Shown here piece after piece: positions 1 through 38,565 of a stretch of 38,565 nucleotides of DNA. Both the position numbers and the translations under genes were made by a program. The stretch's first letter is position 1. Every line of letters begins with the position of its first letter. The notes under the pieces are model-generated. The model made no database searches. It saw nothing but the letters and a program-made list of their open reading frames with translations, and was not told the DNA's origin. The stretch is from Thermosynechococcaceae cyanobacterium MS004 (GTDB lineage Bacteria; Cyanobacteriota; Cyanobacteriia; Thermosynechococcales; Thermosynechococcaceae): positions 1-38,565 of the forward strand of contig JAKRSB010000019.1 in assembly GCA_022402525.1 (NCBI GenBank), written 5' to 3'.

Positions 1-41
1 TCAGCATTCTACGCCGTCCCAACCCTGCACTCAATCTTTTG

Positions 42-1648
42 TCAGTCAATCAGGCATTCATCTCTGAAATCTTCGTCTTGCTCTTGCAGTCGGGTTATAT
101 ATTGTTCAAGGATTCTTCTATAGTCTGTCTGAGATGGTATAGGTATTTCTACAAAGGCAAAACGACGCATAAAAGCATAAGAAAGCTGAAAAAGGCTTGC
201 TTTGTCGAAGGTATTCATTGTTCCAATCATTCGCCAATCAGGCTGTTGATAAATCGGACTTCGGTTAATTCATCGCAAGCTGTTCTAGGGGGAACTAATA
301 CAATAGATTTATTATTGCATTTGAAGGCTAGACGAACTTTCTCTCCTGAAAAAAGAGTGAATAATTCTCCAAAAGCTTTGTCAATATCTGAGCGATTCAA
401 TTCATCAATGACTAACCACTTCCCGCTACTTAATGCTTCTGTAAAAAAGTTTTTAGTAAATCTAAGAAGAGCGGGATTTTCTGTATCAGGTAAATATCCC
501 CCAATTGTTTCGAAGGTTGACCATTCTGCCGTAGCAGTTGCGGTGATATATCCTGGCACACCGTATTGAATTGCAATACTGCATATATATTTTGCTAACT
601 CAGTTTTACCTGTGCCAGGGGGGCCTAAAAGAATAAGAAATTTACCCGCCCTAAGTGCAGCAAGACAACGTAGAAGAGAATTTTCTATGCCTACTAAAGG
701 GCAAGATTGAGTCAGTACATTGGACATGTTTTCCCAATCAACCGTGTAGCTAGCATCTATTTCTTCACCATTAAGATAAGTGAAAAGATTCTCAGGAGTT
801 TCAGTTTCATCATAAATGTTCGTGCTTGCTTCCACCTCTTGTTGCATAAATACTTCTTGCATTCGACGACTAAGCATTAGATAATCAATGGGTGACGACT
901 CAAGCCATGAAAAAGCATCATTAGTATTTTTCTCTGTTAATGATTGAAGCTGGGACTGTTGGTTTTTCAGGGGAAAAAGGTCACTCAAGGTGCTACCATC
1001 TAAACCGAAGTAATCTTGCAAACACGAATAAATTTCCTCAGAATCTGAGGGTATTGGATTTAGCTCTAAACCAGCACGAATTTCCAAGATCCCGTTATCT
1101 ATGTTTTGAGCTATGCTATCCGCTTGTCCATTAGTGAAGGGAATACCAAAGCGAAATATCCAGGTAACTAAATAGATGAATCGCTCATCTAGTAAAAGAC
1201 AATGGTTAGGATTTGATCGTAGAACTTCAACCCAGTTATCTACTAGTGAAACTGTAACAGGAAGAGTCTTGCTGCTAGCGTTGAATAGTCTTGGTTGTCT
1301 AGGACCTTCGCCTACAAGTCCAGTATAGATACGATTTAAGTATGTTTGTCTAGGGCCTTGCCAATGACGAAAAAGTGCGGCACTATTCTTGCCCTGTGCT
1401 GCTCCTGCCTCGTAGTAAACGTTTCGTGACTGACGATTGACTGGTAATTCGATACCATTCAAATCAAAACAAGCTTCGGCAAGATCAAAGGCATTGAATG
1501 TCGAAGCACTCAAATTACCATGCAAACGGCAGTGACGAAGAAAAATTAATACATGCCAAAAGCCATTTGTACGAATTAATTCTTCATCGTTTTTGTATGT
1601 TAGATGCCTTGCCGAGTCAAGAATTTCTTCGAGTGAAGGATATCCCAT
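42..1648 (-). pseudogene. Frameshifted McrB-like AAA+ NTPase (LlaJI R1-type restriction subunit)
   Basis: The translation has a Walker A motif GPPGTGKT near residue 342 and a Walker B region WLVIDELNR near 412. This is the McrB/LlaJI.R1 class of GTP/ATP-driven restriction motor. The main frame (1648 to 227, ATG) runs past SGEKVRLAF and stops shortly after. The expected family continuation, PDWRMIGTMNTFDKASLF then MRRFAFVEIPIP, is read in another frame ending at 42. A single missing base near 255-270 explains the break; one extra A in the ACCGAAGTCC stretch would restore TESPIYQQPDWR. The second frame ends only about 30 residues after the RRF motif, earlier than usual for the family, so the C-terminus also looks damaged; another frame stays open to the window edge. 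It starts one base after the methyltransferase stop (TAA-A-ATG), so the two are one operon. A McrC/R2-like gene would be expected to the left. It could also be a sequencing indel. Confidence 0.8.
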
Positions 1649-1649
1649 T

Positions 1650-2966
1650 TTAATTGCGGACGAGATGCTTATCTAGATTAAATCGCATTCCCTTTAGGGG
1701 ACGATTTATAACATATGTGTCAAGGGATTTATCATACTCTACCGCAGGAGAATGAACCTCCTGAATACCTCTAGTCCCTGACATGCATTCGAGCAGGAGA
1801 GATGCTACTTTATAAGCCATAAGACAAGGAACTGCATTGCCAACTTGTCTGCACTGTCGAGCCAGTGAACCTTCGAAAACATAATGGTCAGGAAAGCTTT
1901 GAAGCCTAGCAGCTTCGCGGACACTAATCCCCCGATGCTGATTTGGATGTGTAAAAGCTCCAGCTGTTATATTGTTAAAATATGCAGTAATTGTCCGGGA
2001 CGGCATATCCCATTCCAACCTTTTATAAGTTGTAGTATGGTCTTTGAGAGCGACCTTCTTAAATCTTGGAGGACGTATCTCTTCAGGAATGCTTCTCCAG
2101 TTTTTGCCTGGAAGTATATGTTTGATGAGTTCTATATTCTGTTCGTTAGTCTTGTGGCAAATATGATTATAAAAGCCGTCTGATTTTTCCCTGCAGTAGC
2201 GTTGATAATCTGTCAAACTACTAGCGGAGTTTGAAGAATAGGGGATGAACTTAGAACCTCCCCCGTTTGGAATAGGAGGCAAGTCAGATATTGCATCATA
2301 CATGTTTGTCCACAAGGGGGCATTGCCTATAGTCAGTCTCTCTACTCCTGGAATTTCTAAACCTGGATTAAACACAGATGAGGAATTAACATCTGAATCA
2401 ATTGAGCACCTGTGTGTGGCATTTGGAAAAACTATCGGTTGATCATGCCTATTCCCAACTAATATAAATCTGTATCTCAACTGAGGTACTCCATAATCCG
2501 CAGCTAGTAAAACTTCACCTCCACAGGTATATCCTATGGAGCTAAAGGATTTAAAAATAGTAGTTAATAGCTCTCTATTATGGCGATGTAATAGTCCTGG
2601 AACATTCTCCATCATAAACCAGTCAGGATTCAATTCCTCAACTAGCCTTCTGAAATGAAAGAAAGTTGCATTTTTGGGGTCGCTAGGATTTCTTTTGCCC
2701 CTTAAACTCACTCCTTGGCAGTTTGGACCTCCAATGAGTAAGGGGATTCTTTTAAGTCCTGTAGTTTGTAATATGTCTTGTCCATTGATCAACTCTATAT
2801 TCTCACACTTAACAAAAGTATCTGGATGGTTTAAGGCGTAGCTCTGACAAGCAAAGGGATCATTGTCAATTGCATAAACGGACTTAAATCCAGCTTGTTC
2901 AAAGCCAATTGATAAGCCACCTGCACCACAAAAAAGATCAACAAACGGTATTGTCACAGTAGCCAC
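1650..2966 (-). CDS. DNA (cytosine-5) methyltransferase, LlaJI-like RM system
   Basis: This 438-residue C5 methyltransferase transfers a methyl group from AdoMet to cytosine. Motif I is DLFCGAGGLSIG at the N-terminus, and the catalytic motif IV reads GGPNCQGVS with the nucleophilic Cys present. Motif VI is MENVPGLL, motif VIII is QLRYRFILVG, motif IX surrounds SRTITAYFNN, and motif X is QVGNAVP. All core motifs are intact, so the enzyme should be active. The residue before the catalytic Cys is Asn rather than the usual Pro. It starts with GTG; an in-frame TAA lies directly upstream, which fixes the 5' limit. A McrB-like NTPase follows after one base, an arrangement known from LlaJI-type restriction systems. 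The target sequence cannot be read from the window. The gene is AT-rich and free of HIP1, unlike the genes further right, which suggests transfer. Confidence 0.93.
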   Translation of the reverse strand: MATVTIPFVDLFCGAGGLSIGFEQAGFKSVYAIDNDPFACQSYALNHPDTFVKCENIELINGQDILQTTGLKRIPLLIGGPNCQGVSLRGKRNPSDPKNATFFHFRRLVEELNPDWFMMENVPGLLHRHNRELLTTIFKSFSSIGYTCGGEVLLAADYGVPQLRYRFILVGNRHDQPIVFPNATHRCSIDSDVNSSSVFNPGLEIPGVERLTIGNAPLWTNMYDAISDLPPIPNGGGSKFIPYSSNSASSLTDYQRYCREKSDGFYNHICHKTNEQNIELIKHILPGKNWRSIPEEIRPPRFKKVALKDHTTTYKRLEWDMPSRTITAYFNNITAGAFTHPNQHRGISVREAARLQSFPDHYVFEGSLARQCRQVGNAVPCLMAYKVASLLLECMSGTRGIQEVHSPAVEYDKSLDTYVINRPLKGMRFNLDKHLVRN

Positions 2967-3758
2967 TTAAATATCCGTACTATTAAATACAATGCTCAAA
3001 TTTACCATAGTTGTCTGACTCTTAGTACAAGCGAATCAGCAAATGGATTGGCTTTACGTAGCGGTGCTTCAGTAAGTTGATTTAAGATATCAAGCCCTGA
3101 ACGGGTCTTAGCCAGCGCCTGAGACGAATTTTGAGACAGTCTTTGGCGGTATAACTATAAATAGCCCTCACTTTAAGATCTATGGCATCAGGGCTATCAA
3201 CCTTTATTGGTCATAGAACATAGGCAATTTAGGAACCCTAGCAACCCTATCCTCCTAGCGCCATAGTCCTCAAAGTTTAGATACAGAAATTTTATCTCAA
3301 AACATTACAAGCCCCTTCAACCTTAACTCGTTGCAATTTTTTCTCAAGGAATAAAATGATTTAGGACTCGATTTAATGTCCTAATTGTCAAAATTGAAAT
3401 CTAATCCGGCATGTCATGAATCCGATACAACCCAGAAAATTGCTTGATCGGGTTTGAAATGCTCTTTGGATAAAACACTGCACTCATCATACCGAAGAGT
3501 CTTATTTGCCGTAAAGAAGGCACTTGATGCTGCTCAACGGTAAGTGCTCATGAATGAGATTCTAGAGACAAATTTATCGAATTAGGTCATTGCAATTCAC
3601 TAATACAACGCCTCAATTTAGCGCTACCTTCAAAATATTCTTGATAATTGGTTAGGCAACACGATAGCCACCGAAAAAGGTAACGGTGAGGGTTCCTGCA
3701 TCTATCCTGCTCAAGCCAGAATTAAGAAACCCGTAATCGATTGGATTGTTTGGCGAGG

Positions 3759-3923
3759 CGATCGCCCCTCACTTCCTGAAGCAAAATCAGGCGATCGCAC
3801 AATCAACGCAATGCGATCGCCAAACCCCAGCAGCCGTAGAAAGAGTACGATCGCCCTTCACTTCCTGAAGCAAAATCAGGCGATCGCTCAATCAACGCAA
3901 TGCGATCGCCAAAGTCCCCAGCA
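3759..3923. repeat. 75-bp HIP1-bearing direct repeat, two copies
   Basis: Copy 1 spans 3759-3833 and copy 2 spans 3848-3923, an offset of 89 bp with a few substitutions and one indel. Each contains the interval CACTTCCTGAAGCAAAATC flanked by GCGATCGC or a near match, followed by AATCAACGCAATGCGATCGCC. It is non-coding. Confidence 0.9.
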
Positions 3924-4014
3924 CTCTTACAGAGATAGCGATCTCTCCTAATCCATCCCCTTATCCCAGAATTGAGAAGTTGCTGAACCGTTTAGCGAGG
4001 CGATCGCCCCTCCC

Positions 4015-4155
4015 ATGAGCACCGCAACAGCTCATAAATATGTAGAACTCGATGCAAAAAACGTTCCAATCATTACTGGAACCATCATGAAAGTCCTCGC
4101 CTGGACGAGTCTTTCCCCTTCGAGGCAAACGGTACAAAGGAGCCTGGGAATATGA
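4015..4155 (+). pseudogene. DUF433 antitoxin-like N-terminal relic
   Basis: The 46-residue frame begins MSTATAHKYVELDAKNVPII and continues TGTIMKV. This resembles the N-terminus of cyanobacterial DUF433 (antitoxin-type) proteins, from memory of the family. After MKV the resemblance stops and the frame runs into unrelated residues. A second frame just downstream reads RGKRYKGAWEYEATKGDRVF up to a TGA near 4207. It looks like a piece of another small conserved gene, but I cannot name it. The segment appears to be the join of two gene fragments, neither functional. Confidence 0.55.
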
Positions 4156-4273
4156 AGCCACCAAAGGCGATCGGGTCTTTTACAGGCCAGCTTGGAGCCA
4201 AGATTGAGATAAGGGTAACTAGAGATAGAGTAGAGGGCTCATGAAATTCCCAAAGATTTTGTTTAAACCAAAC

Positions 4274-4912
4274 CTACCAAATGCTTTTGGATTCAGCTTT
4301 TGATGAATCAGGTGTCGCAGGCACAACGGTATTTTTAGGTCTGCGCGTTGGGGTAGGAGACTGTGCCGCCTTTCCTTCAGAAGAAGAGTCCGTCGCTACA
4401 GGTGAAGTTTCTAGAAAATCATTGACGTTGACGTACAGCTTTTGAGCTGCTTCGTTCAGAGCCACATCTGTCGAGCGATCGCGAATATTCAGAAGACGCT
4501 TCAGCGTTCGTTCTGGGTCGCTATTGGGCTTGAGGGTAAACAAAACGCCGACACAGGAGCCGCCTTCCTTCTGAGCAGCACAAATCACATTATGCTGATT
4601 CTCAAAACCCGTCGTCAGGAAATTTAGGGTGCCGTCATCGTAGAACTTCTGAAACTTATCGGACACAATCTGACAGCGCACCTCAGGCGTATAGACTTCA
4701 CCCAACGTCGAAACCCAGCGAATCACAGGCACAGGCCCACGGGAGGTTTGCGCCATTGTAGTGGGGGCATTCTTACTTTTGCCGCAGAAAAATTTACGCG
4801 GAACAGTTTCTGCCTGCACAGTTGGGGTAGTCCAGGGCAGCATCGCTTGAGCGATCAGCGCAATTAAGGTGGCCAACCGAAAACTTGAACGACTCAAAAC
4901 AGTAGGCGTCAT
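4274..4912 (-). CDS. COP23-domain exported protein
   Basis: This 212-residue protein has a signal peptide (RLATLIALIAQAMLPW, cleavage probably after VQA near residue 34). Its domain carries the COP23 features: FFCGKS near the mature N-terminus, TTMAQTSRGPVPVIRWVS, a CQIVSDKFQKFYDDGTLNF block, a Cys pair (VICAAQ and GGSCVGVLFTLKP), and a following segment on RLLNIRD. COP23 was described as a circadian oscillating membrane-associated protein of cyanobacteria; its biochemical role is unknown. The C-terminus from about 170 is a Ser/Pro/Thr-rich low-complexity tail. Start is ATG. It is divergent from the peptidase gene across a 220-bp spacer. Confidence 0.85.
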   Translation of the reverse strand: MTPTVLSRSSFRLATLIALIAQAMLPWTTPTVQAETVPRKFFCGKSKNAPTTMAQTSRGPVPVIRWVSTLGEVYTPEVRCQIVSDKFQKFYDDGTLNFLTTGFENQHNVICAAQKEGGSCVGVLFTLKPNSDPERTLKRLLNIRDRSTDVALNEAAQKLYVNVNDFLETSPVATDSSSEGKAAQSPTPTRRPKNTVVPATPDSSKAESKSIW

Positions 4913-5134
4913 AGCTGACCTCGATTAATTGCCATCCATAGCTTATCATCCATACATTTAACATAAATCTTGCTGAGATGGGTTGGCTCTCAGGCAGCCT
5001 CAAGCTTGCTGCGGTGCATGAGGAAGATCTGATTGGATGGCCTGACAACGCCGCGTCAGAAGCTGAATGATTCAGAAACTGGGGCTGTTTTAAGATTTTT
5101 AGAATTTGGATAGTGCAGAGCGTAACTTTTTCAG

Positions 5135-5968
5135 ATGCGTAAGTCGATCTTAGAGACTTTATTGCAGCACTTGAAGCAGATTGCGATTCCCCGACATCCA
5201 GTCTGGGATCCAATAGGTCATTTGGCCGTACAGAATTACCTTTTGTCTAATCTGCAGCAATACGGCGCTGTTACTCAGCAATCCTTTGATGTGCCTGGTG
5301 CCCAGGGACAGAATCTACTGGTAAAGCTGCCGGGACAGAGCCCTCATTTGTCCCCTATCTTAATAGGTGCCCACTATGATGGCGTACCTGGAATTCAAGC
5401 GGCAGACGACAATGCGAGTGGCGTGGCTGCACTGCTTGCTTTAGCAGCAGCCTTCGCCCACCATCCCGCGCAGCGCTCTGTTTGGATTGTAGGGTTTGAC
5501 CTAGAAGAGTGGGGAATGCTAGGCGGGAAAGCTCTCGCCCAAAGCTTGCGGGATGAGAACCAGTCCTTGCACCTCATGCTATCGCTAGAAATGCTGGGGT
5601 ATAGCAGTCTGGAGCAAAACTATCCTATCCGCTACATGGAATGGATTTATGGTCGGCAAGGTGACTATATTGCCTTGGTTGGAAACCTTCGCAGCCTAGG
5701 AAAGCTCCTGAGAATGAGTCACGGGATGAGGAAGTTTATCCCTGCCAAGTGCCTGTCATTGCCCAATCAAGGCAGGCTGGTTCCTGCAACGCGGCTCAGC
5801 GATCACAGCCCTTTCTGGGATCAAGGCTATGCAGCGGCGATGGTAACCGATACCGCATTTTTGAGAAACCCGAACTATCACAAAAGCAGCGATACGATCG
5901 CAAGCCTAGACCTAGACTTTTTGGTAAATGTAACCCAGGGAATAGAGGCTGCTGTTCGCGTTCTTTAG
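5135..5968 (+). CDS. M28-family zinc aminopeptidase-like protein
   Basis: This 277-residue protein shows the M28 co-catalytic zinc pattern: GAHYDGVPG (His and following Asp), AADDNASGVAALL (bridging Asp), and DLEEWGMLGG (the Glu pair, catalytic base and ligand). A late His lies in NYHKSSDT, preceded by a VTDTAFLRN strand. These match the ligand order H-D-E-D/E-H of the family, so it should release N-terminal residues from peptides. No signal peptide or membrane segment is visible, so it is probably cytoplasmic. It starts with ATG at 5135 and stands alone, with a transposase-type relic immediately after it. Confidence 0.85.
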   Translation: MRKSILETLLQHLKQIAIPRHPVWDPIGHLAVQNYLLSNLQQYGAVTQQSFDVPGAQGQNLLVKLPGQSPHLSPILIGAHYDGVPGIQAADDNASGVAALLALAAAFAHHPAQRSVWIVGFDLEEWGMLGGKALAQSLRDENQSLHLMLSLEMLGYSSLEQNYPIRYMEWIYGRQGDYIALVGNLRSLGKLLRMSHGMRKFIPAKCLSLPNQGRLVPATRLSDHSPFWDQGYAAAMVTDTAFLRNPNYHKSSDTIASLDLDFLVNVTQGIEAAVRVL

Positions 5969-5978
5969 GGGATTGTAC

Positions 5979-6287
5979 ATGACGGCACTGAATGACTGGT
6001 TAGTAGAGACAGTCATCATTGATTAATTCCCAAAGTTAGGCCGAGAGGAAATTGCAAAGATGCTGGGATTAAGCGAACTCAAAGAAACCAAGGTTTACCA
6101 GGAAGGCAGAATCGAAGAAGCGCGATCGCTTGTCCTGCGCCTTCTAACCCGTCGCGTGGGCGCTCTCCCGTCCACTGTTGAAGCCCAGGTTCAGGCGCTG
6201 GAATTGCCCCAGCTTGAGGCCTTGGGTGAAGCGCTGCTGGATTTTGCAGGGTTGGATGGCTTGACCAACTGGTTACGGGGGCAATAG
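5979..6287 (+). pseudogene. Rpn/DUF4351 protein fragment with an internal stop
   Basis: One reading frame starting at 5979 reads DWLVETVIID, a TAA stop at 6024, then FPKLGREEIAKMLGLSEL and KETKVYQEG, ending in a DUF4351 tail (RRVGALPSTVEAQVQALELP). The order matches the C-terminal half of Rpn-type PD-(D/E)XK proteins (recombination-promoting nuclease or putative transposase), which are numerous in cyanobacteria. The nuclease domain is missing and the stop sits where the family has a VYKF-like stretch, so this is a 5'-truncated, nonsense-mutated remnant. Translation from the ATG at 6060 would give only 75 residues. Confidence 0.75.
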
Positions 6288-6629
6288 CGGGGGCAGGGCG
6301 ATCGCCAGTGCAAGAGGAACAGGTGTTTCAAGAAGCAGTTGGTACACTAGAAGGAACGGAGCGAGAGGACATCATGCAGATTGTAACGAGCTGGATGGAA
6401 CAGGGCATCGCTGAAGGTGAACAGCGTGGCAGAACCGAAGAAGCGCGATCGCTCATCCTGCGCCAACTTTCGCGTCGCGTGGGTGCTCTCCCGGCCACTG
6501 TTGAAGCTCAAGTCCAGGCGCTGGCATTGCCCCAGCTTGAGACTTTGGGTGAAGCGCTGCTGGATTTTGCAGGGTTGGATGACTTGACCGACTGGTTACG
6601 GGGGCAATAGCGGGGGCAGGGCGATCGCC
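6105..6629. repeat. 202-bp direct repeat covering two DUF4351 tails
   Basis: The interval 6105-6306 is repeated at 6428-6629 at the same length, with scattered substitutions. Each copy encodes the tail EEARSL..LR to the end of the frame and continues beyond the stop through GCGGGGGCAGGGCGATCGCC. Because the match includes non-coding DNA past the stop codon, this is a DNA duplication or the join of two paralogous loci, not merely a protein domain repeat. Confidence 0.9.
6308..6610 (+). pseudogene. Second truncated Rpn/DUF4351 fragment
   Basis: The open frame of 100 codons (GTG at 6308) begins within a typical internal segment of Rpn-type proteins (EEQVFQEAVGTLEGTERED, then MQIVTSWMEQGIAEGE). 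It ends in a DUF4351 tail almost the same as the fragment just upstream. No nuclease core is present and the frame starts right at the end of the first repeat unit, so it is most likely the 3' part of a second paralogue. Translation of the short product cannot be excluded. Confidence 0.65.
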
Positions 6630-6683
6630 CTTTGTCTAAGGCAGGGGTAGACAATCCAACCTATCTACAAAATCTTGTGAAGT

Positions 6684-8645
6684 CTAGGGGCGGTTAATTT
6701 CCTGTAGTAATTCTATTACTTTTCGATATAGTGCCTCATTCCCTTGTGCCTTGTATAAAGCTGCTGCCTTCTGCCAATCTATAATTGCCCCCTGCTTATC
6801 CCCTAATGCCCTGCGGGCAAATCCACGATTGTTATAGGCATCAGCAATTTTGGGGTCAAGGCGAATTGCTTGGTCATAGTCAGCGATCGCCCCTAGATTA
6901 TCTCTTAATGTCCTGCGAGAAAGTCCACGATTGTTATAGGCAGCAGCAAATTTTGGGTCAAGACGAATGGCTTTGTCATAGTCAGCGATCGCCCTCTGCT
7001 CATCCCCTAATTCACTGCGAGTGTTCCCACGACTGTTATAGACAGCAGCAATTGTGGGGTCAAGGCGAATTGCTTGGTCATAGTCAGCGATCGCCCCTAG
7101 ATTATCTCTTAACGCCCTGCGAGCATTCCCGCGATAGCGATAGGCAACAGCAGACTTTGGGTCAAGGCGAATTGCCTGGTCATAGTCAGCGATCGCCCCT
7201 TGCTTATCCCCTAATTGATTACGAACAAAACCACGATTACGATAGGCGACAGCAGATTTTGGGTCAAGGCGAATGGCTTGGTCATAGTCAGCGATCGCGC
7301 CTTGCTTATCCCCTAAACCACGACGAACATTCCCACGATTGGCATAGGCAACAGCAGATTTTGGGTCAAGGCGAATGGCTTGGTCATAGTCAGTGATCGC
7401 GCCTTGTTTATCCCCTAATTGATAACGAAGACGCCCACGATTGGCATAGGTACCAGCAAATTTTGGGTTAAGACGAATGGCTTGGTCATAGTCAGCGATC
7501 GCCCCTTGTTTATCCCCTAACTCATTACGAAAAAAACCACGATTGTTATAGGCAACAGCAAATTTTGGGTCAAGGCGAATGGCTTGGTCAAGGTCAGCGA
7601 TCGCCCCTTGTTTATCCCCTAAAGCACGACGAACATTCCCACGATTGGCATAGGTAACAGCATTTTTGGGGTCAACACGAATGGCTTGGCCATAGTCAGC
7701 GATTGCCCCTTGCTTATCTCCTAATTCATTACGAACAAAACCACGATTACGATAGGCGACAGCAGATTTTGGGTCAAGGCGAATGGCTTGGCCAAGGTCA
7801 GCGATCGCCCCTTTTAGATCTCCAGTGTTATATTTCTCGTCTGCTTGCAGAACAAAGTCATCCGCCTTTGGAGCCGAAGGCACTGAAGGGCTTGGTATTC
7901 TCAGCGCCAGGGTTTTATTGACCTGGGGTGCTAGGGCCAAAAATGTATTGATGGGGATAGCATAGTTAAATTCTGTTTTGAGCACTGCAATATCATTGCG
8001 AAGCCGAGGGTTTTGAAGCAGATCCGCACGTTCTCCTCGTCCATGAATGCCAATAACTTCTCCCTGCTCATTCAACACTGGCCCTCCACTCATTCCTGGC
8101 AGGGTCTGGTTACTGTAGGCCAAGGTATAGCCATCTTTATGGGGTCGGCTACCGTTGGCTGCAATCTCGCCAGAGGTGAAGTAATACTCCGGCTCAGTCC
8201 CTACCTCATTGGTGCCTGGAAAACCTGCCACAAAGCTAGTGCTGCCCGATGGGCTTTGGGCAGAGTCACCTATCTTGGCAACGCTATAGGCACCAGCGCT
8301 CTTAAACTGCACTAGCGCTAGATCTACACCAGGCAGCGGTTGGATAGAGCCTTGAATAATTGGATGCTGCTTTTTATCAGGGGTCAGTACCCTGTAGGCT
8401 GGCGAGTTCTGCACCACATGATAAGACGTCAATACCGTATAGGTTTCGCCATCGCGTTTAATGATGATGCCTGAACCGCTATTCCTAGGGTTTTGTGCAC
8501 TCTGAATCATGACCGTGATGCCTTGGGCAATCTTGCTCACTTCAACCTTGGTGAGTGATTGAGCTGGCAGTACCTGCACCAGCGCCACACCGATACCCAA
8601 GATGGCGGCATTTAGACGATGGGGATGATTCATGGTTTGCCGCAT
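6684..8645 (-). CDS. Secreted trypsin-like serine protease with C-terminal TPR array
   Basis: The 653-residue protein starts with a hydrophobic signal (AAILGIGVALVQVLPAQS). A trypsin/HtrA-like domain at about 35-250 has catalytic His76 (TSYHVV), Asp108 (PGVDLALV) and Ser186 (PGMSGGPV). From about residue 268 to 640 there are some 11 TPR units of 34 residues with the core GDKQGAIADYDQAIRLDPK. There is no PDZ domain, so it is not a canonical Deg protease; the TPRs probably dock a substrate or partner. The protease should act in the periplasm or at the outer face. ATG codons at 8645 and 8633 are both possible starts. The repeats are very alike in DNA, so copy number may vary between strains. Confidence 0.9.
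   Translation of the reverse strand: MRQTMNHPHRLNAAILGIGVALVQVLPAQSLTKVEVSKIAQGITVMIQSAQNPRNSGSGIIIKRDGETYTVLTSYHVVQNSPAYRVLTPDKKQHPIIQGSIQPLPGVDLALVQFKSAGAYSVAKIGDSAQSPSGSTSFVAGFPGTNEVGTEPEYYFTSGEIAANGSRPHKDGYTLAYSNQTLPGMSGGPVLNEQGEVIGIHGRGERADLLQNPRLRNDIAVLKTEFNYAIPINTFLALAPQVNKTLALRIPSPSVPSAPKADDFVLQADEKYNTGDLKGAIADLGQAIRLDPKSAVAYRNRGFVRNELGDKQGAIADYGQAIRVDPKNAVTYANRGNVRRALGDKQGAIADLDQAIRLDPKFAVAYNNRGFFRNELGDKQGAIADYDQAIRLNPKFAGTYANRGRLRYQLGDKQGAITDYDQAIRLDPKSAVAYANRGNVRRGLGDKQGAIADYDQAIRLDPKSAVAYRNRGFVRNQLGDKQGAIADYDQAIRLDPKSAVAYRYRGNARRALRDNLGAIADYDQAIRLDPTIAAVYNSRGNTRSELGDEQRAIADYDKAIRLDPKFAAAYNNRGLSRRTLRDNLGAIADYDQAIRLDPKIADAYNNRGFARRALGDKQGAIIDWQKAAALYKAQGNEALYRKVIELLQEINRP
6735..7835 (-). 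repeat. 102-bp coding tandem repeat (TPR units)
   Basis: About ten units of 102 bp lie within the protease gene. On the plus strand each has a core like GGTCAAGGCGAATGGCTTGG followed by a HIP1 or HIP1-like site (GCGATCGCCCC). The central units are near identical in DNA, while the outermost are more diverged, as expected from unequal exchange within the array. Confidence 0.9.
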
Positions 8646-8977
8646 GTCTCAAAATCGATGGATAAATCTTTGCACTAAAGTCAGATCATCAGATCATTTT
8701 CTGAAATCTTACTTTACCTGTCTGTATGCTGGCGAGACAGTGGCGAGTTATTGGGCAAGTGATTGGGCAAATTGTTGGGCAAGCTATTGGGCAAGTGATT
8801 GGACGAGTTATTGAATGTCTGGTGTTTGCTTTTCGATTCGTTCTTTAAGATTGGGGGCGATCGCCTATTCAGTAATCCAGCCTGACGTCCAGGCATTCTG
8901 AGATCAGCGATCGCCTCTTTAGCAAAACCCATCAGTAATGACCCATCAGCAATGACCCATTCGGTAGAATTGAGCGC
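8646..8977. other. Intergenic spacer with tandem repeats
   Basis: No gene is supported in this 330-bp spacer. It holds a 12-bp tandem repeat (8748-8819), two HIP1 sites and a 14-bp repeat ACCCATCAGTAATG (8927-8962, nearly three copies). Short frames crossing the 12-bp repeat on both strands translate to simple repeats (WASDWANCW, NHLPNSLPNN) and are not credible genes. Confidence 0.7.
8748..8819. repeat. 12-bp tandem repeat, six units
   Basis: Units such as TTATTGGGCAAG, TGATTGGGCAAA, TTGTTGGGCAAG, CTATTGGGCAAG and TGATTGGACGAG follow without gaps; the sixth unit is degenerate. Confidence 0.92.
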
Positions 8978-9442
8978 CTAGGTTTCGACGGCTGAGGTAT
9001 GGAGGGCAATCCAGTGGCCCTCTGGCGTGTGGCCCACAATATAAATCTCAAGCTCGATCTCTCCACATCGAAAAACCTGAATCTCTTCTAGGGTTTCACT
9101 GAGCAGATTCCCAAGCGTCTGGAAGCGAACGGCGATCGCCTGTTCTGCTTCCGAATGCCAAGGTTGGGGCGCGGTGGGTGCCAAAAATGTTTCCAGATCG
9201 ATCATTTCCACAGGAGTCTCTGGCGGTAACTGCACCTGCTGTAAAAACCGCTCCTGATGGATAAGCTCCTGAGTAGATTCGCCGAAGGAGTCTGGCCATC
9301 GGACGACATCAAAGGGTGCGTCTGTTTCGCTAACCCAGACCAGATCGGCTACGGCTGCAGCAATCTTCTGGACGAGGGGTTCGGGATCTGGGGGAGATGC
9401 TGTGCGGGTGTTTGCCGCTAAGGATTCGTCAAAATCACCCAT
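8978..9442 (-). CDS. Nuclease A inhibitor (NuiA)-like protein
   Basis: The 154-residue protein matches the NuiA family pattern. It has an N-terminal helix with LVWVSETDAPFDVVRW, then LPPETPVEMIDLETFL, a central WHSEAEQAIAVRFQTL, and a C-terminal sheet VFRCGEIELEIYIVG ending in a W-x-ALHTSAVET tail. NuiA of Anabaena binds and blocks the sugar-nonspecific nuclease NucA. No nucA is visible in the window, so the partner is unknown and the protein may have another role. Its ATG overlaps the stop of the upstream TPR gene (TAATG), so the two are translationally coupled. Confidence 0.85.
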   Translation of the reverse strand: MGDFDESLAANTRTASPPDPEPLVQKIAAAVADLVWVSETDAPFDVVRWPDSFGESTQELIHQERFLQQVQLPPETPVEMIDLETFLAPTAPQPWHSEAEQAIAVRFQTLGNLLSETLEEIQVFRCGEIELEIYIVGHTPEGHWIALHTSAVET

Positions 9443-10401
9443 TAGGGCACCCCTTGAGGAGAAGGAGTAGGGCTGACAAAGGGATTATTGGAGGGTACAG
9501 GAGGATTGCTAGAGGGCAAGGACGGACTTCCGGGCGGAACAATGCCAGGGGGAGAGGATTGAGGTGAGGGGCTGGGGGTCTGTGCCGAGGCAATCAGTTC
9601 CTGAATTTTGGCCTTCATCTGGACAGGGGCGATCGCATCGGCCGCTTTGAGGAGCGTGACGGCTTCTGTCGTTTTGCCCTGGTTTTTCAGGACAATCCCC
9701 TTGGACAACACAGGCCGGAAGTCGTTGGGGTTTTCTTTTTGCAGGCGATCGTACAGGGCGATTGCTTCTGCATCGCGCCGTTGGGAGAGATACACATCGC
9801 CTAAAATTAGCTCAATCGCCGGAAGATCTGCACTTCCAGGCTGCTGCTGGTTCGCTTGTTTGGCCGTGGCGATCGCCTTTTGCACCTCATTTTGTGCTTC
9901 CGTAGGCTGCTGTTTTCTAATCAGCCATTCTACGTAGCCCTGTAGCGCCGTAGTGTCAGTCGGCTGCTGGGCTAAAATGTTCCGATTGGTCTGGGCGGCT
10001 CCGTCAAAGTCGCCAGCCTGCTGCTGGGATTGCGCCAAAAGCGAAGCATAAAGCGGCTCTGTGGGCTTGATTTTTACCAACTGCTGGAGCGGCTCAACCA
10101 CATCCTTGGGTTTGCGTAGACCCGACTGAATGAGCTGGAGGCGCGTTTGAATCAGACCCTTGAGGACGTTTTCGTCTTCTGGGTTACGCTTCAGGACAAT
10201 TTGGTAGCCTTCTTCTTCCTTGAGTAGGTTCTCGGACGCATTCGCAGCAGTTGCCGTGGGAGAACCGCTCGCGTTTGGAGAGGGGGTACTTTGCTGGTTA
10301 ATAATGCCCGCAATGAGCGGAATCATGGTGGCACCCAAAAAGCCGAGGCTGGCAATGCTCAAAACAATGATGGTCAGCCAGTTTCGCGATTTTTTTTGCA
10401 C
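9442..10401 (-). CDS. Membrane-anchored TPR protein
   Basis: The 319-residue protein has one N-terminal membrane segment (WLTIIVLSIASLGFLGATMI, about 8-27) and a Ser/Pro-rich linker. TPR-like helical repeats follow from about 60 to 270, including EPLYASLLAQSQQQAGDFDG, LILGDVYLSQRRDAEAIALY and PVLSKGIVLKNQGKTTEAV. The C-terminus is a Pro/Ser tail (about 275-319). The role is probably a scaffold at the thylakoid or plasma membrane; the specific function is unknown. It starts with GTG, next to an AAAGG sequence that may act as ribosome binding site. It is co-transcribed with the NuiA-like gene and divergent from cobU. Confidence 0.75.
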   Translation of the reverse strand: MQKKSRNWLTIIVLSIASLGFLGATMIPLIAGIINQQSTPSPNASGSPTATAANASENLLKEEEGYQIVLKRNPEDENVLKGLIQTRLQLIQSGLRKPKDVVEPLQQLVKIKPTEPLYASLLAQSQQQAGDFDGAAQTNRNILAQQPTDTTALQGYVEWLIRKQQPTEAQNEVQKAIATAKQANQQQPGSADLPAIELILGDVYLSQRRDAEAIALYDRLQKENPNDFRPVLSKGIVLKNQGKTTEAVTLLKAADAIAPVQMKAKIQELIASAQTPSPSPQSSPPGIVPPGSPSLPSSNPPVPSNNPFVSPTPSPQGVP

Positions 10402-10547
10402 CCTTTTTCGCCCCGCAGCTATCTCGTTACTCCCGTCATTATCGACGATTTTAGGCGGCTTGATTCAGTCCGAGTAGATTAGGGTCGGATGTATGAATTG
10501 ATTATAGATAAATCGAATGATGTGACCTGGCCTTTAATCCATTCCCC

Positions 10548-10599
10548 ATGAACCCCTACCATGAATCACTACTATGAATCACGACCATGAATGATTACG
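10548..10599 (+). repeat. 13-bp tandem repeat carrying four ATG codons
   Basis: Four units begin at 10548, 10561, 10574 and 10587, each starting ATGAA (ATGAACCCCTACC, ATGAATCACTACT, ATGAATCACGACC, ATGAATGATTACG). The last ATG is the cobU start. Since 13 is not a multiple of three, the successive ATGs rotate through the frames and open mini-ORFs of about 9, 9 and 6 codons before cobU. Confidence 0.9.
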
Positions 10600-11201
10600 A
10601 TGCATTGCAAAGTTCGTCGCCAGCGCCAGTTATGCCAACCCAGCAGAGACGGCTAATTGTCGTTACAGGGCCAACCCGTTCTGGCAAGAGTGACTGGGCA
10701 GAATATTTGGCGGTTCAGTCGCACCAGCCTGTGCAGTATCTGGCCACGGCGCTCAGCAATCCAGAAGATCAGGAATGGCAGGCCAGAATCAAAGCGCACC
10801 GCGATCGCAGACCTCCTGACTGGCACATCCTGGAAGTCCCCTATGCTTTGGCAGCGGCGATCGCTCAGGCTCCACCCGGCTGTCTCTTGATTGATGCCTT
10901 GGGCACCTGGGTTGCCAATGGGCTAGAGCAGCCCAACGATACCTGGCAGCACACAGAAGCTGAACTGCTGGATGCCTTCTCCCACAGCTCAAATCTGATC
11001 ATTGTCGTAGCGGAAGAAGTGGGCTGGGGCGTGGTGCCCGCCTATGCGACGGGGCGGCTCTTTCGCGATCGCCTCGGAGATTTGGTACGCTCTGTGGGGG
11101 CGATCGCGGATCAGGTTTATCTTGTCACAGCAGGCTATGCGATCGACCTTAAGCAGCACGGGGAGAGCGTCCCCCGTCAGGATGGAAACGTGAGGTCTTG
11201 A
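10587..11201 (+). CDS. cobU: Adenosylcobinamide kinase / adenosylcobinamide-phosphate guanylyltransferase
   Basis: The 204-residue CobU/CobP enzyme phosphorylates adenosylcobinamide and then activates it with GMP in the nucleotide-loop branch of cobalamin synthesis. The P-loop is GPTRSGKS (28-35). The segment RIKAHRDRRPPDWHILEVP carries the His region of the covalent guanylyl intermediate. LIDALGTWVANGL is the second conserved block and VVAEEVGWGVVP the third, followed by GDLVRSVGAIADQVYLVTAG. The start at 10587 is the first in-frame start after a TGA at 10575. No cobalamin riboswitch is evident in the 185-bp upstream spacer; instead there is an ATG-bearing 13-bp repeat. It is convergent with the CheA gene, with eight bases between the stops. 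Confidence 0.95.
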   Translation: MNDYDALQSSSPAPVMPTQQRRLIVVTGPTRSGKSDWAEYLAVQSHQPVQYLATALSNPEDQEWQARIKAHRDRRPPDWHILEVPYALAAAIAQAPPGCLLIDALGTWVANGLEQPNDTWQHTEAELLDAFSHSSNLIIVVAEEVGWGVVPAYATGRLFRDRLGDLVRSVGAIADQVYLVTAGYAIDLKQHGESVPRQDGNVRS

Positions 11202-11209
11202 GCGAGCGA

Positions 11210-14200
11210 CTAGGAGACAGGAACCTCTATCCCATCTAGGCACTGATTAATTTTTTGCATCAGCTCAGCCGTAGAAAACCCCTTGTTGAGATAGTCCGTC
11301 GCGCCGAGTCGCTGGGCTTCTTTTCCCCATTCCTCAGATAGCCGAGAAGAAACTACCAAAATTGGAATCTCAATGCCAGACTGACGGCATCGGTCAATCA
11401 GGGTGAAGCCATCCATATTGGGCATCTCCACGTCCGTAATCATCAGATCGGGCAGCGGATGGGTTTGCAGCCAGCTCAATGCTTCAGCTCCATCGCCACA
11501 GGTGTGGGTCACAAATCCATAGGTATTTAGGCTTCCTTCCATCCGGCGGCGCATCAGCGCGGCATCATCTACGACCAAAATTGTGCGCCGAGAAGAAGCC
11601 TCATCCCTCACCGACCCATCCCTCACCGCCATAGGCTCAGAGACTGCAACCTCAGGGGCTTTAGCAGACTGCACCATTTCCGCTAAGGCGACGGGATCTA
11701 GAATTGAAATGAGGCTGCCGTCCGGCTGAAGGCTCACGCCCAAAAGCCCTTCAGGGGCAATGAGTGGGCTGGGTAAGGGATTGATTAACAAGTCTTCTTG
11801 TCCCAACAGATCATCCGCAATGAGCCAGAGGTTGGCCTTTGCACCAGATTCTTGCCGGGTACGAATACAGATGGCCGTATCCGGAAGCGATCGCCCCGTG
11901 TCGCCCGCCACAGACTGACTGGCATAGCTCCAGTATTCCGATAAATCAAACCCTTGACCAGTTCCCTGCACCGTTGTCACCGACCAAGTGCAAAGCGACG
12001 TAGCGTCGTTAGCAGGCTGAACTTGAACGGTGCTGAGCAAGACCGTCTCTAAAATTTCTTCCGTCGGCAGTGCCAAGGTGCGGCCACCCACCTGCAGCAT
12101 CACGCAGGGCACCAAAAGCTGTGGAGCCGGAATTTCGAGCATAAAGCTAGTGCCCTGCCCAACCTGGGTCTGGAGGCTGAGCTTCCCGCCCATCGCCGCT
12201 ACTTGGGCCGCCACCACATCCATGCCCACGCCTCGGCCAGAAACCTCACTCACCGAGGAGCGCGAACTAAACCCAGGTTGGCACAGCACCGCCAATAGTT
12301 CCGACGCCGTGCGGGTTTGGGTAAGGGCAAACCCTTTCGCTTTGGCCTGTTGCGCTACCACTGCCGCATCAATGCCGCGCCCATCGTCACTCAGAGTGAG
12401 TCGATAAACATTCCCTCGGCGCTGGAGGGATAGAATAATCACGCTTTGAATCGGCTTACCGTTGGCAAGGCGCTCCTCCGCTGGCTCTAGGCCGTGGTCG
12501 TAGGCGTTCCGCAGCAGGTGCAGCAATAGAGGCTCTAGCTGCTGAACAATCCCTGCATCTAGCTCCACCTGCTCTCCGGTGACTAAAAGTTCTGCGGGCT
12601 TACCATAGCGATTGGTCAAGTCGCGCAGAATAGCTTTAGACCGCAGCGTGAGGTTACGGAAAGGAAGCAGTCGGCTGGTTTCGATGCCGTCCTTGAGCTG
12701 AAGAATACTGCGGTCTAGCTGATCTAGACGGGTGACAGCCTGCTGCGTCACCGTCTCAATTTCCTGCCCTAATTCAGACATCCGCAGAATATTTTCTAGG
12801 AGGCGGTTGATCGTCGAGTAGCCTTGGCGATACCGCTCCAGAGTGAGGTTATTGGAGGTCTCTTGCTCGTCACTGAGGTTTCGCAGGAGGGCGTAATCGT
12901 CCTGAAGCTGTCTGAGGCGGGTTACAAACTGAGCGCTTTCCTGGGTCAGCGCGGTGAGCTGCATCATTTGAGTTTGCAGCTTTTGGGAGCTGTTCATGAC
13001 AGAACGAGCGCTCAAGAGGGTGGTGACGACCTGTTTGGCGGACTGGTCAAGGCGCTCCAGCGGCACCGGAATTTGGACATCTCGCCTATGCTCAAAGGAT
13101 TCCGGTATCGCCACAGGAATCTCTTCCGAAACATGTGGAGCAGCAGGTTCGTTTTGAGGAAACAGCCCTAGCTCGATCTGGGGAATAGCCCCAGGATCTG
13201 TTTCATGATCTACTTCATTTTCTTCATTAAAGACCACCCCATTAAAGACCACATCACGGAGTGGAAGTTCTGAGTGTTCAGGTTCTGAGTGTTCAGGTTT
13301 TGCTAGCTCAAGTTTATTCTGGAGCTCGGCGAATGACGAAGCCTCTAGCGTCTCTAACGCGCTCAGTTCGCGTAGGGTATCTTGTGAGACCAGAGCATCT
13401 AAATCCTCTAGATCCTCTAAGGCACTCAGGGCATCGAGGGCATCAAGGCCGCTCAAGTCACCAAAGTCACCGAAATCACCCAGATCCCCAAAGGTGTCTA
13501 GGGGCATATCGCTATCTAGCGCTGACGCAGACTCTAGACTACTTAGGTCTTTGAGGGTACCTAGATGTTCCGAACTGCTGACAGTAAAGAGATCTGCTGA
13601 AGGGTCTGCTGGAGTCGCTGAACCGAACTCAGCGAAATCTGAGTTAACTAAATCTGGGTCTGCTGGAATTGCTGAATTAAGCTCAACGAAATCTAGGTCT
13701 GCTGGAATCACTGAACCAAGCCCAGCGAAATCAAGCCCAGCGAAATCTAGATTTCCTGAATCTGGGTCTAATGAATCTAGGTCAACAGGATCTAGCCCGT
13801 TCCCTAGTCCAAAGTCCAAATCCACTTGCTCTAGGGACTGAAGCTGCGTCTGAATCTCTGGGGTAAGCTTGCCCCCTTCTTTAGCACAAGCCTTCAGAAT
13901 GTCAAAGCGTGCAGGCCAGCCACGCTGCCAAAGAGGAATGCTGGGTTGATGAATCAAGGCTTCACACTGCTGAATTAAGGCTGTCCAGCCTTCGGCAAAC
14001 TGGAGGTCTTGCCCAATTTGAATCAACTGCGCGACGGTCTGCTGGGCGCTCTCAACGACAATGAAAGGCACTCTGGACTGGATAGCACCCTGCAACGGTG
14101 AAGATGAGGAAGGAGAGGATAAAGTACCCAGCGCCATCTCTAAGTCGAGAATCACAAGGTCAAATCCCTGCTCCGCAAATTCTTGATGAACCTGCTTCAG

Positions 14201-14680
14201 CTCGCTCCAGTCAGGGATATAGCGTTCTTTAACCTGTTCTCGCAGGGACAAAAGGCGCGTCACGGTAGGCTGTACCTTGAGAGTCGCCTGGTCTCCGGTT
14301 TCGGTAATGTCGATACTGCTGCTGAGTAATTCGCCAGCTTCTAACAAAATCCGGCCTAGTTTTCCATCTTCTAGGGCTGGAGCCTGCTCTAGGTAGCGGA
14401 GGTCAGAGAGTAAGTCTTCTAAGACCATCGCGGCGTGGAGCATGGCATCTGCATCGACGGTGACGGCTCCCCCTTTGACCGTATGCACTGCGCGATAAAG
14501 GTGCTGAATATCCGTCGCCCAGGATTGGGCGCTCATCTGCTGCACGAGGGTGAAGTAGGTTTCTAGGTGCTGCTGGATATCCACCGCAAACATCGCGCGT
14601 AGCTCTTGCTGGAGCTGGATTTCGGCCTCGTCTGCGGCAAACTGGTTTGAGGAATTGGAGGAACGTCCAGGGGTCGTCAT
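11210..14680 (-). CDS. CheA-type hybrid histidine kinase with C-terminal receiver (PixL/HmpE-like)
   Basis: At 1156 residues this is the kinase of the chemosensory operon. An N-terminal Hpt domain (about 20-120) has the phosphorylatable His in YRAVHTVKGGA. A long acidic, low-complexity region (about 290-450) contains DLDFAGLDFAGLG and GDFGDFGDLSGLDALDALSA. A helical dimerisation region follows (about 540-660), then an HATPase with N-box HLLRNAYDHGLEPAEE and G-boxes DDGRGID and GRGVGMDVV. A CheW-like domain comes next, and a receiver from about 1030 has VVDDAALM, phospho-site MITDVEMPNMDG and Lys in YLNKGF. Cyanobacterial CheA proteins fused to a receiver, such as PixL, drive type IV pilus phototaxis or motility. 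Start is ATG. It is the last gene of the operon. Confidence 0.93.
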   Translation of the reverse strand: MTTPGRSSNSSNQFAADEAEIQLQQELRAMFAVDIQQHLETYFTLVQQMSAQSWATDIQHLYRAVHTVKGGAVTVDADAMLHAAMVLEDLLSDLRYLEQAPALEDGKLGRILLEAGELLSSSIDITETGDQATLKVQPTVTRLLSLREQVKERYIPDWSELKQVHQEFAEQGFDLVILDLEMALGTLSSPSSSSPLQGAIQSRVPFIVVESAQQTVAQLIQIGQDLQFAEGWTALIQQCEALIHQPSIPLWQRGWPARFDILKACAKEGGKLTPEIQTQLQSLEQVDLDFGLGNGLDPVDLDSLDPDSGNLDFAGLDFAGLGSVIPADLDFVELNSAIPADPDLVNSDFAEFGSATPADPSADLFTVSSSEHLGTLKDLSSLESASALDSDMPLDTFGDLGDFGDFGDLSGLDALDALSALEDLEDLDALVSQDTLRELSALETLEASSFAELQNKLELAKPEHSEPEHSELPLRDVVFNGVVFNEENEVDHETDPGAIPQIELGLFPQNEPAAPHVSEEIPVAIPESFEHRRDVQIPVPLERLDQSAKQVVTTLLSARSVMNSSQKLQTQMMQLTALTQESAQFVTRLRQLQDDYALLRNLSDEQETSNNLTLERYRQGYSTINRLLENILRMSELGQEIETVTQQAVTRLDQLDRSILQLKDGIETSRLLPFRNLTLRSKAILRDLTNRYGKPAELLVTGEQVELDAGIVQQLEPLLLHLLRNAYDHGLEPAEERLANGKPIQSVIILSLQRRGNVYRLTLSDDGRGIDAAVVAQQAKAKGFALTQTRTASELLAVLCQPGFSSRSSVSEVSGRGVGMDVVAAQVAAMGGKLSLQTQVGQGTSFMLEIPAPQLLVPCVMLQVGGRTLALPTEEILETVLLSTVQVQPANDATSLCTWSVTTVQGTGQGFDLSEYWSYASQSVAGDTGRSLPDTAICIRTRQESGAKANLWLIADDLLGQEDLLINPLPSPLIAPEGLLGVSLQPDGSLISILDPVALAEMVQSAKAPEVAVSEPMAVRDGSVRDEASSRRTILVVDDAALMRRRMEGSLNTYGFVTHTCGDGAEALSWLQTHPLPDLMITDVEMPNMDGFTLIDRCRQSGIEIPILVVSSRLSEEWGKEAQRLGATDYLNKGFSTAELMQKINQCLDGIEVPVS

Positions 14681-14698
14681 GATGGCGCAGTGACTCGG

Positions 14699-14745
14699 TA
14701 TGGAGCAGGGTATATATGGAGCAAGGGGCTTATGGAGCAGGGGTT
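14699..14745. repeat. 16-bp tandem repeat upstream of the CheA gene
   Basis: Three copies of TATGGAGCAGGG (one with AAGG) start at 14699, 14715 and 14731, 20-65 bases upstream of the kinase start. Confidence 0.85.
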
Positions 14746-14810
14746 TAGAGATGACTAAAGCCAGAGAGGAACGGGATGGAGCCGCAGCCTCTAGGCTACG
14801 GATTTAAGCG

Positions 14811-14890
14811 ATGGACTTTTAGGCAATGGATTTTAGGCAATGGATTTTAGGCCATGAATTTTTAGGCCATGAATTTTAGGCAATGGATTT
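14811..14890. repeat. 14-15-bp tandem repeat between receptor and kinase genes
   Basis: Five units such as ATGGATTTTAGGCA lie in series. The last ones encode the final codons (KSIA and stop) of the receptor gene, so the array has grown outward from the end of the gene. Confidence 0.9.
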
Positions 14891-16864
14891 CGCGATCGCA
14901 AGCTGAGGGAAGCTCGTCGGCAAGTGATGAGAAACGGTAGCGCCTGCCAGAATGTCTGTCAGACTATCCGCTGACGCACCTTGGGGACGTTCTGGATGTT
15001 CTATGGCGACATTCACCTGGAAGAACTCCACCCGCTCTAGGAGCTGTCGCGCTAAGTTCCCCATCGCTTCAACCTGCTGTCGGGTGACGCTGGCTTTGGC
15101 TTCAGTGGATTGGGCGACTGACGCGATCGCCTCGGTGGCGGACAGGGTCTGACGAACCCCTTCCACAATGTCTTGGCTGGATTCGCGCACCCGTTGACCC
15201 ACTTGCGCCACCTGTTCCGTGACGGACTGGATGTTATTAAAGGCTTGACGGGACTGGCTTACCCCGTGGGTAAAGTCCTGGACAAGCTGGCTGATTTCCG
15301 ACACATCCTGGTTGAGTCCAGAGGTCACGGTTTGGATCTGATCTGTGCGCTGCTGGAGTGAGATTAGGCTGCGGTTGGTTTCGCTGGCCAGGTCATTTAC
15401 CTGCCGCGCCACGGCTTCAAACTCGTTGGCGATGCTGGCAAACTGTTCTGGGTCTTGCTCTTTGAGGGCGCGGGACGAAAGGGTAGAGGCGTTGAGTGCC
15501 AGCACGCGGGTTAGAGAGGCCACCCGCTTTTGATCTTTGGAAAACTGGGCGGCCAAGTCCACGAAGTCCGTCAGAAGTTCGGTGCGCTTCACGATTTGGT
15601 CGGTGCCCTGCTGGAGTGTATCAATGCCGCCGACCATGGTGCTCATTTCTTGTTGACCCACCATCACCGCAGACTGCGCCAAGCGCACTGCATCTTCTGT
15701 CGCGATCGCCTGCTGGAGTGAGTTGTCCGAGAGGGCATTCACATGGTTCATGAGTGCCTGCACGTCCTGGGCAGAGACGGTTTGAGCTTGCGCCTGCTCA
15801 GCGGTATCTACGGCCAGGGTTTGCAGCTCATCAGCACTTTGGGTCACCTGCTGAGCAGTGGAAGCCACCACAGAAACAATTTGGGTGAGGGATTCGATGA
15901 GGCGGTTTAGGGTATCAGACACCAGACCCGTTGCGCGCTCGTTCACCTCGGCTTCAATGGTGAGGTCGCCTTCCTCTAGGGCAGACACCACATCCAGAAT
16001 ATGGGCCACGTCGAGCTGGAGCAGGTCGCTTTCTTCGCGGATTTGCTGCTCCTGACGCGATCGCTCTTGGGCTTCGCGCTCTAGGGCCTGGTTGACCTGG
16101 ATTAGATTTTCTTGAGAGGACAAAAGTTCTGCCTGGGAGGCTTTGCGATCACGGATGTAGCCCTTCACCGCCAGCAAGACCACATACCAGCTCAAGGCCA
16201 GTAGAATCGAGCTGCCTGCGGCAAAGATCACAGACCACAGTAGATTTTGGCGATAGGCGCTGAGCTGCACCTCCACATCTTTCTTCACAGTGCTGAGGGT
16301 GCCGTTAATCCCCCGGCTATAAACCTGCTTTTGCGCGTCATATTCCTGACCCAGCAGCAGATTCAGCGCCTGGGGTGCCTTGCCTTGCCGCACCAGCTCA
16401 AATGCCTTGGTTTCCATTTCCACCAGCTTTTGGTTGGCAGCATCCGTCTGCTCAGGATTGGACTGCTGGGAGGCTGGCACATCTTTCAAGACGGCCTTAA
16501 TATCTGCCTCTAGCTTGGGTACGTACTCGTTATAGCGAGTTTCCCACTTGGCATCCCCCGTACTGGCCGCCATCCGTGCCGACATGGTGAGCACTTCATC
16601 CAGGTGAATAATGCTACCGCTCAGCTCCTGTAGCTTAAACTGCTTGGCCACAGTCGTTTGCAACCCCTGATAGATCCGCCAAACGTTCCAGGCAGAGGTG
16701 CCGGTTAGCCCTAGACTGAGCAGAATGGAGACCGAAATGGTTGCCACGAGGCGGGACTGAAGGGCTGATTGGAGCTTAGCGCGGAACGAGGGCTGTGCTG
16801 ATCGGCGATCGCCGTCTTGCGTGGCATCAGCCTGTATCAGCGTAAGGGTTTCACCAGAAATCAT
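14876..16864 (-). CDS. Methyl-accepting chemotaxis protein 2 (PilJ/HmpD-like)
   Basis: This is a 662-residue receptor. Membrane segment 1 is at about 38-60 (ATISVSILLSLGLTGTSAW). A helical periplasmic domain contains LDEVLTMSARMAASTGDAKW and RQGKAPQALNLLLGQEY. Membrane segment 2 is at about 212-232. A HAMP-like linker follows (VVSALEEGDLTIEAEVNERA, TGLVSDTLNRL), then a long signalling coiled coil. There is no GAF or bilin-binding domain, so it is PilJ-like rather than PixJ-like. The hairpin tip reads RVLALNASTLSSRALKEQD, where the usual tip is LLALNAxIEAARAGE; several consensus residues are changed. It is a paralogue of the adjacent upstream receptor, of equal length if that one starts at its ATG. 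Confidence 0.92.
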   Translation of the reverse strand: MISGETLTLIQADATQDGDRRSAQPSFRAKLQSALQSRLVATISVSILLSLGLTGTSAWNVWRIYQGLQTTVAKQFKLQELSGSIIHLDEVLTMSARMAASTGDAKWETRYNEYVPKLEADIKAVLKDVPASQQSNPEQTDAANQKLVEMETKAFELVRQGKAPQALNLLLGQEYDAQKQVYSRGINGTLSTVKKDVEVQLSAYRQNLLWSVIFAAGSSILLALSWYVVLLAVKGYIRDRKASQAELLSSQENLIQVNQALEREAQERSRQEQQIREESDLLQLDVAHILDVVSALEEGDLTIEAEVNERATGLVSDTLNRLIESLTQIVSVVASTAQQVTQSADELQTLAVDTAEQAQAQTVSAQDVQALMNHVNALSDNSLQQAIATEDAVRLAQSAVMVGQQEMSTMVGGIDTLQQGTDQIVKRTELLTDFVDLAAQFSKDQKRVASLTRVLALNASTLSSRALKEQDPEQFASIANEFEAVARQVNDLASETNRSLISLQQRTDQIQTVTSGLNQDVSEISQLVQDFTHGVSQSRQAFNNIQSVTEQVAQVGQRVRESSQDIVEGVRQTLSATEAIASVAQSTEAKASVTRQQVEAMGNLARQLLERVEFFQVNVAIEHPERPQGASADSLTDILAGATVSHHLPTSFPQLAIAKSIA

Positions 16865-16888
16865 CGTACTTACCTAAAGGAATAAATG

Positions 16889-16998
16889 TTCAAGGGGTTG
16901 CATTCAAGGGGGCACATTCAAGGGGTTGCATTCAAGGGGGCGCAGGTCAGCATTTGCACCACAGGTCTTTGCATCACAGGTATTGACACCACAACAAA
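16889..16998. repeat. Two adjacent tandem repeats, 14 bp x4 and 15 bp x3
   Basis: At 16889-16944 there are four 14-bp units alternating TTCAAGGGGTTGCA and TTCAAGGGGGCACA. At 16954-16998 there are three 15-bp units of the type TTGCACCACAGGTCT. They fill most of the spacer between the two receptor genes, immediately upstream of the second receptor. Confidence 0.9.
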
Positions 16999-17012
16999 TT
17001 GATGGGCAGGAG

Positions 17013-19001
17013 CTAAGATTTTCCGACTAGGGCTGGAATAAAGGATTCAGCATCAGAGGGAGTTAAGTCGGCGGAATCGGAGTCAAGTGTTAGGACTTGG
17101 CCTTCCAAGGTCGTAGCCTCTAATCCCTCTGTCAGGTGGGTGGGCAGCTTAAAGACCTGAATGGACTGCAATAGGTTCGCAGAGAGATAATTCATCTGGT
17201 CTGAAATTTGATTTGCCTCTTCAGACTGCGCCGCAATTTGGCGGGAAAGACTTGTAATGGCGTTGACGGCGGTGGCGGTGGCGTCGGAAGTCTCCACGAT
17301 CGCCTGACTGGTCTGGGCCACGGTTTCCCCAGAAGCTACGGCTTGACCCGTCACGGACTGCACCGTTTGGAACACCTCGCGGGTTTGCTTTACCCCGTCG
17401 GTAAAGCTGTTCACTAGAGCCCCCAGACGCTGCACCTCGGCATCTACGTCCGTCACCACCCGATGGATTTGGGCGCTGCGCTGCTCTAGGCTGGCCAAGC
17501 CTTCGTTGGTTTGCTGGGCTAGCTGGCTCACCTGTCCAGCGATGGATTCAAATTCCCGCGCCACGGCCACAAACTGTTTGGGGTCGCGCTGTTCGGCAGC
17601 ACGGGCGGCCACCAAAGACGCATTCAGCGCTAGGACTTGGGTTTGGGTCGCAATGTCCCCCTGATCCTGTACAAACTGGTCAGCCAGCCCTACAAACTCA
17701 CCCAGGGTCTTAATTTGCTGCACCATGCGATCGCTCCCTTGCTGGAGCACCCCAATCCCCTGGTTAAGCGACCCGACCGTGATTTGGCCATCTGTCACTG
17801 CATTTTGTAGAGTCAGCAAAGATGCATTGGTGGCCGCAAGCTGCTGAGCGGCGCTGTTGGCCGAGCGGCGGACGGTTTCGGTCAGCGACAGCACCTGGGT
17901 CACGGAGAGGGCTTGGTCGCTGGTGCTTTGCGCCACCGTGGATGCAATATTTTTTTGGCGATCGCTACTGAGGGCCACCCGTTCTGCCGCCAGGGACACT
18001 TGAGACAGCACCCGCCCCAGTTCTTCCACCAGGCGGTTTAGGGTATCCCCTACCAGACCCGTGGCGCGTTCGTTCACCTCAGCCTGGACGGTAAAGTCCC
18101 CTTCCTCAATGGAGCAGACCACATCCAGCAGTTCGCCGATATCTTCTTGAAGCTGCTCACTTTCTTGGCGGATGAGGGCTTCCTGCTGCTGCCGTGAATC
18201 CGCCTCAACCTTAAGGGCTTCGTTGACAGCAAGGAGATTTTCTTGAGACTTTTGCAGCTTGGCCTGGGCAATTTGGCGATCTTGGATGTAGTCTCGCACC
18301 GCAGACAGCACCAAAAGCCAGCTTGCCAGCAGCACGGGCAGCAGCACCGCAGCAAAGGTAATGGAGGTCAACAGGCTTTGCTCATAGTTCCGAAGCTGCT
18401 GCTGAATCGACGCCTCAATCAGCGCCAGCACCTTATCGCTCCCTTCCTTATAGGCTGCTTTTTGCGTGCTATATTCAGGCCCTAGCAACAGCTTCAGTGC
18501 CTCTGGTGCTTTGCCTTGGCGCACGAGCTTAAACGCCTGTGCTTCCCAATCAATGAGCTTTTTGTTCGCTTCGTCCGTTTTACTGGCCTCTGCCCGAATT
18601 GAGTCGCTCACCCCTGCCAGGGTGGACTCAATCGCTTTGTCTAGTTTGGGCACAAACTCGTTGTAGCGAGTTTCCCATTGGGTATCCCCCGTACTGGCCG
18701 CCATCCGCGCCGACATGGTGAGCACTTCATCGAGGTGGACAATTTGACCGCTGCTCCGCTCTAGCTGGAACTGCTTTGCCACCGTGGAGCGGAACCCTTT
18801 ATAGATGTTCCAGAGATTCCAGGTTGAGGCACCTGTTAACAGTAAGCTGCTTGTCAACGTTACGGTAATGGTTGCCACCAAGTTAGAGCGGACAAACTGT
18901 CTCGCTTTAACGAGAGGGTCGGCATTGGACGAACTGGCCAGCGACTTAAGGGCGATCGCTTCAGGGGAGGAATCACTGGGCTGAAGGGGGACTGATGTCA
19001 T
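17013..19001 (-). CDS. Methyl-accepting chemotaxis protein 1 (PilJ/HmpD-like)
   Basis: This 662-residue receptor is counted from the ATG at 19001. The frame extends to a TTG at 19034, but the ATG start gives exactly the length of the neighbouring paralogue. Its architecture is the same: membrane segment 1 in TITVTLTSSLLLTGASTWNL, a periplasmic helical domain with LDEVLTMSARMAASTGDTQW, membrane segment 2 around FAAVLLPVLLASWLLVLSAV, a HAMP-like linker (VVCSIEEGDFTVQAEVNERA), and a signalling coiled coil. The tip TQVLALNASLVAARAAEQRD is closer to the PilJ consensus than that of receptor 2. Without GAF domains it is not itself a photoreceptor of PixJ type. It should couple through CheW to the CheA hybrid. 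Confidence 0.92.
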   Translation of the reverse strand: MTSVPLQPSDSSPEAIALKSLASSSNADPLVKARQFVRSNLVATITVTLTSSLLLTGASTWNLWNIYKGFRSTVAKQFQLERSSGQIVHLDEVLTMSARMAASTGDTQWETRYNEFVPKLDKAIESTLAGVSDSIRAEASKTDEANKKLIDWEAQAFKLVRQGKAPEALKLLLGPEYSTQKAAYKEGSDKVLALIEASIQQQLRNYEQSLLTSITFAAVLLPVLLASWLLVLSAVRDYIQDRQIAQAKLQKSQENLLAVNEALKVEADSRQQQEALIRQESEQLQEDIGELLDVVCSIEEGDFTVQAEVNERATGLVGDTLNRLVEELGRVLSQVSLAAERVALSSDRQKNIASTVAQSTSDQALSVTQVLSLTETVRRSANSAAQQLAATNASLLTLQNAVTDGQITVGSLNQGIGVLQQGSDRMVQQIKTLGEFVGLADQFVQDQGDIATQTQVLALNASLVAARAAEQRDPKQFVAVAREFESIAGQVSQLAQQTNEGLASLEQRSAQIHRVVTDVDAEVQRLGALVNSFTDGVKQTREVFQTVQSVTGQAVASGETVAQTSQAIVETSDATATAVNAITSLSRQIAAQSEEANQISDQMNYLSANLLQSIQVFKLPTHLTEGLEATTLEGQVLTLDSDSADLTPSDAESFIPALVGKS

Positions 19002-19030
19002 GTTTAAACACTCGCTTGAGAGGAGTATGC

Positions 19031-19092
19031 TCAAAAAATTAATGTGAGCAGCGTGAATACGGTCAAATTAATGTGGGCGGCCTTAATAGGGT
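19031..19092. repeat. About 30-bp imperfect tandem repeat between cheW-like and receptor genes
   Basis: The sequence TCAAAAAATTAATGTGAGC, followed by GTGAATACGG, is repeated in altered form as TCAAATTAATGTGGGC then CTTAATAGGG, ending in a third TCAAAAC. Confidence 0.7.
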
Positions 19093-19097
19093 CAAAA

Positions 19098-19697
19098 CTA
19101 GGCTCTGGCGGAATTTGTCCAGCGCTGAGGCTTCCAGAGGGACAACGGTAGCCAGGATGGATTCATCAAGACCATTGAATCTATTGGATTTATTGGCTCG
19201 GCAGGGTTGGAAACTGTGCTGCCTACAGCAGACGCATCAACTGATGCACCAACTGACGCATCAAACAAGGAAGCAGGAAGTTCTGCACGAGTCTGACTGC
19301 CTACCGCGCGGTCAATGACCAGCCCCAAATGGGCGATCGCTCCAGCCGTGCTGCCCAAGCGCACCACCATCAAAGCTTCACGGAGGACAGGTTGGGGCGC
19401 GCTTTGCTCTGTCTGAAACAGTCGAGCCGTCGCAATCAGCGGCACAATTCTGCCGTCCTGGTGCATGACGCCAATGAGCAGTGGGTCGTAGAAGGGCAGG
19501 TCTAGGATTTGCGATCGCTCAATTCGCACAATCTCAGCCACCCAGACCGCTGGCAAGACGAGGGTTTTTGTCCCCACCTTGGTCAAAATAAATCGCTCAA
19601 GAGACCCTGAATCGGCTGGTGCCGAATCAGAGATGAGGGAATCAGACATTAAGGGGTCAGAGGCTAAAGGGTCAGACTGAATGGCGGTGATGCCCAT
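19098..19697 (-). CDS. CheW-like adaptor (PixI/HmpC-like)
   Basis: The 199-residue CheW-domain protein should link receptors to the CheA kinase. The fold is recognisable from FILTKVGTKTLVLPAVWVAE, IVRIERSQILDLPFYDPLLI and GVMHQDGRIVPLIATARLF, the two beta-barrel halves of CheW. A Ser/Asp-rich N-terminal segment (about 7-30) precedes the domain. A loose region near 135-165 repeats short SVDAS-type steps, matching a run of near repeats in the DNA (ACTGATGCACCAACTGACGC). Start is ATG, nine bases after the CheY stop. The order PatA-CheY-CheW-MCP-MCP-CheA is that of cyanobacterial pix/hmp loci. Confidence 0.9.
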   Translation of the reverse strand: MGITAIQSDPLASDPLMSDSLISDSAPADSGSLERFILTKVGTKTLVLPAVWVAEIVRIERSQILDLPFYDPLLIGVMHQDGRIVPLIATARLFQTEQSAPQPVLREALMVVRLGSTAGAIAHLGLVIDRAVGSQTRAELPASLFDASVGASVDASAVGSTVSNPAEPINPIDSMVLMNPSWLPLSLWKPQRWTNSARA

Positions 19698-19706
19698 GAT
19701 GCTTCC

Positions 19707-20069
19707 TTATGCTGCAATACGCTCTAAAACTTGCCCTACACTTTCACGGGTCACAGGCTTGGGCAGGTAGTCATTGGCTCCAGCCCGCTTTAGGCCATAG
19801 TTAATTTCGAGGGGCGTCTTCTTGCTAGAGCAAAACACCACGTATTGATTCGAGGTTTTGGGGTTAAGCCGCAGCGATCGCAAGAATTTATAGCCATCCT
19901 GCTCCGGCATGACCACATCCAAGAACACCAAATCATAGCCACCCGTCTCCACCGCACTCAGGGCATCCGTTGGGCTATCGCACTGATCTACCTCATGCCC
20001 ACGCAGTTCTAGCAGAGAAGCCAGTGCATGGCGATCGACAGAACTGTCATCAATAATTAGAAAACGCAT
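19707..20069 (-). CDS. CheY-like response regulator (PixH/HmpB-like)
   Basis: A stand-alone receiver of 120 residues. The acidic pocket is IIDDSS (Asp7, Asp8), the phosphorylation site is Asp51 in LVFLDVVMPEQDG, the switch residue is Ser in VVFCSSKK, and the conserved Lys is in DYLPKPV. It should take phosphate from the CheA hybrid and act on the pilus motor or the PatA-type partner. A good ribosome binding site (AAAGGA) lies nine bases before the ATG. It sits between the PatA-type and CheW genes in the operon. Confidence 0.95.
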   Translation of the reverse strand: MRFLIIDDSSVDRHALASLLELRGHEVDQCDSPTDALSAVETGGYDLVFLDVVMPEQDGYKFLRSLRLNPKTSNQYVVFCSSKKTPLEINYGLKRAGANDYLPKPVTRESVGQVLERIAA

Positions 20070-20137
20070 TGTTTTTTCCTTTACAAAAGATCGAATTAGC
20101 TTGAATGAAGAGCAGAAATGGTCGGTATTGGTACTTT

Positions 20138-21472
20138 CTAGGCCACAGCGGCTGGTGTGAGTGAGGCCCCATTCAGGCGCTGAAGTAGCTCTTGAAGCTG
20201 AATCTGAAACAGCCCCACCTCAGACATGGAGAGAGGTTTCGTCAGAAAATCACACCCGCTCCACTGAGCGCGCCACTTATTGGACAGCTTTTGCTCCCCC
20301 GTCAAGATCACCATCGGGATTTCAGAAATTTCCGGCTTTTGGCGAATTTGCTTAGCCAGCTCAAACCCAGAAATTGCTGGCATATTGATGTCAATAAAAA
20401 TCGTGTCCGGTCTATGGAGCAAAATGCTAGACAGGGCAGACTGCGCATTCTGACAGCTCACCACCCGAAAGCCCAGCGCCGTAACCCAATGCTGGAACTG
20501 CTTCAGCACCAGTGCCGAATCATCAATAATCATCACGGTGGGCATCTCCGAAGACTGCTCAGCTCTGAGCTGGATGATGCCTGCCCCCACAAACCGCGCA
20601 AAAATTCGGGCCACCTCTAAGGAATCTTTTGCGAGGCTGATTGCAATGTGATGGATCGTTTTACCCGACTGCACCCAATTCCGGAGATGGGCCTTTTGCT
20701 GAGCCGAGAGGCTCGCGCGCGCTAGCGCTGCTTCGTCCAGGTTGGGTATCAAGTTAATGGAGGGTACATAGGGCTTAATCTGGCTCCACAGCCCCTGACG
20801 CTGCATCGCTTCCTGAAGGAGTTCTGCAGCATTAAAGCCAGGAATCGGCAAAATCTGAATGCCTTCATCCCTCGGAATAAAGTGAGCGGTGCCTGCACCG
20901 AGCTGGCTGTAGGCATCTAAATCACTCAGGATTTTCAGCCGCAGGGCCTGCAGTAAATCTCCCTTTTCCAGAAACCCCATCTCTATCATTTGATAGGTTA
21001 TCTGAACCGGACTGAGGGACTGAGCTGACTGATTTTTGAGGAGATTAAAGTAGGGCTTTACAGACTCTTTGCGAGTTGAAAGAACATAGCGCTGTAGGAT
21101 TTTGAGCAGTGACGGAGTTGTCCAATAGGGGCTGCTGCCCGACGAAAGAATCGTTCCCTGAGATACGCCAACATACCGGCTCAGATCCTGATGCTGACCT
21201 ATCGAGCAGTCAAACTGAAGCTGCCAGCATCCATCTCCACCCTCAGCCGCACATTCCATGAGCTTTCGAGGAAGTTCTTGAGCCTGAAACGAGATTTGAC
21301 GGGTTTGAGCGATAGATTCTGTCATATAGTCAATGGCCAGCGGTTCAAAATATTTCCAGACGTTAAGACTTGCTGATAGGTAGGTTTCATCGATTGACCT
21401 TAGCCATTCTGTGGGAGTACTCCACTTCTGATTTGCAACGGGTGAATGGCGATCGCGGCATATTAGCAGCAC
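20138..21472 (-). CDS. PatA-type response regulator (PixG/HmpA-like)
   Basis: The 444-residue protein has an N-terminal PATAN/DUF4388-like region with AQELPRKLMECAAEGGDGCW and QLQFDCSIG. A helical middle part contains LSPVQITYQMIEMGFLEKGD, and a C-terminal receiver starts near 315: VMIIDDSALV, phospho-Asp in IFIDINMPAISG, Thr in MVILTGEQ and Lys in FLTKPL. PatA-type regulators head cyanobacterial chemosensory operons and affect pilus polarity or heterocyst patterning. The frame opens with GTG at 21472; the ATG at 21325 (residue 50) is an alternative start, since the first 49 residues show no clear domain. It is the first gene of the operon. Confidence 0.88.
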   Translation of the reverse strand: MLLICRDRHSPVANQKWSTPTEWLRSIDETYLSASLNVWKYFEPLAIDYMTESIAQTRQISFQAQELPRKLMECAAEGGDGCWQLQFDCSIGQHQDLSRYVGVSQGTILSSGSSPYWTTPSLLKILQRYVLSTRKESVKPYFNLLKNQSAQSLSPVQITYQMIEMGFLEKGDLLQALRLKILSDLDAYSQLGAGTAHFIPRDEGIQILPIPGFNAAELLQEAMQRQGLWSQIKPYVPSINLIPNLDEAALARASLSAQQKAHLRNWVQSGKTIHHIAISLAKDSLEVARIFARFVGAGIIQLRAEQSSEMPTVMIIDDSALVLKQFQHWVTALGFRVVSCQNAQSALSSILLHRPDTIFIDINMPAISGFELAKQIRQKPEISEIPMVILTGEQKLSNKWRAQWSGCDFLTKPLSMSEVGLFQIQLQELLQRLNGASLTPAAVA

Positions 21473-21613
21473 GTCTTTGGTCTTAGGTTGCCCATCCTAG
21501 ATACTGCTTTAGACTTCGGTAGAGAAAAGTACGCCCTTGCAGCGCTGAGGTTTTCCCAACCGGAATGTGTCTATAAATATGTTTATAAATGTGCCGATAC
21601 AAAGTGCCGATAC

Positions 21614-21643
21614 AAAAAATCCCCCGATGCAGGTTAGCGGGGG
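21614..21643 (-). terminator. Rho-independent terminator-like hairpin
   Basis: On the minus transcript the order is CCCCCG, an 11-base loop, CGGGGG, then A and six U. The stem is only 6 bp but all G-C. It could end transcription from the zinc-ribbon gene or act as a leader attenuator ahead of the chemosensory operon, 140 bases downstream. Confidence 0.6.
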
Positions 21644-21807
21644 TAGGGGCATGTTTTGTTGTGCATTGATGACATGGCACGAACCTTAGCCGCGATCGCG
21701 GCTGGCTTCTTTGCCTTTTACACCAATCACCCTAGCTTCATCTGCTGACCGAGGGCGATCGCTGTAGGTTGGTGATCAGCGTTTCTAGAGATTTTTCTTC
21801 ATGTTAA

Positions 21808-21953
21808 CGTGCGTTCGATGATGCCCTTGAAGCCCCTCACCCCAAACCCCTCTCCCAAAGGCGAGGGGCTTAAGAAGGTTGATTTTTAATTGCCCCTCCT
21901 TCTCCCTAGGGAGAAGGAGGATGAGGGGCGGTTGTTTTTTGGTCGAACTCACG
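21808..21953 (+). mobile_element. MITE-like element, copy 1 (146 bp)
   Basis: The terminal inverted repeats are CGTGCGTTCGA (21808-21818) and TCGAACTCACG (21943-21953), 10 of 11 matching. It is flanked by a perfect 9-bp direct repeat TCATGTTAA (21799-21807 and 21954-21962), the signature of transposition. The interior has no ORF and folds into two hairpins: one closed by AAGCCCCTC and GAGGGGCTT, the other centred on TTCTCCCTAGGGAGAA within GCCCCTCC..GAGGGGC. The same element occurs at 33755-33906 in the same orientation. It probably moves using a transposase encoded elsewhere. Confidence 0.85.
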
Positions 21954-21972
21954 TCATGTTAATGCCCCTTTG

Positions 21973-23298
21973 CTAGACATCAGGCGTTGAGGGGGGCAGC
22001 GCTGAAGAGAGGGTTGGGGCAGGCTGCTGGAGTGCGCCGCAGTGACGGCAGTGCGCGAGGTGCTTGTAGGTTGGCGTATGGCAGGCTTGGCAGTTTACGT
22101 ACTGGGCATAGCCGCAGTGGGGACAGTAGGCATCTTGCGTCCGAATCTTTTTGGCACAGTTGAGACAGCGCTTATTTTGAACCCGGACTGTCGCCTGGGA
22201 CTGACGGTTAAGCGCCACGGTTTGAGCGACCTTAATGATGCCAAACCCGACCAGGGGCACCAGCAGGATGTAGAGATAGTTTACTAAAAACAGCAAACGA
22301 CCAAAGATCGCTGAGACGATATCAAAGAAGAGCTTAAAGACTGCCCCAATCTGCAAAAACTCAAAAATCTTGAGCAGTAGGGGGATAAAAAAGATGACCA
22401 GCAGGTGCCAGCTCATCAGTGCAATCAGGCCCGCTCTGCGCTTTAGGGCGATCTGGTGAATCCCAAGAGCGATCGCAATTAACGGCAGCAAGAATAGTGC
22501 CTGCAGTCCTAGCTGAATACTGGGATACCAGAATGATGCGTGCCCATAGTTCCTTTGAAGTAAATTATATTTGGACTCATCTCTCACTAAATTCAAGAGA
22601 AACTGGCTTTCAGACTTGTTGATGAGGGAAGCCTTAAGTGCGGTAATTTCAGCTTTGAGCGTTGAAATTGAGGCGTTATTTTGGTCTAGGGTTTGCTTGG
22701 CCTTTTCCGCACTCACCGCATTAATGGACTGATTTGCGCCCTGCCCCGCAATTTTTTCCAGCAGCGTCGAGTCATACTGCGAACGAATCGTGCGACTTTG
22801 CTGCTCAAGACTCCCAATCTTGGCCTGCTTTTGATTGATGCTGTCGTTCAGCTTCCGGTTTTCGGGACGGTTGACCTGGTCTTTTCGCTCAGCATAGGTC
22901 AGGCAGACAGGAGAGACGTTGCCCAAGCGATCGCGCTCTGTACTTTGGTAGGCTGTCTTAAAGCTAATGGCCCCGCCTGCCCCTACGCCTGAACTTCCAG
23001 GGGTTGAAGGGCTGGAAAGGTATGGGGTTTCTGTTAAGGCAGGCTGTAGTGCGGCGTAGTCACGGCTGCCCAGCGCTTTTGGATCGCGGTAGGTTTGCCA
23101 TGCGGAGAGGCAGGGATAGGCTTCCGTGGGGCTCATGGCCCAGCGACTGATGTGGTCTAGCCCAGCAAAAACGTTGAATAAGATAAACAGGTCAATCACG
23201 ATCACCACGATCAGACTGACCCGATTCAGTGGCTCATGATTAATTGAGCTTGATTTCCGAAATGCTTGACGTAAAAACCGTTTTGTAGAGGTAAGCAT
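21973..23298 (-). CDS. Membrane protein with coiled coil and C-terminal double zinc ribbon
   Basis: The protein is 441 residues from the ATG at 23298 (the frame extends only to a TTG at 23310). An N-terminal membrane segment (VSLIVVIVIDLFILFNVFAG) is followed by an exported or lumenal domain with two Cys and a coiled coil (about 145-240, with DSINQKQAKIGSLEQQSRTI). Three more hydrophobic segments come next (about 255-350). The C-terminus has two treble Cys pairs, CLNCAKK with CPHCGY and CQACHTP with CRHCG, typical of zinc ribbons. The function is unknown; the topology suggests a cytoplasmic zinc-ribbon sensor or adaptor on a membrane anchor. A MITE-like element ends 10 bases downstream of its stop, after the 9-bp duplication. 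Confidence 0.75.
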   Translation of the reverse strand: MLTSTKRFLRQAFRKSSSINHEPLNRVSLIVVIVIDLFILFNVFAGLDHISRWAMSPTEAYPCLSAWQTYRDPKALGSRDYAALQPALTETPYLSSPSTPGSSGVGAGGAISFKTAYQSTERDRLGNVSPVCLTYAERKDQVNRPENRKLNDSINQKQAKIGSLEQQSRTIRSQYDSTLLEKIAGQGANQSINAVSAEKAKQTLDQNNASISTLKAEITALKASLINKSESQFLLNLVRDESKYNLLQRNYGHASFWYPSIQLGLQALFLLPLIAIALGIHQIALKRRAGLIALMSWHLLVIFFIPLLLKIFEFLQIGAVFKLFFDIVSAIFGRLLFLVNYLYILLVPLVGFGIIKVAQTVALNRQSQATVRVQNKRCLNCAKKIRTQDAYCPHCGYAQYVNCQACHTPTYKHLAHCRHCGALQQPAPTLSSALPPSTPDV

Positions 23299-23387
23299 AG
23301 CGAAACTCAACCTAACCTTGAAGAAGGTCGCCTTGTAAAGTTACTTTGTAAAGTCGCCTTATTTTGACGGCTGCTTTCCTACAATAA

Positions 23388-23418
23388 ACCCCCCGTTTGC
23401 TGTTTCAAAACGGAGGGT
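23388..23418 (-). terminator. Terminator downstream of the HU gene
   Basis: On the minus transcript an 11-bp stem (ACCCTCCGUUU with AAACGGGGGGU, one G-U pair) closes a 9-base loop and is followed by a U-rich UUAUUG. It lies about 90 bases after the HU stop. Confidence 0.75.
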
Positions 23419-23428
23419 GACACTTAAG

Positions 23429-23490
23429 CCATTGGAACGAAATCCACTGGAACGAAATCCATTGGAATGAAATCCATTGGAACGCGAAAT
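23429..23490. repeat. 15-bp tandem repeat, four units
   Basis: Units CCATTGGAACGAAAT, CCACTGGAACGAAAT, CCATTGGAATGAAAT and a 17-bp variant fill the space between the HU stop and its terminator, so they lie in the 3' untranslated part of the HU transcript. Confidence 0.92.
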
Positions 23491-23509
23491 AAATTGTAGA
23501 TTTAGGCTG

Positions 23510-23788
23510 CTAAGATGCCGCTACGGTTTCCTTAAACTGCTTTCCGGCGCTAAAGGCAGGCACCGTTGTCGCAGCAATGGTCATGGTTTCACCCGTCTTG
23601 GGGTTTCTTCCTTCTCTGGCTTGGCGATCGCGTTTTTCAAAGCTGCCAAAGCCTACAAGGGTCACTTTTTCGCCTTTCTGGACAGACTCGATGATAGTTT
23701 CTAGGGCGGCAGACAAAATGGCATCCGCTTCCTTTTTCGTCACGTTCGCTTTTTCGGCGATCGCATCAATCAGTTCACCTTTATTCAT
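23510..23788 (-). CDS. hup: DNA-binding protein HU
   Basis: The 92-residue HU/IHF-family protein bends and compacts DNA. The N-terminal helices MNKGELIDAIAEKANVTKKE and ADAILSAALETIIESVQKGE lead into GEKVTLVGFGSFEKRDRQAR. The beta-arm carries GRNPKTGETMTIAA with the intercalating Pro in RNPKTG. Length and motifs are typical of single cyanobacterial HU. A sigma-70 type promoter and a GAGG ribosome binding site precede the ATG, and a terminator follows, so it is a monocistronic unit. Confidence 0.97.
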   Translation of the reverse strand: MNKGELIDAIAEKANVTKKEADAILSAALETIIESVQKGEKVTLVGFGSFEKRDRQAREGRNPKTGETMTIAATTVPAFSAGKQFKETVAAS

Positions 23789-23815
23789 AGAAATATCCTC
23801 ACAACCTCGAAGTGG

Positions 23816-23843
23816 ATTGTACCCTATATTCTTTGCAGGTCAA
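23816..23843 (-). promoter_or_regulatory. Sigma-70-type promoter of the HU gene
   Basis: On the minus strand TTGACC (complement of 23838-23843) is followed after 16 bases by TACAAT (complement of 23816-23821), 27 bases before the HU start codon. Both hexamers are close to consensus and the spacing is within the normal range. Confidence 0.75.
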
Positions 23844-23862
23844 GCATTTCTCCTTACTTCGA

Positions 23863-23881
23863 CACGGGGTTTTACCCCGTG
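23863..23881. promoter_or_regulatory. Perfect 7-bp hairpin upstream of the HU promoter
   Basis: CACGGGG, a 5-base loop TTTTA, and CCCCGTG form a perfect inverted repeat 20 bases upstream of the HU -35 box. It lacks a T-run, so it is unlikely to be a terminator; it may be an operator, but no regulator can be named. Confidence 0.4.
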
Positions 23882-24002
23882 AGAAACCCTCATCTCGCTC
23901 TAAAATGGGGTGGCTTGTCCCTCCTCCCAGGCGTGAGGACTAGGCTCAGGACAAGCTCTTAACCGTGATTTCCATTGCAGGAAAAGCTTTTCAGGTTTTT
24001 TG

Positions 24003-24041
24003 CCTGAGCTTTTAACCTGAACTTTTAACCTGGGCTTTTAA
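24003..24041. repeat. 13-bp tandem repeat, three units
   Basis: CCTGAGCTTTTAA, CCTGAACTTTTAA and CCTGGGCTTTTAA follow each other in the spacer between hup and the methyltransferase gene, a 325-bp stretch otherwise without genes. Confidence 0.9.
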
Positions 24042-24113
24042 CGCCCCACCGTTCCTCATCTTCCGCCTTTCACACTTTTTAGTCTTTTACACTCTTCAGC
24101 TTTTCCTAACTGA

Positions 24114-25115
24114 ATGGACGCTCCCAAACCCCGTTCCGCCCTGAATCAGACGATCGCGCTGTCCGCTGCCGACCGCGATCGCCTGCGATCGCGGCTGTTA
24201 CCCCTATCGTCCATCTCGGCGCTGCCTGTGCCCAGCGGTACCCTCCAAGGAGACTGCCTCACGATATCTGCCGCTCTGCCCCAGGCTTGGGCTGACCTGC
24301 TGATCCTAGATCCCCCCTACAACCTTTCCAAAGTCTTCAACGGCAAACGCTTTGGTCGTCGTTCCGTCCAGGACTATACAGACTGGCTAGATGCGGTCAT
24401 TTGTCGTCTAAAACCCCTCCTGAAAGAGACGGCAACGGTCTATATCTGTGGGGACTGGTTTTCTTCTGCCTCCATTTTTACGGTGGCTGCTGCCCACTTT
24501 ATGGTTCGCAACCGCATCACCTGGGAGCGAGATAAGGGCAGAAGCGCTCAGGCCAACTGGAAAAATGCCTCCGAGGACATCTGGTTTTGCACGGTTTCAG
24601 AATCCTATACCTTTAATGCCCAGGCCGTTCGGCAGCGGCGGCGTGTGCTGGCACCCTATCGCGATCGCGATCAGCAGCCCAAGGACTGGCAGTCCACCCA
24701 GGCTGGCAAATTCAGAGACACAGGCTCTTCTAACCTCTGGACAGACATTACCCTGCCCTTTTGGTCTATGGCGGAAAATACGCCGCACCCCACCCAAAAG
24801 AGCGAAAAACTGATTGCGAAACTTTTGCTGGCCAGCAGCCAGCCCCAAGACTTTGTGCTAGATCCCTTCGTCGGTAGCGGGACAACATCGGTGGTTGCCA
24901 AAAAGCTAGGGCGACACTACCTGGGGATTGAACAAGATGAAGAGTACTGCTTGCTCACAGAATATCGCCTAGAGCATGCCGACCAAGACCCGCGCATCCA
25001 GGGCTGGGTGGACGGTGTTTTTTGGGAGCGCAACACCTTTGCCCTTCAGCAGCATGCTGCTACTTCGGAAATGCCACCCAGACTAGACCCCAAGGCCGGC
25101 AAATCGATACAATAG
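24114..25115 (+). CDS. Site-specific DNA methyltransferase, beta class (N4-cytosine or N6-adenine)
   Basis: In this 333-residue enzyme motif IV, DPPYNL (66-71), precedes the AdoMet motif DPFVGSGTTSVVAKKLG near residue 250, the beta-class order. Other conserved parts are VYICGDWFSS, the ITWERDKGRSAQANWKNASE block and HPTQKSEKLIAKLLL. It resembles Sll0729 of Synechocystis, reported to make N4-methylcytosine in GGCC, and similar solitary methylases of other cyanobacteria. That assignment is from memory, and DPPY alone does not separate N4-C from N6-A activity. No restriction gene is adjacent, so it is probably an orphan housekeeping methylase. It starts with ATG at 24114 and ends 128 bases before trpB. 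Confidence 0.9.
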   Translation: MDAPKPRSALNQTIALSAADRDRLRSRLLPLSSISALPVPSGTLQGDCLTISAALPQAWADLLILDPPYNLSKVFNGKRFGRRSVQDYTDWLDAVICRLKPLLKETATVYICGDWFSSASIFTVAAAHFMVRNRITWERDKGRSAQANWKNASEDIWFCTVSESYTFNAQAVRQRRRVLAPYRDRDQQPKDWQSTQAGKFRDTGSSNLWTDITLPFWSMAENTPHPTQKSEKLIAKLLLASSQPQDFVLDPFVGSGTTSVVAKKLGRHYLGIEQDEEYCLLTEYRLEHADQDPRIQGWVDGVFWERNTFALQQHAATSEMPPRLDPKAGKSIQ

Positions 25116-25243
25116 CTCCAGAGGAATGACTTGAGACTGAAGCTGGTTGCCCCAAAAACAGCCTGCCCAAGCGACTCTCCGACAACCGCCGACGACTGCA
25201 AGTTTAGACTATCAACCCAGCCCCTACGATTGGAACAACCGCC

Positions 25244-26488
25244 GTGACCTTTACGCCGCTCTCCCCCACTGAACAACGCACTGCCCAAGTCCCTGACGCT
25301 CTGGGTCGATTTGGACAGTTTGGCGGGAAATACGTCCCAGAGACGCTGATGCCGGCGCTGAGTGAACTCGAAACGGCGTTTTATCAATACCGACAAGATC
25401 CAGATTTTCAGAATGAGCTAAATTTGCTGCTCAAAGACTATGTGGGTCGCCCTAGCCCTTTGTACTTTGCCGAACGCCTCACCCAGCATTATGCTCGACC
25501 CGATGGATCTGGGCCACAAATTTACCTGAAGCGTGAAGACCTTAACCATACGGGCGCACACAAAATTAATAACGCCCTAGCCCAAGCCCTGCTGGCAAAA
25601 CGTATGGGCAAACAGCGCATCATTGCCGAAACAGGTGCCGGACAGCATGGGGTCGCCACCGCAACGGTCTGCGCTCGGTTTGGTCTAGACTGCGTGATCT
25701 ATATGGGTGTGCAGGATATGGCGCGGCAGGCGCTGAATGTGTTCAGGATGCGGCTGATGGGGGCAGAGGTGCGCCCGGTTGAGTCTGGAACAGGCACCCT
25801 GAAAGACGCTACCTCAGAAGCGATTCGGGATTGGGTGACGAATGTAGAAACCACCCACTACATTTTGGGTTCCGTGGCGGGGCCGCACCCGTACCCCATG
25901 ATGGTGCGTGACTTTCACGCCATTATTGGCCAAGAAACCCGTCAGCAGTGTTTGGAAAAATGGGGCGGACTGCCCGATATTTTAATTGCCTGTGTGGGGG
26001 GTGGCTCCAATGCTATGGGGTTATTTCATGAGTTTGTGCAGGAGCCTTCGGTTCGCTTGATTGGTGTCGAGGCGGCTGGAGAAGGCGTCCAGACGGGGCG
26101 TCATGCGGCAACCCTCACCCACGGTCAGGTGGGGGTACTCCACGGGGCCATGAGCTATCTGCTTCAGGATGAAGATGGGCAGGTGCAGGAAGCCCATTCT
26201 ATTAGTGCAGGGCTGGACTACCCTGGGGTTGGGCCAGAGCATAGCTACCTCAAGGATTCGGGGCGGGCTGAATATTACAGCGTCACGGATGCGCAGGCGA
26301 TCGCAGCGCTGCAGCGTTTGTCCCAACTGGAGGGCATCATTCCGGCGCTAGAAACTAGCCACGCGATCGCCTATTTTGAAACCCTTTGTCCCCAGCTAAC
26401 GGGTAGCCCCTATATTGTTCTCAACTGTTCAGGGCGGGGTGATAAGGATGTCCAGACTGTGGCGAGCTATCTAGAGATGCACGATTAG
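25244..26488 (+). CDS. trpB: Tryptophan synthase beta chain
   Basis: TrpB joins indole and L-serine to tryptophan using PLP. At 414 residues it is full length. [20 protein letters not shown] opens the domain, the PLP Lys is 107 in [12 protein letters not shown], the [14 protein letters not shown] loop follows, and the phosphate-binding glycines are in [24 protein letters not shown] and the C-terminal NCSGRGDKD are also typical. The GTG at 25244 gives the usual N-terminal length. trpA is not adjacent, as is common in cyanobacteria. It is convergent with rsmI, and the two stop codons overlap. Confidence 0.97.
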
Positions 26489-27381
26489 ATCTCTGTCCCT
26501 CGTCCAGCATCCAGATCGCCATCCTCTAAGGTTAGGGCAAGCTGATAAACCTCGCGTCTCGGAAGATTGAGCTGTTTAGCCAAATCTTTGCTGGCCTGCG
26601 ATCGCGAGATGCCTTGTGTCAGAAGCCCCTCAAGGAGCGATCGCAGCTCTGCTGGGGTTGGCGCGGCGATGGGCACGACGGGTGCCCCAGCCACCACGAG
26701 GGTAAATTCACCCCGTGGCTCTTCCGTGGTGAAGTGAATGACCGCTTCGTTTAAGGTTCCGCGCCAGAAGGTTTCGTAGCGCTTTGTCAGCTCCCGCGAC
26801 ACCACCATTGGGCGCTCTGGCGCAAGAGTGTCTCTCAAGTCCTGAAGGGTTTGACGGAGGCGGTGGGGGGCTTCGTACAAAATCATGGTGTAGGGCTGAG
26901 CCTGGAGCCGTGCAAGGTGTGCTTTGCGCGCGGCACCCTTGACTGGCAAAAAACCTTCAAAACAAAAGTTATCCGTCGGTAGGCCGGATGCACTCAAGGC
27001 CGTGATAGCCGCCGTTGGCCCCGGAATGGGCACGACTTGAATCCCTGCCGCCACACAGGCTTTGACCAGCTCGTAACCCGGATCGGAAATTCCCGGCATC
27101 CCTGCATCGGTGACGAGGGCGATCTGCTGACCGCTGTGTAGGCGCTCTAGCAACCCTGGCAGGCGCGATACAATATTGTGCTGATGGCAGCTAATTTGGG
27201 GGGTTTTGATTTCAAAGTGCTGGAGCAGCTTACCCGTGTGGCGCGTATCTTCAGCGGCGATCGCGTCTACGGTTTGCAAAATCCGAATCGCTCTGAAGGT
27301 GATGTCCTCCAGATTGCCGATGGGGGTGCCGACCACATAGAGAATTCCGACGGCAGCAGGGTTGATCACCATTTCTCTCAT
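26485..27381 (-). CDS. rsmI: 16S rRNA (cytidine1402-2'-O)-methyltransferase
   Basis: The 298-residue RsmI of the tetrapyrrole-methylase fold uses AdoMet to 2'-O-methylate C1402 in the ribosomal P site. Family motifs are [68 protein letters not shown] and [16 protein letters not shown]. The C-terminal helical region ([20 protein letters not shown]) is present. ATG codons at 27381 and 27372 could both serve as start. It follows rsmA on the same strand after 98 bases, placing two 16S rRNA modification genes together. Its 3' end overlaps that of trpB by three bases. Confidence 0.96.
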
Positions 27382-27479
27382 AGGTCAGTTTTGAAAGATA
27401 TTGGCTGTTGATTTTAGATATTTAGATAAATGATTTTAGATAAAGATTAGCCTTTAGGCGCTGGATTTATCCTCTAGGC

Positions 27480-28301
27480 CTAGGCTTCTGGGGCTGTGGG
27501 GGCAGAGAGTAGACGGCTGAGGGCGACCCACTGAGGCACGCTGAGTTCTTCTGCACGGGCTTCGGGGGTTGCGTTGATTTGTTGGAGGATAGCGCTGAGG
27601 CGATCGCGATCGATGATGGGCTGAAGGTTGTTCCGCAGCATTTTGCGTCGGGTCTGAAACCCCATGCGCACGAGGCTTGAAAACCACTGGGGCTGCTCAA
27701 CGGGGTCTGGGTAGGGGCGAGGCCGCAGCCGAATGATGGCGGAGTCCACCTTGGGGGGCGGAAAAAAAGCCTTGGCCACCACGTCCGCAATCCAGTCACA
27801 GTCTGCGAGGTACTGGCAGTGAACCGAGAGCGCTCCAAAGGCTTTAGAGCCAGGTTTGGCCGTAATCCGCTGCGCTACTTCCTTTTGGAGCAGCAGCACA
27901 ATAGACTTGAAGGCGGGCTGGGTGGGTTTTGCCACAGTGCCCAGCACCCGATCCAGAATGGGGCCAGTGATGTTGTAGGGAATATTGGCTACCACTTTGT
28001 TGGGATAGATCTCTGGGCGAATTAACCCTTGAAGATCGAGGGACAGAATATCCCCCTCCAATAGCAGGAAGCGCTCATGATGGCCAAACTTTGCCACCAG
28101 CTTTGGGCAGAGGTCACGATCAATTTCAACCGCCACCACCGAGGCGGGGCTTTGCAGCAGCATCTGGGTCAAGGCACCCAGGCCGGGGCCAATCTCTAAA
28201 ATGCGGTCATCTTCTTCTAGGGCTGCTGCGCGAATAATCGACTGAAGCGCCTTCTCGCTGCGCAGCCAATGCTGACCAAACTGTTTCCGAGGATGGGGCA
28301 C
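27480..28301 (-). CDS. rsmA: 16S rRNA dimethyladenosine transferase
   Basis: The 273-residue RsmA/KsgA dimethylates A1518 and A1519 in the 3' terminal hairpin of 16S rRNA during late 30S assembly. QFGQHWL opens the fold, the AdoMet motif is ILEIGPGLGALT, the acidic ribose contact is VVAVEIDRDL, the catalytic motif is VANIPYNIT, and LLQKEVAQRITAKPGSK follows. The C-terminal helical domain (RMGFQTRRKMLRNNL) is complete. The frame starts with GTG at 28301, five bases after the map stop, so the two genes are co-transcribed. Confidence 0.96.
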   Translation of the reverse strand: MPHPRKQFGQHWLRSEKALQSIIRAAALEEDDRILEIGPGLGALTQMLLQSPASVVAVEIDRDLCPKLVAKFGHHERFLLLEGDILSLDLQGLIRPEIYPNKVVANIPYNITGPILDRVLGTVAKPTQPAFKSIVLLLQKEVAQRITAKPGSKAFGALSVHCQYLADCDWIADVVAKAFFPPPKVDSAIIRLRPRPYPDPVEQPQWFSSLVRMGFQTRRKMLRNNLQPIIDRDRLSAILQQINATPEARAEELSVPQWVALSRLLSAPTAPEA

Positions 28302-28306
28302 GGGCG

Positions 28307-29131
28307 CTAGAGTTTGGTGCGATCGGTCAAAATTTCGTAGCCCGTTTTGGTGACTAGAACCGTATGCTCAAACTGTGCCGATAGCGCATTGTCTAAGGTT
28401 ACAGCCGTCCAGCGATCGCGTAAAATTTTTGTGTGGCGCGTCCCCGCATTCAAGATAGGTTCAATGGCGAGGGTCATGCCTTCTCGAAGCCTGACGTTCC
28501 GCATCTGGTGGGTGCGCACATTAAAGACCGAAGGCTCTTCATGGAGGTTGCGCCCTACACCATGTCCGGTGAATTCTTCCACCACAACAAACCCGTTGCT
28601 TTCCACATGATCCTGCACGGCAGCAGCAAGATCCATCAGGCAGTTTCCTTCTTTGACCTGTTCGATGCCCTTATAGAGCGCTTCTTCCGCCACGCGAATC
28701 AGCTTAGCGGCTTCTGGGGTGACTTCCCCCACGGCGATCGTGATGCAGGAGTCGCCATGAAACCCTTGAAAAAACGCGCCCGTATCAACCTTCAGCACAT
28801 CTCCGGTACGAATCACTTTTTTTCGGCTGGGAATGCCGTGCACCACTTCGTGGTTGATGCTGGCACAGATAGAGGCAGGGAACCCGTGATAACCCTTAAA
28901 GCTAGGCGTTGCACCCATTTCGCGGATGCGCTTTTCGGCATAGGCATCCAGGTCTGCAGTGGTCATCCCTGGCTCCACGTACTCAGAAATCTCTTTGAGG
29001 ACCGTGGCCACAATACGAGCCGACTGGCGCATGATTTCAATCTCACGCTTGGACTTGATTTCAATGCCCTTGGGACTTTTGGCAATACTAGGCTGGGCGG
29101 GCTGAGCCAACAAGTTCGTGAGAATGTTCAT
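28307..29131 (-). CDS. map: Methionine aminopeptidase, type I
   Basis: The 274-residue MAP removes initiator Met from new proteins. The dinuclear metal ligands are recognisable: Asp in KVDTGAF, Asp in [10 protein letters not shown], His in [16 protein letters not shown], Glu in TLAIEPILN and Glu in [19 protein letters not shown] carries the substrate-binding His. A short N-terminal extension of about 25 residues precedes the [16 protein letters not shown] core. It starts with ATG and lies between the beta-CASP gene (180 bases upstream) and rsmA (five bases downstream). Confidence 0.96.
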
Positions 29132-29311
29132 TCGTCTATCGCTAATCCGAGAGGTTTAGAGTCGAGGTTTAGGGCTGAGCGCTACGGCCACAGTAGCTAG
29201 AGTCACAGTAGCTCAAGACTATCGCAACCGCTAGTACAGCAAACACTACTCCTAGAATAACCGTAAAATCTCATTCCTTGCAGCAGGCGATCGCGCTTAA
29301 CGGTCAGCCAA

Positions 29312-31315
29312 CTACCCCGCCTCTTGGGACTCAGACTTCGGCGATCGCAGTAGTGTATCCTTTCCGGTCAAGGCATCGGAGTCATCGTCAGATTCCGGCT
29401 CTATCCCTTCTGAATCAAACTCTTCTGCTTCAAACCCTTCTGAATCAAACTCTTCTGCTTCAAAGGCAGGACAGTACCCATCTGGAGCAACCTTAACCCC
29501 CTGGAGGCTGGAGGCTGGATTCCAGCAGCGCTGATTCCGATAGTGTAAACAGTTTGCACAGCCCTGAAAGTCTGGCGCTAGAGATTGCGGTGGAATAAAA
29601 AGTTCTCGCTGGGAGACGCTACGCAGCACCAGCATTTCACCTTGCCAACTGGCTTCTACCACGCCCGTATCGGCAAAGGCTCGCCAGCGCGGATCTTGCT
29701 GGAGCTGTTGGGGCAGCGTGACGGCAAGGTTGTGCTCTAGCTCATGCACTTCTCCACTGTACGAAAGATCGGCGATCGCCGGAACAATGGGCTGAATCAG
29801 CCCTTCCCCGATGGGCAGCTCTAGACGCTTGCCAATGCCAGGAGAATGGAGATGGTATCGGCTTGCGAGATCTTCCAGGCTCGTCAAGTCAGCCAGGTAG
29901 ACCGGACTCCCATGAATAAACACTACGTGCTGAGGCCGCAGGTTATGAATGAGCTGAGTGGTTCCAGGGCCGTCACAGTGCTCTGCAAGTAAGAAGGAGT
30001 CAAGCATGACCTTTTCTGGCTGGACAAAGGCTTCCCAATGCTGACGCAGGGTGGGGGTAGGGTTAAGGTCAGCAAGGTTAAGGTCAGCAGGATCGGGCGC
30101 CAGGGTTGATGGAGCCGTGAACGAGAGGTCTGGGGGAAGGAGCGCAGAACGCGATCGCGGACGATATTCGGGAAGCAGCACCAGCCAAGGGCGGGTGGTG
30201 GGGCTACAGTAGTCCTGGATATTTGCGGTTTCAGGGACGAGGGCAATACAGGGCCGCTCAGCAATCTTTTGGCGCTGCCGGATAGCGGTTTGGATAGAGT
30301 TTCGTGTCGCGGTTCGGACAGAGGGCGATCGCGCTCTTGAGCGATTGATTGCTAGCGGATGGGGATCTGGTGGATGGGGGTCTAGCCGCCGGACATGGGG
30401 ACGAATGCGCTCATCCCAAAACAGCGGCTGATGCTGGGCAAAATTTCGGATCGTGGGCGGCAGCGTGGACAGTAGATTCAGGTAAGCATCACAGCCTTGG
30501 GCAATGGGTTCCTCCACCCAAATATCAATATCTTTCCCCGTAAAGTAGTGATGACTCCGCAGCAGCATCAACAGCTCCTGAGCCAGCCCCAAAGTTGAGA
30601 CGGGCAGCATGACGGATAGCCCCTGACGAATGGCCTGCATCATTCGCTCAGCCAGCTGATTTTCTTGCTGTCTTCGGTGCGGATGGCGCGTTGTCCCAAA
30701 GCTGCCTTCCACAATCAACACATCTGGGTTGATGCCCCGCAGGTCTGCTAAGGGCAAGCCGTCTACCAGCCGAGAATTGGACAGCAGAAAGTCGCCCGTA
30801 TACAGAAGCGTATAGCTGCGCGGTTCTGAGGCCCCAGGTGCAGCCGTGGGGGTATAGGTCAGCAGCGACACTGCTGCCCCCGGCAAATGTCCCGCTGGGA
30901 AAAACTCTAGGGTCAGGCCGGGAAGCACCTCAACGGGCGATCGCCAAGGCACCGTATGGCAAAAGGCTGGCACCTCTTCTGCCTCTAGCCAGTTGAGGGG
31001 CAGGAGCTGCGCCGTCACTTCTGTCGCGTAGATGGGCAGTTTGGGGAAGGTCTGATGAAGCGAGAGTAGTCCACGGGCGTGGTCAGAATGGGCGTGGGAG
31101 CACAGCGCCACATCCACAGGATAGTCTGAGGGGCGTTTAGTCTTGGGCTGATTTGGCCGATCTGATGCTGCAGGATTGGTCGCCACAGAAATGAGCGATC
31201 GCAGATCTCTTAGGCCGCAGTCGCATAGGATGCGATAGGGGCCTATTTTGAGCAGCAGACAGACGCCCTCATCCCCATGTCCTGCCCCGATGGGAATGCA
31301 TTCTAGATCCACCAT
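29312..31315 (-). CDS. Metallo-beta-lactamase/beta-CASP protein, putative RNA-processing enzyme
   Basis: From the ATG at 31315 the protein has 667 residues; the open frame reaches a TTG at 31330, which is less likely. The metallo-beta-lactamase signature is CSHAHSDHARG, with later metal-ligand regions FFPAGHLPGAAV and LYTGDFLLSNSR. A beta-CASP-like insert ends in SFLLAEHCDGPGTTQLIHNL and PQHVVFIHGSP, corresponding to beta-CASP motifs B and C. Near 590-625 a Cys cluster CANCLHYRNQRC..GYC may bind metal. The C-terminus is very acidic, with a repeated EAEEFDSEG encoded by a 30-bp DNA duplication. Relatives (RNase J, CPSF-like) cut RNA, but the substrate is unknown. It lies upstream of map, rsmA and rsmI on the same strand. 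Confidence 0.82.
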   Translation of the reverse strand: MVDLECIPIGAGHGDEGVCLLLKIGPYRILCDCGLRDLRSLISVATNPAASDRPNQPKTKRPSDYPVDVALCSHAHSDHARGLLSLHQTFPKLPIYATEVTAQLLPLNWLEAEEVPAFCHTVPWRSPVEVLPGLTLEFFPAGHLPGAAVSLLTYTPTAAPGASEPRSYTLLYTGDFLLSNSRLVDGLPLADLRGINPDVLIVEGSFGTTRHPHRRQQENQLAERMMQAIRQGLSVMLPVSTLGLAQELLMLLRSHHYFTGKDIDIWVEEPIAQGCDAYLNLLSTLPPTIRNFAQHQPLFWDERIRPHVRRLDPHPPDPHPLAINRSRARSPSVRTATRNSIQTAIRQRQKIAERPCIALVPETANIQDYCSPTTRPWLVLLPEYRPRSRSALLPPDLSFTAPSTLAPDPADLNLADLNPTPTLRQHWEAFVQPEKVMLDSFLLAEHCDGPGTTQLIHNLRPQHVVFIHGSPVYLADLTSLEDLASRYHLHSPGIGKRLELPIGEGLIQPIVPAIADLSYSGEVHELEHNLAVTLPQQLQQDPRWRAFADTGVVEASWQGEMLVLRSVSQRELFIPPQSLAPDFQGCANCLHYRNQRCWNPASSLQGVKVAPDGYCPAFEAEEFDSEGFEAEEFDSEGIEPESDDDSDALTGKDTLLRSPKSESQEAG

Positions 31316-31415
31316 GACCCAGCTCTCCAACCCAGGTTTGTTCGGAAAAGGTTCTGTCTTATCTGTAACAAACCTTACCCGGATTTGCTCAGGATGCGGG
31401 GGAACCCTGATGATT

Positions 31416-31475
31416 TTTCACAAGTTTGCTTTTCATAAGGTTGCTTTTCACAAGGTTGCTTTTCACAAGCTTGTG
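31416..31475. repeat. 15-bp tandem repeat, three to four units
   Basis: TTGCTTTTCATAAGG, TTGCTTTTCACAAGG and TTGCTTTTCACAAGC follow one another, with a partial unit before and after. They lie between the DUF4340 stop and the beta-CASP gene. Confidence 0.9.
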
Positions 31476-31510
31476 TTGTTTCAACCTTGGAGGCAAGATC
31501 TCCCTTGCCG

Positions 31511-32233
31511 CTAAGGCGATGAGGCAGGTGGTGGAGCTGAAGGGGTATCTGCGGGACTGGGTGTGTTGATGGAGGGCGTATTAATGGGCGGCGAGGAACC
31601 TGGCAGAGTGTCACCTGACGAGGGCGTGTCTGACGGTGTGCCGGAAGGCGTTGCTTTGGGTTTGACCTGCCAGTCCGTGAGAGGACGATTGGTCGCATTA
31701 AGAAAGCTGGTGGGCAACAGTGCAATGGGAACCTCGCCGGCAGCCTCAGCTCCAGAGCTGGGCGGATCTACGATGGCGTAAATTAAGGCTTGGTCAAAGG
31801 TTTGGCCGCCTAGGCGAATTTGATGGGTTTGGTTATTTTTGAGCTGAAAGGTGACGGTGGTGACTGGGCTATCGAGGCCAAACTGCTGTAGCTCAGTGGC
31901 TTTGGCAGACAGCGATCGCTCACTTCGGCCAGTGGCTAACAAATTCAGCAAAAAGGCCACGGTAGCTTCATCGGCGGCAGCGGTCTTGGGTTTTGTAATC
32001 TGCCAGCCGCTGGCCTGACGGACTAGGGTGAGGGCTGTTTTTTGGGCATCAGGCTTGGCCTGCTCAATGGTGATCTGGGTAATGTCGGATTCTTGAATGT
32101 CTTGAAAGAGCGCGGTGCCTGTGGGGTTGTCTATTGCGCTCTCGGTATTGCGGTTTTTGTCCCAGAGGTAGAGTCCCCCCACGCTCAGTAGGGCGATCGC
32201 CAAGAGCAAAATAGTTTGGAGCTTGAGCTTCAT
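31511..32233 (-). CDS. DUF4340 membrane-anchored protein
   Basis: The protein has 240 residues from the ATG at 32233. The frame stays open to 32308, but the extra codons come from a tandem repeat and are probably untranslated. An N-terminal membrane segment (LQTILLLAIALLSVGGLYLW) is followed by the DUF4340 domain: ITQITIEQ, LVRQASGWQITKPKTAAADE, FLLNLLATGRSERSLSA, LQQFGLDSPVTTVTFQLK and HQIRLGGQTFDQALIYAIVD. The C-terminus after about 180 is a Pro/Ser/Thr-rich linker-like tail. The function is unknown. In other bacteria DUF4340 proteins accompany Gld-type ABC transporters, but none is adjacent here. Confidence 0.82.
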   Translation of the reverse strand: MKLKLQTILLLAIALLSVGGLYLWDKNRNTESAIDNPTGTALFQDIQESDITQITIEQAKPDAQKTALTLVRQASGWQITKPKTAAADEATVAFLLNLLATGRSERSLSAKATELQQFGLDSPVTTVTFQLKNNQTHQIRLGGQTFDQALIYAIVDPPSSGAEAAGEVPIALLPTSFLNATNRPLTDWQVKPKATPSGTPSDTPSSGDTLPGSSPPINTPSINTPSPADTPSAPPPASSP

Positions 32234-32236
32234 AGT

Positions 32237-32288
32237 TTCGTTTTGGAGTGTTGTTTTGGAGTTTCGTTTTGGAGTGTTGTTTTGGAGT
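32237..32288. repeat. 26-bp tandem repeat directly upstream of the DUF4340 start
   Basis: Two copies of a 26-bp unit, itself made of TTCGTTTTGGAGTG and TTGTTTTGGAGT, begin three bases before the ATG complement and push the ribosome-binding region into repeat DNA. A separate 15-bp pair, CCATCTTGATCTAAC twice, lies at 32337-32366 before anmK. Confidence 0.9.
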
Positions 32289-32416
32289 CCAATAAATTTT
32301 AGAGACAACCATCGAGGGATGAGAGTGTCTTAACCTCCATCTTGATCTAACCCATCTTGATCTAACATGAGGCATCTGCCCTTGGGCAGTGGTTCTTGCG
32401 CGAGGCACTGTGATTT

Positions 32417-33571
32417 ATGCACCGGGTGATTGGGTTAATGAGCGGCACGTCGGTGGACGGCATTGATGCGGCGCTGGTGGAAATTTCTGGCGCTGAGGAA
32501 GATTTAGTCGTCCACCTCATCACGGCTGAAACCTATCCTTATGACCCTAGTCTGCGCCAGCAAATTTTAGAAACCTGTGCCGGAGCACCCCGCTCCATGG
32601 AACAGCTCGCCCAGCTCGACGATGCGATCGCCTCAGCCTTTGCCCAGGCGGCGATCGCCATCCAGTCGGGACAGGTTCCCTCCGCCACCCTGATTGGCTC
32701 CCACGGCCAGACGGTATTTCATCGCGCACCCCAGGACGGCCATCTGGGCTATAGCCTTCAGCTGGGACGGGGCGACCTCATTGCCCAAACCACAGGCATC
32801 AAAACCGTCAGCAACTTCCGCGCTGCTGACATTGCCGCAGGGGGACATGGTGCGCCACTGGTGCCCAAAATTGACCTGTGTCTGCTGAGTCATCCTACCC
32901 TGCGGCGCTGTGTCCAAAACCTAGGCGGCATCGGCAACGTTGCGGTCTTGCCCCCCCGCAGCGCGATCGCCCTCGACCCAAGGGTACAGGGTTGGGATAC
33001 AGGCCCTGCCAATGTCCTGATTGACCTTGCCGTGCAGCAGTTTACCCAAGGCCAGCAAACCTATGACCCCAATGGTGAATGGGCAGCCCAAGGCCAGCCC
33101 TGCGAAGCACTGATTCAAGACTGGCTACAGCAGCCCTTTTTCCAAACGCCGCCGCCCAAGTCCACAGGACGAGAACTCTTTAGCCCCGCCTATCTTCAAG
33201 CCTGTCTTCAGGATGCGGCCCAATATAATCTTAGTCAGGCCGATATCCTTGCCACCTTGACGGACTTCACGGCGGCTTCTGTGGTCGAGAGCTACCGCAA
33301 TTTCCTAGAAGCAATGCCAGAACAGGTGCTGCTCTGCGGCGGGGGTAGCCAAAATGCCTATCTCCGCTCGCGGCTCCAGCTTCGCCTTGGAAACAATATC
33401 CCTGTCCTGACCACCGCTGAGGCGGGTGTGAATGCAGAAGCCAAAGAGGCGATCGCCTTTGCTGTCCTCGCCCACTGGCGAATTTTGGGCATTCCCGGCA
33501 ACTTACCCTCTGCCACAGGCGCACGGGCAGCCGTTTTGCTGGGCGACATTCATGCGCCTACGCTGCCCTAG
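32417..33571 (+). CDS. anmK: Anhydro-N-acetylmuramic acid kinase
   Basis: The 384-residue AnmK phosphorylates and opens 1,6-anhydro-MurNAc during peptidoglycan recycling. The ATP/phosphate motif is [18 protein letters not shown], followed by [13 protein letters not shown], the [20 protein letters not shown] block, [29 protein letters not shown] and [17 protein letters not shown]. Length and motif order are those of complete enzymes. Start is ATG. It is divergent from the DUF4340 gene across about 180 bases of repeat-rich DNA. Confidence 0.96.
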
Positions 33572-33580
33572 TGCCGAAAA

Positions 33581-33625
33581 TGTACCTGTATTCCCTGTAC
33601 CTGTATTCCCTGTACCTATATTCCC
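33581..33625. repeat. 15-bp tandem repeat, three units
   Basis: TGTACCTGTATTCCC occurs twice exactly, followed by TGTACCTATATTCCC. Confidence 0.95.
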
Positions 33626-33754
33626 TACGGCTTCCGACTGTTTAGCTCTCCATTGCCCAGCCATTGTAGGTTTCAGGCTATAGGCTGCTCAGCGCTGGGC
33701 CTGATCTACACCCCTCACCAACAGGGCAGACTAGGAGCACTGAACCTGAACTCC

Positions 33755-33906
33755 CGTGAGTTCGATGATGCATTTGAATCCCCTCACCCCAAACCCCTCT
33801 CCCAAAGGCGAGGGGCTTAAGAAGCTTGATTGTTAATTGCCCTTCCTTTTCCCTAGGGAGAAGGTGATGGGAGGATGAGGGGCGGTTGTTTTTTGTCGAA
33901 CTCACG
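33755..33906 (+). mobile_element. MITE-like element, copy 2 (152 bp)
   Basis: The terminal inverted repeats CGTGAGTTCGA and TCGAACTCACG are perfect here. The interior is homologous to copy 1 at 21808-21953, including CCCCAAACCCCTCTCCC and the CCCTAGGGAG centre, with a few substitutions and a short insertion near GGTGATGGGAGG. The flanks CTGAACTCC and TTGAACTCG match in 7 of 9 positions, a possible decayed 9-bp target duplication. However, GAACTC also occurs within the terminal repeat, so chance similarity is possible. Confidence 0.8.
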
Positions 33907-33943
33907 TTGAACTCGACATCCCGTCATTCCTAGAGCCTGCTCC

Positions 33944-34465
33944 ATGACTTTTCCCCTTCCTTCAGTCCCCCGCCCCGCGACGGCCAAGCCCGCTCCCCAC
34001 AGTTTTTTAATGGAGCAAGGGCGCTGGAAACTAGAGGGGCACTGGCTTTTAAATCGCGAAGAGATCCTTGTGCCGATTCACGGCAGGCTGATTGTGGCCT
34101 GGAACGCTGAAACTTGGTTTAACCTCGTCGGGAAAATTTGTCTGCCTGCGTCATCTGAAACGCCTGTTCCATTTCAGGAGGCAACCTTGCAGTATCGTGG
34201 GCACTTTGACCCTGGACACCTTGGCGGGTCGGAACACTATTCCTTCATGCTCCAGCACAGCTACCTTGGCAAAGTCGAAGGGGAAGGACGGGTTTTGCCC
34301 AACTCCATCATGCAGCGGTTTTGGATCCTGGGCGATCGCGAAAATCGGACGGGGGTTGATCATTTCTGCCGCATTGACAGCGACCACTACCACTGGTCAA
34401 GCAGTCTACTCAATAGCCATACCCTCGTTAGCACTATGGAGGCTCAGCTAGAGCGCCAAAGGTAG
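33944..34465 (+). CDS. Conserved cyanobacterial protein of unknown function
   Basis: The 173-residue soluble protein resembles a beta-barrel or lipocalin-like small protein. Segments that look conserved are FLMEQGRWKLEGHWLLNREE, GRLIVAWNAETWFNLVGKIC, YSFMLQHSYLGKVEGEG, MQRFWILGDRENRTGVD and a final LVSTMEAQLERQR. I recall similar sequences in cyanobacterial genomes without a function. No signal peptide or metal motif is seen. It starts with ATG 37 bases after the MITE-like element, so the element may supply or disturb its promoter. It is convergent with flv1. Confidence 0.7.
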   Translation: MTFPLPSVPRPATAKPAPHSFLMEQGRWKLEGHWLLNREEILVPIHGRLIVAWNAETWFNLVGKICLPASSETPVPFQEATLQYRGHFDPGHLGGSEHYSFMLQHSYLGKVEGEGRVLPNSIMQRFWILGDRENRTGVDHFCRIDSDHYHWSSSLLNSHTLVSTMEAQLERQR

Positions 34466-34480
34466 GTACTGCAAGCTAGA

Positions 34481-34518
34481 TTGTGTGTTTGGGCTTGTGT
34501 GTTTGGGCTTGTGTATTT
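34481..34518. repeat. 14-bp tandem repeat at the flv1 3' end
   Basis: TTGTGTGTTTGGGC occurs twice and a third partial unit TTGTGTATTT reaches the flv1 stop codon. Confidence 0.9.
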
Positions 34519-36247
34519 AATAGTGATTGCCGGACTTCCGATGGTGAAGTGCGGTGAGATGGCTGGCATCCAGCACATTGCCGGCCTCGATCACGGCATA
34601 GACGAGCCAGTGATCGCCACATTCCATCCGGTTCTCAACCCGACATTCCAGATAGGCCAAGGCATCTTTGAGGATCAGTCCACCATTTTGTGCTGCTTCA
34701 GTAGCGACTCCCACAAAGCGATCCTCTCCTGGGCTAAAGGGCTTGAGGAAGTGTTTCATAAGGCTTAAGTGATTCCCCTCCCCCAAAATATTGACCACAA
34801 AGGGGCTATTCCGATGCAGTAAAGGCTCCACTGCCCGATCTTTAGCGACGGAGACGGTTAGTCCAGGTGGGTTAAAGGTGGCTTGAGAGACCCAGGAGGC
34901 TATCATGGCGCTGCTCACGTTGTCCTGCTGGGCGGTGACCACGCACAAAGACCCGACAAGCCGACCCACGGCCTGGGATGTGGGGTCAACCTGAGACTCT
35001 AAGCTCACTTTTTGCCGCGACTGGCGCACTTTTTTTGCTTTCTTGAGGGCTTGGGCAAAGTCTGTGCCTGCTTCTTCGCAGTGTTGAAGGGTTGCGGCAT
35101 CGGGCTTGAATTTGACACGAATGGTTTCAAAGCCGAGCTGAAAGCCCGCATCCTTGAGCTTGCCTTCAATGAGATCAACCGCTTCCCCACTCCAGCCGTA
35201 GGAGCCAAACACGCCCGCGAGCTTGAGCTTGGTGGCGCTGGCAAGCACTAGGCCCAGGGCCGTCTGGACTTGGGTGGGGGCATGTCCTCCTAGGGTGGGC
35301 GACCCGATAATGAATCCATCGGCGGTTTCCACGGCGGCCTGGATTTCGTCGGGAGTGGCGGTTTCACAGTTGAGGGCATCCACCCGCACACCCGATTTTG
35401 TAATGCCCCGCGCGATCGCCTGAGCCAAGGTGGTGGTGTTGCCGTAGGCCGAGGCATAGAGCAGCGCTACGCCAAGCTCCTGTTCTTTTTGGGCTTGCCC
35501 CCAGGTGCGATAGGACTGGAGCAGGCTCCGCAGGCCATACTTTACAAGGGGGCCGTGCCCCGTGGCGTAAATTTGGGCAGGGTATTCGGCCAGTTTATCG
35601 AGAGTGGCTTCGACCTGGCGGGCATTGGGTGCCATGAGGCAGTCGTAGTAATATTTGCGATCGCTCTCAATGGACTCAAACCCTTCATCAAACACCTGAT
35701 CGCCGCAGATATGGGCACCCAAGAGCTTATCGCTAAACAAAATCTGGGTGGCGGCGTCGTAGGTGCAAAGGCTAGTCGGCCAGCGCGGATTGGAGGTGGG
35801 AATTAAGGTCAGGCGATGTCCTTTCCCAAGATCCAGTTCCTCGTCATTGCGGATGGTTCGGACAGGGTTTGTGAGGTCTGGGAGCGTCTCCTTTAGCACA
35901 ATTGCGCCGGGATTCGAGACCATCAGCTCAGCTTGGGGTGCAACTTTAAGGAGGGCTTTGAGGGTGGCGCAGCGATTGGGGTTGACTCGGCTCAGAATGA
36001 TATAGTCCACGGTGGCCGGATCGAGCCGCTGCTGCAGGGCGTCTAGAAAGAAGGCTGTAAAGGTTTCACCTGGTGGATCTAGCAGAGCCACTTTATCGGC
36101 ACGAATTAAAAACGTATTGGCCGTTGTGCCGCGCTGGAGGCCATACTCAATTTCAAACTTGAGGCGCGTCCAGCTCCGCGATCGCACAATGGTGGTTTCA
36201 GCAGCGATCGGCATGACCTGAACGTCTCTAGGATTCGTGACTGCCAT
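34517..36247 (-). CDS. flv1: Class-A flavodiiron protein, Flv1-like
   Basis: The 576-residue three-domain protein has a metallo-beta-lactamase-like part (1 to about 240), a flavodoxin-like part (about 255-400, LLYASAYGNTTTLAQAIARG and GSPTLGGHAPTQVQ), and a C-terminal flavin-reductase-like part (about 425-576, SLCVVTAQQDNVSSAMIASW). The canonical diiron motif HxExDH is replaced by SRVNPNRCATL at about 86-96. That is the non-canonical ligand set of cyanobacterial class-A proteins (Flv1/Flv2). Flv1 works with Flv3 in reducing oxygen to water downstream of photosystem I. No flv3 is in the window. Flv2 is the alternative. Start is ATG, divergent from the phosphoesterase gene. Confidence 0.9.
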   Translation of the reverse strand: MAVTNPRDVQVMPIAAETTIVRSRSWTRLKFEIEYGLQRGTTANTFLIRADKVALLDPPGETFTAFFLDALQQRLDPATVDYIILSRVNPNRCATLKALLKVAPQAELMVSNPGAIVLKETLPDLTNPVRTIRNDEELDLGKGHRLTLIPTSNPRWPTSLCTYDAATQILFSDKLLGAHICGDQVFDEGFESIESDRKYYYDCLMAPNARQVEATLDKLAEYPAQIYATGHGPLVKYGLRSLLQSYRTWGQAQKEQELGVALLYASAYGNTTTLAQAIARGITKSGVRVDALNCETATPDEIQAAVETADGFIIGSPTLGGHAPTQVQTALGLVLASATKLKLAGVFGSYGWSGEAVDLIEGKLKDAGFQLGFETIRVKFKPDAATLQHCEEAGTDFAQALKKAKKVRQSRQKVSLESQVDPTSQAVGRLVGSLCVVTAQQDNVSSAMIASWVSQATFNPPGLTVSVAKDRAVEPLLHRNSPFVVNILGEGNHLSLMKHFLKPFSPGEDRFVGVATEAAQNGGLILKDALAYLECRVENRMECGDHWLVYAVIEAGNVLDASHLTALHHRKSGNHY

Positions 36248-36320
36248 GACCTTAAGCCTCTGGATATGAACAATAAAAGCCGCCTACGCCCACTTTAGCG
36301 TTTTATGTTCGCTGGGTTCG

Positions 36321-36522
36321 TCCTCAGATTTCATCCTCAGATTTCATTCTCAGATGATGGCCGAATCTTCCGCATCATCTTCCATGCAAAATCAGAAAAC
36401 GACAATGCTAGTCGGACTAGAATCTAATCGGCTTAGAACCTAATCGGCCTAGAATCTAGTCTGCCTAGAATAAACTCTAATAAACCGTCCCTAATGAACC
36501 GTCCTTCATGAACCGTCGACAG
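36321..36522. repeat. Three successive tandem repeats upstream of the phosphoesterase
   Basis: At 36321-36359 there is a 13-bp repeat (TCCTCAGATTTCA twice plus a variant). At 36408-36471 there are exactly four 16-bp units (CTAGTCGGACTAGAAT, CTAATCGGCTTAGAAC, CTAATCGGCCTAGAAT, CTAGTCTGCCTAGAAT). At 36483-36522 there is a 14-bp unit (AACCGTCCCTAATG, AACCGTCCTTCATG, AACCGTCGACAG) whose second copy contains the ATG of the following gene. Confidence 0.9.
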
Positions 36523-37578
36523 TTTTTAATTTGGAGCGGCGCTCTTACAGGGGCTGGGCTAGCCGCGCTCTCAACACAACAATCTCTGAGGGCTTCGCTC
36601 CCTAGATCTAAAGGTGCAGGGATTGCGCCAAAAGGATTATTTGCGCCCGCGCGCGGGGATGTGCGCCTTGTGGTGATTAGCGATCTCAACAGTCAGTACG
36701 GCTCCACGACTTACGAGCCAGAAGTCCATCAGGCGATCGCCTGGATTCCCCAATGGCAGCCGGATCTGGTGTTGTGCAGCGGCGATATGGTCGCCGCCCA
36801 GTCCAAAAAGCTCAGTGACGCTCAGGTTCAGGCGATGTGGGCGAGCTTTGACCAAGCGATCGCCGCGCCCTTACGCCGTGCCAAATTACCTCTAGGGTTT
36901 ACCGTCGGCAATCATGATGGGTCTGGTGCCATTGGTGCAAATGGCCAGCGCACCTTTGAGCGCGATCGCAGCCTTGCTGCAGCCTACTGGAGCCGCCATC
37001 GCCCGAACCTGCCCTTTATTGATCGGGCGCAGTTTCCGTTCTCCTATACCTTTGTCCAGCGCAATATTTTCTACCTGGTTTGGGATGCCTCTACTGCCGC
37101 CATGACCGCCCAGCAGCTTGCCTGGGTCAAAAAAAGCCTCGCCAGCCCTCAAGCTCAGCAGGCTAAGCTTCGCATCGTCATTGGCCACTTGCCCCTATAC
37201 GGTATTGCCATCGGGCGCGATCGGCCTGGAGAATTTCTGAACCAGGCCGAAACCCTGCGCCGACTGCTGGAACAGTATCGAGTGCATACCTACATTAGCG
37301 GCCACAATCACGCCTACTATCCCGGCCATCGCGGTCAGCTTCAGCTTCTGTATACCGGAGCGCTGGGCACTGGCCCACGACGACTGATTGCGGGCGATCG
37401 CCCACCCCAAAAAACCTTAACTGTTGTGGACATTAGTCTGACCGCTGCAGATACCGTCTACACCACCTACGACCTGAAAACCCAGCAGGTGATCGATCAG
37501 CGACAGTTGCCTAGAGTCCTGCGTACCTCAAGCGGTGAGGTGCAGCGGCGCGATGTTCAGGCAGCTAGCACGACTTGA
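36508..37578 (+). CDS. Tat-exported calcineurin-like metallophosphoesterase
   Basis: The 356-residue protein has a twin-arginine signal (MNRRQFLIWSGALTGAGLAA), so it should be exported folded. Metallophosphoesterase motifs follow: VVISDLN (usual DxH replaced by DxN), LVLCSGDMV, TVGNHDG, VIGHLPLYG and ISGHNHAYY. These give a dinuclear metal site with one changed ligand. The substrate is unknown, probably a periplasmic phosphate ester. The ATG at 36508 fits the Tat motif. The bases around this ATG are part of a 14-bp tandem repeat. Confidence 0.9.
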   Translation: MNRRQFLIWSGALTGAGLAALSTQQSLRASLPRSKGAGIAPKGLFAPARGDVRLVVISDLNSQYGSTTYEPEVHQAIAWIPQWQPDLVLCSGDMVAAQSKKLSDAQVQAMWASFDQAIAAPLRRAKLPLGFTVGNHDGSGAIGANGQRTFERDRSLAAAYWSRHRPNLPFIDRAQFPFSYTFVQRNIFYLVWDASTAAMTAQQLAWVKKSLASPQAQQAKLRIVIGHLPLYGIAIGRDRPGEFLNQAETLRRLLEQYRVHTYISGHNHAYYPGHRGQLQLLYTGALGTGPRRLIAGDRPPQKTLTVVDISLTAADTVYTTYDLKTQQVIDQRQLPRVLRTSSGEVQRRDVQAASTT

Positions 37579-37608
37579 TTGGCGATTGTTCACCCCTCAT
37601 GGGCCTTC

Positions 37609-38084
37609 TTACCCCCAATTTGCGACATGATGCGACTGTATCGCCCCTGATGGGTTTGCCCATTGGCTTCCCCAGTACCCCAACTTTGGGGGGCGAGTGT
37701 AAAGTTGATTCCTCTTATCTGAACAGTAGATCGCCTCTTCATGGGTGAGTCCCGTAGGCAAATAGCGAGACTGCTTGGCACGAACATCCTCAATTTGGCC
37801 ACCTATCTCTTGGCGTAGAACATGACGGTAGAGAAAAACTAAAGCGCTAAGGGCTTGGTTTTGAGTAGACGCTGCAACCTTCTTTGGACAGCAAAATAAC
37901 TCAAAAAGACTTCAATTTCAGACGCACCCATGTCTTTTGGATGACGCTTATTATGGAACATGATAAAGCGATAAACCCCGTCCACATAGGATTGTTCAGT
38001 GCGGCAAGAATACTGCTTAAGGCGAAGGACATCACGCAACTGATCCAAAATCTTTTTGGGCTGCTCAAGCCTGTCAAAAATCAA
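37609..38084 (-). pseudogene. Broken integron-type tyrosine recombinase
   Basis: The N-terminal frame (38084 to 37839) reads PKKILDQLRDVLRLKQYSCR, TEQSYVDGVYRFIMFHNKRH and MGASEIEVFLSYFAVQ, the SAM-like N-terminal domain of integron integrases. The expected continuation VAASTQNQALSALVFLYRHV and LRQEIGG..DVRAKQSRYLP is in another frame. One base is missing near 37875, and an extra A in CAAAGAAGG would repair it. After LTHEEA the family similarity is lost and a stop comes at 37609. The catalytic R-H-R-Y domain is absent, so it cannot recombine DNA. No normal start codon is found (TTG at 38084). Confidence 0.8.
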
Positions 38085-38138
38085 AAATATATCAAGATGT
38101 TGACATTAATGAAAAAAAGAGTTAACAAATCTGACATC

Positions 38139-38412
38139 CGAGGAAACACTGATATTATCCGCCTAAACAGTCAGGAAAGCGATATGGGTGGATACCTATC
38201 CGTCTATATGCCGGAAATGGGGATATGGTCGGATGCGTCCGTCTAAACGGCTAAAATAGGTATATAGGTGGATAGCATCCACCTATATGACGAAAAGAGC
38301 GATATAGATGGACAACTATCAGTCTACATGCCAGATTAGACGACATAGGTGGACTGCTTCCGTATATATCGCCTCTAGAGCGTTATAGGTGGATGTTGTC
38401 CGTCTATATATA
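38139..38412. repeat. Array of imperfect palindromes, 40-bp period
   Basis: Six clear units start at 38179, 38219, 38259, 38299, 38340 and 38381, and a degenerate one at about 38139. Each is a 32-34-bp imperfect inverted repeat with left arm like ATATAGGTGGAT and right arm like ATCCGTCTATAT, separated by AT- or purine-rich linkers of 6-8 bases (TAAAATA, GAAAAGA). The unit at 38259 has a perfect 12-bp stem (ATATAGGTGGAT, loop AGC, ATCCACCTATAT). Units differ in sequence but keep the pairing pattern. It is not coding on either strand. Confidence 0.9.
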
Positions 38413-38565
38413 GTTATCTTGCCAACGAACAGTGATTATCCGTGAGGTTTTGCGACAGATTGCTTGCCAAGTTTGGAGATAGTTGGCTTTATCGGCGATG
38501 GCATCCGTGCTTCAATGCCACTGAAATAAGGAGACACAAAACCCTACAAGGCTTGATTTAGATGC
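38413..38565. other. Right-end sequence, nothing recognised
   Basis: This is 150 bases of AT-rich DNA without HIP1 sites or a convincing frame, continuing the accessory character of the integrase and palindrome region. Confidence 0.5.

Follow-up and report, generated by a model that had tools for sequence, protein, structure and literature searches.

A cyanobacterial MITE family with IS982-type ends and a pair of intrastrand-triplex motifs

It has been reported that insertion sequences of the IS982 family have ends beginning with AC, a length of about 1 kb and target duplications of 2-10 bp, and IS195 is filed in this family (PMC7335449). MITEs go unmentioned in the same review. A second described system is the intrastrand-triplex motif (TM/PIT; Holder 2015, PMC4666352), which combines a hairpin with a mirror third strand in the arrangement CCCTCNCCC N3-6 GGGNGAGGG N3 GGGNGAGGG. 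Such motifs occur as inverted pairs and are abundant in cyanobacteria; a triplex in solution was shown for the E. coli motif only, and no link of that motif to mobile elements was reported (PMC4666352). In this study, we describe an element that is an ordinary kind of MITE forming a new family. Its cargo, a pair of known triplex motifs, matters more.

The element lies in a stretch of 38,565 nucleotides from Thermosynechococcaceae cyanobacterium MS004 (the window). A preliminary description placed it at 21799-21962, and its base-level account was confirmed: TCATGTTAA is present at both 21799-21807 and 21954-21962, with near-matching inverted ends in between. However, the 146-bp element with 11-bp ends and a 9-bp target duplication that was proposed there is ruled out by comparison of 50 full copies, which defined an element of 148 bp (21807-21954) with 12-bp ends, ACGTGCGTTCGA and TCGAACTCACGT, that differ by one mismatch, and a true target duplication of 7 bp, CATGTTA (21800-21806 and 21955-21961). 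The terminal T is kept in 50/50 full copies and the terminal A in 45/50, and both bases were therefore assigned to the element. The 9-bp appearance was seen in only six of the 50 copies, including the window copy; it arises because insertion targets tend to read YTAANTTAR, so that the outer T and A equal the last bases of the element. A whole-consensus profile match showed that the window copy is 98% identical to the family consensus outside a deletion of 8 bp, which lies in the tail of hairpin 2 on its outer side. The features are as follows.

21807..21954, plus strand: MITE copy of 148 bp (family consensus 155 bp); whole-consensus profile match
21800..21806, no strand: left target duplication CATGTTA, 7 bp; sequence and copy comparison
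21955..21961, no strand: right target duplication CATGTTA, 7 bp; sequence and copy comparison
21807..21818, plus strand: left terminal inverted repeat ACGTGCGTTCGA (consensus ACGTGAGTTCGA); this variant end is shared with the IS982 relic of L154
21943..21954, plus strand: right terminal inverted repeat TCGAACTCACGT; copy comparison
21833..21843, plus strand: outer tail of hairpin 1, CCCCTCACCCC, stem mirror and third strand of the triplex motif; sequence and mirror test
21847..21868, plus strand: stem-loop of hairpin 1, CCCCTCTCC CAAA GGCGAGGGG; sequence and folding
21895..21920, plus strand: stem-loop of hairpin 2, CCTCCTTCTCCC TA GGGAGAAGGAGG; sequence and folding
21921..21928, plus strand: outer tail of hairpin 2, truncated, lacking 8 bp found in the consensus tail; profile alignment
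33754..33907, plus strand: second copy of the MITE in the window (L025); genome search and copy comparison
33747..33753, no strand: left target duplication of the second copy, TGAACTC; copy comparison
33908..33914, no strand: right target duplication of the second copy, TGAACTC; copy comparison

The window element is located 18 bp beyond the stop of a minus-strand gene (21973-23310) with weak zinc-ribbon matches, and 334 bp upstream of a minus-strand response-regulator gene (20138-21472). No ORF of 80 aa was found inside it, and Rfam gave no match to it. Both GC-rich hairpins noted in the preliminary description are present, and the fold of the element beats that of all 200 shuffled versions (z of -5.4 as DNA and -6.8 as minus-strand RNA).

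A search of the MS004 genome yielded 162 first-look candidates, 40 of which were scored; all 40 were full-length or nearly so. The profile built from the scored copies detected at least 69 distinct full-length copies and 19 that are truncated or at contig edges, at least 88 in total, a lower bound that covers the genome stretches fetched. Terminal-inverted-repeat matches numbered 95+104, compared with 28+26 for the reversed pattern, and the same ends occur in relatives. Among 50 full copies, the 7-bp duplication was perfect in 22 and matched at 6/7 or better in 30, versus 1.3 when left and right flanks were shuffled. Lengths of 6, 8 or 9 bp fitted far worse, with a few single copies fitting 8. 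A good duplication was absent from 20/50 copies; these tell against the transposition that the preliminary description had read from the flanking repeat, whereas the 30 copies at 6/7 or better speak for it.

These observations bear on the possibility that the element is a structural repeat (a REP/REPIN or dispersed terminator) whose inverted ends and flanking repeat are incidental. The interior is indeed GC-rich and palindromic, the TM motif also occurs elsewhere without MITE ends, and the copies are mostly intergenic: 49 of 55 long-flank copies lie between predicted ORFs with both neighbors assigned, five overlap an ORF and the remaining one lies at an edge. However, the exact 12-bp ends are shared with an insertion-sequence family, most copies carry the 7-bp duplication, and a structural repeat fails the shuffled-flank test (30/50 versus 1.3). 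REP/REPIN elements are also recognized by having no target duplication, which the 7-bp duplications of this family violate. In addition, 18 of 20 unassigned TM sites in the MS004 genome are copies that have a MITE end on at least one side, leaving a tandem array (L293) and a single unit (L299), and a simple consensus terminator scan found no site inside the element. We therefore consider a structural repeat highly improbable. Dispersed copies, conserved ends, target duplications and a matching insertion-sequence family all support the original view of a MITE moved by transposition.

Recent mobility, which had been suggested from the fresh look of the duplication, was not borne out. Copies have a median identity of 95% to the consensus and nearest neighbors at 88-98%, no two are identical, and only two decayed fragments of the partner transposase were found in the genome. 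At about 5% decay per copy, half of the 7-bp duplications are expected to be still perfect (44% observed); thus, a perfect duplication is no sign of recent movement. The MITE family is old in MS004. In a search for empty sites via the flanking gene, same-genus homologs of this gene were only 40-45% identical in protein sequence, too distant for comparison at base level.

Several variant forms were observed in the same genome. Two copies (L039 and L041, contigs C20 and C32) are short forms about 95 bp long that keep both ends but have a single hairpin, and they look like deletion derivatives. A further locus (L060, C128:850-2149), whose ends lie 1.3 kb apart, was considered as an autonomous partner and rejected, as it is a MITE copy broken at its CCTAGG center by a degenerate DDE-type insertion with CTATCCATTG ends. 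At L037 (C18), two near-identical 28-bp stretches next to the same terminal inverted repeat, at about 930 and 2168, flank a toxin-antitoxin-like pair; these stretches are possibly remnants of an insertion-sequence end.

The terminal repeats could be matched to insertion sequences, as the preliminary description had advised, and they point to IS982. In genome G003, the same 12-bp end bounds an intact gene for a transposase of 303 aa (NCBIfam IS982, E 8e-79; Pfam DDE_Tnp_1_3). This is an intact IS982 relative with the same end, present in the same family. Contigs of G013 and G002 break off about 96 bp into matching ends, a pattern expected of a multicopy insertion sequence; in G013, these ends encode termini resembling those of IS982. 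The two decayed IS982 transposase fragments of MS004 come from a draft assembly of 150 contigs, and one of them (a relic in L154) ends in TCGAACGCACGT, which matches the consensus end at 11/12 positions and is identical to the left end of the window copy. The fetched contig-terminal ends of this genome show MITE interiors, none with the interior of an insertion sequence. In Petrachloros (G010), no transposase was detected with the IS982 query used, despite many near-identical MITE copies. The partner is thus not seen beside the MITE in every genome, perhaps because draft assemblies lose multicopy insertion sequences. Unpaired ends in G031 were examined by eye as candidate ends of an autonomous element and rejected, the adjoining ORFs having no recognized transposase.

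It could also be argued that the MITE was mobilized by a transposase from a different family that happens to share these ends, given that an intact IS982 gene was found neither in MS004 nor in Petrachloros and that a Porphyromonas element with a similar end is listed as IS5 (PMC4596501). However, the gene directly inside the same ends in G003 belongs to the IS982 family, the G013 ends encode matching termini, and AC ends, a length near 1 kb, duplications of 2-10 bp and the placement of IS195 all fit IS982 (PMC7335449), which makes a different transposase family improbable. Our preferred reading, which we hold with considerable confidence, is that the window element is a non-autonomous transposon with IS982-family ends and a triplex-motif pair between them. 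The family, its ends, the 7-bp duplications, the intact IS982 relative and the mirror relation described below can be read directly from the sequences. An IS982 transposase is the likely mover of the MITE, and the family would now be immobile in MS004 because its partner has decayed. In the mechanism that we propose, this transposase would act in trans and recognize the 12-bp ends of the MITE, which would insert into AT-rich, YTAANTTAR-like targets with duplication of 7 bp, sometimes 8. The ends enclose an inverted TM/PIT pair, each unit consisting of a pyrimidine/purine hairpin and an outer, stem-mirroring tail.

When named genomes were scanned for exact matches to the end pair 129-159 bp apart, at least 113 stretches were returned. 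Among those listed are stretches from Nostoc, Petrachloros, Amazonocrinis, Tolypothrix, Anabaena and further cyanobacteria, together with non-cyanobacterial records that include Bacteroidales, Prevotella and Ruminococcus. Perfect 7-bp duplications were present in 40, and perfect 8-bp duplications in eight, of 81 elements read with the exact end pair. Most cyanobacterial interiors are GC-rich with CCTCTCC-type hairpins, whereas non-cyanobacterial interiors are AT-richer and have no such hairpins. The related family expanded more recently in Petrachloros mirabilis (G010), where pairwise identity among 15 copies has a median of 97% and reaches full identity in 24 of 105 pairs.

The likeness to dispersed cyanobacterial intergenic repeats that had been noted earlier proved right, and more precisely two intrastrand-triplex motifs make up the interior. 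Read on the minus strand, hairpin 1 is CCCCTCGCC TTTG GGAGAGGGG TTT GGGGTGAGGGG, which is a TM/PIT motif with one stem mismatch; hairpin 2 is a second unit of this kind in inverted orientation. The family consensus and its relatives have the pyrimidine/purine hairpin, the mirror third strand and the second loop of about 3 nt that define this motif. Among 32 non-redundant stem/tail pairs with a recognizable tail, the mirror relation was better than the direct one in 31, with one tie, and the best stem/tail gap was mostly 3, the published loop length. Natural variants reveal which symmetry is kept: of 53 non-redundant double hairpins whose two stems differ, 45 have tails that match their own stem better, and six have tails that match the neighbor's better. 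These counts are non-redundant, without being phylogenetically independent. As judged from such comparisons, tails mirror their own stems, the hallmark of a triplex, even where stems differ between lineages, and a triplex fold may form in the cell. The hairpin 1 pattern matched the MS004 genome 71+50 times, versus 45+40 for its reverse; because hairpin 1 is nearly a mirror repeat and the same sites are matched, the reversed pattern is not a valid control for it.

Alternatively, the interior might be cargo kept by selection, such as a bidirectional transcription terminator or an insulator by which insertions are rendered harmless or useful, a proposal compatible with IS982 mobilization. The paired hairpins are strong, the same pair is present in MITEs with unrelated ends, and copies are in surplus between converging genes: convergent-gene sites hold 17 of 49 copies, versus 18% of control intergenic length (p 0.004). 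This 3'-end excess, however, is also expected if harmful insertions near promoters are removed, and alone it shows no function. In addition, the E. coli motif reportedly showed neither promoter nor terminator activity (PMC4666352), the terminator scan was negative for the element, and the tails change together with their stems so as to stay mirrors, something not required of a plain terminator. Selected cargo is thus an unlikely proposal. The MITE probably has no essential role; it is tolerated between genes, and copies are somewhat enriched downstream of converging genes.

Bacterial genomes are rich in intrastrand-triplex motifs, for which, to our knowledge, no route of spread has been described. 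Nearly all checked copies of the hairpin 1 motif in MS004 ride an IS982-type MITE, and the same pair occurs in MITEs with other ends. Carriage by IS982-type MITEs is one concrete route of spread, which may help explain the distribution of these motifs in cyanobacteria. The other end types are CTGATTGACTGACAAAA, with duplications of 9-10 bp (L080, read by eye, and L092), GGGTGCATC (L097) and CTAATCCTGTAGGGGTTT, which is nested in an IS982-type MITE with the 9-bp duplication CCCCATTTT (L104, read by eye). In G031 (L103 and L104), the MITE with 18-bp CTAATCCTGTAGGGGTTT ends and its own TM pair sits inside hairpin 2 of an IS982-type MITE; the automated search for other ends missed these nested elements, and both were read by eye. 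Four loci (L075, L081, L100 and L101) contain a TM pair and no recognizable MITE ends. With MITEs of at least three unrelated end types carrying it, the TM pair behaves as a portable module.

A further lead came from DUF559, a Vsr-like nuclease domain. In the MS004 genome (L293, C83, about 21760-22360), TM pairs form a 138-bp tandem array of 4.4 copies with 97% matches, which is read in frame as part of a 586-aa ORF; a DUF559 domain lies in this ORF as well. Of 30 cyanobacterial DUF559 loci (L326-L355), 13 have TM units no more than 300 bp from the domain, 12 of them on both sides, whereas 5 of 1107 random positions in cyanobacterial contigs (0.5%) had them; the loci are best-scoring DUF559 matches and the baseline positions are unmatched by gene type. 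By eye, several loci have the DUF559 domain and its TM flanks in frame inside long methylase- or restriction-enzyme-like proteins. In other phyla, the same criterion gave TM units in 3 of 8 DUF559 loci, and others showed similar pyrimidine palindromes by eye. On a plasmid of Photobacterium sp. GJ3 (L359), a DUF559 gene lies next to an extended series of TM-like units, of which 13 fall in the part read. In the literature searched, none of the 14 papers that name DUF559 mentions triplexes. We regard this proximity as a lead rather than a result. It may tentatively be proposed, with the odds somewhat against it, that the inverted TM pair is a mobile module in its own right, with an autonomous form that has a DUF559 gene between the units, and that it was captured and multiplied by MITEs of several transposase families. 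If so, triplex motifs would gain a carrier and, in DUF559, a candidate enzyme, as REP elements did from RAYT genes.

Among the closest known systems, IS982 shares with the MITE family AC-starting ends and duplications within 2-10 bp, with IS195 having 12/12-bp ends (PMC7335449); autonomous relatives are about 1 kb long with one DDE transposase, whereas the window MITE is gene-free. MITE239 of Porphyromonas gingivalis has a left end that begins with ACGTGAGTTCGA, the consensus end of the window family, but it differs in host phylum and interior, and ISPg3, with a related end, is listed as IS5 (PMC4596501). Going by its description alone, the Nezha MITE of Anabaena/Nostoc (Zhou 2008) is likewise a cyanobacterial MITE, tied to a resident ISNpu3-like type (PMC3049150). 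The REPIN/RAYT system (PMC3116915) also has short palindromic units in inverted pairs dispersed between genes; however, the window family has DDE-type ends and clear 7-bp target duplications. Units of the window family share the hairpin, mirror tail and inverted pairing of TM/PIT. Four E. coli pairs have their hairpins outside and tails inside, whereas the window family has its tails outside, and the E. coli pairs were rejected as the same unit given this opposite arrangement and the absence of an IS982-type end.
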